From a virus, in IMG/VR virus record IMGVR_UViG_3300044904_000300, positions 1 to 64,000 of that record: 64,000 bases of DNA, one strand, 5' to 3'. This document shows, piece after piece, positions 1 through 64,000 of the stretch. The notes under the pieces were generated by a model. The model did not search any database. It was not told the origin of the DNA and saw only the letters and a program-made list of their open reading frames with translations. Each line of letters opens with the position of its first letter. Within the stretch, counting starts at the first letter, position 1. A program made the position numbers and the translations under genes.

Positions 1-483
1 ATAGCTGCTGCGATGATATCGATACTCACGTTCTCGTATTTTATGGTGCGTCCGTATCGCGGATTGTATGACGTGGTGCAGCCGGTTCGGGTAATCACCA
101 ATCCCACCGAAGTCAGCACTCTTGCGGCGTATCAGATTCATTATTGTATCGATGGTGCGCTCCCTCTTCCTATTGCAATCAGTCGAGAGCTTGAACTGCA
201 GGGTCCCGACGGTATGGTGTTTCCTATCGCACCCATCGGCTACCTCATTACAGAACGTTGTGAAACTCGGACGTTCGCATTCGGCATTCCCGCATACGTT
301 CCGGTCGGCACGTATCATATTCACTTCATTACAAGTGTTCGGGTGAACCCTGTGCGAGAGATTCGGCAGAGGTTCGTATCGGAGAACTTTGAGATAGTGC
401 TGAATAAGGTGGCTACCGTGGCCGCCAAGAAAGTTGTCGATACGGCTACGCAAACCGCCAAAGACCTAAAAACGAAAAAGTAA
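1..483 (+). CDS. hypothetical protein, possibly 5'-partial
   Basis: The frame is open from the window edge to the TAA at 481-483. The first ATG is at base 13 (156 residues), but no stop precedes it, so the true start may lie outside the window. The product has a hydrophobic N-terminal stretch, a beta-rich middle (segments VVQPVRVI and GTYHIHFITSVRV) and a lysine-rich C-terminus. I recognise no family; it could be a small virion or membrane-linked protein. A promoter begins two bases after its stop, so the next gene is transcribed separately. Confidence 0.7.
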   Translation: MAAAMISILTFSYFMVRPYRGLYDVVQPVRVITNPTEVSTLAAYQIHYCIDGALPLPIAISRELELQGPDGMVFPIAPIGYLITERCETRTFAFGIPAYVPVGTYHIHFITSVRVNPVREIRQRFVSENFEIVLNKVATVAAKKVVDTATQTAKDLKTKK

Positions 484-484
484 C

Positions 485-513
485 TTGACTTCTCTGCGGT
501 AACTCTGTATACT
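485..513 (+). promoter_or_regulatory. sigma-70-type promoter for primase
   Basis: TTGACT at 485-490, a 17-base spacer, and TATACT at 508-513. Start of transcription is expected near 520, only about four bases before the primase ATG at 524, so the message would be nearly leaderless. Confidence 0.8.
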
Positions 514-523
514 TGTTATCATT

Positions 524-1591
524 ATGAGCCTGTGGCTTGACGAGAAATTCCTGCGTCTTCTCTCCCCATCTTTGGACCACTTCGTCCAGAAGCATCCGCA
601 TGTTTTCAACTTTCGCTGCCCGTTGTGTGGGGATTCAGAACAGAACAAACATAAGGCTCGGGGCTACTGCTTCAATAAGGCAACCACGCTTATCTACAAG
701 TGCCATAATTGCGGTGTAGCTCTGCCATTCTCGGCGCTTTTGAAGCGTTCAAGTCGCCGGCTGTTTGATGAATACATGTTGGAGAAGCTAAAAGAAGCTC
801 CCCAGCCGAAGACGGACGAGGATGTGTTCTCAGATACGTTTGCGAACGTCACAGACGGGGCTACAACGCTATGCGCTCCGGGCCCTGGGTCTAAGCTCGT
901 TCCGTTATCTGACCCTTCTACGCGGACGCCAGGACCCTTGAATCCTGTGTATGAATATGCCCGAAAAAGACGTGTGCCGGATGAGCAGATGGGACGGCTT
1001 TGGGCAACAATCCACGCGCATACATACCTCTTACCGCTCGTTGGTGAGGACAAGGCTGCGAAGGTCAAAGACGGGGAACCATATCTCGTTTTGCCGCTCA
1101 CGATGACGAGTTCAGGGCATGGTTGGTATGGGGCGCAATTCCGTTTGCTCACGCGTAAAGAATATATCACATACAAGTGGAGCGAACGGGAAACGTTGAA
1201 GGTGTTCGGCCTTGACAAGTGGATTCCAGCGGAGACCACCTACATCGTAGAAGGTCCGCTTGACTCTCTGTTTGTGCCAAATGCTTTGGCGGCCTGCAGC
1301 GCCGATCTTTTAGGCGTAGCGCACATCATGGAAGCGCGTAATGTGATGGACCCACTGGACTCCCGGGTCTTCGTGTGGGACTCGGAGCCAAGAAATAAAG
1401 AGGTTGTGCGTCTCATGCGTAACGCGATTCGTTTGGGAGAACAGGTTGTTATTTGGCCAAAGGGATTTCCCAAAGATATCAATGACGCGGTATTACAAGG
1501 GATGACGCCCGAAGATGTATTTGCTCTTATTCGCAAACGGACCCATCAGGGCTTGCGAGCAGAACTTGAGTTCGCGTCGTGGCTGAGATAG
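524..1591 (+). CDS. gp61: DNA primase, T4 gp61-like
   Basis: This 355-residue protein should synthesise RNA primers for lagging-strand replication together with a gp41-type helicase. The N-terminus has a zinc-binding domain: CPLC near residue 34 and a second CHNC pair near 64. A Toprim-like catalytic region follows, with VEGPLDSLF near residue 241, VFVWDSEP, and a terminal KDIND motif typical of phage primases. Length matches the T4 gp61 class (about 340 residues). It has its own promoter immediately upstream, and an HNH homing endonuclease follows after one base. The assignment rests on motif order; no search was run. Confidence 0.88.
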   Translation: MSLWLDEKFLRLLSPSLDHFVQKHPHVFNFRCPLCGDSEQNKHKARGYCFNKATTLIYKCHNCGVALPFSALLKRSSRRLFDEYMLEKLKEAPQPKTDEDVFSDTFANVTDGATTLCAPGPGSKLVPLSDPSTRTPGPLNPVYEYARKRRVPDEQMGRLWATIHAHTYLLPLVGEDKAAKVKDGEPYLVLPLTMTSSGHGWYGAQFRLLTRKEYITYKWSERETLKVFGLDKWIPAETTYIVEGPLDSLFVPNALAACSADLLGVAHIMEARNVMDPLDSRVFVWDSEPRNKEVVRLMRNAIRLGEQVVIWPKGFPKDINDAVLQGMTPEDVFALIRKRTHQGLRAELEFASWLR

Positions 1592-1592
1592 T

Positions 1593-2060
1593 ATGTTGAT
1601 GCATAATCACCATATCATTCCAAAACATGCCGGCGGAACTGATGAGCCCGGCAACTTTATTCAACTTACCATACCAGAACATGCGGAAGCGCACCGACTG
1701 CTTTACGAACAATATGGCCGGTTAGGAGATAAATGCGCGTGGTTGATGTTATCTGGTAGAACAGATGCGGGTGAGTTGCTGATACAAGAGTTATCGCGGC
1801 GCGCCCCGAGGTCCGCAGAAGCTCGTACCAGAATGTCTTTGGCTAAAAGGGGAAATACGGACTGGACCGGTCGCAAGCACACTTGCGAAACTCGGGCAAA
1901 ACAGTCCAAAGCGAACAGGGGGCGTGTATTCTCTTCGGAACATCGCGCAAATTTGTCCGCTGCCAAAATGGGGAATAAGCATTTTCTTGGTCACAAACAT
2001 ACACCAGAATCAATAGAAAAAATGCGTGTTACTAAACGCGCTCTCAATAAAGGAACCTAA
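1593..2060 (+). CDS. HNH homing endonuclease with NUMOD3-type repeats
   Basis: The 155-residue product begins with an HNH-like nuclease core (HNHHIIPKH, then NFIQLTIPEHAEAHRLL). The C-terminal half is basic, with repeats of the NUMOD3 DNA-binding type (SEARTRMSLAKRG, CETRAKQSKANRG, SSEHRANLSAAKMG, TPESIEKMR). This order is typical of free-standing phage homing endonucleases, which spread by cutting an unoccupied site. It sits tightly between primase and ribonucleotide reductase, with its stop directly before the reductase ATG. Unlike most HEGs here it has no late-promoter motif just upstream and may be read from the primase promoter. Confidence 0.85.
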   Translation: MLMHNHHIIPKHAGGTDEPGNFIQLTIPEHAEAHRLLYEQYGRLGDKCAWLMLSGRTDAGELLIQELSRRAPRSAEARTRMSLAKRGNTDWTGRKHTCETRAKQSKANRGRVFSSEHRANLSAAKMGNKHFLGHKHTPESIEKMRVTKRALNKGT

Positions 2061-3725
2061 ATGAGTCCTAATATGAGCCCCGACATGTCCGCCTTCGCGC
2101 TCGACGTTATGGAGCACAAATACGCACATACAAAGAAGGACGGCACCAAAGAGACGTGGAAAGAGATTACGCAAAGAGTGACCAAGAATGTCATGCACGC
2201 CGTTGATGCAGAGAAGCCCCTTATTGAAAACATACAGCATCGGATCGAGACCCGCCAGTTCATGCCCGGTGGCCGGTATCTCTATGCGTCCGGGCGTCCC
2301 TATCACCAAACCCAGAACTGTTTGATGCTCCGAGCCACAGACTCGCGGGAGGGCTGGGCGGAATTGATGCACAACGCCAGCATGGCGCTGATGACCGGCG
2401 CAGGGATTGGCGTGGACTATACAGAGATTCGTGCGGAGGGCAAGCCCGTTCGTAAGACCGGTGGGTTTGCAACGGGTCCTATGGCGTTAATGCAGATGAT
2501 CAACGAAGCGGGCCGGGGGATTATGCAGGGAGGCTCTCGTCGCTCCGCTATTTGGGCGGGGCTGAACTGGAAGCACCCGGACATCCACAAGTTCATTCAG
2601 GCCAAGAATTGGATTCCCGAAGTGCGGGACCTCAAACTCAAAGACTTCAACTTTCCCGCAACGCTGGACGGAACGAACATTAGCGTTCAACTGGACGATG
2701 CGTTTTTTGCAGCGTATAACGACGAGAAGAACCCACTGCACGCGCAGGCCCAGGGCGTCTACTGGGCGGTGATCGAACGAATGCTGAAGACGGGAGAACC
2801 CGGGCTCAGCGTGGACGGCGGGAAGAACAACAAGGAAACGCTTCGTAATGCTTGCACAGAGGTGTGTTCTGCTGACGATTCTGACATTTGTAATCTTGGG
2901 TCGATTAATCTGGCGCGGATTGAAACGCTAGATGAGTTCAAGGAAGTCATGGATTGCGCGGTTGCGTTCCTGCTTGCAGGGACCGTGTATAGTGATGTCC
3001 CGTATTCTAAAGTAGATACCATCCGCACAAAGAACCGTCGTCTCGGGTTGGGGCTCATGGGCGTCCATGAGTGGCTGCTTTTGCGCGGGAAGCCCTATGG
3101 AAAAGATGACGAACTGGAATCCTACTTAGAGGCGTATGCGACAAGCACAGAGGTCGCAAAGAAGTATGCGGACGAGTGGGAAATCAGCGTTCCGATCAAG
3201 ACCCGAGCGATTGCTCCGACCGGAACCATCGGGATTGTAGCGGAGACGACGACGGGGATTGAACCCATCTTCTGTGCGGCATACAAGCGCCGGTATCTCA
3301 AGGGCAGCACTTGGAATTGGCAGTATGTGCTGGACCCAACTGCCAAGCGTTTGGTCGAGCACGGGATTGACCCCGAGAAGATTGAGGACGCCTATGCGCT
3401 GTCCAGTTCGTTTGAGGATGTTGAGCGTCGTCTTGCGTTTCAAGCATGGATGCAGACTTATGTGGATCATGGGATTTCGTCTACAATCAACTTACCCGCA
3501 TGGGGTTCTGAGGTCAATAATGCGGGACGAATGCAGGAGTTTGGTCATCGGTTGATGAAGCATCTTCCGAAGCTCCGAGGGATTACATGCTACCCTGACG
3601 GAGCGCGTGGGGGTCAGCCGATCACCGCAGTTTCATACCGAGCCGCGGCGAAGCACGTCGGTGAGATTTTTGTTGAGTCAACGGATGTTTGCGATTTGAC
3701 GCGGGGAGGTAGTTGTGGGGCGTAA
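2061..3725 (+). CDS. nrdJ: class II (adenosylcobalamin-dependent) ribonucleotide reductase
   Basis: Converts ribonucleotides to deoxyribonucleotides for phage DNA synthesis; class II enzymes use adenosylcobalamin and need no small subunit. The 554 residues carry the reductase hallmarks: QNCLML with Cys87, the N-x-C-x-E active-site motif (Asn263, Cys265, Glu267), CNLGSINL with Cys277, and APTGTIG in the C-terminal half. The tail has two cysteines near the end (DVCDLTRGGSCGA) that could re-reduce the active site. No NrdB is seen nearby, and the length is short for class I large subunits. SD AAAGGA lies before the ATG. The extra cysteine in NACTEVC is unusual. Stop overlaps the next gene. Confidence 0.9.
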   Translation: MSPNMSPDMSAFALDVMEHKYAHTKKDGTKETWKEITQRVTKNVMHAVDAEKPLIENIQHRIETRQFMPGGRYLYASGRPYHQTQNCLMLRATDSREGWAELMHNASMALMTGAGIGVDYTEIRAEGKPVRKTGGFATGPMALMQMINEAGRGIMQGGSRRSAIWAGLNWKHPDIHKFIQAKNWIPEVRDLKLKDFNFPATLDGTNISVQLDDAFFAAYNDEKNPLHAQAQGVYWAVIERMLKTGEPGLSVDGGKNNKETLRNACTEVCSADDSDICNLGSINLARIETLDEFKEVMDCAVAFLLAGTVYSDVPYSKVDTIRTKNRRLGLGLMGVHEWLLLRGKPYGKDDELESYLEAYATSTEVAKKYADEWEISVPIKTRAIAPTGTIGIVAETTTGIEPIFCAAYKRRYLKGSTWNWQYVLDPTAKRLVEHGIDPEKIEDAYALSSSFEDVERRLAFQAWMQTYVDHGISSTINLPAWGSEVNNAGRMQEFGHRLMKHLPKLRGITCYPDGARGGQPITAVSYRAAAKHVGEIFVESTDVCDLTRGGSCGA

Positions 3726-3912
3726 TGATATGTTCAAACGAATCATCGAGTGTGAGGAATGCGGGAACGATGCGACGGTCTATACGGAGGCGAAAGAGGA
3801 AATCGCGTTCTGCCCATTCTGCGGAGAAGTCATCGTCGCGGACACCGATATGGAAGATGCAGACGAAGAGGACATGGACGAAGATGAGGATTGGCCTGAA
3901 AGTGGTTGCTAG
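3715..3912 (+). CDS. small acidic zinc-ribbon protein
   Basis: A 65-residue protein with a CEECG...CPFCG zinc ribbon in the first half and a run of Asp/Glu in the second. The start is taken as GTG at 3715 because GGAGG lies five bases upstream (3705-3709); the ATG at 3730 is the alternative. The start overlaps the last codons of nrdJ, suggesting translational coupling. The function is unknown; the ribbon suggests nucleic-acid or protein binding and the acidic tail could mimic DNA. No closer family is recognised. Confidence 0.7.
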   Translation: MGRNDMFKRIIECEECGNDATVYTEAKEEIAFCPFCGEVIVADTDMEDADEEDMDEDEDWPESGC

Positions 3913-3919
3913 CTAAGTA
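3913..3919 (+). promoter_or_regulatory. degenerate late promoter (CTAAGTA)
   Basis: CTAAGTA ends five bases before the ATG at 3925. This is the same spacing as the CTAAATA/TATAAATA motifs elsewhere in the window and puts +1 at the start codon by T4 late-promoter geometry. Confidence 0.45.
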
Positions 3920-3924
3920 TCCGT

Positions 3925-4905
3925 ATGGATACATTACTTGAATCGCCGTATGGACATTGGGACACCGATAAGGTGGGCGAATTTAATGACGCCGACTTTT
4001 GGGGATTTGTGTATGAAATAGAACAGGTGTCTACCGGCCGGTGTTATATTGGTCGTAAGCAATTTAAATTCAAGCGCAAGAAGACGCTTAAAAATAAGAG
4101 TAAAACAAAAGAGTCAGATTGGAGATGGTATCGGTCGTCTAGTGAATTGGTTCAGTCGCTTATAGAGGAAACGGGACCCGAAGATTTTGAGTTCAGAATT
4201 CTTAAACTCTGTTCCGGTAAGTGTGAGTTGAATTATGAAGAAGAAAGCCTCCAACGGGAACGTGACGTTTTACGAGCCAAATTGCCTGATGGTACTCGCA
4301 AATATCTGAACAATTGTATTGGCTATAAGAATTTTGCTGGACTTGAAAAACAGACAGAAGAAACCAAACGCAAGCAGTCGTCTTCTAAAATGAAAGATAT
4401 GACGGGCCAAGTGTTTGGGATGCTAACTGTTTGCAAACAGGACATCTCTAAAGCAACTGGACAAGGCGTATTTTGGATATGTAAATGTTCTTGCGGGCAA
4501 GAAACCAGTGTCCGTGGCGGAAAATTGCGTTCGGGTCACACACGCAGTTGTGGTTGTTATCGTTCTGTGCGTGTAATTACCGATGAACACAGACACCGAA
4601 TTAGTTTGGCCAATTCTGGGCGGGTGTGTTCGGACGAAACTAAAAAGTTAATGAGTGATGCGTGGACAGATGAACGTCGAGCCGAGGTCGCGGAAGCAAA
4701 TAAGACAAGAATGACTCCTGAGGTCCGCGAACACTGTCGTCAAGCAAAACTAGGAATTCCACTTTCCGATGAGCATAAGTCTGCTTTAAGTGCGGCCCAC
4801 CAAGACCACTTTTGGTGGAACAACGGTGCTGAGTGCCGGCGCGGTCCAGAATGCCCCGGTGACGGATGGACTGCCGGGCGCCTCTCCCGCAGAACTCCTA
4901 AATAG
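3925..4905 (+). CDS. GIY-YIG homing endonuclease, multidomain
   Basis: The 326-residue product has a GIY-YIG-like core near residues 29-45 (GFVYEIEQVSTGRCYIGRK, Arg/Glu-rich region after it). Next comes a cysteine-rich domain near 140-190 (CKCSCGQETSVRGGKL...RSCGC) often attached to homing endonucleases. NUMOD3-type repeats follow (TDEHRHRISLANSG, CSDETKKLMSDAW, SDEHKSALSAAH). The end is a WWNNG...CPGDGWTAGRLSRR motif typical of phage HEG C-termini. It probably cuts and copies itself into HEG-less relatives at this locus. Base use is AT-richer than its neighbours, consistent with mobility. A degenerate late promoter lies just upstream. Confidence 0.88.
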   Translation: MDTLLESPYGHWDTDKVGEFNDADFWGFVYEIEQVSTGRCYIGRKQFKFKRKKTLKNKSKTKESDWRWYRSSSELVQSLIEETGPEDFEFRILKLCSGKCELNYEEESLQRERDVLRAKLPDGTRKYLNNCIGYKNFAGLEKQTEETKRKQSSSKMKDMTGQVFGMLTVCKQDISKATGQGVFWICKCSCGQETSVRGGKLRSGHTRSCGCYRSVRVITDEHRHRISLANSGRVCSDETKKLMSDAWTDERRAEVAEANKTRMTPEVREHCRQAKLGIPLSDEHKSALSAAHQDHFWWNNGAECRRGPECPGDGWTAGRLSRRTPK

Positions 4906-4931
4906 TAGACCTCTTATACCGTTCTTTCCTG

Positions 4932-4960
4932 TTGACAACAGTGGGAGAGTGTGGGATAAT
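4932..4960 (+). promoter_or_regulatory. sigma-70-type promoter for lysis genes
   Basis: Perfect TTGACA at 4932-4937, 17-base spacer, GATAAT at 4955-4960. It would make a leader of about 58 bases before the endolysin ATG, long for this genome. Confidence 0.85.
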
Positions 4961-4976
4961 AGGATAACACACAAAC

Positions 4977-5007
4977 CCCGGCGCTGAATTCTCAACGACC
5001 GGGTTTT
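4977..5007 (+). terminator. leader hairpin with T-run before endolysin
   Basis: CCCGG (4977-4981) can pair with CCGGG (4999-5003) and is followed by TTTTCTATTTT. The hairpin lies between the promoter and the strong SD (AGGAGG) of the endolysin gene. It could be a weak terminator or attenuator limiting early lysis gene expression; the stem is only five pairs. Confidence 0.35.
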
Positions 5008-5024
5008 CTATTTTAGGAGGTTAC

Positions 5025-5711
5025 ATGCGTCGATTCTTAGCGCGTGTCCTTCTGGCAGTCGGATGCGTTCTCTTCGCTCATGCGGCAATCGCACAGGAAC
5101 AAGAGCCTGAGTTATTGCCGTCGCGTGTGATCGAGTTCGTTGGTGTTCCGGCATTTCCAGAAGTGGCTACGCTATCACTATCAGCAACGCAGCAAACGAT
5201 GTCGGAGAAAGGCATCGAAGTGCTTAAGGTGTTTGAGTCATTCCGGGCTCGTGCGTATCGGGACGGGGGAGGTGGCTACTCCATCGGTTACGGCTTTCAA
5301 ACATGGAAGGGTCGTCGTGTGACGCTGCGTTATCCTGGCCGCGTGACACAGGTTCAGGCTGACGCGGAACTACAGCGTCAACTTGAGACCTATGTGGGTA
5401 TCGTGCTGGATGTGAGCACGGACCTTCCACAAGAAGCGTTTGATGCGTTTGTCAGTATTGCCTATAACCTCGGACGGGTGAACAACACCATCTGTTACAA
5501 GGTGACCCATCAGCTTCCCATTACGGTTCGGGATTTCCTGTCTACCGCGAAGGTGCGGAATCGGACCGACTGGCGGCTCCAGGGTCGTCGGACTCGGGAG
5601 TTCTTAATGATGTTGGGCGACTACGAGGCCGCGATGGCTCCTGTGGAATCTCCGCATGAGGTACGGGCGACGATGGCTGCGTTAGCCAAGCGTCCTGTCC
5701 ATTTGTTCTAG
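5025..5711 (+). CDS. secreted GH24 lysozyme (endolysin)
   Basis: Cleaves peptidoglycan glycan strands for host lysis. The first 24 residues form a classic Sec signal (RRFLARVLLAVGCVLF core, AIA-Q cleavage site), so export would not strictly need a holin pore. The catalytic domain begins near residue 60: the Glu in KVFESFRARAY with GGGYSIGYGFQTW is the T4-lysozyme-type E-D/C-T arrangement, and EAFDAFVSIAYNLG follows. Length 228. SD AGGAGG sits six bases before the ATG. ThyX follows after seven bases, so they are probably co-transcribed. The leader carries a terminator-like hairpin. Confidence 0.88.
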   Translation: MRRFLARVLLAVGCVLFAHAAIAQEQEPELLPSRVIEFVGVPAFPEVATLSLSATQQTMSEKGIEVLKVFESFRARAYRDGGGGYSIGYGFQTWKGRRVTLRYPGRVTQVQADAELQRQLETYVGIVLDVSTDLPQEAFDAFVSIAYNLGRVNNTICYKVTHQLPITVRDFLSTAKVRNRTDWRLQGRRTREFLMMLGDYEAAMAPVESPHEVRATMAALAKRPVHLF

Positions 5712-5718
5712 GAGTGTT

Positions 5719-6330
5719 ATGGAAATCGTGAAGGCGTCTGCGATGTTGCTTGACGAAGAGCCAGAGGGCGACCCCTGGCTCCGCCGACTTGAGTATTATG
5801 GGCGGATAAGCTGGAAGTCCGAGGACAAGATTACTGATGAGTCCGCCCCGCGGTTCATCAAGATGCTGCGGGATGTTGGGCATGAGTCTGTGCTGGAGCA
5901 TGTCTCGCTATCCGTCAAGTTCGTGGTGGACCGAGGCGTGTCGCATGAGATCGTGCGGCACCGGATTGCGTCTTATACGCAGGAAAGCACAAGATACTGC
6001 AACTACAAGAAGAAGGGTGTAGTGTTCATCGAGCCACCACTCCCCGACGATGACGCCAGAAAGCTCTGGTTTCATTCCGTATCTGTGGCGGAAGCTACAT
6101 ACCTTAACATGCTGGATCGGGGCATCTCGCCGCAAATTGCTCGGTCCGTGCTTCCCAATAGTCTCAAGACGGAACTGTTTATGACTGCCAATCTTCGGGA
6201 GTGGCGGCACTTCTTTAAGCTCCGTACCGCAAAAGAAGCTCATCCACAAATGCGAGAAGTGACGATTCCGCTTTTGCGACAGTTTCAGTCGGCAGTCCCG
6301 GTTGTCTTTGATGACATTACTGTAGAGTAA
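5719..6330 (+). CDS. thyX: flavin-dependent thymidylate synthase ThyX
   Basis: Makes dTMP from dUMP using methylenetetrahydrofolate and FAD, feeding phage DNA synthesis. The 203 residues include the ThyX signature: R80-H-R followed by S, Q-E-S and R-Y (residues 80-93). HESVLEHVSLSVKF precedes it, and a C-terminal R-x-WRHFF and AHPQMREV follow. A clear SD (AGGAG) precedes the ATG. With class II reductase it provides an oxygen-independent nucleotide supply. Length is typical of phage ThyX. Confidence 0.93.
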   Translation: MEIVKASAMLLDEEPEGDPWLRRLEYYGRISWKSEDKITDESAPRFIKMLRDVGHESVLEHVSLSVKFVVDRGVSHEIVRHRIASYTQESTRYCNYKKKGVVFIEPPLPDDDARKLWFHSVSVAEATYLNMLDRGISPQIARSVLPNSLKTELFMTANLREWRHFFKLRTAKEAHPQMREVTIPLLRQFQSAVPVVFDDITVE

Positions 6331-6361
6331 CATGAGCGGATGAATTCGTCGTCGTAACTAT

Positions 6362-6369
6362 CATAAATA
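6362..6369 (+). promoter_or_regulatory. late promoter (CATAAATA)
   Basis: CATAAATA followed 7 bases later by a second motif CCTAAATA that overlaps the ATG at 6383. By T4 geometry the first would start transcription near 6375, leaving an eight-base leader. Confidence 0.5.
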
Positions 6370-6382
6370 TGGCGGCCTAAAT

Positions 6383-6838
6383 ATGTCCATACTTACGACT
6401 ATTTGGAACTGGCTCAAGAAACTATGGAGTTGGTTTCGCGGACAGCCCACCCAGGCGGTTGGATTTCGTTGGACGATAGATACAGGTGCAACAGTCACCT
6501 TAGGAGAAAACGGTATGCCTTTGCTTCTCACCGATACACAGAAAGTCACTCTCAGCATTCAGCCCGTAGACGCAAAGGGATTTGCGGCCAAGGTGGATGG
6601 CGTTCCCGTATGGAGCGTATCGGACCCCACTATTGGTGGTATCGCAATCGTTGATGCGAACACCGGATTGAGCGCCGTGTTTACTGCGCTTCTTCCAGGC
6701 GTATGTCAGGTCAATGTGACCGCAGACGCAGACCTTGGACCTGGTGTGACGAGTATTTCAGGAACGCTTGACGTTCAGGTTGAACCGGGCCAGGCAGTTT
6801 CATTGAGCATTACGGCTGGTGCTCCGGTCGCTCAGTAA
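6383..6838 (+). CDS. Ig-like domain protein
   Basis: 151 residues. An amphipathic, Trp-rich N-terminus (IWNWLKKLWSWFRG) is followed by a beta-rich region resembling bacterial Ig-like (Big_2-type) folds: VPVWSVSDPTIGGIAIVDANTG, then a valine/threonine-rich repeat ending SLSITAG. Such domains often decorate virions or bind surfaces. No signal peptide is evident; the N-terminal helix could bind membranes or other proteins. Two late-type motifs upstream suggest late expression, in keeping with a virion role. Confidence 0.6.
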   Translation: MSILTTIWNWLKKLWSWFRGQPTQAVGFRWTIDTGATVTLGENGMPLLLTDTQKVTLSIQPVDAKGFAAKVDGVPVWSVSDPTIGGIAIVDANTGLSAVFTALLPGVCQVNVTADADLGPGVTSISGTLDVQVEPGQAVSLSITAGAPVAQ

Positions 6839-6866
6839 CGATCGGTAAAATAGATAGAAAGGTATC

Positions 6867-7079
6867 ATGGGGCTTATTGCTTTGTTGGTGTTCATCGTCA
6901 TTGTCGTTGTGTGCGGATACTGTGCAATCTGGTTTCTTAAATGGATTGCGCCAAGTCATCCTGACATCATTGACAAACTTATCTGGGCATTGGTGGTGGG
7001 AATTTGTCTCATACGAGTTGCCCAGGCGGTTGGTTTGGTAGGACAGGACATTCAGGTGCCCCATATCCCCTATCATTAA
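6867..7079 (+). CDS. small two-helix membrane protein (holin candidate)
   Basis: 70 residues with two predicted membrane helices: residues 2-26 (LIALLVFIVIVVVCGYCAIWFL) and about 38-56 (LIWALVVGICLIRVAQAVGLV). SD-like AGAAAGG precedes the ATG. Its size, topology and position in an envelope-gene group near the endolysin fit a class II holin, but no specific holin motif is visible and other roles are possible. Confidence 0.55.
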   Translation: MGLIALLVFIVIVVVCGYCAIWFLKWIAPSHPDIIDKLIWALVVGICLIRVAQAVGLVGQDIQVPHIPYH

Positions 7080-7082
7080 ATA
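7076..7082 (+). promoter_or_regulatory. possible late promoter (TTAAATA)
   Basis: TTAAATA overlapping the stop of the upstream membrane gene and ending 13 bases before the ATG at 7096. Confidence 0.3.
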
Positions 7083-7095
7083 GTTACAACAAATT

Positions 7096-7773
7096 ATGAA
7101 AACTCTATTTCTTTTGATAGCGTTTGTGATGTGCCTCGGTCTCTCGGCCGAGGCACAAATCGTGTACAACCCGACGCTGGTCGAGTTCGACTCGCCGGAC
7201 CATGCGTCACTTTCTTACTATGTGGTGGAGTTCTGGCTTTCGACGGCTCCGCAAGTGGGCACGCCCGTTCAAGCTATTAGCGTTCCCGTCTCTAAGGTGA
7301 CAGTCGCTTCTATTGGGCCACCCATCCAGTATCAAATTCTGTTTACGGACATCCCCATCTACGTGCCCTTCGGGTCGAGTTACGTAGTGGACTTGATGGC
7401 TTGCACGAACACTTCATGCAGCGGAAGAAGTCCCGTGTCCGCGCAGAACGCTCGATATTCAACGTGCGTCTCCAGTTCCACGACGCTCACGCTGATGACG
7501 TTGACGCAGGGAGCTATCACCACAGGTCCGTATAATGGGTATGTGGCGATTCCGTTGACTATCGCTTCCTATCGACCGGTGCATTATGTCTCGATTGCCT
7601 TGACAGGTTCAGGATTGCCGGCGTTCTACTTTACGGGCTTTGACCTGCGAGGCTCACCAAACTTTACGATTGGTCCGCTGAAGCATAGGGGTCGCTTCCT
7701 CGTCAACATCTACGTCATGGACGAATCGGGATGTTCGGCACAGCAGGCGTCTCAGTATATCACGGTGCAATAA
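7096..7773 (+). CDS. secreted beta-rich protein (Fn3-like)
   Basis: 225 residues with a signal peptide (KTLFLLIAFVMCLGLSAEA-Q). The first half resembles a fibronectin-III or Ig-like fold (PTLVEFDSPDHASLSYYVVEFWL, then an alternating strand pattern). The middle holds Cys residues (CTNTSCSG, STCVSSS) that could form disulphides in the periplasm. Phages often carry such exported proteins for superinfection or envelope interaction, but the function is not known. The stop overlaps the start of a lipoprotein gene (TAATG), implying coupled translation. Confidence 0.65.
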   Translation: MKTLFLLIAFVMCLGLSAEAQIVYNPTLVEFDSPDHASLSYYVVEFWLSTAPQVGTPVQAISVPVSKVTVASIGPPIQYQILFTDIPIYVPFGSSYVVDLMACTNTSCSGRSPVSAQNARYSTCVSSSTTLTLMTLTQGAITTGPYNGYVAIPLTIASYRPVHYVSIALTGSGLPAFYFTGFDLRGSPNFTIGPLKHRGRFLVNIYVMDESGCSAQQASQYITVQ

Positions 7774-7892
7774 TGAGAACCATTCGTATTTTGATTCTTA
7801 CCATTCTTCTGTTGCTTGGATGTTCCGGCGGGGGCATTTCAGCGGCGACACCTCCCGCGGCCCCTCAAAACGTTCATATAATCATCTGGTAG
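7773..7892 (+). CDS. tiny lipoprotein
   Basis: 39 residues starting at the ATG that shares its A with the previous stop. The sequence is a lipoprotein signal (RTIRILILTILLLLGC, lipobox LLLG-C) followed by a short Gly/Ser/Pro/Ala tail ending in Trp. A lipid-anchored, proline-containing mini-protein beside a membrane protein and endolysin is compatible with an outer-membrane spanin, but no matching inner-membrane spanin is obvious. It could instead be an immunity or envelope factor. Confidence 0.6.
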   Translation: MRTIRILILTILLLLGCSGGGISAATPPAAPQNVHIIIW

Positions 7893-7921
7893 ACTATATA
7901 CCGGCACACTCAAAATAATAC

Positions 7922-7950
7922 TTGACAACGGCAGAATGCTGTGTTATACT
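7922..7950 (+). promoter_or_regulatory. strong sigma-70-type promoter for ncRNA
   Basis: TTGACA 7922-7927, 17-base spacer, TATACT 7945-7950; expected start near 7957. What follows is highly structured and not convincingly coding. Confidence 0.85.
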
Positions 7951-7956
7951 GTATTC

Positions 7957-8165
7957 CGCAATGAAGTTTGAACGGTCGAGGCCAAGATGTCCCGTATTGA
8001 GAACGTTAGACGTTCATAAACAGGGACCCGGTGTGGCAGGAGAAGTGGAACAGCCGTTGAGTGTTCCCGCCGTTCAAAGAGTTTGGGTGTTGAGGACGAA
8101 CAGCAGAGTCGCCGGCCTGTCACGTCGGCAATAGCGGGGGCAGCACCCGTCAACACCGCCATATT
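7957..8165 (+). ncRNA. structured non-coding RNA, two domains
   Basis: Starts just below a strong promoter. Domain 1 is closed by a perfect nine-pair helix, TTTGAACGG (7967-7975) with CCGTTCAAA (8070-8078). Inside are GTCCC/GGGAC enclosing GAACGT/ACGTTC, and a GGAACA/TGTTCC hairpin. Domain 2 is closed by GGTGTTGA (8086-8093) with TCAACACC (8150-8157) and holds a GCCG/CGGC hairpin. A 57-codon reading frame crosses it but looks like chance. I match it to no known RNA family. An HNH gene with its own late promoter follows. Confidence 0.65.
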
Positions 8166-8183
8166 GTGGAGTAGTCGTGGATA

Positions 8184-8190
8184 CTAAATA
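8184..8190 (+). promoter_or_regulatory. late promoter (CTAAATA) for HEG
   Basis: CTAAATA six bases before the ATG at 8197; T4 late geometry puts +1 at 8196. Confidence 0.6.
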
Positions 8191-8196
8191 ATTTGT

Positions 8197-8778
8197 ATGG
8201 AAAACACAGATTATAAGGTATCCACCGAATACGATGGAAGACAGCGAAAGTTATTTCTTCGATGTTTATGTGAGGTGTGTGGTAATGAAATCTGGGCGCC
8301 CAAATACCGGTCGCGCAAGTTTTGTTCTTTGGAGTGTGCTGCGGCATCACGTAAAATAACGAAAGTTTTGGTATCATGCCATACTTGCGGTAAAACATTT
8401 TGGAAGTATCCTCGGTGTATTACAAAAAGTAACTCGGGGTTGTTCTTTTGCTCACGTAAATGTAAAGAATACGCGCAAAGTTTGGCGGGAGGCTGTAAAG
8501 AAATACAACCTGCACACTATGGAACGGGAAGTGGGTTAGAGCAATACCGCAACAATGCTTTCTGTGAATATGGTAAGGTATGTTGCGATTGCAAAGAGGC
8601 GCGAGAGCATTTACTTCAGGTGCATCACATCGATGGTGTGCGTGTGCATAACGACATTAAAAACCTTGAGGTTGTTTGTCCGACCTGTCACGTTCGTCGG
8701 CATTTGCGGTTACTTGACGGTCGTTGGGTGATGGATTTTAGGGGTCTGACGCCAAGAGAAATGTTGCAGAGTTTATAA
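8197..8778 (+). CDS. HNH homing endonuclease with zinc fingers
   Basis: 193 residues. Two N-terminal treble-clef-like zinc fingers (CEVCGNEIWAP...FCSLECAAASR and CHTCGKTF...FCSRKC) are followed by an HNH nuclease: CCDCKEAREHLLQVHHIDGVRV then NLEVVCPTCHVRRH. This fits a free-standing homing endonuclease inserted at the left edge of the tRNA island. AT-rich base use differs from flanking genes. Its own late promoter directly abuts the start codon. Confidence 0.88.
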   Translation: MENTDYKVSTEYDGRQRKLFLRCLCEVCGNEIWAPKYRSRKFCSLECAAASRKITKVLVSCHTCGKTFWKYPRCITKSNSGLFFCSRKCKEYAQSLAGGCKEIQPAHYGTGSGLEQYRNNAFCEYGKVCCDCKEAREHLLQVHHIDGVRVHNDIKNLEVVCPTCHVRRHLRLLDGRWVMDFRGLTPREMLQSL

Positions 8779-8784
8779 AATTGT

Positions 8785-8859
8785 GGGCCTTTGATGTTAA
8801 TGGGAGCATGAAACCCTTGCAAGGTTTTCGCGTCGGTTCGACCCCGACAAGGTCCACCA
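8785..8859 (+). tRNA. tRNA-Ala(UGC)
   Basis: Acceptor GGGCCTT/AAGGTCC, anticodon loop CTTGCAA, T arm GTCGG-TTCGACC-CCGAC, discriminator A, encoded CCA. Confidence 0.9.
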
Positions 8860-9039
8860 ACAAGCTGCCGGAGATACAGGTGCAAGTCCTGTTCCTTTAC
8901 CTACGGGCGGGGTAGCATAAGAGTAATGCGCCGGCTAAAGGGGAAATGCGGGTTCGAATCCCGCTCCGAGGGAAACCCCCGAGGATCGTCTAAAGGGAAG
9001 GACACCCCAGTTTATTACGAGCAACACGCTAAAGGAATT
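8860..9039 (+). other. tRNA-like remnants
   Basis: No intact tRNA folds here, but pieces are visible: a T-arm-like hairpin ACAGG-TGCAAGT-CCTGT (about 8876-8892), a D-arm plus T-arm combination (GCATAAGAGTAATGC, then GCGGG-TTCGAAT-CCCGC) whose acceptor strands do not pair, and a 5'-half-like GTCTAAAGGGAAGGAC. These look like decayed or recombined tRNA genes. Confidence 0.5.
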
Positions 9040-9348
9040 ATGACGAACTTCAGTGATCTTGAATTTCACGACGTATTTACGCAAGAGCCCTCTATGCAAG
9101 GCATTGGAGCGCGTCACGTCTTTGAGAACGGCTATGGCGTCGTTCGGCACGGCGGGTCGTATGGAGGTCCTAACGGCTTCTATGAAGTTGCAGTGCTGGC
9201 GTGGGATGGAAGTTTGTGCTATGATACTCCCGTGACCAATGACGTGTTGGGTTGGTTGTCGGAAGATGGTGTCGCGGATATCATGCAGAAGGTGGAAGCT
9301 CTACCTCCCGCGCCAAGCACCAAGGGGTTCAAGTCCATCAAGAAGTAG
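9040..9348 (+). CDS. hypothetical protein with GFKSIKK tail
   Basis: 102 residues; start at the ATG preceded by AAAGGA. The body resembles small phage proteins of unknown function (YGVVRHGGSYGGPNGFYEVAVLAWDG, then a helical region). The last residues, STKGFKSIKK, match the end of another protein in this window (35489-35899, SGFKSIRK), suggesting a shared short C-terminal signal. It lies between tRNA remnants and tRNAs. Confidence 0.7.
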   Translation: MTNFSDLEFHDVFTQEPSMQGIGARHVFENGYGVVRHGGSYGGPNGFYEVAVLAWDGSLCYDTPVTNDVLGWLSEDGVADIMQKVEALPPAPSTKGFKSIKK

Positions 9349-9530
9349 AGTTATGTGCGCGTTGCTTGAGGATCGCAAGCAAGTAATGGCCGCGGTAACG
9401 TCCAGACAGCCAGTGCCCGCACGCCTCGGGCAGCGAACACCAAGAGTGCCGGATATCGTGCGGACCAGGTCCGCCTAAAGGGGCTAGTCACCCCGCCTGA
9501 AATTGACTACTTCAGGTTCGGCCGATTTTT
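9349..9530 (+). other. structured spacer with tRNA-like cloverleaf
   Basis: Several hairpins in a row. The most striking is at about 9446-9524: an outer GCCGGA/TTCGGC helix encloses GCGGAC/GTCCGC, GGGG-CTAGTCA-CCCC (a seven-base loop like an anticodon arm) and CCTGAA/TTCAGG, followed by GATTTTT and then tRNA-Arg. The layout is tRNA-like but the T-loop consensus is missing. A 41-codon frame from 9352 is also possible; I favour RNA. Confidence 0.45.
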
Positions 9531-9607
9531 GCTCCCGTCGTCCAGCGGACTAGGGCGCCACGCTACGAACGTGGATACCGCAGGTTCGAATCCTGCCGGG
9601 AGTACCA
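9531..9607 (+). tRNA. tRNA-Arg(ACG)
   Basis: Acceptor GCTCCCG/CGGGAGT, anticodon stem CACG/CGTG with loop CTACGAA, T arm GCAGG-TTCGAAT-CCTGC, encoded CCA. Confidence 0.93.
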
Positions 9608-9718
9608 GACAGACATATAGGTTGTGAGCGCAGCCAGAGAGTCAAAAACACTGCTGACCGGATGGTCAGAACTTTCCGCGGCTATAGACGGACGGAAAGA
9701 CGCTCAGATTTTTAGTAT
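9608..9718 (+). other. structured spacer with GACCGGAT motif
   Basis: An outer TGAGCG/CGCTCA helix encloses CTGACC-GGAT-GGTCAG and TTTCCG/CGGAAA hairpins and is followed by GATTTTT before tRNA-Ile. The segment AAACACT...GACCGGAT.GGTC recurs in the spacer at 14859-15066, so the two may be related RNAs. Confidence 0.45.
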
Positions 9719-9794
9719 AGGACAGTAGCTCAATGGTCAGAGCTTTCGGTTGATAACCGAAGGGTTGATGGTTCGACTCCATCTCGTCCTACCA
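9719..9794 (+). tRNA. tRNA-Ile(GAU)
   Basis: Anticodon stem TTCGG/CCGAA with loop TTGATAA, T arm GATGG-TTCGACT-CCATC, encoded CCA; the acceptor AGGACAG/TCGTCCT has one mismatch. Confidence 0.92.
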
Positions 9795-9802
9795 AATTTT
9801 AT

Positions 9803-9880
9803 GCCCAAGTAACTCAGCCCAGTCAGAGTGCTTGCCTGTTAAGCAAGGAGCCGTAGGAGCGAAGCCTACCTTGGGCGCCA
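9803..9880 (+). tRNA. tRNA-Asn(GUU)
   Basis: Acceptor GCCCAAG/CTTGGGC, anticodon arm CTTGC-CTGTTAA-GCAAG, T arm GTAGG-AGCGAAG-CCTAC (T loop departs from TTCRANY), discriminator G, encoded CCA. Confidence 0.9.
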
Positions 9881-9950
9881 AACAACGCGGAGGTCGTATG
9901 TCCAGCGGAGGTAAGTCATGTTAGTGTAACCTAAAGGAGGTGAAACTAAC

Positions 9951-10088
9951 ATGGCTGGGAAGAAGATTCTCGCACAGAAGTTCGACCGGGCCGACAAGTC
10001 CCATTTCAAGGGGAAAGTCGGACACACCCGCACGGGAGCCTGCACCGCAAGGGGCAAGTGCTACCACGGGCGCGCTAAGAGCCGGTAA
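9951..10088 (+). CDS. small basic protein with structured RBS
   Basis: 45 residues, very basic (AGKKILAQKFDRADKSHF...GRAKSR) with two Cys. A near-perfect SD, AAAGGAGGTG (9933-9942), precedes the ATG. A nine-pair inverted repeat, CATGTTAGT with ACTAACATG, puts the SD in the loop and the start codon in the stem, so translation may be controlled by structure. It resembles small nucleic-acid-binding proteins; no family recognised. Confidence 0.7.
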   Translation: MAGKKILAQKFDRADKSHFKGKVGHTRTGACTARGKCYHGRAKSR

Positions 10089-10095
10089 TCGTTTT

Positions 10096-10171
10096 GGACT
10101 TTGAGCAAGTGTGGTCATTGCGGTGGTCTGAAGAACCACAGAACTCAGTTCGATTCTGAGGGAGTCCACCA
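10096..10171 (+). tRNA. tRNA-Phe(GAA)
   Basis: Acceptor GGACTTT/GGAGTCC (two G-U pairs), anticodon arm GTGGT-CTGAAGA-ACCAC, T arm CTCAG-TTCGATT-CTGAG, encoded CCA. Confidence 0.92.
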
Positions 10172-10257
10172 CATCGTCGGCCGGTCGCTAAGGAAGTTCC
10201 AGTGGGATACTCTCCAGCACCGACGTAAAATAACATGACGGAATCCCACATTTTCAC

Positions 10258-10286
10258 TTGACAAAAAGTATGTCCTGTGAGACAAT
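10258..10286 (+). promoter_or_regulatory. sigma-70-type promoter
   Basis: TTGACA 10258-10263, 17-base spacer, GACAAT 10281-10286, upstream of the gene at 10329 and probably of the following tRNAs. Confidence 0.65.
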
Positions 10287-10328
10287 AGCATCAACAATAG
10301 TAATGCGCCATGAGCGCAGGGAGACAGT

Positions 10329-10718
10329 ATGACAGTTACCACAACGAATGGCAAGACCTACCGAATTCAGTTCGTGCATTCCCCGCACGACGTTAAGCAC
10401 CTACGACAGGGCACGCCTGGCGGACTCCGCCAGATCGTGGACAACCTTGCGTTGAGCCTTCGCCGGCGCGTGACGCTTTGTGAACTGGCAATTTGGACAG
10501 GCGAGGAACATGTCACGGGAACTGACGACAACGGCGCCGTGCGTTGGAGCCGAGTGTTCGAGGTAATCGCACAGGGATTCGCGATCTGCCACTATTTCGA
10601 CCAGTTCAATAAGTCGGTTGGACGTGAGCAGTCGTTGAGCCGTGCGCTCAAGGTGAGCGGCCTGGATCGTCTCACGCAGGAAGAACTTGCAGCATCGTAT
10701 TACACGTATTGCAAGTAA
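10329..10718 (+). CDS. hypothetical protein
   Basis: 129 residues, mixed alpha/beta: a beta-rich start (TVTTTNGKTYRIQFVHSP), then an Arg-rich helical part (LRQIVDNLALSLRRRVTL) and a Ser/Lys-rich C-terminus. SD-like GGGAGA precedes the ATG. It has its own promoter inside the tRNA island. No family recognised. Confidence 0.65.
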   Translation: MTVTTTNGKTYRIQFVHSPHDVKHLRQGTPGGLRQIVDNLALSLRRRVTLCELAIWTGEEHVTGTDDNGAVRWSRVFEVIAQGFAICHYFDQFNKSVGREQSLSRALKVSGLDRLTQEELAASYYTYCK

Positions 10719-10727
10719 GAGCGTTCT

Positions 10728-10815
10728 GGAAGCGTAGACCAACTGGTGGGTCAGTAGTCCTGAAAACTATCACCCCTAAGACGGGATGAGGGTTCGAATC
10801 CTTCCGCTTCCGCCA
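10728..10815 (+). tRNA. tRNA-Ser(UGA)
   Basis: Class II tRNA with acceptor GGAAGCG/CGCTTCC, anticodon loop CCTGAAA, long variable arm, T arm GAGGG-TTCGAAT-CCTTC, discriminator G, encoded CCA. Confidence 0.92.
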
Positions 10816-10934
10816 AGGCAGGTCAGGTATGTAATCTGCAGGCATACCAGACAAAGTGACGGTCGAGGGTCTAGACCTTTCGGCAGGTAAACTGTCATCA
10901 TGCTCGTATTGCCGAGACGGGCACTTAAGTTTTT
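10816..10934 (+). other. structured spacer between two tRNA-Ser genes
   Basis: Hairpins GGTATG/CATACC, GGTC/GACC and CTCG/CGAG in succession, ending in GTTTTT directly before tRNA-Ser(CGA). No reading frame of note. It may be processed out of the tRNA transcript or be a small RNA. Confidence 0.35.
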
Positions 10935-11023
10935 GGAGGCGTGGACTGTAGGCAAAGAGTCAACTGGTTCGAACCCAGTCGCCCCGCAAGGGGATGGGCG
11001 TTCAATTCGCTCCGCCTCCGCCA
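10935..11023 (+). tRNA. tRNA-Ser(CGA)
   Basis: Class II: acceptor GGAGGCG/CGCCTCC, anticodon arm ACTGG-TTCGAAC-CCAGT, variable arm GCCCC..GGGGA, discriminator G, encoded CCA. Confidence 0.92.
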
Positions 11024-11027
11024 TTTT

Positions 11028-11372
11028 ATGCGACGAGATTACAAGAGTGAACAGCTAGGAATACCGTATGGTACCGCGGTTCATCAACTGCGTAAGAGGA
11101 TGTTATTTCACTTAGCGCGGCAGTTGGGAATGACTGTGTGTTTTCATTGCGGAAAGGAAATAACAGAGCTTACGGAATTCTCGCTAGAGCACAAAATACC
11201 GTGGTTGCATAATGATGTGTCGCTATTTTGGAGCGTGGAAAACATTGCGTTTTCTCATTTGAAATGCAACACTGATGCCGGTGGAAAGAAAAGTAGATAT
11301 CGTTTGGGTCATTCCCCTTCGTCGGAAACTCGGGCAAAGATAAGCGAATCTCTGAAACAAAGAAATCGTTGA
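11028..11372 (+). CDS. HNH endonuclease
   Basis: 114 residues from the ATG five bases after tRNA-Ser. It has an HNH core, CFHCGKEITE...FSLEHKIPWLHNDVSLFWSVENIAFSHLKCN, and a NUMOD3-like end (SSETRAKISESLKQRN). It is short for an HEG but contains both halves. It sits between two tRNA genes with no promoter motif of its own and is probably read with the tRNA transcript. Homing to a tRNA-island site is inferred. Confidence 0.82.
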   Translation: MRRDYKSEQLGIPYGTAVHQLRKRMLFHLARQLGMTVCFHCGKEITELTEFSLEHKIPWLHNDVSLFWSVENIAFSHLKCNTDAGGKKSRYRLGHSPSSETRAKISESLKQRNR

Positions 11373-11383
11373 CAATTGAATTT

Positions 11384-11471
11384 CGGACGGTGGCGTAACT
11401 GGCAGCCGCGTAGGGTTGAGAGCCCTATGGTCTAAACAACCGTGTGGGTTCAACTCCCACCCGTTCGACCA
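11384..11471 (+). tRNA. tRNA-Leu(GAG)
   Basis: Proper class II tRNA-Leu: acceptor CGGACGG/CCGTTCG, anticodon arm TAGGG-TTGAGAG-CCCTA, variable arm GGT..ACC, T arm GTGGG-TTCAACT-CCCAC, encoded CCA. It contrasts with the other Leu anticodon tRNAs here, which have short variable loops. Confidence 0.92.
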
Positions 11472-11579
11472 AGAAACCGGAAGACCTGTTCGATTCAGGT
11501 ACACGCGCCGACGGGTGCGTGAAGTGCGGGACGCCGCATCCAAGAATTAGTGTAATGGTAGCACGCCGGTCTATTTTAG
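11472..11579 (+). other. tRNA halves in swapped order (remnant)
   Basis: A 3'-half-like piece (ACCGG, AAG, then T arm ACCTG-TTCGATT-CAGGT) comes first and a 5'-half-like piece (GTGTAATGGTAGCAC then GCCGGT) comes second. ACCGG and CCGGT are complementary as anticodon-stem strands would be, but the acceptor strands do not match. The second piece ends where the minus-strand cassette begins. Confidence 0.4.
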
Positions 11580-12011
11580 TTATGCTAATACCACTTTATC
11601 AAAAATGCGGAATGCTGGATGTTTTTTCGCGTAGTTGATAAGACCAGTTCTGCTTCCTGCGGCGCCGAATTTATGAGCGATTGAGTCGCTGGCTGACCAC
11701 ATTGCAAGCGCGATTTTGGCAGTTTTTGTTTCGGGGAAGTAAGTAAGATAAATGGGAACGACGGTATCATCTACGAGCCGGTCGAGTAAAGTGAGCATCG
11801 TATCGTGTGTGCAAATCTCTCGGTCCCACACATAAAGTTTCTTGGGCATAATGAGACCGCCGAGGTCGTAGACATTATCGGCCGAGATCCAATGATGTCC
11901 GACCTCACGAAGTTCTGACCGTGTCGGATTCACGTAGATTTCGGTATACCCGTAGTTGCCCTTACCGCCACGAAGGAATTTCTCGATGAGGAACTGGTGG
12001 AATGTCAACAT
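11580..12011 (-). CDS. paralogue 4 of MLTFxQFL family
   Basis: 143 residues; last gene of a minus-strand run of four related genes sharing the N-terminus MLTFxQFLxEKF, a GYxEIYxNPT segment and a DLYVWDRExxxH segment followed by PIYLxY. I recognise no known family; the shared start resembles small T4-like phage proteins. Here the conserved parts are TFHQFLIEKFLRGG, YTEIYVNPTRSE and LYVWDREICTHD. Its gene follows paralogue 3 by a few bases, implying an operon expressed late (late promoter at 13404-13410). Confidence 0.7.
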   Translation of the reverse strand: MLTFHQFLIEKFLRGGKGNYGYTEIYVNPTRSELREVGHHWISADNVYDLGGLIMPKKLYVWDREICTHDTMLTLLDRLVDDTVVPIYLTYFPETKTAKIALAMWSASDSIAHKFGAAGSRTGLINYAKKHPAFRIFDKVVLA

Positions 12012-12013
12012 GA

Positions 12014-12424
12014 TTAGAACTTCTTGATGGAACTAAAGATTTTGAACGCTGGGTGTTTCTCAAGCCCTTCAATCATTTCGCGTTCGTCCTCGTCGCTCCA
12101 GCGGTCTTTTCCTGAAGCGAACCAACTGAAGGTCGCGATGCTAGCCTCGACGCCGTTGGTGGCTTTATTATAGTAGAGATAGAGCGGGATGAAGTCTTCG
12201 TTGCTCCTGATAACTTTCGGCTTGACTGCGGCGTGTTCCGCTTCATCGCGACTCCAGATGAAAAGGTCTTTGTTGGTGGCGAAGGCGCCGATTTGGTCAC
12301 CGCCCCGAGCGCACTGCATGACTTCATATTTGGTGGGGTTCTTATAGACTTCCCCGTAGCCGAATTGGCCGTCAACGCCGCAAAAGAACTTTTCGCGAAT
12401 GAGGAATTGTTTGAATGTCAGCAT
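12014..12424 (-). CDS. paralogue 3 of MLTFxQFL family
   Basis: 136 residues: TFKQFLIREKFFCGVDGQFGYGEVYKNPT at the start, DLFIWSRDEAEHAA in the middle, PLYLYY, and a charged C-terminus (HPAFKIFSSIKKF). It shares all the conserved blocks of the family and is intact. It is two bases from each neighbour, so it is part of the four-gene minus-strand operon. Function unknown. Confidence 0.7.
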   Translation of the reverse strand: MLTFKQFLIREKFFCGVDGQFGYGEVYKNPTKYEVMQCARGGDQIGAFATNKDLFIWSRDEAEHAAVKPKVIRSNEDFIPLYLYYNKATNGVEASIATFSWFASGKDRWSDEDEREMIEGLEKHPAFKIFSSIKKF

Positions 12425-12426
12425 GG

Positions 12427-12916
12427 TTAGATCGTTATCGTGTCGCCGTCATAGGTGACGATTTTCTTGAACTTCTTGAGTTGCGGATGCCCCTTGACAC
12501 GACGACGCATAATTGAAAGTTCTGGGTCACTCGCTGTGGACTTTTCGAGTTTCTTGTTGTCTGCGTCCGAAAAGCTAAACGACGATGCGGAAATGGCCAG
12601 CACGTCGGGGATGTAAAAGAAGTAGCAATACAGCGGGAACCAGTTGGGTTCGAGTTTGGAAATTTCATAGCTTGCTGAATGGTGTTCGGCGTTCTCCCGA
12701 TCAAAGACATAGAGGTCCTTGCTTGTGAGAATGCCTCCAGCGTAGTAACACATCTTTCCGTAGTCTTCTTCAAGGGACCACGGAGCATGTTGCTTGTGTC
12801 CTACTTTAGTCCATTCGATTTTCGTGGGGTTCTTGTAGATTTCGGCGTACGCCGTAGTTCGCATCAAAGCCCTTGAGGAACTTTTCGATGAGGAAGTGTT
12901 CGTAGGTAAGCAGCAT
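12427..12916 (-). pseudogene. paralogue 2 of MLTFxQFL family, frameshifted
   Basis: The family start is present from the ATG at 12916 (LLTYEHFLIEKFLKGFDANYG), but the conserved AYAEIYKNPT block is in another frame. One extra base near 12850-12851 (GGCGTACGCC where GGCTACGCC would keep frame) separates them. Downstream, the frame continues with DLYVFDRENAEHHS and a Lys-rich end. It may be a real inactivating mutation, a sequencing error, or an element read by frameshifting. A shorter protein from an internal ATG at 12867 is possible. Confidence 0.65.
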
Positions 12917-12927
12917 AGTTTGACAAC

Positions 12928-13398
12928 TTAATAGGAATCGCTCTCATTATCAACAGCCACTCGGCTGAAGATTTTGAAGGGCTTGAGTTTTCGGCAATAC
13001 CGAACAAGTTCGTTGTTTGATCCGAATTGCGCGTCACCCATTTCGCCTTGGCTGTATTCAGCAATTCGGACAGTTGCGGCCTTTGTCCTCGGGTCAAATC
13101 GGAGATAGATGCACTCCACACTATCGCCTTTATGCGGGATGTTGTGCCAAACAGTCGAGTGCGTGGCTTGTCCGCGGTCCCATAGATAAAGGTGGTCGTC
13201 GTGGATGAGACCCCCGAGGTCGATGTTTTTGGTGCCAGTTCCGAGACGATTGATGGAAGAGCTATCGTTGTTACGGTTTGCTTCGTATGCTAACTTGAGA
13301 ATTTCGAGATACTTCGGGTCCTTCCAGATTTCGGCATAACCGAAACCGTGGACCCCTTTGAGGAACCGTTCTGCGAGGAATTGAGCAAAAGAGAGCAT
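12928..13398 (-). CDS. paralogue 1 of MLTFxQFL family
   Basis: First gene of the minus-strand cassette. The start is placed at the ATG at 13398, matching the family start LSFAQFLAERFLKG and lying exactly five bases after the late motif CTAAATA. About 156 residues with GYAEIWKDPKYLE and LYLWDRGQATHS blocks. A longer upstream frame exists but lacks family similarity. Function unknown; late expression suggests a virion, packaging or host-takeover role. Confidence 0.7.
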   Translation of the reverse strand: MLSFAQFLAERFLKGVHGFGYAEIWKDPKYLEILKLAYEANRNNDSSSINRLGTGTKNIDLGGLIHDDHLYLWDRGQATHSTVWHNIPHKGDSVECIYLRFDPRTKAATVRIAEYSQGEMGDAQFGSNNELVRYCRKLKPFKIFSRVAVDNESDSY

Positions 13399-13403
13399 GA
13401 CGG

Positions 13404-13410
13404 TATTTAG
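13404..13410 (-). promoter_or_regulatory. late promoter (CTAAATA) for paralogue cassette
   Basis: Minus-strand CTAAATA ending five bases before the ATG at 13398, so +1 would be the first base of the start codon. Confidence 0.65.
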
Positions 13411-13585
13411 AAACAAGCGGATACGGGGAAGGACTGGTGTTCGCGGCCGCTTCTGTAGAGCGACACCCACTGGACGGGCATATGTTCCGTAGGGCCTTCT
13501 CGTTTTTGAAACGATTTAAAATGTTCATAAGTATTGACATTACACGGGTTAGCATCAATTACTATGGACGTTATGAAACGATTTT
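13411..13585 (+). other. spacer with weak promoter before tRNA-His
   Basis: TTGACA at 13534-13539 is followed at about 17-20 bases by AT-rich ATTACTATGG, a plausible weak promoter for the tRNAs downstream. The rest shows no convincing gene. Confidence 0.35.
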
Positions 13586-13660
13586 GTGTCCTTGGCCTAG
13601 CAGCTTGGGCGTAGGGTTGTGGCCCCTATTACGCTGGTGCGACTCCAGCAGGACACCCCA
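13586..13660 (+). tRNA. tRNA-His(GUG)
   Basis: Acceptor GTGTCCT/AGGACAC, anticodon arm TAGGG-TTGTGGC-CCCTA, T arm GCTGG-TGCGACT-CCAGC, discriminator C as usual for bacterial tRNA-His, encoded CCA. Confidence 0.92.
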
Positions 13661-13665
13661 ATTTC

Positions 13666-13755
13666 GGAGGGTAGGCCAATCGGTCTGGCAAGCAGTTTGC
13701 TAAACTGTCGCCTCTAACAAAGGGGCTGTAGGTTCAACTCCTGCACTCTCCGCCA
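13666..13755 (+). tRNA. tRNA-Ser(GCU)
   Basis: Class II: acceptor GGAGGGT/ACTCTCC, anticodon arm GCAGT-TTGCTAA-ACTGT, long variable arm, T arm GTAGG-TTCAACT-CCTGC, encoded CCA. Confidence 0.92.
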
Positions 13756-13771
13756 TTTGAAGGACGTGGTT

Positions 13772-14617
13772 ATGTTGTTTGATAATACGGGCTGGCCGAC
13801 AGCGGAAAACCCCAATTTTTGGAGTATCGTTTCGGAGCGAATCGCAAAGGAATTGCCCCTATATGCGGGAGCGGTGAAATTGTGGCCGCTGGTTTACCGG
13901 ATTCCGTTCTGGTATCCGAATATCACTCCGCTGGAAGTGAACTATCTGATCGGGGTGCAGGATCATTACCGATACGCCATATCGGAGAGTGAGCAGGAAC
14001 GGTTCAGAAAGGGATTGACGGAGCCGATGCTCGGGCATACCGAGGATAGTTACGCGCAGACGGTGTTCGATTTCGGAATAGATGACATCAAAACATCCGC
14101 GCAAGCCATCAGAATGGCGCACGAGGTCATCAAGATTGAGCAGGGCCTGAAACCCATTACATACTACGAGCATATCGTAGAGATTGGCGGGGGCATCGGA
14201 GAGCTAGCCAGGTTCTGCGTGGACTATGGGTTCACGGGACGCTATACGATACTGGACCTCGCGCCCGTGCTCGATATTCAACGAGCGTATTTGGATGGAG
14301 CGTATCCTGGTCGGTTCAACTATGCGTCCGATGTATCGGACATCCCCAAACTCGGTACCACGCTCGTTATCGGGACATGGTCGCTTTCGGAGATTGCGTT
14401 TGTTGAGCGGGCTCGTATTTGTGCGGCGTTAGCTGGCGCGGAGTGGTTCGTGATCTTTCAGAACCTCGTATTCGGGATGTCAAATACCGAGTGGTTCGTG
14501 CGGCACTTCAAGGGACTAACGAAATGTAACGCGGTGCGGTTTGAGAACATGACGTTTCACCAATTCCAGGGTGGCGCGTTTTATCTTTACGGACGGGACC
14601 AAGATCAAGCTCTATGA
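13772..14617 (+). CDS. SAM-dependent methyltransferase-like (sugar O-methyltransferase type)
   Basis: About 281 residues from the ATG at 13772, chosen because AAGGA lies just upstream. The core motif I is IVEIGGGIGELARF near the middle, followed by an acidic strand end (YTILDLAPV) and LVIGTWSLSE, as in putative sugar O-methyltransferases. The substrate may be a sugar or a virion/host glycan; a glycosyltransferase is encoded at 29191-30147. The 3' end overlaps the next gene by 47 bases. Confidence 0.65.
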   Translation: MLFDNTGWPTAENPNFWSIVSERIAKELPLYAGAVKLWPLVYRIPFWYPNITPLEVNYLIGVQDHYRYAISESEQERFRKGLTEPMLGHTEDSYAQTVFDFGIDDIKTSAQAIRMAHEVIKIEQGLKPITYYEHIVEIGGGIGELARFCVDYGFTGRYTILDLAPVLDIQRAYLDGAYPGRFNYASDVSDIPKLGTTLVIGTWSLSEIAFVERARICAALAGAEWFVIFQNLVFGMSNTEWFVRHFKGLTKCNAVRFENMTFHQFQGGAFYLYGRDQDQAL

Positions 14618-14858
14618 TGACGGGCAATCTTGTTGTGAGTCTCGCTACATGCGAACGGACGACACGCTCACGGATTATGCGGGCGCGGAGTTGCTCGATG
14701 TGGCGCTGGAAGATGCGCCAAGTCTTCCCGCAGGTGGTGAGGAGCATGAGGTTCAGTTCTTGCGCGTGAAGACGAGCAAGGGAACGTTTGTCATGTCCTC
14801 GCACAACGAACATAATGGCTACTACGGTGGCTTTTGGATCGTGGTTGTAAAGGAATAG
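14571..14858 (+). CDS. conserved hypothetical (DUF7448-like)
   Basis: 95 residues beginning at a GTG inside the previous gene. It has a strongly patterned beta fold: FTDGTKIKLYDDGQSCCESRYM, then EVQFLRVKTSKGTF and the signature HNEHNGYYGGFW. I recall this ending (SHNEHNGYYGGF) from a conserved family of unknown function in bacteria and phages. CC and E residues may bind metal. Confidence 0.7.
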   Translation: MARFIFTDGTKIKLYDDGQSCCESRYMRTDDTLTDYAGAELLDVALEDAPSLPAGGEEHEVQFLRVKTSKGTFVMSSHNEHNGYYGGFWIVVVKE

Positions 14859-15066
14859 AGCCGCGTGGAGTAATGGTCCACTAGTCAGGGGTAGGTGGTC
14901 CCCGACGATAGAACCCGTGTCATTAGCGGGAAACAAAACACTCTTTGACCGGATAGGTCCGCAGTGACGGAGGCGTGAGAGGGCAACCGGGGAGTAGAGG
15001 GCGCGTTGATATCAGCGTGTAATCCCAAAGCATCGATCCGAGACCCTTCACCGTCAGCTAGTTTAT
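14859..15066 (+). other. structured spacer with GACCGGAT motif
   Basis: About 200 bases without a gene. Hairpins GTGGA/TCCAC, GGGG/CCCC, CCCG/CGGG and GACC-GGATA-GGTC are in series. The AAACACT...GACCGGAT.GGTC segment matches the spacer at 9608-9718. It lies just before tRNA-Pro and could be one or more small RNAs or decayed tRNAs. Confidence 0.45.
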
Positions 15067-15141
15067 CGGGGCGTAGCGTAGAAGTTACGCGCTCGGTTCG
15101 GGACCGAGAGGACGCTGGTGCGAGTCCAGCCGCCCCGACCA
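15067..15141 (+). tRNA. tRNA-Pro(CGG)
   Basis: Acceptor CGGGGCG/CGCCCCG, anticodon arm CTCGG-TTCGGGA-CCGAG, T arm GCTGG-TGCGAGT-CCAGC, encoded CCA. Confidence 0.93.
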
Positions 15142-15148
15142 TAACATT

Positions 15149-15499
15149 ATGAAGCGCAAACTTTTCTCTGTAACGATAGACGATTGCCGCGTGGACACCT
15201 TTTGCACAGGAGGCCACGGCGGACAGAACCAGAACGCGAAGAAGATGGGCGTGCGGATTACTCATCGACCGTCCGGTGCTGTGGGCGAATGCCGCGAGGA
15301 GCGTCACCAGCATACGAACAAGGTTCGGGCGTTCACGCGCATGGCGGAGACCGCGGAGTTTCGGAATTGGGTGCGCCTGACTGCGGCCCAGATACAAACG
15401 GGTAAGTCTGTGGACGACCTCGTAGATGAGGCGATGAACATGGAGAACTTGCGCGTGGAAGTGAAAGACGAGGATGGAAAATGGACACCGGAAAAGTAA
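15149..15499 (+). CDS. GGQ release-factor-like (ribosome rescue / peptidyl-tRNA hydrolase) protein
   Basis: 116 residues containing the catalytic GGQ of class I release factors (Gly24-Gly25-Gln26 in TGGHGGQNQNAKKMGVRITH) and a basic, helical C-terminus (EERHQHTNKVRAF). It lacks the stop-codon recognition domain, so it resembles ArfB/YaeJ or RF-H-type proteins that free nascent chains from stalled ribosomes or repair-linked substrates. It begins eight bases after tRNA-Pro and overlaps the RNA ligase gene by 19 bases. RF-H genes are often beside the RNA ligase RtcB, which makes this pairing notable. A tmRNA is also encoded in this window. Confidence 0.88.
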   Translation: MKRKLFSVTIDDCRVDTFCTGGHGGQNQNAKKMGVRITHRPSGAVGECREERHQHTNKVRAFTRMAETAEFRNWVRLTAAQIQTGKSVDDLVDEAMNMENLRVEVKDEDGKWTPEK

Positions 15500-16083
15500 A
15501 TGAGTTTGTAGGAATGCCCAAGATGGCTCGGCTCTCCCGTGAAATCATTATCACGGAGAAGATCGACGGGACGAATGGCCAGATCTTCATCGCGCCGGAG
15601 TGTGCGCCAATCACGCTTGAATCGGGCCGCGTGGTTCCGTTCCTGGTGGGATCGCGCACTCGCTGGATCTTCCCCGAGAGTGATAACCATGGATTCGCAA
15701 AGTGGGCCTATGAGAACGAGCAGGGCTTGCTTGCGCTCGGTCCGGGCCGACACTTTGGTGAGTGGTGGGGACCAGGGATTCAGCGTGGTTATGGGCTACG
15801 GGAAAAGCGTTTCAGCCTCTTCAACGTCGTGCGATGGGGGCAGCCGGAACCAGGACGTGTGTTCCATACGGTGCCGGTGCTCTACAGAGGGATGTTTACT
15901 ACGGATGCGGTCGGGACGGCGTTGGATATCCTGCGCGAAGCGGGGTCTCTTGCGTCTCCAGGGTTCATGCGTCCCGAAGGTGTCGTCGTGTATCACGTCG
16001 CGGGGAACGTCGGCTTTAAGAAAACGCTTGAAAACGACGAGTTGCCAAAATCTCTAGTGAAGGAATTTAGCTATGAAGTATGA
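15481..16083 (+). CDS. RNA ligase (Rnl2-like nucleotidyltransferase)
   Basis: 200 residues with the ligase motifs in order: motif I TEKIDGTNG (Lys27, the adenylated lysine), motif III-like FGEWWGPGIQRGY, motif IV PEGVVVYH and motif V GFKKTLEND. It joins 3'-OH and 5'-phosphate RNA ends; in T4 such enzymes repair tRNAs cut by host anticodon nucleases. It is short and probably lacks a C-terminal domain. It is translationally coupled to the GGQ protein and overlaps the next gene. Confidence 0.85.
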   Translation: MDTGKVNEFVGMPKMARLSREIIITEKIDGTNGQIFIAPECAPITLESGRVVPFLVGSRTRWIFPESDNHGFAKWAYENEQGLLALGPGRHFGEWWGPGIQRGYGLREKRFSLFNVVRWGQPEPGRVFHTVPVLYRGMFTTDAVGTALDILREAGSLASPGFMRPEGVVVYHVAGNVGFKKTLENDELPKSLVKEFSYEV

Positions 16084-16306
16084 GGATGAGCGGTATATGA
16101 CGAGTAAGCAGATGGCGATTATTGCCATGACTAAGGCGTTGACGAAGGCAAAGATTCCTCACGGCATCGATGCGAACGGACACGCGCTTGTAATGTGGTG
16201 GGACTTTGAAACGACGGAGATGGTCAAGGCAGGCAGCATCAATCATTTTCGGCAGCAGTGGGTGGAAGATGCGCCGAAATCGCTTGACACCGCAGCGGAA
16301 GTGTGA
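16073..16306 (+). CDS. hypothetical protein
   Basis: 77 residues overlapping the end of the RNA ligase gene by 11 bases. Sequence features are an alternating charged N-terminus and a helical middle (SKQMAIIAMTKALTKAKIP), then HALVMWWDFETTEMV. It is likely co-translated with the ligase. No family recognised. Confidence 0.6.
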   Translation: MKYEDERYMTSKQMAIIAMTKALTKAKIPHGIDANGHALVMWWDFETTEMVKAGSINHFRQQWVEDAPKSLDTAAEV

Positions 16307-16312
16307 GATACT
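16284..16312 (+). promoter_or_regulatory. sigma-70-type promoter
   Basis: TTGACA 16284-16289, 17-base spacer, GATACT 16307-16312 preceded by GTGTGA. Expected +1 near 16319, at the ATG of the next gene (16320): a leaderless message. Confidence 0.8.
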
Positions 16313-16319
16313 ATTTGCT

Positions 16320-16571
16320 ATGAGATTACTTACAAAGGATAGCGTTATCGTTCGTGCGGCGATGGATAGTCGGGTTTGGCGCTCGTCGGAGCGGTACCGC
16401 GCACAGCAGGACGTCGAGGCTGTGCGGGCTCATCTGGAGACCATGGCCAAGCGTCTCGCAGTGCTTGATGCGGAGATTGCAGAAATCGATGCATTTCTCA
16501 GAGGCGAGGGATTTTCGGTCGCGGAGCTTGCTGATGATTCTGTGCAGCGGCTCATGTCTGATAGTAGATAG
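16320..16571 (+). CDS. hypothetical coiled-coil protein
   Basis: 83 residues starting at the ATG directly at the predicted transcription start. The middle is a heptad-rich helix (AQQDVEAVRAHLETMAKRLAVLDAEIAEIDAFL), suggesting a dimeric coiled coil. tRNA-Pro follows seven bases after the stop. Function unknown. Confidence 0.65.
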   Translation: MRLLTKDSVIVRAAMDSRVWRSSERYRAQQDVEAVRAHLETMAKRLAVLDAEIAEIDAFLRGEGFSVAELADDSVQRLMSDSR

Positions 16572-16577
16572 TTTAGT

Positions 16578-16652
16578 CGGGGAATAGCCAAGTGGTATGG
16601 CGTTCGGTTTGGGACCGAAAAATCGGGGGTTCGAACCCCTCTTCCCCGACCA
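16578..16652 (+). tRNA. tRNA-Pro(UGG)
   Basis: Acceptor CGGGGAA/TTCCCCG, anticodon arm TTCGG-TTTGGGA-CCGAA, T arm GGGGG-TTCGAAC-CCCTC, encoded CCA. Confidence 0.92.
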
Positions 16653-16672
16653 CCTTTTCATGGGAGTGTGCT

Positions 16673-16879
16673 GTGAGTAATGTATCATCTTCGTCTAGTG
16701 CCGGAATGGGTCTTGGAGGTTGGTTGACAGTCTTGTTCGTCGGCCTCAAGCTGACCCACTGCATCGACTGGTCCTGGTGGTGGGTGCTGTCTCCTCTGTG
16801 GATTACAGCGGGGTTTGTTCTCGCGTTTATGCTCATCCTTCTTCTCATCATGATCGTTGCGGCGATTGCGGGGAAGTAA
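16673..16879 (+). CDS. small transmembrane protein (Fragile-X-F-like)
   Basis: 68 residues from the GTG at 16673, which has GGGAG six bases upstream. Two membrane helices (LGGWLTVLFVGLKLT and WVLSPLWITAGFVLAFMLILLLIMIVAAIAG) flank a WSWWW motif. The GLTVVFV-LKLTG-SWSWWWVLSPLW pattern recurs in many phage and bacterial small membrane proteins labelled transmembrane Fragile-X-F. Function not established. Confidence 0.7.
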   Translation: MSNVSSSSSAGMGLGGWLTVLFVGLKLTHCIDWSWWWVLSPLWITAGFVLAFMLILLLIMIVAAIAGK

Positions 16880-16881
16880 GT

Positions 16882-17253
16882 ATGGAAGATACGAACTTCA
16901 TTCAGGTGGTGGACGATACCAAGAAGGAACCGGAGTCTGTATTGACTGTGACTCCTGGCGAGGGCACGGTGTTGCTTACTTCACCAAATGACGAGAAGAT
17001 GGTGTATGACATCATCGACACGGAGCACCCAGAAAACAACGCGGTGGTGGACCCTGATGCGATAAGCAAGCCGGTTGAAGTGACCCGTGAGGAAGCGTTC
17101 CAACGAGCAGCTCATGCAGCACGGATTCTGTTGGCGGAACGGATCAATAAGCGCCGGGAGAAAGAGAACCTCCGAGCGATGAAGGGACGAATCACCAAGC
17201 GCCGGAAGAAGAACACGCTGGAGAAAGCCAGCAGGAAGCGAAACCGAGGATAG
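16882..17253 (+). CDS. hypothetical protein, acidic start and very basic end
   Basis: 123 residues: an acidic N-terminal half (EDTNFIQVVDDTKKEPES) and a C-terminal third packed with Arg/Lys (INKRREKENLRAMKGRITKRRKK), which could bind RNA or DNA. It starts two bases after the membrane protein stop and is followed at once by a zinc-finger mini-protein. No family recognised. Confidence 0.6.
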   Translation: MEDTNFIQVVDDTKKEPESVLTVTPGEGTVLLTSPNDEKMVYDIIDTEHPENNAVVDPDAISKPVEVTREEAFQRAAHAARILLAERINKRREKENLRAMKGRITKRRKKNTLEKASRKRNRG

Positions 17254-17254
17254 C

Positions 17255-17407
17255 ATGTTCCGTTGGCTGTGCGTATTCGGTTGGCACCGGTGGGTATCGT
17301 TCATTCCGCGTCATCGTATTTGCGAGCGCTGCTTTCGGGCTGAGCATTTGGTGTTCTACTCCGACCGCACACAAAGTTGGGTGAAAGACGACGAGCCGGT
17401 AAAGTAG
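17255..17407 (+). CDS. small CxxC zinc-finger protein
   Basis: 50 residues starting just after the upstream stop. The N-terminus is Trp/His-rich (FRWLCVFGWHRW), then ICERC forms one half of a zinc knuckle. Similar tiny phage proteins with 'GxHKW...C.RCG' are common. Unknown function. Confidence 0.6.
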   Translation: MFRWLCVFGWHRWVSFIPRHRICERCFRAEHLVFYSDRTQSWVKDDEPVK

Positions 17408-17448
17408 TCGTATATATACCTAGTGCGCGGCAGGCGCTGCGAGGGTTT

Positions 17449-17525
17449 GGGCGAGTGACGTAACTGGCAAACGTGCGTGGCTTAGAACCACGATTTTAAG
17501 GGTTCGACTCCCTTGTCGCCCACCA
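17449..17525 (+). tRNA. tRNA with Leu anticodon (UAG), class I architecture
   Basis: Anticodon arm CGTGG-CTTAGAA-CCACG, T arm AAGGG-TTCGACT-CCCTT, encoded CCA. The variable loop is only about five bases (ATTTT), whereas bacterial tRNA-Leu normally has a long variable arm. The acceptor GGGCGAG/GTCGCCC has one mismatch. Confidence 0.85.
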
Positions 17526-17535
17526 TTTTTAGAGT

Positions 17536-17609
17536 GCCGGATTCGATTATTGGTAGGTCCGCGGTTTTTCAGGCCGCCGAAGTCGGTTCGATCCCGACAT
17601 CCGGTACCA
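17536..17609 (+). tRNA. tRNA-Glu(UUC)
   Basis: Acceptor GCCGGAT/ATCCGGT, anticodon arm GCGGT-TTTTCAG-GCCGC, T arm GTCGG-TTCGATC-CCGAC, encoded CCA. Confidence 0.92.
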
Positions 17610-17619
17610 TATTTTTTAC

Positions 17620-17648
17620 TTGACATTCATCGCACGAAGAGCTATACT
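17620..17648 (+). promoter_or_regulatory. sigma-70-type promoter for large ncRNA
   Basis: TTGACA 17620-17625, 17-base spacer, TATACT 17643-17648; +1 expected near 17655, exactly where the closing helix of the RNA begins. Confidence 0.85.
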
Positions 17649-17654
17649 GTATAT

Positions 17655-18124
17655 CTCTTTGCGAGGAATTTGACAACTGAATAATAGGACCCTGGCTGAA
17701 AACCTCGTTCTACGGGGGTAAGGCGACTCGCACAAGGGGGTGTGGGGGCACATATGGGGGCACCGAGGATAGCGTATCTGGCGGCCGTGCTAGATCAACC
17801 CTGATAGGGCACGGACAAGCGGGTAGTTAGCTGGTAGCTTATACTTTAAAGTATCAGTAGACGGCGGGCTTGAAGGTCAAATCCTTCCGTTATGCAGATC
17901 GTTTGGAACGTGCTTGCAAGCGTTTCAGACGGGAGTAACGTGGCGTAATACATTCAGAGTGCTTAAGAAAGTTTCGGGATCGATGTGGTTCCGAGGGTCC
18001 TATTATTCAGTTGTCGAAGAGGTTGGGAAACGAGCGGCACTAACGCTAAACGTCGGGTGTCCGTAGCGTTCGAGCGACACCTAGGCTGGTCCGGCTTGCC
18101 CGGAATGCAGCTTGCTCGTTTCCC
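17655..18124 (+). ncRNA. large structured non-coding RNA, about 470 nt
   Basis: No credible reading frame. A perfect 22-pair helix joins 17672-17693 to 17994-18015, closing a 300-base domain A, with CTCTT (17655-17659) able to pair AAGAG (18017-18021). Domain A contains CCGTGC/GCACGG and ATACTT/AAGTAT hairpins and four runs of five G between 17714 and 17760. Domain B is closed by a perfect 11-pair helix (18025-18035 with 18114-18124). It holds AACGCTA/TAGCGTT and a crossing GGTGTC/GACACC pairing, i.e. a likely pseudoknot. Size, tRNA-island location and ornate helices recall GOLLD or ROOL RNAs, but I cannot match it to either. A vWA protein gene follows 24 bases later. Confidence 0.82.
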
Positions 18125-18147
18125 TACTTTCATTTCTGGAGAATCAC

Positions 18148-18849
18148 ATGAAGAATCTGATGGATATTACGTTCATCTTGGACCGTAGCGGAAGCATGTC
18201 GTCCATGAGGAACGACGTGATTGGTGGGTATGAGTCGTTCGTGAAGAAGCAGCGTGAGGAACGGGGAGATTGCGTGTTTTCTCTCGTTCAGTTTGACGAC
18301 CAGTATGAGACACCGTTTACCGCGGTGCCCATCCAGCATGTCAGCCCGAAGTTGGATTATTCCCCCCGCGGCAGCACGGCGCTTCGTGACGCGATTGGTC
18401 GGACGATCAACGCGGTTGGAGAACGTCTCCGCAGATTGAAAGAGCGGGATCGCCCGAGCAAGGTGATTATCGTAGTCATGACGGACGGGGAAGAAAACGC
18501 ATCGCACGAGTTCACTCAGCCGCAGATTAAGGACATGGTCAAGCACCAGTCCGACCAGTATCAGTGGGAATTCCTGTTCCTGGGTGCGAACATCGATTCG
18601 TTCCATGTTGCGGGAAGCTATGGTGTGCCGTCCTGGGCAACATCAAACTACACCTACACCAGTGGTGGACTCCGCGCGGTGTTTGATACTGTATCGTGTT
18701 ACGCATCGTCCGCACGAAATGGTGAGCAGTTCAACGGTACGTTGTCTGCTTGTCAGTTGAGCAACGAAGCGAAGCAGGATGCGAATAAGACGGGAACGTT
18801 TGTGTCGGGAACGCAGCCGTCAACGCCGACCGTGGCTTCGAAAATCTAA
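18148..18849 (+). CDS. von Willebrand factor A domain protein
   Basis: 233 residues from the ATG with SD TGGAGAA upstream. The vWA fold is complete: the MIDAS metal site DRSGSMSS near residue 10, Thr in GSTALRD near 84, and MTDGEENAS near 124, with Rossmann-like strands between. It resembles stand-alone TerY-type vWA proteins that mediate metal-dependent protein binding. The C-terminus is Ser/Thr/Pro-rich. It lies directly downstream of the large ncRNA and shares its transcript direction. Confidence 0.85.
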   Translation: MKNLMDITFILDRSGSMSSMRNDVIGGYESFVKKQREERGDCVFSLVQFDDQYETPFTAVPIQHVSPKLDYSPRGSTALRDAIGRTINAVGERLRRLKERDRPSKVIIVVMTDGEENASHEFTQPQIKDMVKHQSDQYQWEFLFLGANIDSFHVAGSYGVPSWATSNYTYTSGGLRAVFDTVSCYASSARNGEQFNGTLSACQLSNEAKQDANKTGTFVSGTQPSTPTVASKI

Positions 18850-18855
18850 GATTGT

Positions 18856-18930
18856 TGCAGGTTGGCCGAGCGATTAGGCAGCGTCCTCATAAGGCGTGCA
18901 AGATGGGTCTGACTCCCATACCTGCGACCA
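18856..18930 (+). tRNA. tRNA with CAU anticodon (Met or Ile2), copy 1
   Basis: Acceptor TGCAGGT/ACCTGCG, anticodon arm GCGTC-CTCATAA-GGCGT, T arm ATGGG-TCTGACT-CCCAT, encoded CCA. Whether it is Met or lysidine-modified Ile cannot be told by eye. Confidence 0.9.
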
Positions 18931-19327
18931 TCGTATTCGCGGGGGGGTGACGCGCATCTACACTACACGGGCCTGTATGCGCTAATATGACAGAGTGAAC
19001 CCGGGTTATTCTACGGAGTAGCGACGGGAAGTAAGTCTGTTGTTACCTCTTGCGAACCCAGGTTGTCAGCGGTACGCCGATAGCGGCCGCTACGCGCAAT
19101 AGCTTGAACCTTGAATGGTTCCCCTGATTGTTAGTTTGATGGTGGCCGGTAAAAGCTGGCGTATCCCAAACTATTGCCGCTGACAATTCAGTTTGCCGGA
19201 CAGAGCGAATAAGCATCCATCCTCTATGTGTGTTATTCTAGACACCAACCGCACACAACGATGTGAGTGATTTCCGCCTGGCACCCCATTAGCCTCCGCG
19301 TGAAGGGGTTTGCCGGCATCTATTTTG
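18931..19327 (+). ncRNA. structured RNA region between two CAU tRNAs
   Basis: Nearly 400 bases with no gene. A perfect ten-pair helix TTGTCAGCGG (19063-19072) with CCGCTGACAA (19177-19186) encloses a nested TAGTTTG/CAAACTA helix, itself enclosing GCCGG/CTGGC, plus GAACC/GGTTC. A GCGCAT/ATGCGC hairpin lies 5' and a GGCACCCC/GGGGT-TGCC hairpin 3'. No promoter is evident, so it is probably cut from the tRNA transcript. It may be a second ornate RNA or part of a larger one. Confidence 0.65.
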
Positions 19328-19399
19328 ACCAGGGAATGCCAGTGCAATGTGAGTCTCATAAGCTCACTCTAGTAGGCGCAACTCCTACCCCTGGCACCA
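19328..19399 (+). tRNA. tRNA with CAU anticodon, copy 2
   Basis: Anticodon arm TGAGT-CTCATAA-GCTCA, T arm GTAGG-CGCAACT-CCTAC, encoded CCA. Acceptor ACCAGGG/CCCTGGC has an A-C mismatch at position 1-72, a feature recalling initiator tRNA, and the D arm is short. The anticodon stem lacks the three G-C pairs of true initiators. Confidence 0.82.
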
Positions 19400-19439
19400 T
19401 TTCTACGTAGAATGCAGGGTCGCTCCCTGCAACCATTTC
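19400..19439 (+). other. tRNA 3'-end fragment
   Basis: GCAGG-GTCGCTC-CCTGC forms a T-arm-like hairpin followed by AACCA, with no matching 5' part; probably a relic. Confidence 0.4.
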
Positions 19440-19517
19440 CCCTGCGTAGCCCAATTGGCAGCGGCGCGGAACTTAAAATCCCGTCCAGTGCTAGTTCGAA
19501 TCTAGCCGCAGGGACCA
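19440..19517 (+). tRNA. tRNA with Leu anticodon (UAA), class I architecture
   Basis: Acceptor CCCTGCG/CGCAGGG, anticodon loop CTTAAAA on a stem with one A-C mismatch, T arm GCTAG-TTCGAAT-CTAGC, encoded CCA. The variable loop is about six bases, not the long arm expected for tRNA-Leu. Confidence 0.85.
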
Positions 19518-19565
19518 TCCCCTACATACTATTAGAGACTCGTTATTTTCAAGAGGTAGAATAGT

Positions 19566-20456
19566 ATGTTAACAACGCTTTCGTCATTCTTTAGCAAGCC
19601 CATCGTTCACATCATCATGAGCTACTTGATCGTCCTGTGTATTGGTGCGGGACTTGGTGCCTGGAGTTACGCTCGTTGGGAGACACCTCCAACACCCGTT
19701 GTGCGGACCGTTGTGGACACAAAGTATGTTGAGGTTCCTGGTCCAGTCACGGTGAAGAACGTTCCGGTCCCGGTGCAAGACCAAACTCAGGCGAAGATTC
19801 TCTTGGCGCAGGCGGAGAAGGACAAGGCAACTATCTCCTCGTTGACAGAGACGATTGCAGAACTACATCGCATCACTGTTGCTCCACCGGAAACTAAGAC
19901 GGTCTATGTAACAACTCCTGGTGCACCAGAAGCACATTTCACGGACGGGCGCCTGACGTTTGATGCGGTCGGGCCAAAGACGCAGTATGCGCTTTCACAA
20001 AAGATGGAGTCGGAAGTCGCGGTCGGGAAAGATCGAAACGGACAGCAGGTCGTGTATTCCAAGCTCTTTGAAATTTGGCCAGGCGAGACACGCACACAAC
20101 TTACAAATACCAAGGTGGTAGTCGTATCCACAAGCCCCACGACGAAGGCTTGGTTTTTGGGTCCCTCGATTCAGGCGGGGTTTGGGTATGATGTCACGCT
20201 CGCAACAAGAACCGGAGCACTCGGTGGATTGGTGGGGGTCCAGTGGCTCAAACGCGGATACACCAAGGATGCAGAAGACTCCGTGTGGAGTGTCGCGACT
20301 CCCGTGGTCTTCATCGCATCTAAGACCATAAAGGTCGGAATTCTACCAGTCTCGGTAAACTTGGGAAGAATCCCGCACCAGCCGTTTAAAGACCTCTGGG
20401 TTTCTCCGTTGATTACGCTCCACAGCGCCGGCATAGCAATAACGGCAACATTTTAG
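19566..20456 (+). CDS. membrane-anchored protein with coiled region
   Basis: 296 residues. One N-terminal membrane helix (about 12-34, IVHIIMSYLIVLCIGAGLG), then a Pro/Val-rich stretch (PPTPVVRTVVDTKYVEVPG) and a helix likely to be coiled (QAKILLAQAEKDKATISSLTETIAELHRI). The rest is beta-rich and ends in Phe (AGIAITATF), like outer-membrane-facing proteins. The layout suggests a periplasm-spanning anchor, possibly spanin-like or structural. No family is recognised. SD AGAGG precedes the ATG. Confidence 0.6.
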   Translation: MLTTLSSFFSKPIVHIIMSYLIVLCIGAGLGAWSYARWETPPTPVVRTVVDTKYVEVPGPVTVKNVPVPVQDQTQAKILLAQAEKDKATISSLTETIAELHRITVAPPETKTVYVTTPGAPEAHFTDGRLTFDAVGPKTQYALSQKMESEVAVGKDRNGQQVVYSKLFEIWPGETRTQLTNTKVVVVSTSPTTKAWFLGPSIQAGFGYDVTLATRTGALGGLVGVQWLKRGYTKDAEDSVWSVATPVVFIASKTIKVGILPVSVNLGRIPHQPFKDLWVSPLITLHSAGIAITATF

Positions 20457-20459
20457 AGC

Positions 20460-20488
20460 TTGACACGGCAAACATTCCATGCTATACT
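20460..20488 (+). promoter_or_regulatory. sigma-70-type promoter
   Basis: TTGACA 20460-20465, 17-base spacer, TATACT 20483-20488; +1 predicted at 20495-20496, the A of the next ATG. Confidence 0.82.
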
Positions 20489-20495
20489 ATCTCTT

Positions 20496-20894
20496 ATGAA
20501 GATTGGGTTTACAGGGACCCGTGAAGGGATGTCCGCCGAACAGCGGCGAGCACTGGGTGTGGCGCTGTCTACATTCGCACACGAAATCACCGAGTTTCAT
20601 CATGGGGATTGCGTGGGCGCGGATGCGGAAGCGCACCACATTGCGGTGTATCACTTAGGGGTTGACCGAGTGTTCATTCATCCGCCTATAAATCCAAATC
20701 GTCGAGCGTTCTGCCAGTCGCCCAACATTCTGCCTCCCGAGGATTACCTCAAGCGGGATCTTGCGATTGTGCTGGCAACGGATCGATTGATTGCGTGTCC
20801 CAAAGCGGGCGATCCTGCTCCGCGGTCGGGAACGTGGTATACGGTACGGCGAGCGCAAGAGCGCGGAAAGCCCGTGCTGATTTTGAAAGCGTAG
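20496..20894 (+). CDS. SLOG-family Rossmann-like protein
   Basis: 132 residues starting at the ATG that coincides with predicted +1. The motifs GFTGTREGM (N-terminal nucleotide loop), HGDCVGADAEAH and a final GTWYTVRRAQERGKPVLIL match the SLOG/DprA-like Rossmann superfamily, which binds nucleotides or nucleotide-derived signals. In phages such proteins are of unknown role and could interfere with nucleotide-based host defences (inference). A small gene follows nine bases later. Confidence 0.75.
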   Translation: MKIGFTGTREGMSAEQRRALGVALSTFAHEITEFHHGDCVGADAEAHHIAVYHLGVDRVFIHPPINPNRRAFCQSPNILPPEDYLKRDLAIVLATDRLIACPKAGDPAPRSGTWYTVRRAQERGKPVLILKA

Positions 20895-20903
20895 AGGGAC
20901 ATA

Positions 20904-21107
20904 ATGAAGGAAGCAGTCTATACGCCGCTAGTGCCGACAAGCATCGTGACGGGACAGAGCGGGAACGTGAAGGTCGTGTGCAAGTATTACGGGGGTCACG
21001 GACCTATGACGCACGACGAAGTGGTGAAACGCGCCATTTCACTCGACCCCGCGAAGCTCGAAAAGCCGCGGGAGCGCGTGTATTTCGTGGACGAGGACGA
21101 CAGATAA
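20904..21107 (+). CDS. hypothetical protein
   Basis: 67 residues (KEAVYTPLVPTSIVTGQSG start, VKVVCKYYGGHGPMTHDE middle, charged end). It is coupled to the next gene by a TAATG overlap. No family recognised. Confidence 0.6.
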   Translation: MKEAVYTPLVPTSIVTGQSGNVKVVCKYYGGHGPMTHDEVVKRAISLDPAKLEKPRERVYFVDEDDR

Positions 21108-21301
21108 TGTGTTTCTTTGGGATTCACAAGTGGTCCAAGTGGACGGTGAGCAAGACTTACAAGATTTTCACCGTCAAGCGAATCATGGGGGTTACGTTGG
21201 AACCCCGCAGGGAAGTCGGCACGGGAGAAATTCAACGTCGGGAATGCGGCCGGTGCGGACAGTCCGAATACCGAGACGTATCGCAGACCATTCTTGACTA
21301 G
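21107..21301 (+). CDS. small zinc-finger protein
   Basis: 64 residues starting at the ATG overlapping the previous stop. Begins CFFGIHKWSKW and has CGRCG near the C-terminus; with the N-terminal Cys/His it may bind zinc. This resembles small phage proteins with 'GxHKW...RxCxRCG'. Function unknown. tRNA-Leu(CAA) follows. Confidence 0.65.
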   Translation: MCFFGIHKWSKWTVSKTYKIFTVKRIMGVTLEPRREVGTGEIQRRECGRCGQSEYRDVSQTILD

Positions 21302-21307
21302 CTTTAT

Positions 21308-21384
21308 CGGAGCGTGGTGCAACTGGCAGACGCGGCAAGCTCAAACCTTGTTTTCTAAGGGTTCGAATCCCTTCGCTCCGACCA
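21308..21384 (+). tRNA. tRNA with Leu anticodon (CAA), class I architecture
   Basis: Acceptor CGGAGCG/CGCTCCG, anticodon arm GCAAG-CTCAAAC-CTTGT, T arm AAGGG-TTCGAAT-CCCTT, encoded CCA; variable loop only about five bases (TTTCT). Confidence 0.87.
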
Positions 21385-21391
21385 ACTTTGT

Positions 21392-21453
21392 GGGCCTGTA
21401 GCCTCTGGAGAGGATTAGACTAGTAGTGGGTTCGAATCCCATCAGGTCCACCA
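21392..21453 (+). tRNA. truncated tRNA-like gene (one arm missing)
   Basis: Acceptor GGGCCTG/CAGGTCC, T arm GTGGG-TTCGAAT-CCCAT and encoded CCA are perfect, but only 62 bases are present and just one hairpin (CCTC-TGGA-GAGG) stands where D and anticodon arms should be. Probably a deletion product or a tRNA mimic. Confidence 0.6.
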
Positions 21454-21590
21454 TTATTTTACGGGGAGTCGGGTGTAAGATGACCGCCGCATCGTATGTG
21501 TTACTAGTGACCATACGTCGGACTTAATCTGAAAACAGCAGTCTATATATTGACCCCGATACAGACTATCCCCACCAGTTTTGAGGATGT
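21454..21590 (+). other. spacer with hairpin
   Basis: A CGTATG/CATACG hairpin at about 21497-21521 and AT-rich sequence; no gene found. It leads to the ATG at 21591. Confidence 0.3.
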
Positions 21591-21824
21591 ATGAGTCTTG
21601 ATAAAGCTATCGAACATGGGAAAGAGTTTCGGAAGCCGTATCGTAAAAGCAAAGCGTTTGACCGGTCGTGCCGTTGTGGTGGAAGCTGTCCTTGGTGTCG
21701 AGAAGATCGGCGTCTGCAGGACTTGAAGCTCCGCGCTCGGGTACCGGCGGACAAAGAGGATGTAGAAGAAACCCTTGAGGAACTTGATGAAGCCCGATGG
21801 GAGCGTTTCCTACAAGAAGACTGA
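21591..21824 (+). CDS. small cysteine-cluster protein
   Basis: 77 residues. RSCRCGGSCPWC near residue 25 could bind zinc or a metal cluster; a long acidic helix follows (DKEDVEETLEELDEARWERFL). The SD-like GAGGA precedes the ATG. Its stop overlaps the next start (TGATG). Function unknown. Confidence 0.65.
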   Translation: MSLDKAIEHGKEFRKPYRKSKAFDRSCRCGGSCPWCREDRRLQDLKLRARVPADKEDVEETLEELDEARWERFLQED

Positions 21825-22225
21825 TGGGGTTCAAGCACATCAAGCGCCCAGAAGAGGTCTCAAAGTTCCAGCCTTCGCATGAGAACATGTTCGTCCTGCC
21901 GCCCCTGGTGACGCATGTGCGTCGAGATGACCAAGGGCGCGTGGTACTAGACGAATACCGCGATGAGGGCGGCGGATGGCACTCGATGTTTGTGTCAAGC
22001 GTCGTGCTTGTTACGGAACCGGAAGCGGAGTGGCGACGAGTCGTATGGGAACGAGCGAAGGTAACGGGATACGACGGTGATGTGTATTCGTTCTTTTGCC
22101 GCGACTCAAAGGAATCCCGAGACCATAACTTGGTGATGGAGCAGAATCAAACAGGCATTCGGTTCTCTTGGTTCGTCTGGAACAAAAAACGAGGCCCTGA
22201 GCCGCCTTCGGTTGATTGGATCTAG
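21824..22225 (+). CDS. hypothetical protein
   Basis: 133 residues from the ATG overlapping the upstream stop. A beta-rich sequence with conserved-looking DEYRDEGGGWHSMFVSSVV and YSFFCRDSKESRDHNLVME. Translationally coupled to the previous gene. No family recognised. Confidence 0.6.
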   Translation: MGFKHIKRPEEVSKFQPSHENMFVLPPLVTHVRRDDQGRVVLDEYRDEGGGWHSMFVSSVVLVTEPEAEWRRVVWERAKVTGYDGDVYSFFCRDSKESRDHNLVMEQNQTGIRFSWFVWNKKRGPEPPSVDWI

Positions 22226-22290
22226 GGAATAAAACTGCGGAGAATAGGGACTTTAACTCTTATATCTCGGACTCAAAATCGCTGATTTCC

Positions 22291-22299
22291 TGCTATAAT
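22291..22299 (+). promoter_or_regulatory. extended -10 promoter
   Basis: TGCTATAAT: an extended -10 element with a perfect TATAAT but no good -35. It lies 19 bases before the ATG at 22318 and the SD AGGAGG. Confidence 0.5.
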
Positions 22300-22317
22300 A
22301 CATGCAGGAGGTCAGAG

Positions 22318-22503
22318 ATGACTAAACAGAATGTTACGACCGGACAGATTGTGTGGATGCTATTCAAAGCGCCGTTTTTGGGCGCGATGTTTTGCATCTT
22401 TCTCCCCGTCATCGGGATCGTGGTGACGACAGCCTTTGTGCTGGAGAAGTTGGTAGGGTTCGCAAGAAAAGTGGATAAGCATACGACAAAGCTAACGAGC
22501 TAA
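22318..22503 (+). CDS. small membrane protein
   Basis: 61 residues with two hydrophobic stretches (VWMLFKAPFLGAMFCIFLPVIGIVVTTAFVL) and a basic C-terminus. Strong SD AGGAGG nine bases upstream. tRNA genes follow. Function unknown. Confidence 0.65.
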   Translation: MTKQNVTTGQIVWMLFKAPFLGAMFCIFLPVIGIVVTTAFVLEKLVGFARKVDKHTTKLTS

Positions 22504-22509
22504 GTTTGA

Positions 22510-22606
22510 GCCGCCGTGGTCCGAGTGGATGAAGGCTCCTGTCTTCTAAACAGGCATCGGTTTCCTAAACCGACAAACGCGGGTTCGAATCCCGCCGGCG
22601 GTTCCA
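22510..22606 (+). tRNA. class II tRNA (Ser-like body) with Arg anticodon UCU
   Basis: Acceptor GCCGCCG/CGGCGGT, anticodon arm CCTGT-CTTCTAA-ACAGG, long variable arm TCGGTTT/AAACCGA, T arm GCGGG-TTCGAAT-CCCGC, discriminator T, encoded CCA. The D-arm (TGGTCCGAGTGGATGAAGG) and long arm are those of tRNA-Ser, yet the anticodon reads AGA (Arg). Confidence 0.88.
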
Positions 22607-22609
22607 CAT

Positions 22610-22685
22610 GGGTCTATAGTATAATGGCTATTATAGCTGGCTTTTAACCAGACAGATGAGGGTTCAACTCCTTCTAGGCCCACCA
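22610..22685 (+). tRNA. tRNA-Lys(UUU)
   Basis: Acceptor GGGTCTA/TAGGCCC, anticodon arm CTGG-CTTTTAA-CCAG, T arm GAGGG-TTCAACT-CCTTC, encoded CCA. Confidence 0.93.
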
Positions 22686-22690
22686 TTATT

Positions 22691-23125
22691 ATGAAGATAC
22701 CGATAGAGCTTTCACTCGCGATGTTCAAACATGCGGGCGTCTCGCGGGACGACTTGCATGAGGTGCTCTGCAACATGGCGCCCCGCTACCTGAAGGGTGA
22801 GTTCCGTAAGGAATGGCGCCCGCAGAATCCGACACGGAACTTCTGTTATGTGGTGTCGGAGTGGCTGATTTGTTATGTCGCACCTCCGGGGTCCTTCGCG
22901 TTTCGTGTTGAGGTCCCAGGCGAACACGCGAAGCATTACTTCGTGCGATGGACTGACGGCACTATTGTAGACTTGACCGCAGAGCAGTTTGATGCGTGGG
23001 AACTGGTCGATTACGCTAACGCCAAAAAGGCGTCATTCATGCACCCCAGTCCTTCGGCGAGAGCGCGAATGCTCGATTACATGATGGATACACAGGGGTT
23101 TGTGCGGAAGTTCGGTAAGGTATGA
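22691..23125 (+). CDS. conserved hypothetical protein
   Basis: 144 residues. Sequence includes NFCYVVSEWLICYVAPPG and YFVRWTDGTIVDLTAEQFD, a pattern I associate with a widespread small phage protein family of unknown function. It starts six bases after tRNA-Lys and overlaps the next gene (ATGA). Confidence 0.65.
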   Translation: MKIPIELSLAMFKHAGVSRDDLHEVLCNMAPRYLKGEFRKEWRPQNPTRNFCYVVSEWLICYVAPPGSFAFRVEVPGEHAKHYFVRWTDGTIVDLTAEQFDAWELVDYANAKKASFMHPSPSARARMLDYMMDTQGFVRKFGKV

Positions 23126-23304
23126 AGATCAAGCGATGCGTGGTGTGTCAGAAGGACATGCCTGACTATTGGCAGAAGATGGATGATGAGGAAGTCAAAA
23201 ACCTCGTCCGGGCGTTCGGGATTCGTCCTGTTTGTGTGGAGTGTCTTCGGGAAAATTGGATCGGGCAATTCAAACGAACAAAGTTTGCCGAAAATAGAAC
23301 TTGA
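23122..23304 (+). CDS. small zinc-binding protein
   Basis: 60 residues with CVVCQKDMPDYW and CVECLREN forming a two-half zinc site. Starts in the ATGA overlap with the preceding gene. Function unknown. Confidence 0.65.
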   Translation: MKIKRCVVCQKDMPDYWQKMDDEEVKNLVRAFGIRPVCVECLRENWIGQFKRTKFAENRT

Positions 23305-23329
23305 CAAACGGCAAGGTTTGTGAGATAAT
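23301..23329 (+). promoter_or_regulatory. sigma-70-type promoter
   Basis: TTGACA 23301-23306, 17-base spacer, GATAAT 23324-23329 with TGTGA before it; leader of about 20 bases including GAAGGAGA. Confidence 0.82.
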
Positions 23330-23355
23330 GCTACTATCGTTGAAGGAGACGACAC

Positions 23356-23583
23356 ATGGAACTTGAAATGACGGATACCCCGGAAGTGACGGAAATTGCG
23401 GAAACCCCGATGGCTCGCGGAGCAAAGACCTCCAAGCAGGACCAGATGAGTCTGTCGGAGTGTGGCCAGTTCGACATGAAGAACCATGCGCGTGAAAACC
23501 TCACGGGCTGGGGCGTGATCTGCAAGGAACGGTGCGAGAATCGCAAGTCCAAGCGGGGCGAGGCTCGGAGAGCGCGGAAGTAA
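23356..23583 (+). CDS. hypothetical protein
   Basis: 75 residues: an acidic start (ELEMTDTPEVTEIAETP) and a basic end (RCENRKSKRGEARRARK). Clear promoter and SD GAAGGAG upstream. No family recognised. Confidence 0.65.
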   Translation: MELEMTDTPEVTEIAETPMARGAKTSKQDQMSLSECGQFDMKNHARENLTGWGVICKERCENRKSKRGEARRARK

Positions 23584-23584
23584 C

Positions 23585-23785
23585 ATGTTGAGCAAGATCA
23601 TGTGGTGGGGCTATCTCCACGAGAACGGCACGCCCCAATTGAAGCGTTGGTTCGGCGATGTGCGAGATTACACCGAGGATTGTGAGAACAACCCCTTCGT
23701 GCTGGAAGTGATTCAGCCTTTTGAAGCGGAGACTCGCGAAGAGGCCTGGGAGATTCTGGTGTCTCGGTTAGGACTTAAGAACTAG
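23585..23785 (+). CDS. hypothetical protein
   Basis: 66 residues (KIMWWGYLHENGTPQLKRWFGD... ETREEAWEILVSRLG), resembling small phage proteins of the 'WGYxHxNGxxQxKRWFG' type. It is one base downstream of the previous gene, thus same operon. Function unknown. Confidence 0.65.
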   Translation: MLSKIMWWGYLHENGTPQLKRWFGDVRDYTEDCENNPFVLEVIQPFEAETREEAWEILVSRLGLKN

Positions 23786-23895
23786 AGTTTGTATCCACAC
23801 GGACAAGGCTTTTGGCCCAGAACTAATTCGTCGGCGGACAGTGGACGTTTTACGGTTACCTGGGATGGGCAGCGAGTGGTGATGGATACAATTTT

Positions 23896-23969
23896 GCGGG
23901 CGTAACATAAAAGTAATGCGCGGGCTTGCCAAGTCCGACAAGTGGGAGCGTTACCCATCGCCCGCTCCA
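23896..23969 (+). tRNA. tRNA-Gly(GCC)
   Basis: Acceptor GCGGGCG/CGCCCGC, anticodon arm CGGGC-TTGCCAA-GTCCG, discriminator T, encoded CCA; T loop non-canonical. Confidence 0.9.
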
Positions 23970-23973
23970 TTTT

Positions 23974-24046
23974 CCACCGGTAGCAGAGGTAGTTCATGCG
24001 CTTGGCTGCAACCCTTGAGAGAACGGTGCAAGTCCGTTACGGTGGT
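23974..24046 (+). tRNA. tRNA-Cys(GCA)
   Basis: Acceptor CCACCG/CGGTGG, loop CTGCAAC, T arm AACGG-TGCAAGT-CCGTT. The anticodon stem is imperfect and CCA is not encoded, unlike most tRNAs here. Confidence 0.75.
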
Positions 24047-24055
24047 CTAGAAACT

Positions 24056-24265
24056 ATGAAAAAGCGACAGAAGATCGTGAAGTTGGTGATTTCCAGTTGT
24101 AAGGATTGTCCACACTGTAAGATTCAGTCGAGTCCTTACACGGGTGATTCGTTTGACATGGCCGACGATGATTGGCTCTGCATGAAGGCAGATAAGTTCA
24201 TCGTTGTAAGTGAACGTTTTTGGACGGCAAACAAAACACCGATTCCTCAGTGGTGCCCGCTGTGA
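24056..24265 (+). CDS. small cysteine-rich phage protein
   Basis: 69 residues. SSCKDCPHC near residue 14, LCMKADKFI and a final PQWCPL form a four-cysteine pattern common in phage proteins of unknown function (likely zinc-binding). Overlaps the start of the next gene. Confidence 0.7.
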   Translation: MKKRQKIVKLVISSCKDCPHCKIQSSPYTGDSFDMADDDWLCMKADKFIVVSERFWTANKTPIPQWCPL

Positions 24266-24591
24266 TTAGTCCTGTTGTAATGCTCTGCCTGTTCGTCGCG
24301 CACTACTTCGCGGATTTCGTGTTCCAGAGCGACAAGATGACCCTGAACAAGTCCAAGAGTTGGCGCTGGCTGTCTCTCCATTGCTTCATCTACGGCGTGT
24401 GTTTCCTACCGTGGGGATGGCAAGTGAGTCTGGCCTTGATGGGTACGCATTTCGTGATTGACGCGGTGACGAGCCGCCTGAATGCGTATTTTTGGGGACG
24501 AGGAGAACGACGTTACTTCTTCCTTACGCTTGGCGCGGACCAGATGCTACATATTGCATTGTTGGTGCTTGTTGCGCCATGGCAGTTTTGA
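24262..24591 (+). CDS. DUF3307-like membrane protein
   Basis: 109 residues from the GTG overlapping the previous stop (GTGA). The start CLFVAHYFADFVFQSDKMTLNKSKS is the hallmark of the DUF3307 family; several membrane helices follow (FIYGVCFLPWGWQVSLALMG, MLHIALLVLVAPW). Function of the family is unknown. The stop is immediately followed by tRNA-Thr. Confidence 0.78.
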   Translation: MISPVVMLCLFVAHYFADFVFQSDKMTLNKSKSWRWLSLHCFIYGVCFLPWGWQVSLALMGTHFVIDAVTSRLNAYFWGRGERRYFFLTLGADQMLHIALLVLVAPWQF

Positions 24592-24665
24592 GCTACTGTA
24601 AGTAAACGGTATACTGCGCCCCTCGTAAGGTCGCATTGCAGGTCCGATTCCTGCCAGTAGCTCCA
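24592..24665 (+). tRNA. tRNA-Thr(CGU)
   Basis: Acceptor GCTACTG/CAGTAGC, anticodon loop CTCGTAA on a stem with one mismatch, T arm GCAGG-TCCGATT-CCTGC, discriminator T, encoded CCA. Confidence 0.88.
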
Positions 24666-24671
24666 GAGATT

Positions 24672-24745
24672 GCGGGCTTGGTGTAATAGTAGCATTAGAG
24701 CCTTCCAAGCTCCAGGTATGGATGCAAGTTCCATAGCCCGCTCCA
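24672..24745 (+). tRNA. tRNA-Gly(UCC)
   Basis: Acceptor GCGGGCT/AGCCCGC, anticodon arm GAGC-CTTCCAA-GCTC, T arm ATGGA-TGCAAGT-TCCAT, discriminator T, encoded CCA. Confidence 0.92.
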
Positions 24746-24777
24746 TTCAAGCGATACGCAGAAGGAAGAACATATTA

Positions 24778-24851
24778 GCCGCCATAGTTCAACAGCAGAA
24801 TACTCGGCCTGTACCCGAGGGATGGCCGTGCAAATCGGCCTGGCGGCTCCA
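24778..24851 (+). tRNA. tRNA-Thr(UGU)
   Basis: Acceptor GCCGCCA/TGGCGGC, anticodon arm CTCGG-CCTGTAC-CCGAG, encoded CCA. Confidence 0.92.
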
Positions 24852-24866
24852 TAAAAGGACGAAGGC

Positions 24867-25319
24867 GTGAACAAGAAGCTCATCGTCGGTGCGATTGCGT
24901 TGGTGCTTGTTGTGGTCTTTTTGGCGTGGCAGTTCCCGTCGAAACCTGTCGCGGACCCTATCGCATCAGCCAAGCAGTTGCTCGTAGAGAGTCACATTCC
25001 CGTGCCGCCGTATCCCGTGGAGCTAGTAGATTTCCGGCCGGCCTCGGTTCCAGCGGAAGTGGCGATGTGGGTGTATGTTCACACGCAAGTCATTTGGGTG
25101 CTGACGACCACGACCACCTATACGAGCGCGAAAGCAGGAGACCGAGGGTCGCTCATGTTGTTGGCCGCGATGCTAGTGCATGAGGGCGTTCACGCGGCCG
25201 GAAACCCGAATGAGGGTCCCGCGTATGATGCGGAGATTGATGCGTTGAAGAAGATGGGCGCGGACCAGACACTTATTCAGTTGGTAGCGCACACAAAAGA
25301 AACTGCGTTGTCGCAGTAG
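24867..25319 (+). CDS. membrane-anchored putative metalloprotease
   Basis: 150 residues from a GTG start. The N-terminal membrane anchor is LIVGAIALVLVVVFLAWQF. The C-terminal half has HEGVHAAGNPNEGPAYDAEIDAL: an HExxH zinc motif with a downstream Glu-rich helix as in gluzincin-type peptidases. It would act in the periplasm if oriented as predicted. It could modify host envelope proteins (inference). Confidence 0.7.
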   Translation: MNKKLIVGAIALVLVVVFLAWQFPSKPVADPIASAKQLLVESHIPVPPYPVELVDFRPASVPAEVAMWVYVHTQVIWVLTTTTTYTSAKAGDRGSLMLLAAMLVHEGVHAAGNPNEGPAYDAEIDALKKMGADQTLIQLVAHTKETALSQ

Positions 25320-25324
25320 AGTTT

Positions 25325-25398
25325 GCTACGTTAGTTCAATAGCAGAATACGTGCTTGGTAAGCATGTGACGATGGAGCATAACCATCACGTAGCTCCA
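25325..25398 (+). tRNA. tRNA-Thr(GGU)
   Basis: Acceptor GCTACGT/ACGTAGC, anticodon arm CGTGC-TTGGTAA-GCATG, T arm GATGG-AGCATAA-CCATC, encoded CCA. Confidence 0.92.
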
Positions 25399-25409
25399 GA
25401 AACGAGAAT

Positions 25410-25625
25410 ATGAGAAAGCCTGCACCTGGTGAGACGGATAGAACGAAATATAGCAGTTCTTCAATGCAAACGTATGAACGTATGACGCCGATTGCGCGGG
25501 GCAGGTCTTTACGATATCGCCGGCGGAAAACGAACAAGGTGTTGCGAGAACAGGCAATGCGAAAGGCCGCATTTGACCCAACACCGCGGTTGGTAATAAA
25601 TCGCTCCCGTAGCCTAGCGGAATGA
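25410..25625 (+). CDS. small basic protein (uncertain)
   Basis: 71 residues, strongly basic (RSLRYRRRKTNKVLREQAMRKAAF). It fills the 200-base gap between two tRNAs but its 3' end overlaps tRNA-Arg by 23 bases. Similar overlaps occur elsewhere in this island. Function unknown; it may be chance. Confidence 0.4.
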   Translation: MRKPAPGETDRTKYSSSSMQTYERMTPIARGRSLRYRRRKTNKVLREQAMRKAAFDPTPRLVINRSRSLAE

Positions 25626-25679
25626 AGGCACAGGCCTCCGAAGCCTGACACGCAAGTTCGAGTCTTGCCGGGAGCACCA
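25603..25679 (+). tRNA. tRNA-Arg(CCG)
   Basis: Acceptor GCTCCCG/CGGGAGC, anticodon arm CAGGC-CTCCGAA-GCCTG, encoded CCA. Confidence 0.94.
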
Positions 25680-25684
25680 AAGTT

Positions 25685-25831
25685 ATGATGGTAAAGTTCA
25701 AGACCATTCGGGGCGGAAGAGTGTTTGACTTCTCACAAGAGGATGTGATACACTATATCTTGTCGATGCGAGTTGCCGACGTGGCAGCGTTTGTCGCCCG
25801 TCTGAAGAAAGAGTTGGCGGAACGAGTATGA
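25685..25831 (+). CDS. small hypothetical protein
   Basis: 48 residues (MMVKFKTIRGGRVFDFSQEDVIHYILSM then a helix ending VARLKKELAERV). Its stop overlaps the next ATG (ATGA), typical of coupled phage genes. Function unknown. Confidence 0.6.
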   Translation: MMVKFKTIRGGRVFDFSQEDVIHYILSMRVADVAAFVARLKKELAERV

Positions 25832-26385
25832 GTATGGACCGAATGAAGTGCCACAAGCATCCAAAGTATGAGGGTGTGGGTCAGCCCCGCTCTATGTGTG
25901 AGGACTGCTGGCGGATCTGGAATTTTGAGGAAGCGGAACGGAAGCAACGGGCCGTGGAGGAAGCGGAAGTCTCAACGATGAGCTACCAGGACCTGGCGGA
26001 ACCAGAGCTTCGGCAGCTTGTTTTGGACATCTGCGACAACAAGGTGTTCACGGATCGTCACTGCCGTAACTTTGATGAAGTGAGCCTGTGCTTTCCGGTG
26101 CTGATGTTCATGAAGCTCTGTGACCGCAAGTTCATCGCGGCCAATCCACCTGGATTGATTTGGGAGTTTTACTCCAAGGCCGCGCCGATGAGTGCGAACG
26201 GTCTTCCGATGTTCTGGTCCCTGCACTTCTTGTCACCGAATGACCAAGCGAAGCTCCACCCGATGGTGATTGCGGAGTTTGAACGACGGAAAGCGTATTT
26301 GCAGGAAGACCCCGGCGAACCCACACCTGGCACGGGCCCGTGCGGGGAAGCCAATTTCAGAGATGACGACGGAGATGGTGAGTAA
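25828..26385 (+). CDS. hypothetical protein with zinc-finger N-terminus
   Basis: 185 residues. N-terminal CHKHP...CEDCW could bind zinc; a helical domain follows (ELRQLVLDICDNKVFTDRHCRNFDEVSLCFPVLMFM). The C-terminus is acidic and Gly-rich. Coupled to the upstream small gene; tRNA-Tyr follows. No family recognised. Confidence 0.65.
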   Translation: MSMDRMKCHKHPKYEGVGQPRSMCEDCWRIWNFEEAERKQRAVEEAEVSTMSYQDLAEPELRQLVLDICDNKVFTDRHCRNFDEVSLCFPVLMFMKLCDRKFIAANPPGLIWEFYSKAAPMSANGLPMFWSLHFLSPNDQAKLHPMVIAEFERRKAYLQEDPGEPTPGTGPCGEANFRDDDGDGE

Positions 26386-26391
26386 GTTTGT

Positions 26392-26480
26392 GGGCGGGTA
26401 GTCTCGTAGTAGGGCGAGGACGGGCTGTAAACCCGTTGGACTTCGGTCCCCCGTTGGCGCAACTCCAACCCTTCCCACCA
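26392..26480 (+). tRNA. tRNA-Tyr(GUA)
   Basis: Class II: anticodon arm ACGGG-CTGTAAA-CCCGT, variable arm GGAC-TTC-GGTCC, T arm GTTGG-CGCAACT-CCAAC, encoded CCA; acceptor with G-U and one mismatch. Confidence 0.92.
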
Positions 26481-26486
26481 CATTTT

Positions 26487-26684
26487 ATGACGCATGACGA
26501 AGCGATGAGCGTTAAGGTCGGCGACGAGTTATTTTACACGGAACTTGTCGGACCGGACGCGAAAGATTCAGGAAAGTCGGTGGGGAAGGTGATGGTCATT
26601 CGTGTCTATCACGACCGACCGTATGTGTTCTTTGAGTTTGCTGGTCAACGTCGAATAGATAGTCAGTTACTAGTTCGTGAGTGA
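26487..26684 (+). CDS. hypothetical protein
   Basis: 65 residues starting shortly after tRNA-Tyr (THDEAMSVKVGDELFYTELVG ... VIRVYHDRPYVFFEF). Looks like a small SH3-like beta barrel, but no family is recognised. Confidence 0.6.
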   Translation: MTHDEAMSVKVGDELFYTELVGPDAKDSGKSVGKVMVIRVYHDRPYVFFEFAGQRRIDSQLLVRE

Positions 26685-26714
26685 TTATCTTACATATGGC
26701 AAGGTATTGTAATA

Positions 26715-26721
26715 CTAAATA
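26715..26721 (+). promoter_or_regulatory. late promoter (CTAAATA) for HEG
   Basis: Ends six bases before the ATG at 26728. Confidence 0.6.
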
Positions 26722-26727
26722 GAGGAT

Positions 26728-27123
26728 ATGAAACGTTGTTCTCACTGCCATCAAGATAAAGAACTGGCTGAGTTTTCGTTCTTAAAGTCAAAACAACGGC
26801 ACGCATCGTGGTGTAAGCGGTGTTCGTCGGATGAGCGAATGAAAGCGTATCGTGATAATCGACCCGCAGAAATCGCCCGGCAGACAGAACGAAACAAAGA
26901 AATTAAAAAATTCATCCATTCACTGAAGACGGTGTGCGTTTTTTGTGGTGAATTGGAGAGGGTATGCTTGGAATTTCACCACAAGAACCCAGCAGAGAAA
27001 GAGTTTAGTATTGCCGGGGGCTATGGGTATTCTAGAGAGCACATTCTAAAAGAGATAGCTAAGTGTATTTGCGTCTGTGCTAACTGCCATCGTAAAATAC
27101 ACGCCGGAATTTTGCGGGCGTAA
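26728..27123 (+). CDS. HNH homing endonuclease
   Basis: 131 residues. N-terminal zinc knuckle KRCSHCHQDKELAEFSF...WCKRCSSDERM, then the HNH core VCVFCGELERVCLEFHHKNPAEKEFSI and CVCANCHRKIHAG. It has its own late promoter at the start codon, and its stop lies ten bases inside tRNA-Val, so the insertion abuts the tRNA exactly. AT-richer than its neighbours. Confidence 0.88.
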   Translation: MKRCSHCHQDKELAEFSFLKSKQRHASWCKRCSSDERMKAYRDNRPAEIARQTERNKEIKKFIHSLKTVCVFCGELERVCLEFHHKNPAEKEFSIAGGYGYSREHILKEIAKCICVCANCHRKIHAGILRA

Positions 27124-27188
27124 TTCAATGGCAGAAATTCTCTCTTACACGGAGAAAGTTGGGAGTTCAAGTCTCTCCGCCCGCACCA
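27114..27188 (+). tRNA. tRNA-Val(UAC)
   Basis: Acceptor GCGGGCG/CGCCCGC, anticodon arm TCTCT-CTTACAC-GGAGA, T arm GGGAG-TTCAAGT-CTCTC, encoded CCA. The 5' end overlaps the HEG stop. Confidence 0.92.
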
Positions 27189-27192
27189 TATT

Positions 27193-27266
27193 GGGTCAGT
27201 CGTTTAACGGTAGGACTGCGGACTCCAAACCCGCTGATGGGCGTTCGATTCGCTCCTGGCCCGCCA
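27193..27266 (+). tRNA. tRNA-Trp(CCA)
   Basis: Acceptor GGGTCAG/CTGGCCC, anticodon loop CTCCAAA, T arm GGGCG-TTCGATT-CGCTC, discriminator G, encoded CCA. Confidence 0.93.
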
Positions 27267-27283
27267 TTTGAGAAAGTTAGAGT

Positions 27284-27691
27284 ATGAAAGCAACGCAGTG
27301 GAAGCAACGAAAGTGTGTCGGGGATGGGTGGATGCGAGAGTTGGTTCTTCCGTTCCTTACGATGGTTGAAGCAGCATGTCCTGATGTTGAAATCAACGAT
27401 ATTAAAGAGAAGTTCGGCACGCTCCGCATTTATGCGGCAGGCCCCGAATGGTTGTTTAACGTTGAACGAGTGTTTGAAAGTGCATCCGAGCAGTGTTGTG
27501 AGGATTGCGGACTTTGGCACGGGGAATATGACGACCGCACAAACAAGTATGCCATCGTCGCAGAGGGTCCGATTTTTCCCGATGGAGGTTGGATCAAAAC
27601 GTTGTGTTATACATGTCGGGACATCCGACAGAAGGAAGACGAGCGTAAGTTAGCGGAGAGTAAGTTAGCGGAAAGCGGGGGCGTGGCGTAA
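27284..27691 (+). CDS. conserved phage hypothetical protein
   Basis: 135 residues. GDGWMRELVLPFL, IKEKFGTLRIYAAG and CCEDCG...LCYTC are the signature of a small phage family of unknown function with a zinc site. The last residues contain an imperfect repeat (KLAESKLAES) from a duplicated 15-base unit, and the stop lies inside tRNA-Gln. The repeat may mark a recombination joint. Confidence 0.7.
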   Translation: MKATQWKQRKCVGDGWMRELVLPFLTMVEAACPDVEINDIKEKFGTLRIYAAGPEWLFNVERVFESASEQCCEDCGLWHGEYDDRTNKYAIVAEGPIFPDGGWIKTLCYTCRDIRQKEDERKLAESKLAESGGVA

Positions 27692-27750
27692 CAGTAGCGC
27701 ACGGGGCCTTGGACCCTGGGGATGTGGTGCGACTCCACAAGCCTCCGCCA
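27677..27750 (+). tRNA. tRNA-Gln(UUG)
   Basis: Anticodon arm CGGGG-CCTTGGA-CCCTG, T arm TGTGG-TGCGACT-CCACA, acceptor GGGGGCG/AGCCTCC with one mismatch, discriminator G, encoded CCA. Confidence 0.9.
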
Positions 27751-27764
27751 TACACATCTTGTGT

Positions 27765-27889
27765 GGGTCTGTAGCTCAGGTCCGGTTAGAGCATCTATGT
27801 ATTCCGAAATGGATACTAGTTTTGAGACAGGAACGCCCAATTGATAAGTGACTTGTAGAAGGTCGGTGGTTCAAATCCACCCAGACCCA
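27765..27889 (+). tRNA. tRNA-like gene interrupted in the anticodon loop
   Basis: Acceptor GGGTCTG/CAGACCC, D arm GAGC-type and T arm GGTGG-TTCAAAT-CCACC are normal, and anticodon-stem strands TCTAT and GTAGA pair, but about 55 bases sit where a seven-base loop belongs. CCA is not encoded (GCA follows). The identity cannot be read. The insert is too short for a group I intron. Confidence 0.6.
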
Positions 27890-27978
27890 GCATCTTGCCA
27901 AGAACGAGGCGCCTGGCCGCGCCTACCGACAACATAGCACGAGGTCGGAGCAAGAGGGAAAGACACACAAGAGAAAGT

Positions 27979-28245
27979 ATGCACAAAAAGATTCGTCCAG
28001 CTAAACATACCAAGCATTTCATTCGTCAGTTTCCTCACTGCGATCAACGGGTGCTTCATGCGCCCGGAGAGTGTGAGTATTGCGACATGCACCCGGACTG
28101 GCAAGAGATTCGTGAAGCATGGGGAATCGCATTTACTGGGTACGAACCGGATGCTGGAGAGCTTCCGTGTCCGGCGACCGTAAAGCGTCCTCTTGACGTG
28201 ATCAATATGTGGGGCGGAAACGTTCCGCGCCCAGTAAAGAAATAG
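27979..28245 (+). CDS. conserved phage hypothetical protein (zinc-binding)
   Basis: 88 residues. HCDQRVLHAPGECEYCDMHPDWQ is a pattern I recall from many phage mini-proteins, with Cys/His ligands for zinc. The start was placed at the ATG at 27979, after GAAAG. Function unknown. Confidence 0.65.
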   Translation: MHKKIRPAKHTKHFIRQFPHCDQRVLHAPGECEYCDMHPDWQEIREAWGIAFTGYEPDAGELPCPATVKRPLDVINMWGGNVPRPVKK

Positions 28246-28250
28246 AATAC

Positions 28251-28324
28251 AGCCTTTTGGTGTAATAGTAGCACGCCTGGCTCTGAACCAGGTAGTCTAG
28301 GTGCGAATCCTAGAGAGGCTGCCA
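28251..28324 (+). tRNA. tRNA-Gln(CUG)
   Basis: Acceptor AGCCTTT/AGAGGCT, anticodon arm CCTGG-CTCTGAA-CCAGG, T arm CTAGG-TGCGAAT-CCTAG, encoded CCA. Last tRNA of the island. Confidence 0.94.
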
Positions 28325-28326
28325 AC

Positions 28327-28443
28327 TTACTTGGATGGGTGTATAAAACGCCAGAACGCGGCGAAGCAGAAGAGATAGACGACGGACAGCACGTATTCCG
28401 CCGCCTTCAATTTGTAGATGAGAAGAAGAGAGTGCGGAACCAT
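28327..28443 (-). CDS. tiny membrane protein
   Basis: 38 residues on the minus strand (VPHSLLLIYKLKAAEYVLSV then VYLFCFAAFWRF), one membrane helix. Its ATG overlaps the stop of the upstream tiny gene (TAATG), which supports real coupling. Function unknown. Confidence 0.45.
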   Translation of the reverse strand: MVPHSLLLIYKLKAAEYVLSVVYLFCFAAFWRFIHPSK

Positions 28444-28523
28444 TAGCGTTTCTTGAGCCGGTCCCAAGCGCATGACGCGCCAAGGAATACTCCGCCGATG
28501 ATCGCTAGTGTAAAAATCAACAT
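28443..28523 (-). CDS. tiny membrane protein
   Basis: 26 residues (LIFTLAIIGGVFLGASCAWD then RLKKR): a single short membrane helix with a basic tail. AAGGAG occurs upstream but about 17 bases away. Paired with the overlapping gene downstream. Confidence 0.4.
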   Translation of the reverse strand: MLIFTLAIIGGVFLGASCAWDRLKKR

Positions 28524-28638
28524 ATCGTGTAGAAAAACACTCCTTTCCAGTAAGATGTGCAAGAGGCGTTCCAGAAAACGAAGTGCTTGGGAACACAGGA
28601 CATCGCGGGATTTGGGGCAAACAAACGCGAAAAAGTTG

Positions 28639-28667
28639 TTGATTTCTACGACGAGGTGTGAGATAAT
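28639..28667 (+). promoter_or_regulatory. sigma-70-type promoter
   Basis: TTGATT 28639-28644, 17-base spacer, GATAAT 28662-28667 preceded by GTGTGA; +1 predicted within two bases of the ATG at 28676. Confidence 0.75.
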
Positions 28668-28675
28668 CTAACAGT

Positions 28676-28954
28676 ATGGTGAAGAAAACCTTTGAACGCA
28701 GTATCACGGTCACCGCGGTTCAGTTCAATCCCGAGGACCCCGAGTGGCACCACAGTATTCAGGTGGGCACGCTCAACGGAAAAATCCATCACCCCGAGAA
28801 CCCTTCTTATTCGTGTATCATTCCACTTGACCACACCTATACGATTCATCCCGGTGACTGGATTATCGTAGACGACATGAACAACGCCACGGGTATCATT
28901 TTCCAGTTTCAACTCAAGGACCCAGACTTCTGGCATGTGAAGGAACTTGACTAA
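28676..28954 (+). CDS. hypothetical protein
   Basis: 92 residues, beta-rich: VTAVQFNPEDPEWHHSIQVGTL and HPGDWIIVDDMN resemble a common phage family of unknown function with a 'GDWII' signature. Nearly leaderless message. Overlaps the next start by one base. Confidence 0.65.
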   Translation: MVKKTFERSITVTAVQFNPEDPEWHHSIQVGTLNGKIHHPENPSYSCIIPLDHTYTIHPGDWIIVDDMNNATGIIFQFQLKDPDFWHVKELD

Positions 28955-29151
28955 TGCCCCGATGGGATTTCTACTGCCAGGAATGCGGCGCGATGTATCC
29001 TGACCTCTCGTTTGCGACCTACGAGGCTTCCCAAGAAGCGGAGTGTCCCAAGTGTCTTGCTCCGTTGAAGCGGCTTCCGTCCGCACCAGGCACCTTCATC
29101 CTGAAGGGCAAGGGCTTCCATAAGAATGATTACCCAGCGTCTAATAAGTAG
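28954..29151 (+). CDS. FmdB-type zinc ribbon protein 1
   Basis: 65 residues. DFYCQECG...CPKCLAPLKRLPSAPGTFILKGKGFHKNDY is the FmdB putative regulatory zinc-ribbon pattern (two CxxC knuckles then P-x-x-F-x-x-G-x-G). A second copy is at 31971-32222. These may be small transcription-linked or nucleic-acid-binding proteins. Confidence 0.8.
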   Translation: MPRWDFYCQECGAMYPDLSFATYEASQEAECPKCLAPLKRLPSAPGTFILKGKGFHKNDYPASNK

Positions 29152-29190
29152 GTGTATGATTGTGACCGTAGCAAAGGACTGTGAGATACT

Positions 29191-30147
29191 ATGAGTGAGA
29201 CAACGAAACCGATGGGCGGCACCGAACTACATTTCGAGCGCCTTTTGGCGGCCTTCCCCGAGGAAATGGCACAAGTGCAATATATTTCCTCTCGCCCGCA
29301 GGAGTATACGCTTGAGGACAAGCCCCGCATTCTCCACCTCCACGATACCGCGCAGGACCCTGCGAGTGCGTGTCTGCGAGATAAGAGTTACCGAACCAAC
29401 TTCAATAAGATCGTCTGTGTGTCGCATCGGCAGGCCTATGACTACAGCGTGTTCCTCGGCATCGCTCCGAGTGAACTGACTGTTGTGAAGAACAGCGTTC
29501 CGCTGCTACAACCCACACTCCCGAAGCCAATAGTGGATGGACGCATCAGGTTCATCTATACGAGCACTCCGCATCGGGGGCTGGAGATTCTAGCGGTCGT
29601 CGCCCGAGAGCTTGCTAAAGTGCGCCAGGACTGGGTATTGGATGTCTATTCATCATTCAAACTCTACGGCAGAGATACACAGGATTTGCAGTATGCCCAT
29701 GTGTATGAGATGCTCAAGACAAATCCCTGCGTCAACTACCACGGGACTCAACCAAACGAAGTGGTCCGTCAGGCTTGCCTAGACGCGCATGTGATGGCAT
29801 ATCCTTCAGTCTACTATGAAACCTCTTGCATGGCAATCATGGAAGCGATGATGTCGGGATGTCTCGTCATTACATCCAGCTTGGGCGCGTTGCCCGAGAC
29901 ATGTGGCGATTGGGCATGGATGTTCCCGTATTCCGAAAACCCCGACCATGTCGCGCAACATACCTATAACATGATGATTTCTGCGTTGGACCATTACAGC
30001 GATCCTGCGGTTCAGGTCGCGCTCCAGCTTCAGAGTGGTTACTACCAGAACTTCTACTCGTTTGAAGCACGGAAACCGCAGTGGAAAGCTCTATTGGATG
30101 TGGTGATCAAAGAAGGTCGACCGCAGGAGAAGTTGGTGATCTACTAA
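29191..30147 (+). CDS. glycosyltransferase (GT4-like)
   Basis: 318 residues (or 311 from the ATG at 29212, MGGTELHFERL, which is favoured because the promoter -10 GATACT ends at 29190). It has a Rossmann-like core: KIVCVSHRQAYDYSVFLGI, FIYTSTPHRGLEILAVVARELA and the GT4 donor-site stretch SCMAIMEAMMSGCLVITSSLGALPETCGDWAWMF. Likely adds sugars to DNA, virion or host components. A sugar methyltransferase-like gene is at 13772. Confidence 0.82.
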   Translation: MSETTKPMGGTELHFERLLAAFPEEMAQVQYISSRPQEYTLEDKPRILHLHDTAQDPASACLRDKSYRTNFNKIVCVSHRQAYDYSVFLGIAPSELTVVKNSVPLLQPTLPKPIVDGRIRFIYTSTPHRGLEILAVVARELAKVRQDWVLDVYSSFKLYGRDTQDLQYAHVYEMLKTNPCVNYHGTQPNEVVRQACLDAHVMAYPSVYYETSCMAIMEAMMSGCLVITSSLGALPETCGDWAWMFPYSENPDHVAQHTYNMMISALDHYSDPAVQVALQLQSGYYQNFYSFEARKPQWKALLDVVIKEGRPQEKLVIY

Positions 30148-30392
30148 TGGGAAAAGTGCTAGAGTTTATGACGCGGGAACAGCGAGACCCGTTTGTGGTG
30201 CTGAAGACGCGCACCTTGGATACTGTGCGGGAGTTGGTGGACTACTACAAGTCAACAGGAAAGTGGGACCCCGCATCATGCGATGAGCATGTGATCCATG
30301 CAATAGATGAGTTACAAGTTGTCTGCGCGATTGTTGCGGGCAAGATTACGATAACAGGAGTGAGCGATGAACAGCCGCCGAGCGTTGGGTGA
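30147..30392 (+). CDS. hypothetical protein
   Basis: 81 residues; an N-terminal KVLEFMTREQRDPF and a helical middle (DTVRELVDYYKSTGKWDP). Starts at TAATG overlapping the glycosyltransferase stop and overlaps the next gene by 26 bases. No family recognised. Confidence 0.6.
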   Translation: MGKVLEFMTREQRDPFVVLKTRTLDTVRELVDYYKSTGKWDPASCDEHVIHAIDELQVVCAIVAGKITITGVSDEQPPSVG

Positions 30393-30864
30393 AGTATTTG
30401 ATACCGTTGCGAAAAAGATCAAGCATGATGATAAGATCAAGGTGCTGCAAGAGGCTGCATCCGCGCCGTTGTTCTATCTTTTGCGTCTGGCCTATAACGA
30501 GGTTCCTTGGCAGTTGCCTCCGGGTGCGCCGCCCTATAAGCCTTTTGAGGGACGCTCTGGTGCAAGCGGAACGGACCTCATGAATACGGTGAAGCGTCTG
30601 TATATGTTCTTCAAGGGCATCGAGCCGAACATGAAGCAGCTTCGTCGGGAAAAGCTCTTTCAGGATGTGCTTGAATCGCTAGACCAGAACGAAGCTCTGG
30701 TGCTTTTGGCGATCAAGGATCGGACGCTGGAAAAGCAGTATCGGCTCCCGCGCAAGGTCGTGGAGGCCGCGTTCCCGAAGTTGCTCGACCCGCCATTCCC
30801 TTTGAAGTTTGGGTGGAAACCACAGGGACCGCTCCCTGTTGTCGCCGGTTCGCGGTGGATGTAA
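30367..30864 (+). CDS. DUF6433-like conserved phage protein
   Basis: 165 residues. ALGEVFDTVAKKIKHDDKIKVLQE, LFYLLRLAYNEVPWQLP and a middle NTVKRLYMFFKGIEPNMKQLRREKLFQDVLESL match a family conserved across T4-like phages (DUF6433-type) whose function is not established. SD GAGTGAG precedes the ATG. Confidence 0.75.
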   Translation: MNSRRALGEVFDTVAKKIKHDDKIKVLQEAASAPLFYLLRLAYNEVPWQLPPGAPPYKPFEGRSGASGTDLMNTVKRLYMFFKGIEPNMKQLRREKLFQDVLESLDQNEALVLLAIKDRTLEKQYRLPRKVVEAAFPKLLDPPFPLKFGWKPQGPLPVVAGSRWM

Positions 30865-30876
30865 CCAGGAGATAGT

Positions 30877-31065
30877 GTGTCCAGAGATTTTCGTCACGGG
30901 ATGAAGCAAAACATGAAGTCGGGGTTCAAGAAGTCCAAGCGGGAAGAAGTCGCACCGCGAGACGACAAGGCCCCATCCAAACAGCAACGCGAGCAAACGC
31001 TACGCCATCTGGTCCGACACCAGGACCTTGATGCGTTCGAGGACTATGACGAACCCGACATCTAA
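30877..31065 (+). CDS. small basic protein
   Basis: 62 residues from a GTG start with AGGAG upstream; basic N-terminus (RHGMKQNMKSGFKKSKREE), acidic end. Overlaps the next gene by 20 bases. Unknown function. Confidence 0.55.
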   Translation: MSRDFRHGMKQNMKSGFKKSKREEVAPRDDKAPSKQQREQTLRHLVRHQDLDAFEDYDEPDI

Positions 31066-31393
31066 CAACGTTGCGTTATATCGTCAGTCGGCGCCAGAAG
31101 AAGGTGGCTTCATCAACGACGCGGACGAATATACTGCGATGCGAGACTTCACGCTGCATATGGTTTATGCGGCCGACCCGCACGATCTCATGGATACGAT
31201 CCTGACCATCGCGAATGTCTGTGAAGCTCGGGCGATTACTGCGGACATCGTGCCCGAACGCGCCGAATGGTATCGGCAAACTGGGCGCCTGGCGCGGGCG
31301 ATGCTCACGATGCTCCGTCGTCCCTACGCGCTCCCGAACATCAAACTCGAAAATCCAGCACTCTATTTCCCCGATGCGGAAGGGGAGTCCTAA
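31046..31393 (+). CDS. hypothetical protein
   Basis: 115 residues (NNVALYRQSAPEEGGFINDADEYTAMRDFTLHMV, then helical). Start taken at the ATG inside the upstream gene. A late motif begins 12 bases after its stop. No family recognised. Confidence 0.6.
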   Translation: MTNPTSNNVALYRQSAPEEGGFINDADEYTAMRDFTLHMVYAADPHDLMDTILTIANVCEARAITADIVPERAEWYRQTGRLARAMLTMLRRPYALPNIKLENPALYFPDAEGES

Positions 31394-31404
31394 AGGGGAT
31401 TCCG

Positions 31405-31411
31405 CTAAATA
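31405..31411 (+). promoter_or_regulatory. late promoter (CTAAATA)
   Basis: Predicted +1 at 31417, eleven bases before the ATG at 31428 and just including its SD (GAGGTG). Confidence 0.6.
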
Positions 31412-31427
31412 ATCCCCGAGGTGTTAC

Positions 31428-31961
31428 ATGGCGCATCCGCTCACGATGAAGATTCCGCTGCTAGAAGGCCGACGCGAAGAAGACGAGAAAGACTGGCTAG
31501 ATTCGCACCCAGGATTTGAGTTTGGTGTGTATGACGGGAAAGAACTCGTCAGCACTCATCCAAGTATTCCGCTGGCGCGTCGGGCTGCGAAGAAAGCGAT
31601 CAAGACCGGAACGGATATACGAATACGGGACATACACAATCCCGACCGGGTATATTTTCATGAAGAGGAAGACCTCAGCGAATCCGCATATCCTGGTGCG
31701 ACCCGTGAGGAAGCTGGATTACTCGACATTCTCCAGCAGGAGCTTGGTGTGCAGCATGTCCATGATGCGTACCCGTTGATTGATTTTGAGAACCTCAAGT
31801 TTGAGATTGGTGTCGCCAAGCGCCTGAAGTTCCCCGATGTGACAGTCAAAGTCAAGCAAGGTCCCGCGTTTAGACTTTCGTTAGAACTGGCGCAGGTGTT
31901 GCTCAAAGGAAAACAGAGTAACATTCGAAGCCTCAAAAAGTATGTGAATTCGCGTTGGTAG
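31428..31961 (+). CDS. hypothetical protein
   Basis: 177 residues. The first half (ARRAAKKAIKTGTDIRIRDIHNPDRVYFHEEED) looks like a nucleic-acid-binding or structural domain; the last half is helical and basic. SD GAGGTG. The late promoter suggests a virion-related product. No family recognised. Confidence 0.6.
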   Translation: MAHPLTMKIPLLEGRREEDEKDWLDSHPGFEFGVYDGKELVSTHPSIPLARRAAKKAIKTGTDIRIRDIHNPDRVYFHEEEDLSESAYPGATREEAGLLDILQQELGVQHVHDAYPLIDFENLKFEIGVAKRLKFPDVTVKVKQGPAFRLSLELAQVLLKGKQSNIRSLKKYVNSRW

Positions 31962-31970
31962 GAGTAGAGA

Positions 31971-32222
31971 ATGCCCAGATATAATTATCGTTGTGTAGAG
32001 TGCGAACACACTTGGGAAGAGGACCACACGATTGCGGAGCGAGATATACCTACCGGCAAACCGTGCCCAAAGTGCGGCAAACCGGCAATCGAAAAATATC
32101 TTCCCTCAACGACCGGTCTGTGCTATACTGCTGAAAGTGGCCGACCCAAGACCTCGGATGCGTTCAAAGATATTCTGCGGAACATCAAGAAGCAGCATCG
32201 TGGGTCGCAGATCAACGTATAG
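31971..32222 (+). CDS. FmdB-type zinc ribbon protein 2
   Basis: 83 residues. RYNYRCVECEHTWEEDHTI...CPKCGKPAIEKYLPSTTGL is an FmdB-like zinc ribbon; the C-terminus (DAFKDILRNIKKQHRG) is helical and basic. Related to the protein at 28954-29151. It lies just before a RecB-like nuclease gene. Confidence 0.8.
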   Translation: MPRYNYRCVECEHTWEEDHTIAERDIPTGKPCPKCGKPAIEKYLPSTTGLCYTAESGRPKTSDAFKDILRNIKKQHRGSQINV

Positions 32223-32228
32223 GAGCGT

Positions 32229-32930
32229 ATGTCGTTTATTCATGATTCGTCTTTGACTTTCCCTAAGCTGAAGCAGCACAACTCGTCTGTTGGACGGGTA
32301 TACCTCGTGAATGAGGGCAAGCATCTGGGTGATGTTTACCCGTCCATCACGCGCATCCTTGCAGCGAAAGAGAAGCCTGGATTGACTGCATGGCGAAAGC
32401 GCGTAGGCGCCAAAGAAGCCGCAAGAGTCTCAGCGGTCGCGACGACACGCGGAGCGAATGTCCATAAGCTGTCGGAGTGCTACTTGGGAAATGAAGAGCT
32501 TCCCGAGTATGGTCCTGCCAGCGAGGAAATGTGGAAGCATCTTCAGCCGTGGCTTGAGAAGAACATCACCAAGGTTTACGCGCAAGAGCAAGACGTGGTT
32601 TCCTATACGCTTGAAGTCGCGGGACGCATGGACCTCTTAGCGCAATACCGTGGTGTGGATGCGGTCGTGGATGTCAAGACTGCAGCCCGAGAGAAACTGG
32701 AAGAGTGGGTCGAGGACTACTTCTTGCAGACCACATTTTACAGCCTTGCGGTCTATGAGTTGACCGGCAAACGGTTCACTAAGTTGGTATTGCCAATCGT
32801 GAACCCCTCTGGGCTGCAAGTGTTTGAATCCTCGCCCGGCGAACATATGGAAGCGTTGTTCTCACGGATCAACGAATACTATAAGACCTATGAACCGGCA
32901 GCGAATACTCCCGGCTCCACTATTCTCTAA
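32229..32930 (+). CDS. PD-(D/E)XK exonuclease (RecB/Cas4-like)
   Basis: 233 residues. The catalytic signature is GRMDLLAQYRGVDAVVDVKTA near residues 137-157 (D, then D-x-K), followed by the QTTFYSLAV helix, as in RecB/MGME1-like nucleases. The front part has HKLSECYLG. Likely a DNA end-processing nuclease in recombination or host DNA degradation. Conserved in T4-like cyanophages as 'exonuclease'. SD AGGAG precedes the ATG. Confidence 0.82.
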   Translation: MSFIHDSSLTFPKLKQHNSSVGRVYLVNEGKHLGDVYPSITRILAAKEKPGLTAWRKRVGAKEAARVSAVATTRGANVHKLSECYLGNEELPEYGPASEEMWKHLQPWLEKNITKVYAQEQDVVSYTLEVAGRMDLLAQYRGVDAVVDVKTAAREKLEEWVEDYFLQTTFYSLAVYELTGKRFTKLVLPIVNPSGLQVFESSPGEHMEALFSRINEYYKTYEPAANTPGSTIL

Positions 32931-32941
32931 CGGCTCCACGT

Positions 32942-32949
32942 TATAAATA
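32942..32949 (+). promoter_or_regulatory. late promoter (TATAAATA), perfect T4 consensus
   Basis: Full TATAAATA; predicted +1 at 32955, so the message starts on the SD GGAGG and the ATG at 32965. Confidence 0.75.
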
Positions 32950-32964
32950 GATGTGGAGGCGAGA

Positions 32965-33504
32965 ATGGAAATAGCAGCTTGTAAATGTGGGGTGTGTGGA
33001 GCGGAATTTGAACGACCGGCAAAAGAAGTCCGCCGGTGTGCTCGACGGGGTCTAAACACTTATTGCGGCACGAAATGCGCTTTGGTGGCCACGAAGCAAA
33101 ACCTTAAACGCGGAGGAAATCCGGATGCGTTGGTGCTTGCTCGGGCAGCCAGATGGGGTGTGCCCAACGAGTTCCGTGAGCATCTACGAAGAGCACGCTC
33201 GCACTCTAAGGTGCGCGGCCGCGAGTGTAACATCACCGAGGAACATCTACAAGAGGTTTGGTTGCAGCAACAAGGGAAATGTGCGTATACCGGCATAGCA
33301 CTTCTTAACCCAACGTCGCTAACAAAGGCCGAGGACCCCGGGTGCCGCGCCAGTCTTGACCGTATCGACTCGTCACTAGGGTATGTTATTGGTAATGTTC
33401 AGTTTATTTCTGTGATGATGAACTATGCCAAATCGTCCTTTACCGATGCCGAAGTAAAGAAATTTGTTGACGCCGTTCGTAAAGGGTGTTATAATTACTC
33501 TTGA
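32965..33504 (+). CDS. HNH homing endonuclease
   Basis: About 179 residues from the ATG with GGAGG five bases upstream (a GTG at 32953 is the alternative). N-terminal zinc finger CKCGVCGAEFERP...YCGTKCALVA, then HNH: CAYTGIALLNP...RASLDRIDSSLGYVIGNVQFISVMMNYAKSSF. It lies immediately before the permuted tmRNA, whose sequence begins at the HEG stop; it may home on the tmRNA locus. Confidence 0.88.
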   Translation: MEIAACKCGVCGAEFERPAKEVRRCARRGLNTYCGTKCALVATKQNLKRGGNPDALVLARAARWGVPNEFREHLRRARSHSKVRGRECNITEEHLQEVWLQQQGKCAYTGIALLNPTSLTKAEDPGCRASLDRIDSSLGYVIGNVQFISVMMNYAKSSFTDAEVKKFVDAVRKGCYNYS

Positions 33505-33840
33505 TAATTGATGACGTATTTGATGCGTCTCGCGGACCTCGGGGCAGTACCGAGCCGGTCCACCATAAAATAGCGCCGAACCTCAAAGGAGGTCACTGGG
33601 TAGCCAGACGGCGCGACAGAACGGGCCGGAAATAGATTCGACGGGAGATGACAGAGGATATCGAGGTTATCCGTCGAGCACCGACGTAAATCAGAGCAAA
33701 CACACAATTGACAACGAAATGTTGCCGATGGCTGCCTAAGAGCAGTCCGGGGTGTTGGCGTCGTACCCTGTCAAACAAAGCACGCTGCGCTAGATGGAAA
33801 CTCCTAGCTAGGGAAGCCGGCTCTCCTGAAGTTACAAACC
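33505..33840 (+). ncRNA. ssrA: circularly permuted (two-piece) tmRNA
   Basis: The 3' acceptor piece comes first: T arm CTCGG-GGCAGTA-CCGAG (33538-33554), acceptor strand CCGGTCC (33555-33561), A and CCA (33563-33565). After an intervening segment the 5' piece begins with GGGCCGG (33623-33629), which pairs perfectly with CCGGTCC, followed by the tmRNA hallmark GATTCGACGGG (33635-33645). GTCTC upstream of the T arm can pair with GAGAT after the hallmark (P2). The tag frame reads SKHTIDNEMLPMAA then TAA (33695-33739). tmRNA frees stalled ribosomes and tags the peptide for proteolysis. Ends of the processed pieces are estimates. Confidence 0.9.
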
Positions 33841-33852
33841 GGCATTTACATT

Positions 33853-34083
33853 ATGTCCTTTACAGCACACTCATCCGAAGCATTTGCCAAGCACATCGAG
33901 CATTCAGTTGTCGTCCGAAAGATGACTTACATGGATGCGGTGCTGGACTTTTGCGCGAAACAGCAGCTCGAACCGGACATGATCGTGCCCTTCCTGAGCA
34001 CTAAGATCAAGACAGCGATTCAGTATGACGCGCAGAAGCTCCACCTGATTCGTCCGCGCCGGGAACTTCCATTTGAGGACTAG
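33853..34083 (+). CDS. gp33: late transcription co-activator, gp33-like
   Basis: 76 residues. RKMTYMDAVLDFCAKQQLEPDMIVPFLSTKIKTAIQYDAQKLHLI is very like gp33 of T4-like cyanophages. gp33 bridges sigma-factor gp55 bound RNA polymerase and the sliding clamp for late transcription. Its presence agrees with the (T/C)TAAATA promoters seen across this window. gp55 is not found here. Confidence 0.82.
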   Translation: MSFTAHSSEAFAKHIEHSVVVRKMTYMDAVLDFCAKQQLEPDMIVPFLSTKIKTAIQYDAQKLHLIRPRRELPFED

Positions 34084-34105
34084 CCCTATTGGGACGCACG
34101 GAACC

Positions 34106-34112
34106 CTAAATA
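34106..34112 (+). promoter_or_regulatory. late promoter (CTAAATA) for HEG
   Basis: Ends five bases before the ATG at 34118; +1 would be the A of that ATG. Confidence 0.65.
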
Positions 34113-34117
34113 TGGGT

Positions 34118-34672
34118 ATGAGAACTTCCACAGGTCAGTTTCTTACTGGCACAGAAAACCATTGGCGACCAGCGCAGCCGTTCCGCGATAAAGCGTGGCT
34201 GGTGCTCAACTATACAGAGCAAAAACGCACTTGTACCGACATTGCGCGTGAATTTGGGGTGCGTCCTAACGCCATTTTGTATTGGATGAAGAAACATGGT
34301 ATTGCGGCACGTCCACAAACAAGTAACTTTGGTCCAGGACGATGTGGTGCCGACAACCCGATGTGGAACCGAAAGGGAGAACTCAACCCCAATTGGAAGG
34401 GCGGAGTTTCGGCAGAACGACAAGCATTTTATGGCAGCCAAGAATGGAAAATGGCTTGCAGTGAAGTGTGGAAACGGGACCATGCGATGTGCCAACGGTG
34501 CAAACTGGATTATGATGCGGGAATGCCGCTGCACATACACCACATTGTTTCGTTTGCGGACAAAGCACTTCGCGCAGAGCCAAGTAACTTGGTGTTGCTT
34601 TGTGAAGGATGCCACCATTTCGTTCATTCGCGTGAAAATGTATCCGGTGAGTTTCTAAAAAATGGGTTATAA
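34118..34672 (+). CDS. HNH homing endonuclease with HTH
   Basis: About 184 residues. The start at 34118 is chosen because it lies at the predicted late +1; the in-frame ATG at 34112 is inside the promoter. A helix-turn-helix (CTDIAREFGVRPNAILYWMKKHG) is followed by NUMOD-like PMWNRKGELNPNWKGG and an HNH core: CQRCKLDYDAGMPLHIHHIVSFADKAL...NLVLLCEGCHHFVH. The stop overlaps the next gene's start by 11 bases. Confidence 0.87.
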   Translation: MRTSTGQFLTGTENHWRPAQPFRDKAWLVLNYTEQKRTCTDIAREFGVRPNAILYWMKKHGIAARPQTSNFGPGRCGADNPMWNRKGELNPNWKGGVSAERQAFYGSQEWKMACSEVWKRDHAMCQRCKLDYDAGMPLHIHHIVSFADKALRAEPSNLVLLCEGCHHFVHSRENVSGEFLKNGL

Positions 34673-35489
34673 ACTATTGCATGGTGATGCACTTGAAACA
34701 CTGAAAACGCTGCCGTCTGAAAGTGTGCAGTGTGTCGTCACCAGTCCGCCGTATTGGGATGCTCGTGACTATCAAGTTGAAGGACAATACGGTTTGGAGA
34801 CTCACCCGCGTATATACCTTGCGAAAATGGTTGAAGTGTTCGCCCAGGTACGTCGGGTATTAAAGTCGGATGGTATTTGCTGGCTCAATATCGGCGATAC
34901 CTATTCAACAGGAAAACGCGGACGAGCGGATAGCGGCCCCGATGGGCATTTTGGTGGGCCGCGTCTAGACCCCGTCTCGCGCAAGGCACCAACGGGGTGG
35001 AAGCCCAGAGAACTCATGCTCATTCCCGCCCGTGTCGCGATGGCTCTTCAGGACGACGGGTGGTATCTTCGCTCCGACATCATCTGGCATAAGACAAACG
35101 GTATGCCGGAAGGGGCGCAATACTCTCGGCCTATTCGTTCGCATGAGCACATTTTCCTCTTGACAAAAAGCCAGAAGTATCGTTATACTCCTATTCAGGA
35201 ACCGTGTGAAACGCGGGGCGAGACGCGACCGATTCGGGATGTCTGGTCGATGCCGACCGGGTCATTCAAAGGAATGCACTTCGCAACATTCCCGAATGCG
35301 TTGCCCACACGATGTATTCAAGCTTCGACAGAGCCCGGTGATGTCGTTCTGGACCCGTTTATGGGAAGTGGAACCGCGGGGATAGCGGCGCTTTCTCTTG
35401 ATCGTCAGTTTGTTGGAATTGAGTTGAATGTTGAGTATGTCACGATGGCTCGGGCGCGGTTTGAAGAACTGCGAGGATTGGACATCTAA
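34662..35489 (+). CDS. DNA methyltransferase (beta-type, N4-cytosine or N6-adenine)
   Basis: 275 residues. Motif IV TSPPYWDARDY (residues 27-37) precedes motif I DPFMGSGTAGIAA near the C-terminus, the beta-class order. The SPPY form is common in N4-cytosine enzymes but also found in adenine enzymes. A start overlapping the upstream HEG is likely the original gene start. Probably protects phage DNA from restriction. No cognate nuclease is adjacent. Confidence 0.88.
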   Translation: MGYKLLHGDALETLKTLPSESVQCVVTSPPYWDARDYQVEGQYGLETHPRIYLAKMVEVFAQVRRVLKSDGICWLNIGDTYSTGKRGRADSGPDGHFGGPRLDPVSRKAPTGWKPRELMLIPARVAMALQDDGWYLRSDIIWHKTNGMPEGAQYSRPIRSHEHIFLLTKSQKYRYTPIQEPCETRGETRPIRDVWSMPTGSFKGMHFATFPNALPTRCIQASTEPGDVVLDPFMGSGTAGIAALSLDRQFVGIELNVEYVTMARARFEELRGLDI

Positions 35490-35899
35490 TGATCTACCTT
35501 CTTGCGGGCAACGCAGCACAAGCCGCCAACTACTGCCGAGAACATGGAATCGGACTTCGGGATGCGTCCTATGTGTCCTCACCGGTTCTCCTTCGTGGGC
35601 TTGCAGAACCAGATTACGCAGTGGTCGGAACTTTTTGGGACCATGTTCGGGCGATAGAGATTTGGAAAACGCTGTTGTCGTGTTACGCGGGAAGCAAGAA
35701 ACCGTTGCCCCAGGCGCCTCCTGCGATACAGCAATATCTTCGCTCGACGCACCTCGTACCCGCGAACATAGTCATCGGCCCAAATGCGGGGTTTGTGACG
35801 ATGCCGGGTGACCCCGAGTTAGAACCGATTGAGGACGACCCCGAACCCGAGCCGCCAAAGAAAAAGAAGTTTTCAGGGTTTAAGAGTATTCGCAAATGA
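35489..35899 (+). CDS. hypothetical protein with GFKSIRK tail
   Basis: 136 residues. Rossmann-like start (IYLLAGNAAQAANYCREHGI), then a Pro/Glu-rich linker (PELEPIEDDPEPEPP) and a C-terminus KKKKFSGFKSIRK that resembles the end of the protein at 9040-9348. Starts one base inside the methyltransferase stop. The tail may bind a common partner. Confidence 0.65.
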   Translation: MIYLLAGNAAQAANYCREHGIGLRDASYVSSPVLLRGLAEPDYAVVGTFWDHVRAIEIWKTLLSCYAGSKKPLPQAPPAIQQYLRSTHLVPANIVIGPNAGFVTMPGDPELEPIEDDPEPEPPKKKKFSGFKSIRK

Positions 35900-36594
35900 C
35901 AGCAGAACAGATTTTCAAATTCGCCCGCGTGTATAAACTCTACTATGCGGGCAAGTATGACTTCAAGAAATACAAGGGGAACATGAAGATGCCGCCCCTC
36001 ATCAAGCAACCCGACCGCGTGTATTACCATAAGCTCGCCAACAAGCTCACGGACGCGCAGGTTCATGCGTTGTTTTTGGTCGGGTATTTCTTCAACCCCA
36101 ACGCACACATCTCGAACCTCGTGACACCGAAAGGCCTGTCCGCGGCGGTGGAGTTTGCCACACGGGGTGAGAAGGGCCGCGAAGGACTGGAACTGGGGCT
36201 CTACGAGCTATCCAAGACTTTGGCGGACAAGAATATCGATGAATGGCTCTACGGCGAATGGATCGATGGACAGCGAGCATCTATGCCCGAGTGCATCCAG
36301 ATGACGATCAACGGAGAGCTTCCGCTGGACTTGGCGGCGCTGTTGCTTTTGATCCCGCAGCCGGAACTACACTACAACTGGACGGAACACTTCAAACAGA
36401 CTGAAGAAATCGGGCTGGGTATTGGTCCGTGGATACAGCGTCTCAAGAAGATGGACCAACTACTAGTGCCGCAGCGACCGGGATGGCGGATGATGGCATT
36501 CTATCTCGCTAAGACCTTTTGGGTCGCGATGGCGGGGCATAATACAGGGACACTTGCCCCAATTTCGGGGAAAACTGGGGTAGAGCTGTTCTAA
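35896..36594 (+). CDS. gp59: helicase-loader-like protein (gp59-like)
   Basis: 232 residues. The start FKFARVYKLYYAGKYDFKKYKGNMKMPP...DRVYYHKLANKL...ALFLVGYFFNPNAHISNL has the spacing seen in T4 gp59 (YKLY, GKYDxxKY, YFFxKL). gp59 loads the replicative helicase onto forked DNA. The rest is helical. The assignment is by recalled pattern and is tentative; its position beside helicase and gp32 genes supports it. Confidence 0.55.
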   Translation: MTAEQIFKFARVYKLYYAGKYDFKKYKGNMKMPPLIKQPDRVYYHKLANKLTDAQVHALFLVGYFFNPNAHISNLVTPKGLSAAVEFATRGEKGREGLELGLYELSKTLADKNIDEWLYGEWIDGQRASMPECIQMTINGELPLDLAALLLLIPQPELHYNWTEHFKQTEEIGLGIGPWIQRLKKMDQLLVPQRPGWRMMAFYLAKTFWVAMAGHNTGTLAPISGKTGVELF

Positions 36595-36625
36595 GTTGTT
36601 GGGAACAAAAGTTGCCAGTTTTCGC

Positions 36626-36654
36626 TTGACTTCCGCCGGCAATTAGAGTATAAT
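36626..36654 (+). promoter_or_regulatory. sigma-70-type promoter for helicase-methylase module
   Basis: TTGACT 36626-36631, 17-base spacer, TATAAT 36649-36654; +1 predicted at 36661, the A of the helicase ATG (leaderless). Confidence 0.85.
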
Positions 36655-36660
36655 TGTCTT

Positions 36661-38904
36661 ATGAATTGGATGATTACGTATGCGTGGGAAGACACCGATG
36701 CCGTTAAGGCAACGGGAGAATCCGAAGTCAAGTTCGGCGACCATTTCGTGGAGAACGCCGACACGTTCGCAGAAGCGGAAAAGCGCACACTCGCATACAT
36801 GCGAAGCTCACTGGCCCGTCAGAAGAACAAATGGGACGATGGTCGTATTCGTCATGATGCAATTTGGGACGTGAGCGATTATGCCAAGACCGTCGGCAAG
36901 TTTTATAAGCATTCAAAGATCGATGACACGATTCGAAAGTGCATTCCGAATCATGTAGCGGGAACCGACGTGCACCAGATCGCGTATGATGACCTCGTTG
37001 TCTACGTGAATAATTTCCTGCACAAGCAGAACCAACCTCTCGCTGCGTTTGGCCCCTCGACACTTCAGTATCGTGCAGGGCTGGACATCGTTGACCAGAT
37101 TCTCAACCGCGGAAAGCGCACAATTGTTGCAGACCTCTGCCCTCGTTTCGGAAAGACGACGTGGGCTGCGATGGTCGCATCAGTCCTGAAGTCGCAGCTT
37201 ACTGTCGTCGCCAGCTATGTTCTGACCAGTTTCACATCTTTCGACAAGGACCTTTCTTCGTTTGAAGAGTTTGCGGATGTTGTGCGCGTGGATACGATGA
37301 CGGACCCCTTGTATCAATCGCGTATCGAAGATGCGCTCTTCACGGGGAAGAAGGTGTTCGCCTATCTGTCCATGTGCAACGGCGGGCAGCGGCAATCGCG
37401 CATTGATTTCCTCTTTGGGCTGTCTGCTAACCGTTTGGTCTTTGTGGATGAAGCGGATTTCGGAGTGCATAAGCCCGCGCAAGTGCAACCGTTGATTGAT
37501 GCTCGGCAGGACAACGATATCGTTGTCCTCATGACGGGAACGAACAGCGAACGTGCTGTGGCTGACTGGAAAGTTGACTACATCATGACCGCGACGTATC
37601 CCGAAATGCTGGTGGAACGTAAGTTGAGTCTAAAGCCGCGCAAGAATGAAACGCGCAAGCTGAACGGGTTCAAGATCAATCGAAAGCGGGACCTCGTTGC
37701 TGTGCCGGTCGAGTTCTATCAGTTTGACCTCGCGGGGATCGTTGCCTACACGAAGAAGACGCTGGGCGCAGCGTTTGATTCTGACCTTCTGTCGTCGTGG
37801 TCGAAGTTTGCGATGTCTCCCGCGCAAGGTAAGGGTTTCTGGATGAACGTGTTGGGCAATGTCTTCCTTGGGTTGCACGGATGCCCCGAAACCAGTGCGG
37901 ATATCCAGTTTCGCCCTCGGGGATTGCGGAACGCGATGATGTTCATGAGTGGGTGCATGACTAAGGAAAATTTAACGCTTACTGTTGATTTTGCTCGTCA
38001 GGCACTCGGCCCGGGTTGGGTAGTCGTGGAAATGAGTGGCGAGACGATGACTGGACGTAAAGCGGAACGTCTTGTCAACCAGGCGATTGACGAAGCGGAA
38101 AAGAAGAATCAGAACGTGTTGGTTTTATCTATTGCGATGGGACAGCGTTCCTTTAGCGTGTCGCGGCTCACGGAAGTCTACCTTGCGTATGATGGTGGAG
38201 AGGCGGGGGCAACCGCGCAGAAGATGTCTCGCGTCTTAACTGCGGATGGTGGGCAGAACAAAATTGGTCGCGTGATTAGCTTGTCATTTGACCCGAACCG
38301 CGATGACAAGATGGACTCTGTGGTGCTGGAAACCGCGCAGAACCTCAAGAAGGCATACGGTGGAAACATCCGCGATGCGCTGACGGTGACACTCGAACAC
38401 ATCGACATGTTCGCCGGCGGCCGAACGGGGCGAGTGCGAATCATGCTTGACACATATTTGGAACAGTTGATTGCATTCAATCGTCTGGGCCGCGTGGCAG
38501 GACGTGCGGCAGACTTGACGGGTGTGACCGAGGAATTCATTCGGGCACTTGCGGCATGTGGCGGACAGTATGCCCGCGTGAAGCAGACGGAAGCGACTCT
38601 CAAGGGACGCACGGGGGTCAAGAAGAACCGAACGACCACCGCAACCCCGAAGGGTGCGTCGTGGGAAAAGCTGATGTCAAAGGCACGGGAAGCCGTGACA
38701 ACCATCGTGGAAAATGCGGACGTGCTGATTGACGGCACACAGTCCCGCGATGTGGATGCCGCAATTGCCACTGTGGATGCCGACCAGGAATATCAGGATA
38801 GTATCAAGAAGGAATTTAGGATGCCGTGGTCATTGGTGCGGGACTGCTTGACGGAAGGTATCATCAATCTGGACTTCATCGAGTTATCGCGGAGGTCTAA
38901 CTAA
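36661..38904 (+). CDS. SF2 helicase-like protein
   Basis: 747 residues. Walker A-like PRFGKT (161-166), DEAD box FVDEADFG (262-268), MTGTNSERA motif and a motif VI-like QKMSRVL late in the protein are those of superfamily 2 (type III restriction/DEAH-like) ATPases. No nuclease signature is visible. The N-terminal 120 residues are unassigned. It is two bases upstream of an adenine methylase gene and shares its promoter, so the products may work together in DNA modification or anti-restriction. Confidence 0.78.
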   Translation: MNWMITYAWEDTDAVKATGESEVKFGDHFVENADTFAEAEKRTLAYMRSSLARQKNKWDDGRIRHDAIWDVSDYAKTVGKFYKHSKIDDTIRKCIPNHVAGTDVHQIAYDDLVVYVNNFLHKQNQPLAAFGPSTLQYRAGLDIVDQILNRGKRTIVADLCPRFGKTTWAAMVASVLKSQLTVVASYVLTSFTSFDKDLSSFEEFADVVRVDTMTDPLYQSRIEDALFTGKKVFAYLSMCNGGQRQSRIDFLFGLSANRLVFVDEADFGVHKPAQVQPLIDARQDNDIVVLMTGTNSERAVADWKVDYIMTATYPEMLVERKLSLKPRKNETRKLNGFKINRKRDLVAVPVEFYQFDLAGIVAYTKKTLGAAFDSDLLSSWSKFAMSPAQGKGFWMNVLGNVFLGLHGCPETSADIQFRPRGLRNAMMFMSGCMTKENLTLTVDFARQALGPGWVVVEMSGETMTGRKAERLVNQAIDEAEKKNQNVLVLSIAMGQRSFSVSRLTEVYLAYDGGEAGATAQKMSRVLTADGGQNKIGRVISLSFDPNRDDKMDSVVLETAQNLKKAYGGNIRDALTVTLEHIDMFAGGRTGRVRIMLDTYLEQLIAFNRLGRVAGRAADLTGVTEEFIRALAACGGQYARVKQTEATLKGRTGVKKNRTTTATPKGASWEKLMSKAREAVTTIVENADVLIDGTQSRDVDAAIATVDADQEYQDSIKKEFRMPWSLVRDCLTEGIINLDFIELSRRSN

Positions 38905-38906
38905 TC

Positions 38907-40058
38907 ATGCTCGCACGTTTGAAGTTTCCTATCGCTCCGTTAGTCAACCAGATGCTCGACCGTCTGCCGCAGGACGTGTGGACCTCCGAGGTGACGACGT
39001 TCTTTGACCCGTCCATCGGGGGCGGCCAGTTCGTGCGCGAGGTCGAGCGCCGGTTGCTCGCGGCAGGACATTCACGGGCGAACGTGCGTGGTCGGGTCTC
39101 TGGGCTCGCGGAAGATAAGCTCGCGTTGAACTTTGCGACGACGACGCTGGTTGGAAAGTATCGGATTGGAGGTCTTGAGGACCTGGGGGATATGGGAATG
39201 CAGTTTGACGTTATCGTAGGGAACCCGCCGTATCGGGATGGCACCATGAACAGCAGCAGCAAACTGTGGGTCAAGTTCGTTTCAAAGGCGTTTCAGTTGG
39301 TGAAGCGGAACGGATACGCGGCCATGGTCACTCCCGCTTCCTGGTTCGCACCGAATGATGCGTTTGATGTGATGACCAGTCATGATATCAAATATGTTGA
39401 TTTGACTGCAAGCCGGCATTTCTCTGGTATCGGCAGCACATTTTCGGCATGGGTTGCACAGAACGCAACCCCGGCATTTACTACAACGTTCGCCACGAGC
39501 AAGGGCGACGTTGATGTGAACTGGAAGGGACTCACGTTCTTTCCGTCTGAGGTGACCCCCGTAACTCTACGCCTAACGCGCAAGTTCTTTTTCGAACAGC
39601 ACGACCGCCTGGAAGTTACTCGGCCGCGTGATAACGATGCTCATGATAATGGAATGCACGACACGGAGACGAAGCAATATCCGTACCGCGTATTCTACAC
39701 TAACAGCAAGTCGGTATGGAGTAAAATTCCTGCCCCCAATCACTTCGTTCCGAAGGTCATCATGAGTCGTAGCGGGTATCAAACCCCGTTCTTTTCGGAC
39801 GACTGCGGAACGAGCGAACATGGTCTCGCAATCACTGTGAAGAATAAGGCAGAGGGTAAGCGTCTCGTTCGCATCTTGTCTTCTCCGCTGTATCAGGGAA
39901 TGATGAACCTCTGCAAGTATTCGGGGTTTCAACTTCAAAGTGTGATGTCGCAGCTTCCGGCGCTTGACTTGGGCCGTGACTGGACCGATGAAGACCTCTA
40001 CGCTCACTTTGGTCTGACGAAAGCCGAGATTGCCTACATCGAGGCGAACGCCAAGTGA
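38907..40058 (+). CDS. N6-adenine DNA methyltransferase
   Basis: 383 residues. DVIVGNPPY (residues 101-109) is the NPPY catalytic motif of Eco57I/type I-like adenine methylases, followed by FVSKAFQLVKRNGYAAMVTPASWF. Motif I is altered (FFDPSIGGGQF at 32-42 instead of DPSCGDGNF). A variable C-terminal region would be the target-recognition part. The stop overlaps a second, truncated relative with an intact motif I. Confidence 0.85.
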   Translation: MLARLKFPIAPLVNQMLDRLPQDVWTSEVTTFFDPSIGGGQFVREVERRLLAAGHSRANVRGRVSGLAEDKLALNFATTTLVGKYRIGGLEDLGDMGMQFDVIVGNPPYRDGTMNSSSKLWVKFVSKAFQLVKRNGYAAMVTPASWFAPNDAFDVMTSHDIKYVDLTASRHFSGIGSTFSAWVAQNATPAFTTTFATSKGDVDVNWKGLTFFPSEVTPVTLRLTRKFFFEQHDRLEVTRPRDNDAHDNGMHDTETKQYPYRVFYTNSKSVWSKIPAPNHFVPKVIMSRSGYQTPFFSDDCGTSEHGLAITVKNKAEGKRLVRILSSPLYQGMMNLCKYSGFQLQSVMSQLPALDLGRDWTDEDLYAHFGLTKAEIAYIEANAK

Positions 40059-40435
40059 CCATCAAGCGCACTCAGGACCGCATTGACAAGATGGGGGAAG
40101 TCTTTACCCCCGTCGCGCTTGTCAACCAGATGCTTGACCGGCTGCCGGCCGACCTCTGGACAGACCCGACCAAGACGTTCCTCGATAACTCCTGTGGAGA
40201 CGGCAACTTCCTGGTAGAAGTCCTGCGTCATAAGATTGCCGCCGGCAGCACTCCGACGCAAGCCTTAGAGACGACCTATGGCGTGGAATTGATGCCAGAC
40301 AACGTGCGGGAGTGCAAGCGGCGTCTGCTGGAAATCGCGGGCAACACCAAGGCGCATCGTGCCGTCGTAGACCGAAACATCGCCTGTGCCGATGCGCTGA
40401 CCTTCAATTATTGGGCCCCGTCGCTTTTTGATTGA
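40055..40435 (+). CDS. truncated N6-adenine methylase-like protein (motif I only)
   Basis: 126 residues. It begins KRTQDRIDKMGEVFTPVALVNQMLDRLP and carries a canonical motif I (FLDNSCGDGNF, 42-52), but ends near where the NPPY motif should start. The segment VNQMLDRLP is shared word for word with the gene before it, so the two are duplicates with complementary losses. It could supply SAM binding in trans or be a remnant. Confidence 0.75.
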   Translation: MTIKRTQDRIDKMGEVFTPVALVNQMLDRLPADLWTDPTKTFLDNSCGDGNFLVEVLRHKIAAGSTPTQALETTYGVELMPDNVRECKRRLLEIAGNTKAHRAVVDRNIACADALTFNYWAPSLFD

Positions 40436-40460
40436 CACTAAATACAAAAAGTGATACACT
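40432..40460 (+). promoter_or_regulatory. gp32 promoter with overlapping late motif
   Basis: TTGACA 40432-40437, 17-base spacer, TACACT 40455-40460. A late-type CTAAATA (40438-40444) lies in the spacer, so the gene may have early and late control. Confidence 0.75.
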
Positions 40461-40528
40461 TACTATGTTCACGGTGAGTTGTGATGTGACACGACAATAT
40501 ACCAATACAAAAATACGGAGAATAAGAC

Positions 40529-41509
40529 ATGCCAAGTAACTTTTCCTCACTGCGCTCTTCGCGCAAAACCCTCCTCGACAAACTCGCAGCAGAAGTCAAG
40601 AAAGAACAGGCCAAGGGCGGCTCAAATGATGAGCGCTTCTGGAAGCTCACCGTTGACGCCAAGACGAAGATTGGCTATGCCAAGTTGCGTTTTCTGCCGG
40701 CCCCAAAGGATGAAGACATCCCGTGGGCGCGAGTGTTCTCTCATGCGTTTACCGGTCCTTCGGGCTCTTGGTTCATCGAGAACTGCCTGACGACCCTCGC
40801 TCGTCCCTGCCCAGTCTGCAAGGATAACACCAAGCTCTGGAACAGCGGCGTCGAGGCTGAAAAGGAAGTGGTGCGGAAGCGCAAGCGGAAGCTCCAGTTC
40901 ATCAGCAACGTCCTCATCATCGAGGACTCTGCTCATCCCGAAAACAACGGCAAGGTATTCCTGTTCAAGTATGGTGCGAAGATCCATGCGAAGATCATGG
41001 AACTCATCGAGCCCGAATTCCCCGACCAGACGCCAGCGAACCCCTTCGACTTTTGGGGTGGATGCGATTTCAAGTTGAAGTCGCAGGCCGTTGCGGGCTA
41101 CCAGAACTACGACAAGTCTTCGTTTGATGCGCCCTCCGAGTTGTTCGCGGACGACGATGACAAGAAGGAAGAAATTTGGGCAGCGGAGAAGTCCCTGCTT
41201 GAGTTCACCGCGGAAGGTCAGTTCAAGAACTACGAGGAACTGGCTGACCGGTTTGCCAAAGTTGTTTCGGGTGACGACGGGGATGCTCCTCGCACCGCTG
41301 CGGAAGCTGTAGCCAAGTCTCAGCCGACGCTAGAGGACGCGCAGGAAGCCGCTGTGGAAGTGGAAAAGCGGGAACGCAAGCTCCCGCCGAAGTCCAAGCC
41401 AGTTGCCAAGAAGGCAGAACCGGTTGAGAAGTCTGAGTTGGACCCTGCTCCAGCGGGAGACGACGATGCCGATATTCGGGCGTTCTTCGCGGACATGAAG
41501 GATGACTAG
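40529..41509 (+). CDS. gp32: single-stranded DNA-binding protein, T4 gp32-like
   Basis: 326 residues. The basic LAST-like N-terminus (SSLRSSRKTLLDKL) mediates cooperative binding; zinc ligands H72, C86, C94 and C97 (CPVC) match T4's H/C/C/C site. The core (KLRFLPAPKDEDIPW, GPSGSWFIENCLTTLARPCPVC, KVFLFKYGAKIHAKI, PFDFWGGCDFKLK) is typical. The acidic C-terminus (DDDADIRAFFADMKDD) recruits partners. It coats ssDNA in replication and repair. A long leader (about 60 bases) could hold autoregulatory elements, as in T4. Confidence 0.95.
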   Translation: MPSNFSSLRSSRKTLLDKLAAEVKKEQAKGGSNDERFWKLTVDAKTKIGYAKLRFLPAPKDEDIPWARVFSHAFTGPSGSWFIENCLTTLARPCPVCKDNTKLWNSGVEAEKEVVRKRKRKLQFISNVLIIEDSAHPENNGKVFLFKYGAKIHAKIMELIEPEFPDQTPANPFDFWGGCDFKLKSQAVAGYQNYDKSSFDAPSELFADDDDKKEEIWAAEKSLLEFTAEGQFKNYEELADRFAKVVSGDDGDAPRTAAEAVAKSQPTLEDAQEAAVEVEKRERKLPPKSKPVAKKAEPVEKSELDPAPAGDDDADIRAFFADMKDD

Positions 41510-41552
41510 GTTGCGCGTTCCCTGAAAACGCGCTGGTGGAGGCGGAAACAAG

Positions 41553-41583
41553 AAGGCTGGGTCCTCGTGACTCAGCCTTTTTG
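41553..41583 (+). terminator. Rho-independent terminator after gp32
   Basis: AAGGCTG (41553-41559) pairs with CAGCCTT (41572-41578), followed by TTTT. It ends the plus-strand replication block. Confidence 0.88.
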
Positions 41584-41808
41584 TGCTTCAAAATGCTAAT
41601 GTTTTGGGGTGTCCCATTTTGAGACATGGAAAGCGAAGGAGAAGCGAAAGTCTCGCTAGGCTGGGTTTCTACAGCGTCTCGTCGGGAACGATACAGACAT
41701 CGTGGCCCCCGTCCTGAACCCCACCAAGGGACGCTGAACCCCTCGGTTTGGGTCAAAATGCTCCACTTCACCGACGGAAAAAGGACTAGACTTTTGCTAT
41801 TTCTTCGC
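41584..41808. other. intergenic region between convergent genes
   Basis: About 225 bases without a gene, separating gp32 from the minus-strand hub operon. A TCAAAATG/CATTTTGA inverted repeat stands near 41588-41622 and TCAAAATGC recurs near 41754. An AGCGA/TCGCT hairpin is nearby. Nothing more is recognised. Confidence 0.35.
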
Positions 41809-43773
41809 TTAGGCCGCCGCGTTCACACCTTGCACAGTCTGAAGCGAAGCGTTCGGGTTGCGCGGATCAATACGCGGACCTTGCACCGTCGTTTGACTGT
41901 TGTTATTATTGTTGGTGATGTTGGTGACAACTGCACTTCCGCCGCCACCCGGCGCGGTACTTACCATTTGTGTCTGTGCTTGGAACGTGCCGGCCGCGCG
42001 AACTCCGCTGGGTTGGGGTCCGCCGGGCTGAGCACTATATGCCATATTATAATAGCTTGACGCTGACGTGCCATACGCATCTTGCCCGCCAAGACCCTGT
42101 TTTGCGACCCCGCTCGCGCCGATGAGGTGAGCCGCAGCCAAGTATCCCGCGATTTCCTTCGGGTCAGTATCAGGGCCGATGAGCTTTTTCTGTTCGAGTG
42201 TTTTCTTATTTCGCTCGGTGAGCGTTTTCATCGCGGCTTCTTGTCCAGCCCTATCGTTGAGGTAGTCTTCCAGTCCGCCCGGACGGGACCAAATGCTCGG
42301 GTCATGAATAGTCTCCACGCTCTGTTTGCGCTTTCTGGATATACCTGGTTTGACATAACCCGCATCTTCCAGGGCCGCCAATCCAAACTGATACTTCCCA
42401 ACATACCCAAGTGTATTGATAGCCCGATAGTCTCCACTACTCTCTCGTTGTCCTAGAGTTTCCGCAAACGAGTTGTAGTCAAATGCTCCTGTTCCGTTGA
42501 CCCTTTCAGGAGAAGTGGTTGGCGCCGGCGCGGGTGGGGCTTTCGTTACGGTTCTTGGCGCGGCCTTTCCCCACTTTCCGCCCTTACCCTGTTCGACCGC
42601 ATCCGGTGCGTTCGCTAACGCCTGCGCGGCCTTTGCGGTTTTTCCCGACTTGACCGCGTCGTCGTAGAGTTGATTACGGACGCGAAGTTCATTACCTCCA
42701 CGGTTGCGATCATTAATACCGCGGTTCTTGGCGCCCCGGAAGTCCGCACCGGTTTTGAATGCTTCTCCCCCGACAGCTTCAGCAGCAGCCGCATGGAACG
42801 CGGCGCCCAACGCAGCACCTCCCGCCAGGACCAACCCACCACCTTCTACAAACCAGTCCTTTGCGGTATCTACAAGACTCTCTATCCAGCCTTTATCCTC
42901 TTTCTTCTTGAGTAGGCCTTTCAGACCCCCTTGGCCCCCCTGTTCGCCAACCCGTTTAGCACCAAGTTCGTCTGTGCGTTCTTTCGCACGGTCCTCGGCC
43001 TGCTCGTCAGCGTTTTGCGCTTCTTGCGCGGCCGCCATCTTGGTGACTTGTGAGAGAATGCCCTTGTCTGTTTGAAGAATCGCGCTGAGAGTTTTTGTCG
43101 TTCCGGCTCCAGCGGCCGCGCCAGCACTTCCTGGCCTTCCGCCCCCAAAGTTGCCAAGCCGAGACGCGCTACCTTTACGACGCTGAGAACTATAGCTGCT
43201 TCCTCCTTCGTCCTCGGGGAGTGTGTCCTCTTGTAAATTGGCACGAGCTTCTAATTGTGCTTTCTTCCGTTCGGCTGCCTTTTCGCCAAAGCGAGCGTCT
43301 AGCGCCCGACCAATCCCGCGCTTGACGATGCTATCACTCCCTGTCAGGTTCTCGATGAAGTTCTGCTTGACGCTTTGCACCTTTTCGCGTGCGATGTTTT
43401 TGAGTGCGTGTGTTACATGCGTTTGGAACTGTGCGTGTTTCTGGCAGAAGCCCAGAAGAATCTTGAGACCATGCTCGACGCTGCTTTTGTCTTTTTTATC
43501 CATCGGCGCGTCTTTGAGATGCGCGATGGCCTCGCTGATGACCTTAGCAGTTTCGCGGAGTCCGTGCATGGACCCCATGCTGGCTTCCACCGCATCGATA
43601 TATGGTTGAATGAGAGACCTTGATGCTCGGCTGAACTGACCGAGAGCCGTCGAAAGCTCCGTAAACTCTCTATCGGGACCGGTCTTTCCGTGCGCCTCGG
43701 CCGCACCTCGGGCTTCACGGGCAGCTAAAAGAGGAGCATTTGTTCTCGGGTCCAAGTAATCTTTAACGGCCAT
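41809..43773 (-). CDS. tail hub/structural protein with transglycosylase domain
   Basis: 654 residues. The N-terminal third is a long helical, charged region; the middle is Gly/Ala-rich (GGGRPGSAGAAAGAG) with a hydrophobic segment (GGGLVLAGGAALGAAFHAAAAEAVGG). The last third has a lysozyme/SLT-like domain: FAETLGQRESSGDYRAINTLGYVGKYQFG with the catalytic Glu, then YLAAAHLIGASGVAKQ. The end is Gln/Asn-rich. This fits a tail hub or tape-measure-associated muralytic protein that locally opens peptidoglycan during DNA injection. It follows the gp26 operon. Confidence 0.72.
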   Translation of the reverse strand: MAVKDYLDPRTNAPLLAAREARGAAEAHGKTGPDREFTELSTALGQFSRASRSLIQPYIDAVEASMGSMHGLRETAKVISEAIAHLKDAPMDKKDKSSVEHGLKILLGFCQKHAQFQTHVTHALKNIAREKVQSVKQNFIENLTGSDSIVKRGIGRALDARFGEKAAERKKAQLEARANLQEDTLPEDEGGSSYSSQRRKGSASRLGNFGGGRPGSAGAAAGAGTTKTLSAILQTDKGILSQVTKMAAAQEAQNADEQAEDRAKERTDELGAKRVGEQGGQGGLKGLLKKKEDKGWIESLVDTAKDWFVEGGGLVLAGGAALGAAFHAAAAEAVGGEAFKTGADFRGAKNRGINDRNRGGNELRVRNQLYDDAVKSGKTAKAAQALANAPDAVEQGKGGKWGKAAPRTVTKAPPAPAPTTSPERVNGTGAFDYNSFAETLGQRESSGDYRAINTLGYVGKYQFGLAALEDAGYVKPGISRKRKQSVETIHDPSIWSRPGGLEDYLNDRAGQEAAMKTLTERNKKTLEQKKLIGPDTDPKEIAGYLAAAHLIGASGVAKQGLGGQDAYGTSASSYYNMAYSAQPGGPQPSGVRAAGTFQAQTQMVSTAPGGGGSAVVTNITNNNNNSQTTVQGPRIDPRNPNASLQTVQGVNAAA

Positions 43774-43924
43774 GTGCGCGTCTCATTTCTTCTTCTTTGT
43801 GACGTATCCGTTCTTCTTCCATCCACTGCCGCAGAAGTAGGACATACAGGTCCTTCTCAAACGGAATCATGTTCTCCAGTTCTGTCAAGTTCCATCCATG
43901 ATGTTTCATCAACGCAAAGTTCAT
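43763..43924 (-). CDS. hub assembly partner, gp26 frameshift ORF
   Basis: 53 residues from the first ATG (NFALMKHHGWNLTELENMIPF, then EKDLYVLLLRQWMEEERIRHK). The same frame continues upstream without a stop into gp26, and the residues before the ATG (RLACHHDTLSNYYR) look coding. This sequence type follows gp26 in T4-like phages. It may be made mostly as a -1 frameshift extension of gp26, like tail-assembly chaperone pairs. Its stop overlaps the next start. Confidence 0.78.
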   Translation of the reverse strand: MNFALMKHHGWNLTELENMIPFEKDLYVLLLRQWMEEERIRHKEEEMRRAHGR

Positions 43925-43941
43925 TCTGTAGTAGTTCGAGA

Positions 43942-43972
43942 GCGTGTCGTGATGACACGCTAGACGAAAAAA
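43942..43972 (-). promoter_or_regulatory. programmed -1 frameshift signal
   Basis: On the minus strand: slippery heptamer T-TTT-TTC (43972-43966) in gp26 frame, a five-base spacer ending at 43961, then the perfect hairpin GCGTGTC-ATCAC-GACACGC (43960-43942). The gp26 stop TAG is at 43962-43960. A -1 slip joins ...MDFF to RLACHHDTLSNYYR and the next ORF, giving a fusion of about 314 residues. Confidence 0.75.
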
Positions 43973-44706
43973 TCCATGATCCCTGAGAGTGTGATGTCCT
44001 CAGTATAGTCGCACTTGGTGCACTTGAACTGGAACGTATGCTCCAGTCGGGGCATCGTATCAAAGAACACCCGGAACTTGTTGGCTTGCACCACGGGGAG
44101 CGACTCGACAAATGTTCGTAGTTCCTCGGGGGTGCTATCTTTCGCTTCATGCACTTCGCCCGTCGTTTCAAAAATGCTCTCGATGCAGTTGGCGATGAGC
44201 GCCACGCTGTCTACTTCCGGGTTCGTATTGTCAAACACGTTGATGTATTTTGACGTGGGGTAACGCATGACGCATCCAAAGATGTCCGTGAGCATGACCT
44301 TCTTGGTGTGCCCTTTTGGCACAACCAGTTTGATGTCGTCCAGGTTGATCTTGATGACCTCGATGTTATGACAGAGCCCATCAACTGTCGTGTCGAGTGG
44401 AAGCGATACCGGTTTGTTCTTGCATTCGTAACGGAGTTCCACGAGGTTGTTCACAGACTTGGCGCGGAGATTGAGGAACAAAAATTCCAAGTCAAACGTT
44501 GGGAGTGTATCCGCGTTGATCGCATCAAAGGTGCAGTTCTGCACGATCTGTTTGACCGCTCGGTCGATTTCAGTTTCGTCCTTGCCTTCCTGGGCCATCA
44601 GCAGAATCTTCTCTTCTTTGACAAGATACGGGCGATACTTCACGGGGCGAGAAATACTATGAAGTTTGATTTCGTATGTCGGAGTCACGATAGTTGGAAT
44701 ACTCAT
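43960..44706 (-). CDS. gp26: baseplate hub assembly protein, gp26-like
   Basis: 248 residues. The start IPTIVTPTYEIKLHSISRPVKYRPYLVKEEKILLMA is typical of gp26 proteins of T4-like phages. A C-terminal zinc-finger-like pair FQFKCTKCDYTEDITLSGIMDFF is also typical. It assists central hub assembly of the baseplate. A -1 frameshift signal at its 3' end likely yields an extended form. Confidence 0.88.
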   Translation of the reverse strand: MSIPTIVTPTYEIKLHSISRPVKYRPYLVKEEKILLMAQEGKDETEIDRAVKQIVQNCTFDAINADTLPTFDLEFLFLNLRAKSVNNLVELRYECKNKPVSLPLDTTVDGLCHNIEVIKINLDDIKLVVPKGHTKKVMLTDIFGCVMRYPTSKYINVFDNTNPEVDSVALIANCIESIFETTGEVHEAKDSTPEELRTFVESLPVVQANKFRVFFDTMPRLEHTFQFKCTKCDYTEDITLSGIMDFFV

Positions 44707-44713
44707 GTCTCAC

Positions 44714-45598
44714 TTATCCTCTTATAGTTGGCGCAATAGTCAACGGAATTAATGTCATTTCTCCGGGCGTGCCCCGCGAACTTGTTGTTGATGATGCAAT
44801 AACATGGTCACCCTGCTGTGCTACCGAAGTAATTTCACCAGGAGGCGGACCCGGTGCCTCTCTTACTGCAGTAATTGGTGTTGCACTAGGAACCCCCTGC
44901 GCGGGTCCCTCCTCGGGAAGAACGATACTTGACCCACCCGGAATCCCTGTTGTCTCACTCGGTGTGAATACGTCCAGCCCTGATGGGGGTGTGTTTGGGA
45001 AGAAGTCTTTTGGAACTTGCCAGACCGACCATGCGCTGAACGTGAAGGTTACGGGAAGTTTGGTCACCTCACTCTCGGTGCTCCACGATACTGCGACTGC
45101 ATCGACCAGTTTGGGATATGCTCGTTCGAATTGGTACCCGATGGTAGGGTTGTTCTGTCGGTCAAACACTGCGAGATAGATTTCCCCATAGTATCCTTTG
45201 GGGTCGGAAGACCCACCGGACCCCGCAAATGTGAAGTCCCGCGATGAATTGTACCCCGCGGTCATGTCCTGTATGAGGTTCTGCCACGCATGAAATACTC
45301 GCTGGATGGGGTTGTCGCCCCCGTTGAGCGGAGTGTTGAACGTGCAATTGAGCGCGGTGAATTCTGTATGATAGGGGAACTGCTCCGTCAACCCATACTG
45401 TGTGAGTTCTGTTTCGGCGAATGATCTATCGGGAAGAGATGTTGATTCACATGCAATACCCCGCGCAAGCCAATTCTTGGCGACGAGCATAGGCCCGGTA
45501 AGCGCCAACGCTCGGGGAACGATTACCTTGCACGCGAACCGATTGCTCTGTTGGAACCCGAGGTTGAATTCGTTGAAGAATTGACTGAGTTGCTGCAT
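44714..45598 (-). CDS. gp54: tail tube initiator-like protein (gp54-like)
   Basis: 294 residues. The N-terminal part (NRFACKVIVPRALALTG, then ESTSLPDRSFAETELTQYGLTEQFPY) is a T4-type tail-tube fold, as in gp54 and gp19. Its C-terminal tail is Pro/Thr-rich and low complexity. As gp48 is separate (47332), this is best placed as gp54, the tube initiator on the hub. Same operon as gp26 (7-base gap). Confidence 0.72.
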   Translation of the reverse strand: MQQLSQFFNEFNLGFQQSNRFACKVIVPRALALTGPMLVAKNWLARGIACESTSLPDRSFAETELTQYGLTEQFPYHTEFTALNCTFNTPLNGGDNPIQRVFHAWQNLIQDMTAGYNSSRDFTFAGSGGSSDPKGYYGEIYLAVFDRQNNPTIGYQFERAYPKLVDAVAVSWSTESEVTKLPVTFTFSAWSVWQVPKDFFPNTPPSGLDVFTPSETTGIPGGSSIVLPEEGPAQGVPSATPITAVREAPGPPPGEITSVAQQGDHVIASSTTSSRGTPGEMTLIPLTIAPTIRG

Positions 45599-46218
45599 TA
45601 GAATTTTTGCTCCGATTCTTTCCAGATGGTGCTTCTACTTTCCTTCGCAAATAGTTCCACCGGGAGCCAGAGTGCGATGTCCCATTCCGACTCTCCGACC
45701 TGAAGCATCGGGGACCGCAGGTTCTTGAAGAGATAGCGACGGTAACAAGGACGGAACTGCTCATACTTAGGGCTGGTCGCCAACCAATCATACTTGAATT
45801 TCATGCTGACTTTGAGCGGGTCTTTGCTTTTTTGCCGGCGCTCATAGAGGTTATCGAACAACCAGGCCCGCCAGTAGTAGCTCAGATAGTGAAAATTGAG
45901 CCCCGTGAAAGACTCTTGGTCTCGGTCAATCACGAGGACGAATGGAAACCGGTCATAGAATGGGAGTGTGTCTTTTCCCGACGGTTCATACAGGAAAAAA
46001 TAACAGAACCCCGGCAAGGTTCGTGAAGGTGAAACGACGCGCTTGGAGATGGGCTGTTGCTGGAGGTCGGAGAACTTTGGTTTGCCGAGCGAACGCTGCC
46101 AAGCCATTAGGTCCGTATAGAACGTCTTGAACCAGAACATCGCTCGCTTCTCCATCGGGAGCATCGCGTCGTTCTTCTCGATCTTTGCCCGGAGCGTCTG
46201 AAAGATGTTGACTGCCAT
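45598..46218 (-). CDS. conserved T4-like virion assembly protein
   Basis: 206 residues. FYEPSGKDTLPFYDRFPFVLVID, then GLNFHYLSYYWRAWLFDNL and a C-terminal CYRRYLFKNLRSPML...WLPVELF form a pattern I recall from T4-like and cyanophage structural regions, sometimes labelled DNA end protector (gp2). I cannot settle its name. It overlaps gp4 by one base (TAATG), the same neighbourhood as T4's 2-4-53 cluster. Confidence 0.6.
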   Translation of the reverse strand: MAVNIFQTLRAKIEKNDAMLPMEKRAMFWFKTFYTDLMAWQRSLGKPKFSDLQQQPISKRVVSPSRTLPGFCYFFLYEPSGKDTLPFYDRFPFVLVIDRDQESFTGLNFHYLSYYWRAWLFDNLYERRQKSKDPLKVSMKFKYDWLATSPKYEQFRPCYRRYLFKNLRSPMLQVGESEWDIALWLPVELFAKESRSTIWKESEQKF

Positions 46219-46673
46219 TACTTGATTGTTCCAAAAATTTCGCGTTCGGTTAAAATAACAAATTGGGCTCCATGAAGTTTACACCATTCCTCCGCTGCTT
46301 GAAATTTAGCAGAATTAATAGCAAAGGTAACTGTTTCATTAATATGTCGTTTATGCTGTCGGTTTGTCTTGGGCGCCGCCGGCGGTTTACACTGTTTTTC
46401 GGGTTTAACTTCGATGAGAAATGTCTTATTACTTCCATCTTTGGCCGCAACACGGATAAGAAAATCGGGAAAATAGGTATGCTGCTTCAAGTCGTCTGGG
46501 CGAATATAAGGGATGCGTATTTCTTCGCTAGACCAATTAACAATACCTGTGGTGTTGTCAAAATACCGCATCATACGAAATTCCCACCCCGACCGATAAA
46601 CAATATTTGTAGAATCTCCTACATATTTTTGCGGATTGGTAGGATGAAATTTCCCCTGATTAAACTGTGGCAA
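46218..46673 (-). CDS. gp4: head completion nuclease gp4-like, internal start
   Basis: An internal TTG at 46673 has GGAGAT six bases upstream (46685-46680) and would yield 151 residues, the size of T4 gp4 (about 150). The sequence NQGKFHPTNPQKYVGD, SGWEFRMMRYFDNT, ELRIPY-type region, HTYFPDFLIRV and FLIEVKPEKQ is the gp4 family nuclease fold (PD-x-x-x-E-x-K). gp4 completes heads before tail joining. I infer this start because the same frame also encodes an upstream HEG part. Confidence 0.72.
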   Translation of the reverse strand: MPQFNQGKFHPTNPQKYVGDSTNIVYRSGWEFRMMRYFDNTTGIVNWSSEEIRIPYIRPDDLKQHTYFPDFLIRVAAKDGSNKTFLIEVKPEKQCKPPAAPKTNRQHKRHINETVTFAINSAKFQAAEEWCKLHGAQFVILTEREIFGTIK

Positions 46674-47153
46674 TGTGATATCTCCATTAGCAAATGCGGA
46701 CAACCGAGTGTCGCTCATTTTCTGTCGTGTTTCGTCGGTATGGTGTTGACTCCGCCAATTCGAACCATGTAGCGTAATATACTCCTTTGCTTGTTTTGAT
46801 TTATTTTGACAAGCCCTTACAGGATATGGTCGTTTATTTTTAGAGCCTTTTGGGCGACCATTTTTGTTTCTGCACTTTACAGTGAATATTGGAGCCCATG
46901 CGGCCTTACGTTCGTCATTCCATCCTGCTTTTGCTCGTTCACTCGCGCAGACATATGCGTGTTTTCGACAGTGAACCGTGTAGCCGTTAGTTAAATCTAC
47001 ATAGCGAGTTGGTTCTTGGCAGATAAGGCATTTCCCCGAGGTTCCCATTGATAAGTAAATATCATAGTAACTCTGTGAGGTGTGTTTGTGACTACGAACG
47101 TGTTGAGCTAATGCGCGCACCGGCATATCATTATGGCATATTTGGCATATCAT
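46218..47153 (-). CDS. homing endonuclease fused to gp4-like nuclease
   Basis: 311 residues from ATG at 47153 (GGAGG ten bases upstream, late motif CTAAATA before it). N-terminal zinc fingers CQICHNDMPVRALAQHVRSH and CLICQEP, a GRPKGSKNK AT-hook-like patch, and a NUMOD3-like HHTDETRQKMSDTRLSAF precede the complete gp4 domain. The front is typical of homing endonucleases. It probably both moves the element and supplies gp4 function through the shared domain. Confidence 0.75.
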   Translation of the reverse strand: MICQICHNDMPVRALAQHVRSHKHTSQSYYDIYLSMGTSGKCLICQEPTRYVDLTNGYTVHCRKHAYVCASERAKAGWNDERKAAWAPIFTVKCRNKNGRPKGSKNKRPYPVRACQNKSKQAKEYITLHGSNWRSQHHTDETRQKMSDTRLSAFANGDITLPQFNQGKFHPTNPQKYVGDSTNIVYRSGWEFRMMRYFDNTTGIVNWSSEEIRIPYIRPDDLKQHTYFPDFLIRVAAKDGSNKTFLIEVKPEKQCKPPAAPKTNRQHKRHINETVTFAINSAKFQAAEEWCKLHGAQFVILTEREIFGTIK

Positions 47154-47238
47154 TAGATAGCAACCTCCACCAGTATTTAGCATCCCCTACATACTTCTGA
47201 GGGCGCTCCGGGTGATAGATTCCCTGATGATACTGCAT
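47131..47238 (-). pseudogene. original gp4 5' end, cut off by HEG insertion
   Basis: 35 codons from ATG 47238: it begins MQYHQGIYHPERPQKYVGD, clearly the gp4 N-terminus (compare NQGKFHPTNPQKYVGD in the fusion), then runs into insertion sequence and stops. The late motif CTAAATA (47250-47244) lies five bases before its ATG. So the gene was split, and the element carries a recoded copy of the missing start. Confidence 0.8.
47174..47180 (-). promoter_or_regulatory. late promoter (CTAAATA) for HEG-gp4
   Basis: Minus-strand CTAAATA immediately after the gp4 5' fragment's conserved part; leader of about 15 bases with GGAGG before the ATG at 47153. Confidence 0.6.
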
Positions 47239-47243
47239 GAGGC

Positions 47244-47250
47244 TATTTAG
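47244..47250 (-). promoter_or_regulatory. late promoter (CTAAATA) of original gp4
   Basis: Minus-strand CTAAATA five bases before the ATG at 47238. Confidence 0.65.
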
Positions 47251-47304
47251 GCGATGAAAACAACACAATACGAAAGTGCGGGGGCGACCGCTTCCGCTTG
47301 CTCT

Positions 47305-47311
47305 CTAAATA
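47305..47311 (+). promoter_or_regulatory. late promoter (CTAAATA) for baseplate cluster
   Basis: Predicted +1 at 47317; leader of 15 bases containing AGAGGTTAG before the gp48 ATG at 47332. It diverges from the minus-strand late promoters. Confidence 0.65.
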
Positions 47312-47331
47312 CTTACAGAGGTTAGACCTAC

Positions 47332-48336
47332 ATGGCGCAAGTTCTCACATACCCAGAAAACGTGTCCAAGTTCAACAAGTGGCTTCGCTTTGATGCGCGG
47401 AAAGGCCGCCATGTTGGGCGGGGCGTGATGGTCAACGAGGCGGGACAGACGGATAGTGTGGTCATGTGCGCTGCGATGTATCTTCCCACCAGCGCGTTGA
47501 AATCCTCGATGACCGTCAACTACGACACAACCGAGTTCTCGGGGATGATGATGGAACAAGCCGCGCAAGCCGCGACGGAAGCTGCGAATATGAAATTGGG
47601 AGAGAACGGACTGGATTCTATTGGTAACGCCGCAGAAGCAGTTTTGGGCACCGCGATGAAGCTGGCAGGCAGCCTTGGCGCGGAGAGTATTGGAGAATGG
47701 CTCAAAAAATACACCGCAAAAAAGGCGGTTGACAAATTCGGAACGCAGATTGAAGCGATGGTGGGACAGAAGGTCAACCCCCGCACGGACATCATCTTCA
47801 GCGCCCAGGATTACCGTAAGTGGAGTTTTGAATACATCCTCATCCCCCGCACGATCACCGAAGCACGAAACATCGAACAGATTGTCAACATGTTCCGGTT
47901 CTACATGCTCCCGGTCTATCGTAGTGCGGATACAAAACTTGGTGCATCGGGCGCATACATGATGGGTTATCCATATGAGTGGACCATCACCGCGCATGGG
48001 GCGGGCTCCGGGCAAGACAAAACAGGAACAGATTCATACGGGACCTTTGACTACGGAACAGACACGAATGATGCGCGGGGCAACTTGGGCAACCCCCTCA
48101 ATACTGGAGATATCAACTTGAAAGTCAACAAGATTGGTCGGTCGGTGCTTACCAATTTGTCCGTTGACCAAGCTGGTGGCGGAAAAGTCGCGTTTGTCGG
48201 AGAGGGTGGACAGAACGAACTATTTCCGTTGGTCACGCAGATGTCGCTCGAATTCCAAGAAGTCGTCCTCTTGGGACGAGACAATACGGATATTCTCGGT
48301 GGGATGCCGGCCGGCGGAGACCCAAGAAACGCATAG
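47332..48336 (+). CDS. gp48: baseplate tail-tube cap, gp48-like
   Basis: 334 residues. NPRTDIIFSAQDYRKWSFEYILIPRT, EARNIEQIVNMFRFYMLPVY and a C-terminal LVTQMSLEFQEVVLLGRDN are the core gp48 motifs. An Ala/Met-rich helical insert (MMMEQAAQAATEAANMKLG) is extra. It joins the baseplate to the tail tube. First gene of the plus-strand baseplate operon. Confidence 0.9.
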   Translation: MAQVLTYPENVSKFNKWLRFDARKGRHVGRGVMVNEAGQTDSVVMCAAMYLPTSALKSSMTVNYDTTEFSGMMMEQAAQAATEAANMKLGENGLDSIGNAAEAVLGTAMKLAGSLGAESIGEWLKKYTAKKAVDKFGTQIEAMVGQKVNPRTDIIFSAQDYRKWSFEYILIPRTITEARNIEQIVNMFRFYMLPVYRSADTKLGASGAYMMGYPYEWTITAHGAGSGQDKTGTDSYGTFDYGTDTNDARGNLGNPLNTGDINLKVNKIGRSVLTNLSVDQAGGGKVAFVGEGGQNELFPLVTQMSLEFQEVVLLGRDNTDILGGMPAGGDPRNA

Positions 48337-48339
48337 TCT

Positions 48340-48867
48340 ATGAACTACTTCGAATACTTTCCAGTTATCTCGTATACCTTCGCCGAGGGCAACACCTCGT
48401 GGTCGCTGAACATCACAGATATCACTCGTCATGTGACGATTATCGAAGCGGTCAAGGCCAAGATTTCCGTGTTCTATCCTTATGTGGTGCAGGACGGCGA
48501 ACGCCCGGATACCGTGGCCACCAAGGTCTATGGTGGCCCGGAATACACCTGGATCGTGCTCGTCACCAATAACATTCTCAACCTCTATGACTGGCCTTTG
48601 ACCGAAGAAGAGATGGGGCGCTACATCATCGACAAGTATGGGTCCCAGGCCAACGCGGTCGCAACGAAAAACAACTTCTATCTCACGACGCTGGGTGACT
48701 ATGTGGATTTTGTTACTTACTATGCGCTTCCGCCCGCAGAGCAGGGAGAGATCCGCACTGCATATGAGGACGAGATACAGAAGAACGAAACCAAGCGTCG
48801 TATCCGGGTCATTCCCGCCGCCTTTGTCGGGTCACTGCAATCGGAACTTGAGCGAGTATTCATCTAA
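48340..48867 (+). CDS. gp53: baseplate wedge subunit, gp53-like
   Basis: 175 residues. The start NYFEYFPVISYTFAEGNTSW, DITRHVTIIEAVKAKISVFYPY, then PDTVATKVYGGPEYTWIVLVTNNILNLYDWPL is the classical gp53 (LysM-like N-terminal) pattern; the Arg-rich end (NETKRRIRVIP) is also typical. Overlaps the hub gene by one base. Confidence 0.92.
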   Translation: MNYFEYFPVISYTFAEGNTSWSLNITDITRHVTIIEAVKAKISVFYPYVVQDGERPDTVATKVYGGPEYTWIVLVTNNILNLYDWPLTEEEMGRYIIDKYGSQANAVATKNNFYLTTLGDYVDFVTYYALPPAEQGEIRTAYEDEIQKNETKRRIRVIPAAFVGSLQSELERVFI

Positions 48868-50267
48868 TGGCCATCCGCACCGAACCCCGTCAAGTCCGTT
48901 TGAATGCGTGCAACATCTTTGCGCCAGGGTTGGCTCAACGCTTGCCCGGCACCTTGGCGGCAACGGTCGAGACTGAAGGGCTGAGTGTTCTCAAATACAT
49001 CCAACAGATCGATATCTATGAGAGCATCTTTGATAACACCATTAGCGGAGCCGTCACACTCTTGGAGAATGTTGGGCTTATTGAACTGGTGCCCATCGTG
49101 GGCGTCGAGTATCTTTGGTTGTCCTTTGAAGTCGATGATAGTGGTGTGAAACGCAAGTTTGAGCGGATGTTCCGTATCATCAAGGCGCAGGATGTTTCGT
49201 ATCCTCGTCATGACCATCGGCTCTTCACACTCCAGCTTTCCACGCACGAGTTCGTCGCCAGCGTGGCCAGCCGTATCTCCCGTCCGTATGATAAGTGGAC
49301 CTGCAAGGATGCGGTGAGCGACATCTTGCAGCGGGACTTGGGTATCACCTCGGAGCGTATCTTGGAAATCGAGGAGACCAACGGAAAGGTTTCGATCACG
49401 CTCCCAAACTACACACCCCTGCAAGCGATCAACTTCTTTGCGTTACTTTCACAGACCAAGGACACCAAGGAAAGTAACTTCGTGTTCTTTGAGACGCTGG
49501 ACGGGTTCCATTTTACGAGTATCGCCAAGCTCATTACTGACGGGCTCAAAGGGATCGCGGACCCATCACACCGCGTCTATCGGGTGAACCCAGGAGCCTT
49601 GACGGGTGGGGGCGCGACGGAAGAGGTCGCTCGCAACTCGATTTTCCGTATTTACCAGGACCAGACCTTTGATACTTTGGTGGATATCGCCGGTGGGATG
49701 CTCCGATCACAGATGATCTCGTTTGACTTTATGGCGCGGAAACTCCAGTATGTTGAGGATAGCCGCTACACCGACACATTCCCCAAGACCACGCATCTCG
49801 CGCCCGGGCCCGTGTATCCGTTGAACTATGACCAAGGCGTCTCAAAGGGCGTGCGAACGTTCACGTTTCCAACCAACGTATGGACCGCGAACGGCGCGTG
49901 GATGCAAGGGAAAGATGACGCCCCGGAACAGAAACTCTATGAGGCTATCGTGTTGCATAACCGACAGATGAAAGAGATTTCACATGTGCAGACGCTTGTG
50001 GAGCTGCCGGGTCACCCAGAAATCCGAGCGGGCTATGTAATGGACATTCAGTATCCCTCGACGCGCCCGATGGCGAACCCAGATGTAAGCCCGAGAATGT
50101 CCACACCAGAAGTCGAGACCCCGCTCTTTAGTGGTCCGCATTTGGTCACTTCGGTGCGACATATGTTCCTCCCACAGGGGTCGGGGCAGTTTGAATACCG
50201 GATGCACCTGAAAGTCAATAAGGACAGCTTCCGCACCAACATCGGTGCGTTCAAAAGCCAGGAATAA
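48867..50267 (+). CDS. baseplate hub subunit (gp27-like)
   Basis: 466 residues. An N-terminal hub domain (LSVLKYIQQIDIYESIFDNTISGAVTLLENVGLIELVPIVG) and a later NYTPLQAINFFALLSQ...NFVFFETLDGFHF segment match central hub proteins of T4-like phages that seat the cell-puncturing device. ATG overlaps the previous stop. The C-terminal region is beta-rich. It would form the trimeric hub for the gp5-like pieces encoded next. Confidence 0.82.
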   Translation: MAIRTEPRQVRLNACNIFAPGLAQRLPGTLAATVETEGLSVLKYIQQIDIYESIFDNTISGAVTLLENVGLIELVPIVGVEYLWLSFEVDDSGVKRKFERMFRIIKAQDVSYPRHDHRLFTLQLSTHEFVASVASRISRPYDKWTCKDAVSDILQRDLGITSERILEIEETNGKVSITLPNYTPLQAINFFALLSQTKDTKESNFVFFETLDGFHFTSIAKLITDGLKGIADPSHRVYRVNPGALTGGGATEEVARNSIFRIYQDQTFDTLVDIAGGMLRSQMISFDFMARKLQYVEDSRYTDTFPKTTHLAPGPVYPLNYDQGVSKGVRTFTFPTNVWTANGAWMQGKDDAPEQKLYEAIVLHNRQMKEISHVQTLVELPGHPEIRAGYVMDIQYPSTRPMANPDVSPRMSTPEVETPLFSGPHLVTSVRHMFLPQGSGQFEYRMHLKVNKDSFRTNIGAFKSQE

Positions 50268-50269
50268 CT

Positions 50270-50575
50270 ATGGATAGCCCACAGACATTTCACATCGGGA
50301 TGGACGGGTTCATTTGGTTTGTGGCCGTCATCGAAAGCATCGAGGACCCCGTTAAAGCTGGCCGGGTCAAGGCCCGCATTATTGGGTGGCACGATCCAGA
50401 CAAGGCCGCGGTCGCCACAAATGAACTTCCGTGGGCATATCCGGTGCTCCCGATTTCACAAGCTCGCACGATGCCGAACTGGCGTGTCGGGGATTGGTGC
50501 CTTGGGTTCTTCCTTGACGGAAAACTCGGCCAGCAGCCGATGCTGTTTGGTGTGCTTCCCGCTGTGACGACATAG
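50270..50575 (+). CDS. gp5-like OB-fold protein
   Basis: 101 residues. DGFIWFVAVIESIEDPVKAGRVKARIIGWHDPDK, LPWAYPVLPIS and WRVGDWCLGFFLDGKLGQQPMLFGVLP form the OB-fold domain of gp5 spike proteins. In T4 this domain is joined to lysozyme and needle; here it stands alone, with the needle encoded next. No lysozyme domain is present. Confidence 0.85.
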   Translation: MDSPQTFHIGMDGFIWFVAVIESIEDPVKAGRVKARIIGWHDPDKAAVATNELPWAYPVLPISQARTMPNWRVGDWCLGFFLDGKLGQQPMLFGVLPAVTT

Positions 50576-50584
50576 GAGTTTTTG

Positions 50585-52693
50585 GTGCCAAATTTTGGTT
50601 TCATCGACGCTCGCACCGCCGCAGAACTGCTCCTCGCTCCCGCTGCACCTGCTCGCCGGAGTTCGACGGACACTAGTTCACTCAACTTGGCGCTTGGTGG
50701 CGCTGCGTCTCCGGGTTCGATCACAAGTATGGCGCAGGTCACAGGAGCTATTCGGGGAGTGCTTGCGACCGCCGAAATCTCACACTCAACGACCGCGGGA
50801 TACGCGGCCGCCTTGAACGCGACCTATGCGAACCTCCAGTCGGGGACCGCGGTGAGTGCTGCCGTTGATCCGATGTTCCTTCAAAACTCTGGCGCGACGA
50901 TAAACCTTCCCGGGCTCTCACTTGCAGCATCCTCATACGGATTGGATGCAGGGGTCCAACTTCCAGGGCCCGTGCAGTTCGTGCAGTTCTCGGGGTTGCG
51001 ACCAGGACAGATGCCGAGTGTCTCGATGGCGGGCGCGATAGCGGACCGTAAGAACCAAGTGCAGGGACTTGCAGCTCGGTTCTCCGCGTCGGCCGCGAAC
51101 CCCTCGTCAAGCGGCGTGCAACTCGCCGAGAACCCAGTTCGTTCGAACTATCCGCTACCCATAGAACTGAATGTCCCGCTGTTCCCGCGCTCGGCGACGG
51201 GTGGAGCGGTTGCACAGGAAGACCCGATCATCCAAGACAAAGCCAAGTTCCTGGTGCAGGGCGTCGTGACTGCTTCAGGGAAACCTGGGTTCTGGTCCCG
51301 TGCAGTAACTTCGGTGACTGCTTCTGTTGCGCCAGGGATCAACCAGAAGTTGGGGCAGTCCTTCGCGGATAGTAGTGGTTCCGGTGGGTGGAGTGAGCCG
51401 GCGTCACCGTATGCGGCGCAGTATCCCTATAACAAGGCGACCCAGACCGAGTCGGGGCACCTGTGGGAACTAGACGACACACCGGGTGCGGAGCGCATCC
51501 ACATCTTCCATCGTTCGGGGTCCTTTATTGAATGGCACCCGGACGGCACGGTGGTCTATAAGAACATGCGCGACGGCTACATGCTGACGATGGCCGACCA
51601 GAATGTGAAAGTGGTGGGTCGGTGCAACATCTTTGTGGGCGGGAACACAACGCTGTATTCAAAGGGTGATATCGATATTCAAACCGAGGGCGAGTTCAAC
51701 CTGCAGTGTGGAAAGGACTTCAACATCTTCGCACAAAACATCAACCTCCGAGCGAAACAAAACTTCAAGGGTGACGGCGCTATTATAGATTTGCGTTACA
51801 TCACGCTTCCGACCCAGATCATTCCGGTCATCGGTGGGCTTGCGCCAAGAGTGAATCTCGCTGCGTTGGCTGCGGACTTCCCAACGGGGAACTTCGCGGA
51901 TGTGGTGCAGGAATCGCTCGCGCACCCGTTGGACCAAACTTCGCTTGCAAGCAAACTCCAGTTTCAGTCACCGGAAGAGCAAGCAGCGCAAACCACGGTT
52001 CCCCCAAGTTTCCCACAAAACCCTTTGGCAAACCCCGAGGCTTACACTATTGCGACTCCCGCTGCGGCTGCGTATCGTGCGCGGTTCTTTGATACCCCCG
52101 AAGAGTGCGGGAACTTCTCGTTGTATGCGTCACATATTGGGCTGCAACAGGCGCTTGGTGATATCAGTATCATCGCGGACCCTCGCCAGTTGAGCGGAAA
52201 ACTTACCGGTGTCGTCCCCATAGGAAACGGAAGCGCGATAGCGTCCATCGACTTCCTCAACTTCAAGGATTTCGCGGGGCAGTTCATTTATAGAGGATCA
52301 CAGCAAGTGGGCGGAACTTCCTTTAGCTATGGAATGCTTGTGGATACGGTCTTGGCCGCGGATGTGGTTTCCCCGAAGGCTACTCCTGCAGATGCAGCAG
52401 TCGCGCTTGGCGCAACCCCCGCGGCCCTGGCGCTTACAGCAGAGACAGAGACTTTGGCAGGACAGGGTGTGATCGGGAGCAACGGAGTAAGTGCTGCAGT
52501 CGCTACGGTTCCCACAGAGGTACCCGTCGCCAATACGGTTGCACCATCACCCGCAGCGAATGTTGAACCTGTCGTGGTTCCGACAACTCCGACACCCGTA
52601 ACGGTTCCTATCGATACTTCGCCTATCAGCACTTCAAATACTGGCGGCGGGGGGATTGATAGAAGCTTCCTCGTTCGTCCACAGAAAGACTAA
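50585..52693 (+). CDS. cell-puncturing spike/needle protein (gp5 C-terminal-like)
   Basis: 702 residues from GTG at 50585, preferred for its SD AGGAG spacing of six bases (TTG at 50582 is the alternative). The middle contains the gp5/VgrG beta-helix start: HIFHRSGSFIEWHPDGTVVYKNMRDGYMLTM followed by repeats such as GNTTLYSKGDIDIQTEGEFNLQCGKDFNIFA. Ala/Ser/Thr/Pro-rich regions flank it. It likely forms a trimeric needle on the hub. Confidence 0.8.
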   Translation: MPNFGFIDARTAAELLLAPAAPARRSSTDTSSLNLALGGAASPGSITSMAQVTGAIRGVLATAEISHSTTAGYAAALNATYANLQSGTAVSAAVDPMFLQNSGATINLPGLSLAASSYGLDAGVQLPGPVQFVQFSGLRPGQMPSVSMAGAIADRKNQVQGLAARFSASAANPSSSGVQLAENPVRSNYPLPIELNVPLFPRSATGGAVAQEDPIIQDKAKFLVQGVVTASGKPGFWSRAVTSVTASVAPGINQKLGQSFADSSGSGGWSEPASPYAAQYPYNKATQTESGHLWELDDTPGAERIHIFHRSGSFIEWHPDGTVVYKNMRDGYMLTMADQNVKVVGRCNIFVGGNTTLYSKGDIDIQTEGEFNLQCGKDFNIFAQNINLRAKQNFKGDGAIIDLRYITLPTQIIPVIGGLAPRVNLAALAADFPTGNFADVVQESLAHPLDQTSLASKLQFQSPEEQAAQTTVPPSFPQNPLANPEAYTIATPAAAAYRARFFDTPEECGNFSLYASHIGLQQALGDISIIADPRQLSGKLTGVVPIGNGSAIASIDFLNFKDFAGQFIYRGSQQVGGTSFSYGMLVDTVLAADVVSPKATPADAAVALGATPAALALTAETETLAGQGVIGSNGVSAAVATVPTEVPVANTVAPSPAANVEPVVVPTTPTPVTVPIDTSPISTSNTGGGGIDRSFLVRPQKD

Positions 52694-52695
52694 TA

Positions 52696-54594
52696 ATGGC
52701 TATCCTCAACCCGAATACAGGTCGTGTCGTTCAAGGTGTCGCGCAGGGTCCGTGTTCTGTGGATGGAAAGATCGGTGTCGCACAATACGGGGGCTGGGCG
52801 AAATGGTTGTATGACGATACGGTCATCTATACGACAGGGAACGCAGTAGATCCCACAGATCACTCACAGGACCGCATCGAGAGCTTCAATATCAATACTG
52901 GGGCTCGCACCATTCTCACCAATCGGGGCGCCAATATCCTCGAAGCAGGAGCTGGACGCTGGTGCGGCTGGACCGACGGCACATCCGGCATCTTCGGCAG
53001 TCTCACAAATGCTCATGCTGGACTAAAAAACATCGGCCCCGACGGCACAATAGCGATTACTCCGATCTATGCAAGCGGTCTCGGGTGTCGTCTGTATTCC
53101 CCTGATGGACGGGTCACAGAGGGGCCACAGGAGGCGATGAAAGCTCTGCGCGTAACTGGTCCCACCTCTGCGATCTGGACGCTCAACGGGGATATACACG
53201 CTTTGAACGGAAGTGTGCCGGTAGGACAAGCGGGTCCAGCTTACCGGCCGAAGCGCGTTGTAATCGGGCAAGAGGAATGGATCATCTACGAAACGACTAT
53301 TGGTATTGTCGCGCACCCGTATAGTTCGCTGATGGGGTATCGAATCGCTGCGCCCGGGCAAGCATTCTGGGTGGATGTTATCGCGTGGCAGGGCAAGCTT
53401 CGTGTCGCCTATTCATCAAATGCCGCGGACACGCCACAGGGGCTCGTCGTGCGGGATATCGATATTCGCTCCAAGCGCACGGACTTGTCTAAACTCGGGT
53501 CTGGTGGGTACCAAGCACAAAGTCAATCGTTCGTTGTAACCTCATCAACGACCGCGGTTCCCGCATCTCCCGCGTCAGTTATCTTCGCGCAGAATGGGTT
53601 GCTGGAAGACGAGATTGCATATCGTCTCGCGTTAGTAGCGACGAACATTTTGGAGCCCCTGAAGAAGCAGTATCCCAACATCGTGGTGATAAGCGGATTT
53701 CGGCAAACGAACACGGGGATTGGTCAGCACGAACGGGGCGAGGCCGTAGACATCCAGATCAAGAACCAAACGGATGCGCTCTTGTATGAGTGCGCGTCGT
53801 GGATACGGGATCATCTTCCCTTTGACCAGTTGATCCTCAACTTTACAGCACAAGGCGATAAGAAACCTTGGATACATGTGTCGTTCTCGCCCACATCTCT
53901 GCGCTATGATGTGCAGACCAAGGACTATGCGGACAACTTCCACCAAGGTTTAGGGATGGTGATAGATTACACCACGCAGGAAGCCGCGACGATGTTGATC
54001 GCGCAAGCACAAGTCGATGCGTTGATTGCGAACACCCTAACGACACAGCAGGCCCGAGAGACGCGCTCTGCGACCTCTGTGGTCTATGGAGACGATGTGC
54101 CACAGACGGTGGTGCTGGTGTCGAATGCTTCGCGCCCCGAATACATAGAAGTGATCTCCAAGATCACGGACATTATGCTCCCGTATCTGGGTGGACTTCC
54201 CGAGGGAGAAGCTGCGTTTCAGATCCTGCTTCGGGTCGCGTGGCAGCTACGGGGTGAGGGTGTTGGGCTCATCATTACTCCAACCAACTCGCGGGGAATG
54301 CAGATCGCAAGCGAGGATGAGGATTTCTTTGTGAACTATGCGACCGCGAACGGACAAAGCGGGGGCTACAACTTTTCGGGGCGCTGGGTCGGCTATTCAA
54401 CGGGACAGATGTTTCAGATTCTTGGACCTCTTGGGACATTCCTTCCGCAGTGGACCGCAGCGCCAACAACCGGGACAACGAATCCTCCGTCAGCGTCACG
54501 GTGGAAGCCCGCGATAGATCCAGGTTCGCAATATACCACCGCATGGCAAACTGTCGTTTTGGCGCCCAGTTCTAACTCCGCGGTGAACTTCTAA
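52696..54594 (+). CDS. baseplate protein with M15-type peptidase domain
   Basis: 632 residues. The first 300 residues contain repeat-like segments of a propeller type (IYTTGNAVDPTDHSQDRIESFN). The central domain resembles peptidase M15/VanY: VVISGFRQTNTGIGQHERGEAVDIQI, with H-x-x-G-x-A-x-D ligands, then KPWIHVSF for the third histidine. It should cut peptidoglycan peptides during penetration. Located between spike and gp25, so it is probably a tail-associated lysin. Confidence 0.78.
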   Translation: MAILNPNTGRVVQGVAQGPCSVDGKIGVAQYGGWAKWLYDDTVIYTTGNAVDPTDHSQDRIESFNINTGARTILTNRGANILEAGAGRWCGWTDGTSGIFGSLTNAHAGLKNIGPDGTIAITPIYASGLGCRLYSPDGRVTEGPQEAMKALRVTGPTSAIWTLNGDIHALNGSVPVGQAGPAYRPKRVVIGQEEWIIYETTIGIVAHPYSSLMGYRIAAPGQAFWVDVIAWQGKLRVAYSSNAADTPQGLVVRDIDIRSKRTDLSKLGSGGYQAQSQSFVVTSSTTAVPASPASVIFAQNGLLEDEIAYRLALVATNILEPLKKQYPNIVVISGFRQTNTGIGQHERGEAVDIQIKNQTDALLYECASWIRDHLPFDQLILNFTAQGDKKPWIHVSFSPTSLRYDVQTKDYADNFHQGLGMVIDYTTQEAATMLIAQAQVDALIANTLTTQQARETRSATSVVYGDDVPQTVVLVSNASRPEYIEVISKITDIMLPYLGGLPEGEAAFQILLRVAWQLRGEGVGLIITPTNSRGMQIASEDEDFFVNYATANGQSGGYNFSGRWVGYSTGQMFQILGPLGTFLPQWTAAPTTGTTNPPSASRWKPAIDPGSQYTTAWQTVVLAPSSNSAVNF

Positions 54595-54602
54595 AAGAAC
54601 GG

Positions 54603-54609
54603 CTAAATA
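54603..54609 (+). promoter_or_regulatory. late promoter (CTAAATA) for gp25
   Basis: Ends five bases before the ATG at 54615; +1 equals the first base of the gp25 start codon. Confidence 0.7.
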
Positions 54610-54614
54610 CGAGC

Positions 54615-55019
54615 ATGGCAGACGCAAATTTCCAGAACGTGCGGGAGTATAAGGACATTTCGTTATCGATGGGGCTCAACCCCGTCACGAACGACATTAT
54701 TACTCTCACGGGCGCCGCGGCGGTCGTGCGGTCTATCAAGACGCTCATGCAGACTTATGCGGGAGAAGTACCGTTCTTTCCAGATTTCGCGTCCCGTCTT
54801 CGAGAACTGCTCTTTGAACCGATTGACTCGATTACGACCAGTTTGATAGAAACCGAACTTCAAACGATCCTTGACGCTTACGAACCGCGGGCGACGATAC
54901 AGACGATCACCGTCACGCCAGACCCGGACAACAACCAGTATCTTGTCCTCTTGGAAATTCAGATCGTCAATACTGCCGAGGACGTGACGTTCAGCTTGTA
55001 TCTCAAACGACTCAGATAA
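54615..55019 (+). CDS. gp25: baseplate wedge subunit, gp25-like
   Basis: 134 residues. YKDISLSMGLNPVTNDIITLTGAAAVVRSIKTLMQTYAGEVPFFPDFASRLRELLFEPID is the gp25/W family pattern; YEPRATIQTITVTPD and a YLVLLEIQI ending follow. Forms the inner baseplate core with gp6 and gp53. No SD is seen between the promoter and ATG. Confidence 0.94.
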   Translation: MADANFQNVREYKDISLSMGLNPVTNDIITLTGAAAVVRSIKTLMQTYAGEVPFFPDFASRLRELLFEPIDSITTSLIETELQTILDAYEPRATIQTITVTPDPDNNQYLVLLEIQIVNTAEDVTFSLYLKRLR

Positions 55020-55028
55020 GAGTGATTC

Positions 55029-56921
55029 ATGCCAGCACTTACTAACCAAATCAACATCGGCGAGCTTGACTACGATACCATCCTGCAGAACCTCGTGACG
55101 TTCATGAAGAACGACCCGGAGTTCACGGACTATGATTTCTCGGGAAGCGGATTGCGGCTGCTCTCCCGTGTGCTGGCGTATGTTATTTTTTACCAGAACT
55201 ACTACCTCTCAGCGGCCATCAACGAGTCATTCCTCGACACCGCGCAGCTTCGCAGCAGCGTGGCCGCGCACGCCCGAATGCTGGGCTACGAGATTTCGGG
55301 GAGTAAGTCCGCGAAACTCTATGCGAACGTCGCGGTCCTCTTGAATAACACCGACGCTGCAGTTATCACGCTTCCTGCACTCACGCAGTTTGTGCTCTCC
55401 GCCAATAGCAACTATACATTCTATAATACGCAGGATGAGACCCTCGTGGCTAACGCGGTCTCGGGCTACTACGAAAACTCGAATGTCCTGTTGGTTGAGG
55501 GGCGCCCACTCACGTATCGCTGGACGGTCAGCACCGACCCCACGCAACGTTTCGTCATTCCAAACGCGAACATCGACTATAACACCATCGCTGTTACCGT
55601 GCAGGCGAACGAAAATAGCAACGTTTTTACGAACTTCTATCGGGCAACGGACTATCTCACTATTGGTCCGACCGACCCGGTGTTCTTCGTGCAGGAAAGC
55701 TACGACGGGTACCCAGAAATCAAGTTCGGCAACGATGTGCTCGGGCAATCCGTTCCGATAGACAGTATCGTGATTACCAGTTACTTCATTAGCAGCGGGA
55801 CGGGCGGAAACAGCATCAGGGGACCGTTCAGTATCAAAACCGCGAACATCGCGGGATTCGCAACAGGTGCGACCTACGTGAACGCCAATAGTGCACCAAG
55901 TTCTGGTGGGACTGACGCGGAAACCCTGGATAACGCACGCTTTATGGCGCCGCAAGTCTATCAAGCCCAGAACCGTTGCGTTACCGCCGAAGACTACAAA
56001 GCCATCATCCTGCAGGAATACGGCGAGAACATCGCTGCGATCAACGTCTTCGGGGGCGAGGATGGAAACCCAGACGACCCACTCAACCGACCGAACTTCG
56101 GACACGTCTACATCGTGCTCAAACCCAAGTTGAGCGATACCTTTACGGACACGATCAAGTCCTACATTACGACAAACATCGTCAAACCGCACGCGGTGAT
56201 TGGCGTGATCCCCGAAGTCGTGGACCCCGACTATGTGTTTATCCGCGTCATCACTTCCGTGCGCTATGACCCTCGGCAAACGACACGCTCGAAACTCCAA
56301 CTCGAACAGGCGATAGATGACAGTATCGCAGCCTACGCAGAACAAAATGTCGAAAAGTTTGATACTTCATTCCGGTTCTCCAAGTTCACTCGGGTTATTG
56401 ATGATTCTGATGATGCGATAGTCAGCAGCCTCACGCGGTGCGACTTGGAAAAACGCATCTTCCCGGTGCTTGGAAACTCAAACCAGTTCACGCTGAAGTT
56501 TGGGGCCCCGCTCCGTCGCAACGGTACAGACTCGGTGATCCTCCAAGCCACTTCACATCGGTTTGACTACATCTCGGATCTAGACAGCCAAAGTTACACT
56601 AACTGCTTCCTACACGAAGAGGTCGGAAACATCTATGTTGCGGTGCTTGCGGGCACGGGAGTAGTCACCAAGATCACAAACAGCATCGGAACGGTGGATA
56701 TTGATAATGGGCTGGTCATCCTCACCAACTTTGCTCCGACTGCAATAGAGAACGGGGAACTGGATGTGCGGATTGAGGTGATCCCATCCGTGAACGACTT
56801 TACCCCAACGCTGAACCAACTATACACGCTGGACGAAACGGACATTCAAGTGCAGTTATTGAATGACTTGACCGCAACCGTCAGCGATCAAACAGCCTTC
56901 TTTGCGGGAGGCGTGGTCTAA
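55029..56921 (+). CDS. gp6: baseplate wedge subunit, gp6-like
   Basis: 630 residues. The start LDYDTILQNLVTFMKNDPEFTDYDFSGSGLRLLSRVLAYVIFYQNYYLSAAINESFLDTAQ is the gp6/J-type core; AENVGFPEI-like QESYDGYPEIKFGNDVLG and RCVTAEDYKAIILQEYGENIAAINVFGGED complete it. gp6 dimers form the inner ring of the baseplate that triggers sheath contraction. Confidence 0.93.
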   Translation: MPALTNQINIGELDYDTILQNLVTFMKNDPEFTDYDFSGSGLRLLSRVLAYVIFYQNYYLSAAINESFLDTAQLRSSVAAHARMLGYEISGSKSAKLYANVAVLLNNTDAAVITLPALTQFVLSANSNYTFYNTQDETLVANAVSGYYENSNVLLVEGRPLTYRWTVSTDPTQRFVIPNANIDYNTIAVTVQANENSNVFTNFYRATDYLTIGPTDPVFFVQESYDGYPEIKFGNDVLGQSVPIDSIVITSYFISSGTGGNSIRGPFSIKTANIAGFATGATYVNANSAPSSGGTDAETLDNARFMAPQVYQAQNRCVTAEDYKAIILQEYGENIAAINVFGGEDGNPDDPLNRPNFGHVYIVLKPKLSDTFTDTIKSYITTNIVKPHAVIGVIPEVVDPDYVFIRVITSVRYDPRQTTRSKLQLEQAIDDSIAAYAEQNVEKFDTSFRFSKFTRVIDDSDDAIVSSLTRCDLEKRIFPVLGNSNQFTLKFGAPLRRNGTDSVILQATSHRFDYISDLDSQSYTNCFLHEEVGNIYVAVLAGTGVVTKITNSIGTVDIDNGLVILTNFAPTAIENGELDVRIEVIPSVNDFTPTLNQLYTLDETDIQVQLLNDLTATVSDQTAFFAGGVV

Positions 56922-56924
56922 CCT

Positions 56925-59900
56925 ATGCGCCCTTATCTGCCCGGCCAAGACTTCTACAACCTCATCGAGACCGCCGTTCCCGAGGTGATACGAGCGGAAT
57001 ACCCGATGTTTGTGGACTTCCTCAAACTATTTCTCACCTACTTGGAACAAGAGCGAGTGACTGCAAACACAACGGTGATGAGTGAGTATGGTGCGCTGGC
57101 GAATAACCAAATAGTTACTACGGTGTCGCTTGGGGGCGTGTCCTACGAGATGCGGAAGTTCCTTGAATACCGGGATGTGAGCACCACGCTTGACGAATTT
57201 GTGCCTCACTTCTTGCAGATGTTTGCGAAGAACTGGCCACAGCATACCTATGTGACTCCCGACCAGTTCGTCACAACGCTTCGTTACTTCTACACGCACA
57301 AGAGCCTTGAGGAAACCGCGCAGTGGTTCTTCCGGGCGCTCTTCAACGAACATGCGGACCTCTATTACCCTCGCACGGACATCCTCAAAGCCAGCGATGG
57401 AACTTGGTATACAGAAACCTCGTTCAAAGTCGGTGCTCCAGCGAACGGGTACCCTAATACAGATGTCGCGCAATACTACATGGGACAGGTGATCCGTTCC
57501 GCAACGGGACAAGCCCAGGTTGAGCGAGTGCGAACCACCGTCGTCGGGCAGTCCTTTGGGTCGTATCTGTATGTGAACGAACTGCTGCTCAATAAAGATA
57601 GCATCGTTGGGTCCTTTGAAGCGGGACAGGATGTATGGAACCTCAACAGCATCCCTGAAATCCATACGACGATCCTTCCAGGTATCACCGGCGTGGACAT
57701 CCTTGAGGGTGGTGCCGCATACCAAGTTGGGGATATCGTTACATTCAGTCAGGGCCCGGGACAAGGCGAGGGGTTCGGCGCGGCCGCGGTTGTTTCCGCA
57801 GTAGGCAAGGCTCCGCTAAACGGCGTGACGATCAACGATGGCGGCGATGGGTATGTCGTTGGTGACCCGGTGGTCTTTACAAGTTCATCGGGGACGGGAG
57901 CAGATGCGGTGATCGACCAGGTCATCACCGGAAACTTCCTGTTGGAAGACGGGTCGGGGTATATACTCGGAGAAGCGAAACTCACGGGAGATATCCAGTA
58001 TCTCGATCTTGAGGACCGCAGTTTCATCGCGCAGGACCTGACGATAGAGAAGTTCGTGGACGGGACGATTGAGATCGGCGCCGCAGATTACAGCGCAGCC
58101 GACCAACCAGACTGGACTGCCAATACGATCCTTGAGTATGTGTTCGCATCAACGGGACGTGTCGCCTTTATGATCCCTTGGTGTTTCAGGGATTTCAGCG
58201 GGAACACCGCGAATGTGACGCTGGCAAACACGATGTTGGTGGTCGATATGACCTCCAACGCGACCTTTGCGAATAACGACGCGAATGTTTATGTGATCGC
58301 CGCACCGACTGATGCTACCACCACTCGCGCCACAGCAAGCATCACGGGGCGCGTGCTTCTGTCGGAGATCGCTTCGGGCGGGAACAACCGCAACCGGCTC
58401 TATGTGACCAATACGACGATGGGGTTTGCTACGCTGCAGACCGTCAAGTATGAGGGGTCTAATAAGGTTGGAACGGGAGTCGTCAAGATCACTTCGGGGC
58501 TCGCAAATGTCGTGGGTACCGGAACGAGTTTTCTTGCAGAGGTCTCACCGAACGCGCACCTATCTGTATCAGGCGGAACCTATGTTGTGAAGTCCGTTGT
58601 GAACAGCACATTCCTTACGCTCTATACCACACCAGGGTCAAGCGTGACGGCGGCCTTTACTATCGTGCCTACGGGAACCGTGCGCTCGGTTACGAACCAG
58701 TCGCAACAGAACTTTGGGAAGATCCGTCATATTCAGTTCCTCTCACCAGGAAGTGGATACGCTGCGCCCCCGATCACGACCGCGAATGACGTGTTCGCGC
58801 TCGCGCAAGAGGTCTATTACTACGATGCTGGGTCGAACACATTCGTCGCATCGAACGGAACGATCCACGTCTTTAAGAGTGCGAACCTCGTCGCGCAACA
58901 ATCTGCGGGACAGATTACACACATCGATATGACGGATTCCGGGGTTTATTACACGGATGCGAACTCGATTGCAGTCACCGCTATTCATTCTCTGATGGTA
59001 CCGGAAGCACGGGACGCGCAACTCACAGCGAACATCGGGCTGGGATCAATCACCTCCAAGTTCGGTGCGTATCGCAATACCCAGGGATTTTTGAGTGCAG
59101 ACAAGTATTTGCAGGACGGTGACTACTATAACGACCACACCTATGTGGTGCGAGTCGCGGAATCCTTTGACCGGTGGGAGGCCATCTATAAGAAGATCCT
59201 GCATCCTGCGGGGTTCAAGGTCCTCGGAGAGTTTGTCCTCGCGGTAGATGCTGACGTGGATACACAGTTGGATGCGTTTGTCGCGGACGATGCAGTGCTG
59301 GATCTTGAAATCTTCCCCGAGGGTGCAGACATTCAGATCGGCGGCAGCGCGGACATGGAAGATACGAAACCTCCGAGCATCAGCGGAGCGAAGTTTATGA
59401 TGCTTGCGGGAAACGGGGCTCCGCTCTTTTCGTCGGATAGTGGATCAACGTGGAGTGTTCCTACGTTCACCGACCTCTCGCCCACCAAAACGGCACTTCC
59501 TGCGACACTTCGTGGTGGAAATGGCGGCGGAGCGGGCGCGCTGAACTGGGGTACAGGGTCTATCCCGTTTGCAGCGAACACGATGTATTTTCCAGTAGAT
59601 GATGGTGTGGGAAATCTTGGAATTCGTTTGTTGGCTAATGTGGGTGGCGTGCTCACATCGGAGTTTATCTTTGACTTCGCGCTCCTGGGCATTTACATTA
59701 GTGGAAACCCTGCACCAGTAGTTGCTATCGATAGTTTAGTAACGGATGGAACGACGATTTTTGCAAAGTGTGAGACATCCTCAAAAATCTTTATCGTCAA
59801 AATCCCGATTGCAGACCCTTCAACCGCGACACTTTGGGCTGCAGGGTCGGTGAGTTTGGGAAGCATCACAAATGGTGCGGTTGATGCGGACTATACGAAC

Positions 59901-60620
59901 TTTGGATACCTCGGACCGATCACCGGACCGCTAGTTCTATGGGCCCCCGATAAACTTGTGATGACGCGCTGCGATCATAGCACATTCTCGGGGATCATCT
60001 ACAAGACGATTGGTGATACGGGCGCGTGGAAGGTGGAGAGCCCGTGGACAAACTACCCAGCGACCTTGACGGTGAGTGGGGGCGACCCAAATACACTTTG
60101 GCTCACAGTTAAAGAGGGGTCTAGTTCGACAGCGAACATCGCGCTGTGGAGTCGAGATTATGCCAATACGTGGACCAAGGTGGTTACATATCAAAACATC
60201 GATGAGGACGTGACTTCGGGGCCGATGATCATTTGGACAACGGGGGAAAGTATTCTGATGGCGACGGTCGATTCCGCCGACCCAGGAAACCGTCACTGGA
60301 TGTATTCATCTAACTCTGGTGCGACATTTACTGAAGTTGGTACCGCATACTCGACGTGGGGCGACCTCTGGTATAACTATAATGCGTTCGCCGTAAGCCC
60401 AGAAGATGGCGCCGGGGTATTCACTATTGCAGAAGCCGTGGGTGTGGACTACGAGGGGCACACAACGACAAAGGTCAAACTCTCACAGTTTGATATGAAT
60501 ACGAAGACGATGACAGAAATCACGCTCACGCCCGATGTCATTCTATATCCGAGCTATGGTTCGTGGGCGGGCTTCTATCGTCCTATTCTTGGAATGATTA
60601 ATCCGGTACCCCTCTCATAA
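56925..60620 (+). CDS. baseplate wedge protein gp7-like with Asp-box propeller
   Basis: 1231 residues. The N-terminus (YPMFVDFLKLFLTYLEQERV, FLEYRDVSTTLDEFVPHFLQMFAKNWPQ, RYFYTHKSLEETAQWFFRALFNEHADLYYPRTDIL) matches the large wedge protein of T4-like phages. The middle has Gly-rich repeats. The last 400 residues hold Asp-box motifs of beta-propellers (SSDSGSTW, SRDYANTW, SSNSGATF). The propeller may bind carbohydrate on host cells. Name gp7 is by position and N-terminal pattern. Confidence 0.78.
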   Translation: MRPYLPGQDFYNLIETAVPEVIRAEYPMFVDFLKLFLTYLEQERVTANTTVMSEYGALANNQIVTTVSLGGVSYEMRKFLEYRDVSTTLDEFVPHFLQMFAKNWPQHTYVTPDQFVTTLRYFYTHKSLEETAQWFFRALFNEHADLYYPRTDILKASDGTWYTETSFKVGAPANGYPNTDVAQYYMGQVIRSATGQAQVERVRTTVVGQSFGSYLYVNELLLNKDSIVGSFEAGQDVWNLNSIPEIHTTILPGITGVDILEGGAAYQVGDIVTFSQGPGQGEGFGAAAVVSAVGKAPLNGVTINDGGDGYVVGDPVVFTSSSGTGADAVIDQVITGNFLLEDGSGYILGEAKLTGDIQYLDLEDRSFIAQDLTIEKFVDGTIEIGAADYSAADQPDWTANTILEYVFASTGRVAFMIPWCFRDFSGNTANVTLANTMLVVDMTSNATFANNDANVYVIAAPTDATTTRATASITGRVLLSEIASGGNNRNRLYVTNTTMGFATLQTVKYEGSNKVGTGVVKITSGLANVVGTGTSFLAEVSPNAHLSVSGGTYVVKSVVNSTFLTLYTTPGSSVTAAFTIVPTGTVRSVTNQSQQNFGKIRHIQFLSPGSGYAAPPITTANDVFALAQEVYYYDAGSNTFVASNGTIHVFKSANLVAQQSAGQITHIDMTDSGVYYTDANSIAVTAIHSLMVPEARDAQLTANIGLGSITSKFGAYRNTQGFLSADKYLQDGDYYNDHTYVVRVAESFDRWEAIYKKILHPAGFKVLGEFVLAVDADVDTQLDAFVADDAVLDLEIFPEGADIQIGGSADMEDTKPPSISGAKFMMLAGNGAPLFSSDSGSTWSVPTFTDLSPTKTALPATLRGGNGGGAGALNWGTGSIPFAANTMYFPVDDGVGNLGIRLLANVGGVLTSEFIFDFALLGIYISGNPAPVVAIDSLVTDGTTIFAKCETSSKIFIVKIPIADPSTATLWAAGSVSLGSITNGAVDADYTNFGYLGPITGPLVLWAPDKLVMTRCDHSTFSGIIYKTIGDTGAWKVESPWTNYPATLTVSGGDPNTLWLTVKEGSSSTANIALWSRDYANTWTKVVTYQNIDEDVTSGPMIIWTTGESILMATVDSADPGNRHWMYSSNSGATFTEVGTAYSTWGDLWYNYNAFAVSPEDGAGVFTIAEAVGVDYEGHTTTKVKLSQFDMNTKTMTEITLTPDVILYPSYGSWAGFYRPILGMINPVPLS

Positions 60621-60626
60621 CGTGCT

Positions 60627-60633
60627 CTAAATA
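60627..60633 (+). promoter_or_regulatory. late promoter (CTAAATA) for gp8
   Basis: Ends six bases before the ATG at 60640. Confidence 0.65.
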
Positions 60634-60639
60634 CACACT

Positions 60640-62064
60640 ATGCCAAGCATTTTAACACAGAACTATCGCACGCACCTCGCCACGGAATTGCTATCCCGTC
60701 TTGCGTGGGCGGAAACTGTCGATGACCTGACTGCCGCGGGGGCGCTCACGTCGGACGGCAGAACTACGCTTCTTACTGCGGCCAATACGGTGTCGCTCTA
60801 TGCGTTCATCGGACATACGACACCGTGGCCGACCGAGGGCGCACCCCCGACACCAGTAGACACTCCACAGGAAACGACCTACGATTACTGGCGGCACATG
60901 TTGTTTGCTAAACGGGTTCTCTCAACAGACTTTGCGTTTGTGGTTCCTCGTATTGACTGGAACGCCAACACCGTTTATACGCAGTATGATGATACTACGG
61001 TCCTTGCGAACACAAATTTCTATGTTTTGGTGCTGGACGATGCGGGCGGAACCCCTGCATATCAAGTATACAAATGCTTGTGGAACGCTGGTGGAGCGAA
61101 TAGCACGTATCAACCGACAGGAATCGATAGCGACCCCCAAACCTATGATGACGGATACGTTTGGCAGTATTTGTATTCGTTAGCAACGACCACGGACGAC
61201 TTCCTCACCGACGACTGGATGCCGGTATACGAAACCTCGTCTCTTCAGGCAGTCGCGCTTGCAAACCCTGGCACTCTTCCGAGAGCAGTTCCGTTCGTAA
61301 TCGTAACGCCTGGCGCGAACTATAATGCCAGCGTGAACGCCGTCTGCACACTTACGGGAGATGGCGCGGGAGCATCCGTCGCAAACGGCGGCATCGCAAT
61401 CGTTGGCGGCACCGTCCAGAGCGTCACCCTGCTATCGGGGGGCACGGGCTATACGAATGTCGGCTCTATCAACATCTATCAGTCTGGCGCAAGCCTAGCG
61501 ACGGCCAGAGCGATTATACCCCCGTATCCGAATCACGGTTACGATAACGTCCACGAGCTACAGGCAAAGCATCTAATGTGCGTTGTCGAGTTCTATGGAG
61601 ACGAAGGTGGGAAGCTCACCGTTAATAATGACTTTCGGCAGATTGGGTTAGTCGTCAATCCACTTTTGGCAAACGGAGTGCTTGCAACGGACACCAAATA
61701 CAAACAAACGTGGGATGTAACGGTGCAGGCGGGCGCTCCAACGTATAACCCTGACGATGTGGTGATAAATACCACGAAATCTCCGTCACCATTCGGAGTG
61801 GTCGTAGATACGTTGGCAGGAGAGGCCGGAAAGAAGATCATTCGCTTGACGGACGTAAATGTGCAGGGCTTTACGACGCCGTTCGGCGAAGGCGATACAC
61901 TCAACGTTGTCGAATCTTCTCCTTCAACAGTTTCAGCAGACGCCGTGAGCAACCCAGAACTACTCCCGTATACTGGAGAAGTGCTGTATGTGACGCAGCG
62001 TGTTCCTGTGACCCGAACCGCGGACCAGACACAGGAATTTAAGATCGCATTACCTTTTGGGTGA
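60640..62064 (+). CDS. gp8: baseplate wedge subunit, gp8-like
   Basis: 474 residues. SLYAFIGHTTPWP...DTPQETTYDYWRHMLFAKRVLSTDFAFVVPRIDWNANTVYTQYD and VYKCLWNAGGANSTYQPTG...DDGYVWQYLYSL are strong gp8 signatures, followed by a DWMPVYET stretch. gp8 links inner wedge to the tail fibre network. An HEG follows after 26 bases. Confidence 0.9.
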   Translation: MPSILTQNYRTHLATELLSRLAWAETVDDLTAAGALTSDGRTTLLTAANTVSLYAFIGHTTPWPTEGAPPTPVDTPQETTYDYWRHMLFAKRVLSTDFAFVVPRIDWNANTVYTQYDDTTVLANTNFYVLVLDDAGGTPAYQVYKCLWNAGGANSTYQPTGIDSDPQTYDDGYVWQYLYSLATTTDDFLTDDWMPVYETSSLQAVALANPGTLPRAVPFVIVTPGANYNASVNAVCTLTGDGAGASVANGGIAIVGGTVQSVTLLSGGTGYTNVGSINIYQSGASLATARAIIPPYPNHGYDNVHELQAKHLMCVVEFYGDEGGKLTVNNDFRQIGLVVNPLLANGVLATDTKYKQTWDVTVQAGAPTYNPDDVVINTTKSPSPFGVVVDTLAGEAGKKIIRLTDVNVQGFTTPFGEGDTLNVVESSPSTVSADAVSNPELLPYTGEVLYVTQRVPVTRTADQTQEFKIALPFG

Positions 62065-62077
62065 TGCACCCTGTTCT

Positions 62078-62085
62078 TATAAATA
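62078..62085 (+). promoter_or_regulatory. late promoter (TATAAATA) for HEG
   Basis: Perfect consensus ending five bases before the ATG at 62091. Confidence 0.75.
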
Positions 62086-62090
62086 GAGTT

Positions 62091-62729
62091 ATGCTCTATA
62101 CTATCTACAAGACCACAAACTTGCTGTCGGGGAAAATATACATCGGCGCCCACAAAACAGAGAATATTGATGATGGGTACCTTGGTTCGGGTATTCACAT
62201 CAAACGGGCTTTGAAAAAGTATGGAAGACGACATTTTGTAAAAGAGATACTCTTTGTTTTTGATACACCAGAGGAAATGTTTGCGAAAGAAAAAGCGTTA
62301 GTTAATGAAGAGTTTGTTAGCAGGAGCGATACATACAATAAGATAGTTGGTGGAGAGGGCTCGACTGACCTTCGTAACTGGACAGAAGAACGACACCAAA
62401 AGATATCTGCGGCGACTAAAAAGCAGTGGAAGAACCCGAAGTTCCGTGAAATGATGCTTCAAGTTCGTCATCGTTGTCGCCCGAGTATTGCTACAAAACA
62501 AAAAATATCTATTACAAAACAGGGTCACTCGGCTACGGAAAAAACCAGAATAGCGTGGAAACAAATTAGCGCAAAAAATCGTGGAAGGATCTGGATTAAA
62601 CACGATAAGTTACAGCAATGCTGTTATGTCCCTCTAACGGATTTTGCAAACTACGAACTTAGCGGGTGGGTTCGTGGTCGCATTTATCACCGGCGAGCAG
62701 AAGAAAACAACTATGGCTCTATCAAATAG
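62091..62729 (+). CDS. GIY-YIG homing endonuclease
   Basis: 212 residues from the ATG at the predicted +1. N-terminal GIY-YIG: LYTIYKTTNLLSGKIYIGAHKT...DDGYLGSGIHIKRALKKYGRRHF, then EERHQKISAATKKQWKNPKFRE and TKQKISITKQGHSATEKTRIAW NUMOD3-type repeats. A C-terminal YVPLTDFANYELSGWVRGR motif ends it. The AT-rich gene overlaps the next gene by 18 bases. Confidence 0.9.
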   Translation: MLYTIYKTTNLLSGKIYIGAHKTENIDDGYLGSGIHIKRALKKYGRRHFVKEILFVFDTPEEMFAKEKALVNEEFVSRSDTYNKIVGGEGSTDLRNWTEERHQKISAATKKQWKNPKFREMMLQVRHRCRPSIATKQKISITKQGHSATEKTRIAWKQISAKNRGRIWIKHDKLQQCCYVPLTDFANYELSGWVRGRIYHRRAEENNYGSIK

Positions 62730-64000
62730 CACCACTCGCATCTTTCGGACCACATATTTCGATGACTACTATGCCCAGTCAAACACGGACCCCAACCTCT
62801 TTCGGGGCGAGGACTTTGATTTTAACCGCATTCTATTTCGTCCGCGATACGCGGTCCAGTCCCGCGAACTGACCCAGCTTCAGACCATTCTTCAAGCACA
62901 GATTGAGCAGCTTGGTTCAGCAAACCTCAAGCATGGGCAGCCGGTCTATGGATGCGAAATGGCGATCAATAACGGTGTCCGCGCTGGTAAAGTGCAGACA
63001 ACCGATAACGTCGCAGCGTTCTTTAGCCGCACGCTAGATGCGGGCCAGAAGATCGAGTCCGTCGATGTGCCGACGACCACCGCGTCGGTCCGAGGCTATG
63101 TGGCGATTGATGAGGGCTATACAGACAACTACTTGGTCTTCACGTATGGAAGTGATGCGGCATTCAACCCGAACGATGTAGTCAGCATTATCGGGGGCAC
63201 GGAGAGTGCGACGTTCTCTAGCGATAGTGACGCTTTTAGCGATGCGTCGGTGTTTAGCGTAGCAGGTGGTGTGTTCTTTATCTCCGGGTTCCTCGTGCGG
63301 TTCAAACCCGCAACTATCGTGCTCGACCATCAGTCTAGCGCCCCGGATGCGGTCGTGGGGCTGCTCGTTAGTGAAGAGATCCTTGATGAACTGGACGATG
63401 TAGTTGGGGAAACGCTCCTCGACCCAGCGAACCAGAATGCTCCAGGTGCTCACCGGTTCCGCTTGAGCTTGGCGCTCGCAAGTTATGGGTTAACAGTAGA
63501 GGTTCCCACAAACTTCATCCAGTTGGCTAAAGTGGTCAAAGGCGTCATCCAGTATACACAGACGGTTTCGGAACGCTACGTCAAGTGGTCGGAACTGAAT
63601 GACTTGCTCGCTCGGCGCACGTATGACGAGGCCGGGAACTACATGATCAAGTCGTTCTCACCGGTTATTGGTGATGACCCAGACGCAGAAGATCACTTCC
63701 GTCTCGCAGTCGGCGCGGGAAAGGCTTATGTTCACGGGTGGGAAGTCAATAAGACGACCCCGACAAACTTGTCTATCCGCAAGGGACGGACAACGCAGAA
63801 CGTGGATAGTCAGAGTATTGCGCTCCAGGTCGGAAACTATGTGCGAGTGCGTTGGGTTGGTGCGGCCGTTCCCGGCACGTATTTCTGTAACACCATCGCA
63901 GTAGATTTGCACACAGTCCCGTCGCAACAGATTGCCGGCGCAAATGACGCGACGTATGGCCTGTCCAAGATCGGAACGGCCAAACTCCGAATGCTGGAAG
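62712..64000 (+). CDS. DUF4815-type baseplate/tail fibre protein, 3'-partial
   Basis: Open to the right edge of the window (at least 429 residues). The start includes NTDPNLFRGEDFDFNRILFRPRYAVQSRELTQLQTILQAQIEQLGSANLKHGQPVYGCEMAINNG, the hallmark of DUF4815 structural proteins found at T4-like baseplates. The start ATG lies inside the HEG 3' end, showing how closely the element abuts the gene. Role: likely links baseplate wedge and fibres. Confidence 0.82.

Follow-up and report, generated by a model that had tools for sequence, protein, structure and literature searches.

At positions ~17665–18018 of the window, the 64,000-nucleotide stretch of DNA that was analysed, sequence comparison supports a structured RNA that is conserved, noncoding and promoter-driven and that lies in the tRNA island of a phage. 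The predicted molecule, domain I, is ~350 nt in size; it is closed by one very long helix, P1, and its 5′ end carries a boxA-like element that lies largely within this helix. The presence of boxA in the closing helix is a new observation. With this RNA, one family absent from Rfam 15 joins the few elaborate RNAs that phages encode in tRNA islands.

The window covers the first 64 kb of an IMG/VR virus record of 135.8 kb (G000), which we judged from its baseplate wedge protein to be a T4-like myophage; a search of viral contigs found no relatives of this baseplate protein. Among deposited phages, one that infects the acidobacterium Tunturiibacter has the nearest ribonucleotide reductase (61.6%). 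The tRNA island spans 8.8–28.3 kb of the window; it contains ~30 tRNAs and one RNA ligase gene (15481–16083). The elements of the RNA locus and its neighbors are as follows.

17536–17609: tRNA-Glu, directly upstream of the structured RNA locus
17613–17648, plus strand: sigma70 promoter (TTTTTACTTGACA, 17 nt, TATACT), matching 11 of 12 consensus positions
17665–17683, plus strand: boxA-like element GGAATTTGACAACTGAATA, 16/19 to GCTCTTTGACAACTGAATA; the homologue L004 is exact (5647–5665, 19/19)
17669–17693, plus strand: P1 5′ strand (leader strand), overlapping boxA
17694–17993, plus strand: domain I body with helices P2–P12, within P1; invariant stretches include GAGGATAGCGTATCTGG and ATCAGTAGACGG
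17695–17697/17722–17724, plus strand: P2; U-G becomes A-U, a compensatory change
17703–17708/17712–17717, plus strand: P2a
17729–17744, plus strand: P3 hairpin; one side changed, pairing retained
17759–17763/17959–17963, plus strand: P4, inner closing helix; two compensatory changes
17770–17773 and 17775–17780 with 17820–17829, plus strand: P5, enclosing P6; three one-sided changes, all pairs retained
17785–17791/17808–17814, plus strand: P6; two compensatory changes and one one-sided; invariant loop segment CAACCCTGA
17830–17836/17852–17858, plus strand: P7 hairpin, invariant
17872–17887, plus strand: P8 hairpin GAAGG-TCAAAT-CCTTC, in L004 GGGAG-CTAAT-CTCCC; three compensatory changes (hand alignment)
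17888–17891/17937–17940, plus strand: P10
17906–17911/17920–17925, plus strand: P11 with UUGCAA loop; four compensatory changes (hand alignment)
17975–17993, plus strand: P12 hairpin, adjoining P1; one compensatory change
17994–18018, plus strand: P1 3′ strand (trailer strand)
18025–18124, plus strand: domain II, an 11-bp stem and a possible H-type pseudoknot; window lineage only
18148–18849, plus strand: vWA-domain protein gene (phrog_7371), the next gene 3′ of the RNA

P1 consists of 25 contiguous base pairs, one of them G-U, formed by two strands 300 nt apart. The preliminary description of this DNA had reported a 22-pair helix around 300 bases; the helix exists and is longer than described. 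P1 is the top inverted repeat of the 22-kb island. The claim that such pairing goes beyond chance also holds: in 60 dinucleotide shuffles, with loops of at least 100 nt, the longest helix was 18 pairs and the mean was 11.5. The fold of the region 17655–18124 has an energy of −192.9 kcal/mol, compared to −157.7 ± 5.8 for shuffled sequences (z −6.1; 0 of 100 shuffles). As previously noted, no coding frame is convincing; the longest ORF is 56–67 residues in length, and gaps of 1, 3 and 13 nt relative to L004 break the frames.

L004 (IMG/VR contig 3300043174_000026) is 36 kb in size and has the same gene order; it was reached via the vWA protein. Its RNA occupies the same position in the island and, folded on its own, gives a z of −6.0. 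Upstream of the vWA gene, identity between the window and L004 is 75% over 438 columns, and ~73% for the RNA alone; it is 63% for the vWA gene and 54–61% for three other neighboring genes. P1, P2, P2a, P3, P5, P6, P7, P8 and P12 are common to the independent folds of the two sequences, and P4, P10 and P11 were derived by comparing them. The homologue and compensatory changes proposed earlier as a check were both found: 89 pairs are shared, none is broken, 14 carry two-sided and 7 carry one-sided changes, with P8 and P11 aligned by hand. In the untouched MAFFT alignment, from which P8, P10 and P11 were left out, all 74 pairs are kept in the two sequences, with 7 double changes; when the partners were slid by 1–3 columns as a control, 35–42% were paired and no double change was seen. 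The observed covariation, which comes from two homologues and a structure derived partly from both, was matched in 3 of 500 cases when the 3′ letters were shuffled, about the limit of two-sequence evidence. In P1, 21 of the 23 shared pairs are invariant, and one U-A pair has become C-G in L004. Such invariance is as expected if the sequence of P1 is read in some way beyond its pairing.

So far, the window and L004 are the two members found. The exact P1 pattern has no match in viral contigs, and the sole true match of three internal RNA patterns in these contigs is the L004 contig; five further candidates (L018–L022) are chance matches, judged by their sequences and their lack of tRNAs. No match to an RNA pattern was found in genome contigs. 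In 55 loci, covariance model R1 (17694–17832) recovered the two members and, by chance, L166 at 15 bits; in 31 further records it recovered nothing. A scan of 399 genomes from a single Acidobacteriota class gave one match (L193), which lies inside an apparent glycosidase gene and was rejected as chance. BLAST of the window and L004 gave no match among phages and one 28-nt chance match among plasmids. A third contig, G003, terminates within the promoter region, its last 42 bp being identical to L004; among the NrdJ relatives, one contig (L029) stops before the locus and another (L030) stops within the RNA promoter region.

The preliminary description had depicted a giant, two-domain molecule of about 470 nt, and in this respect it needs to be revised. 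The perfect 11-pair helix of domain II is present (18025–18035/18114–18124), and so are the crossing helices of pseudoknot type, AACGCTA (18042–18048) with TAGCGTT (18064–18070) and GGTGTC (18056–18061) with GACACC (18076–18081). A comparable pseudoknot occurs in 13 of 3000 shuffles of the domain II interior, and the z of domain II is −3.6. However, domain II is absent from L004, where only 13 nt separate the end of P1 from the vWA ATG. By this comparison the conserved unit is therefore domain I alone, which at ~350 nt does not count as giant, and the 100-nt domain II is a lineage-specific addition.

The promoter boxes, TTGACA (17620–17625) and TATACT (17643–17648), are separated by 17 nt. The promoter is present as had been described, whereas its predicted start site is not exactly at the base of the helix: +1 falls at ~17655, ~14 nt 5′ of P1. 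L004 has an equivalent promoter, TTGACA-17-TATATT, at 5602–5630. Three other promoter-like sites in the island (7922–7950, 10258–10286 and 16284–16312, all plus strand) recur at matching places in L004, the window/L004 pairs being 7922/292, 10258/1926, 16284/4831 and 17620/5602. The leader behind the 7922 promoter (7957–8190) was considered as a second RNA of this kind and rejected (fold z −1.2). One imperfect 20-bp hairpin (8177–8225, plus strand), located 3′ of the same promoter, extends across the start codon of the ORF at 8197 and may control its translation.

In L004, the P1 5′ strand and the few bases preceding it read GCTCTTTGACAACTGAATA, an exact boxA; this element, and hence the rRNA-operon-like layout of the locus, had been overlooked. 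With up to three mismatches allowed, ~0.1 boxA is expected per genome. Bacterial contigs contain the 18-mer lacking the first G of GCTCTTTGACAACTGAATA in at least 118 stretches, with ~7 estimated by chance, and G stands in front in 77 of the 80 matches listed. It is found 90–260 nt 5′ of 16S or in 16S–23S spacers (L050, L053, L054, L059, L083, L109 and L114) and ahead of CRISPR arrays (L087 and L096); owing to these locations, we identify it as boxA. In the window, positions 2–4 of the element are changed relative to L004 (GCTCT to GGAAT). Judged by the gamma-proteobacterial consensus GYTCTTTAANA (PMC5725501), the window boxA may be weak or dead.

The 18-mer is also present in 39 stretches of viral contigs, compared to ~2 expected (estimate), which extends rRNA-type boxA elements into phage tRNA islands. 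In islands of other phages (L167:543–560, L172:5833–5850 and L174:755–772), ~25–105 nt separate it from the tRNA that follows; phage tRNA arrays in general may use Nus antitermination. Two degenerate boxA candidates of the window, at 11364 and 12915, have five mismatches and are within chance. Inverted repeats beside boxA in other contigs (L157, L176 and others) were rejected as homologues of the RNA, as they resemble promoter or antisense-RNA repeats. In several Firmicutes contigs, matches to RF02913 ‘pemK RNA’ lie ~140–200 nt 3′ of boxA (L042:2933–2996, L043:5094–5171, L066:7557–7622 and L160:3335–3398), and a link between this motif and boxA antitermination is possible.

Like the rRNA units (rrnTAC), the phage RNA has a promoter, one long leader-trailer helix and structured RNA inside. 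A candidate boxA follows ~10 nt 3′ of the predicted start, with all 19 positions matched in L004 and 16 in the window, where positions 2–4 are lost; the leader-trailer helix beside boxA corresponds to the 25-bp P1, which begins within boxA. L083, a Bdellovibrionia rRNA operon, has a leader-trailer helix of 17 bp around 23S, which begins at the 3′ end of boxA (offset 14 of the 18-mer); in another rRNA operon (L075), the helices are comparable, shorter and more distal, from offset 22 or beyond. Compared to the L083 helix, P1 starts ~10 nt further 5′, within boxA, and therefore overlaps most of it. Different from the rRNA units, the phage unit encloses 300 nt that match no rRNA model of Rfam at E ≤ 10. 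The boxA-headed CRISPR arrays (L087 and L096) likewise have boxA before one long untranslated transcript, on which the polymerase is kept processive (PMC7862264); the phage RNA differs in that it has neither repeats nor spacers and in that its boxA sits in a helix.

The conservation of structure and promoter, the exact boxA of L004 and the boxA-helix adjacency of the bacterial 23S operon are the anatomy from which we infer Nus loading and displacement, RNase III processing, action in trans and its target. We give even weight for and against the reading that the locus produces one stable noncoding phage RNA of ~350 nt from a gene with the layout of a miniature rRNA operon, the RNA body acting in trans. 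boxA in the nascent RNA would load host NusB-S10 and the Nus complex on RNA polymerase, and the Nus-loaded polymerase would complete the untranslated RNA, avoiding Rho termination; boxA has been found to raise transcription of an untranslated CRISPR array (PMC7862264), and boxA-bound NusB has been proposed to keep the leader tethered for as long as the trailer has not emerged (PMC10250234). The emerging trailer strand would zip onto the leader, forming P1. Since boxA lies within P1, closure of the helix would take it up, so that the Nus proteins would be stripped and antitermination would end. RNase III would then cut P1 and free the body, which would act in trans, most likely in translation, because the phage supplies ~30 tRNAs and one tmRNA. 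The degenerate boxA of the window, the number of homologues (two) and the lack of a terminator separating P1 from the vWA gene count against this reading. The layout of boxA in the closing helix leads to a hypothesis on the Nus-dependent production of untranslated phage RNAs, which may also be considered for GOLLD and ROOL.

The RNA may instead be one cis-acting 5′ leader of the transcript of vWA, tRNA-Met and tRNA-Leu, which would either render the polymerase processive across the second, poorly translated half of the island or control vWA translation. P1 and the vWA gene are not separated by a convincing terminator; the promoter-initiated unit continues into vWA and the tRNAs, and the vWA gene is probably co-transcribed with the RNA. 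The 13-nt distance in L004 and the boxA elements known in tRNA islands of other phages also point in this direction. However, 11 other phage vWA genes have no such RNA upstream (no long helix, no boxA), three of them in tRNA-rich loci (L007, L012 and L016); the RNA is confined to this clade. The window lineage tolerates 100 nt inserted between RNA and gene, where L004 has none. The vWA homologues and this spacing weaken the cis-acting leader. In addition, burial of boxA in P1 would make antitermination shorter rather than longer. The known antitermination RNAs are far smaller than the 300-nt conserved body. HK022 put and Bacillus EAR are processive antitermination RNAs, structured and located at the transcript head; the phage RNA shares this location, whereas put and EAR are smaller, are not known to have a boxA-containing terminal helix and gave no Rfam match here. 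As no terminator is present, we retain the cis-acting leader as a tentative second explanation.

One bolder form of the trans-acting RNA goes further: antitermination would be self-limiting, with completion of the RNA displacing Nus; the phage would copy the logic by which rRNA operons are transcribed and assembled, and the released RNA would act on host translation or on the Nus machinery. We regard this whole scheme as rather unlikely.

That the RNA is a decoy, titrating NusB/S10 or pairing through its trailer (anti-boxA) with host pre-rRNA and thereby shutting down host rRNA synthesis, appears improbable. L004 does have an exact rrn-type boxA, with the complementary sequence at the 3′ end, and P1 varies less than the other helices do. 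However, the two P1 strands would sequester each other in the folded RNA, the boxA of the window is degenerate, and the conserved body would be superfluous.

GOLLD and ROOL are structured RNAs of phage tRNA islands whose function is unknown (PMC12286853), and size class and island context suggested one diverged member of a known large family (GOLLD, ROOL, OLE, Y RNA or other). We consider this very unlikely. As the preliminary description had it, GOLLD and ROOL do not match: a covariance search of 17655–18124 against Rfam 15, at the gathering thresholds and at E ≤ 10, found neither. At E ≤ 10 the only matches of the search were the upstream tRNA-Glu and one 12-bit chance match to Glutamine-II in the vWA gene, and the L004 RNA had none; tRNA-Glu was also the sole tRNA covariance match, the phage RNA giving none. 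Many GOLLD members exceed 800 nt and ROOL is ~660 nt, compared to ~350 nt here, and there is no sign of shared folds. The vWA neighbor prompted a comparison with Y RNA/YrlA and Ro60, which was rejected: Rfam Y RNA models gave no match, and the TROVE domain (PF05731) was found neither in G000 nor in the G001 fragment of 36 kb, with a positive control. The stable RNAs C and D of T4, whose function is unknown, are also encoded in a phage tRNA cluster; as generally described, they are much smaller (~120–140 nt). In its setting the phage RNA thus belongs with GOLLD and ROOL and in its layout with the rrn units, and it is a member of neither.

A MITE-like structured mobile element, with P1 as terminal inverted repeats, would account for one near-perfect 25-bp inverted repeat enclosing 300 nt, but it can practically be dismissed: G000 and G001 each have a single copy, at an identical location in both phages, the promoter outside the repeat is conserved, and compensatory changes occur within.

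Some other features of the window were observed. On the minus strand, four consecutive ORFs (11580–13470) are alike at their starts (TFHQFLIEKF, TFKQFLIREKF) and share an EIYKNPT motif; from their sequences they look like one tandem gene family within the tRNA island, and their homologues were not found in the L004 contig. The tRNA at 27765–27889 (plus strand, 48 bits) has 58 nt in the anticodon-loop region, where the tRNA model has 9. The ~50 extra bases are possibly one small intron or the mark of a decayed gene; a group I intron would have to be longer. At 33503–33739 (plus strand), where ARAGORN made no tmRNA call, the Rfam model tmRNA_permuted matches over its full length with 103 bits. 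This is one complete phage-borne permuted (two-piece) tmRNA, and its putative tag frame ends in HTIDNEMLPMAA, followed by a stop codon.
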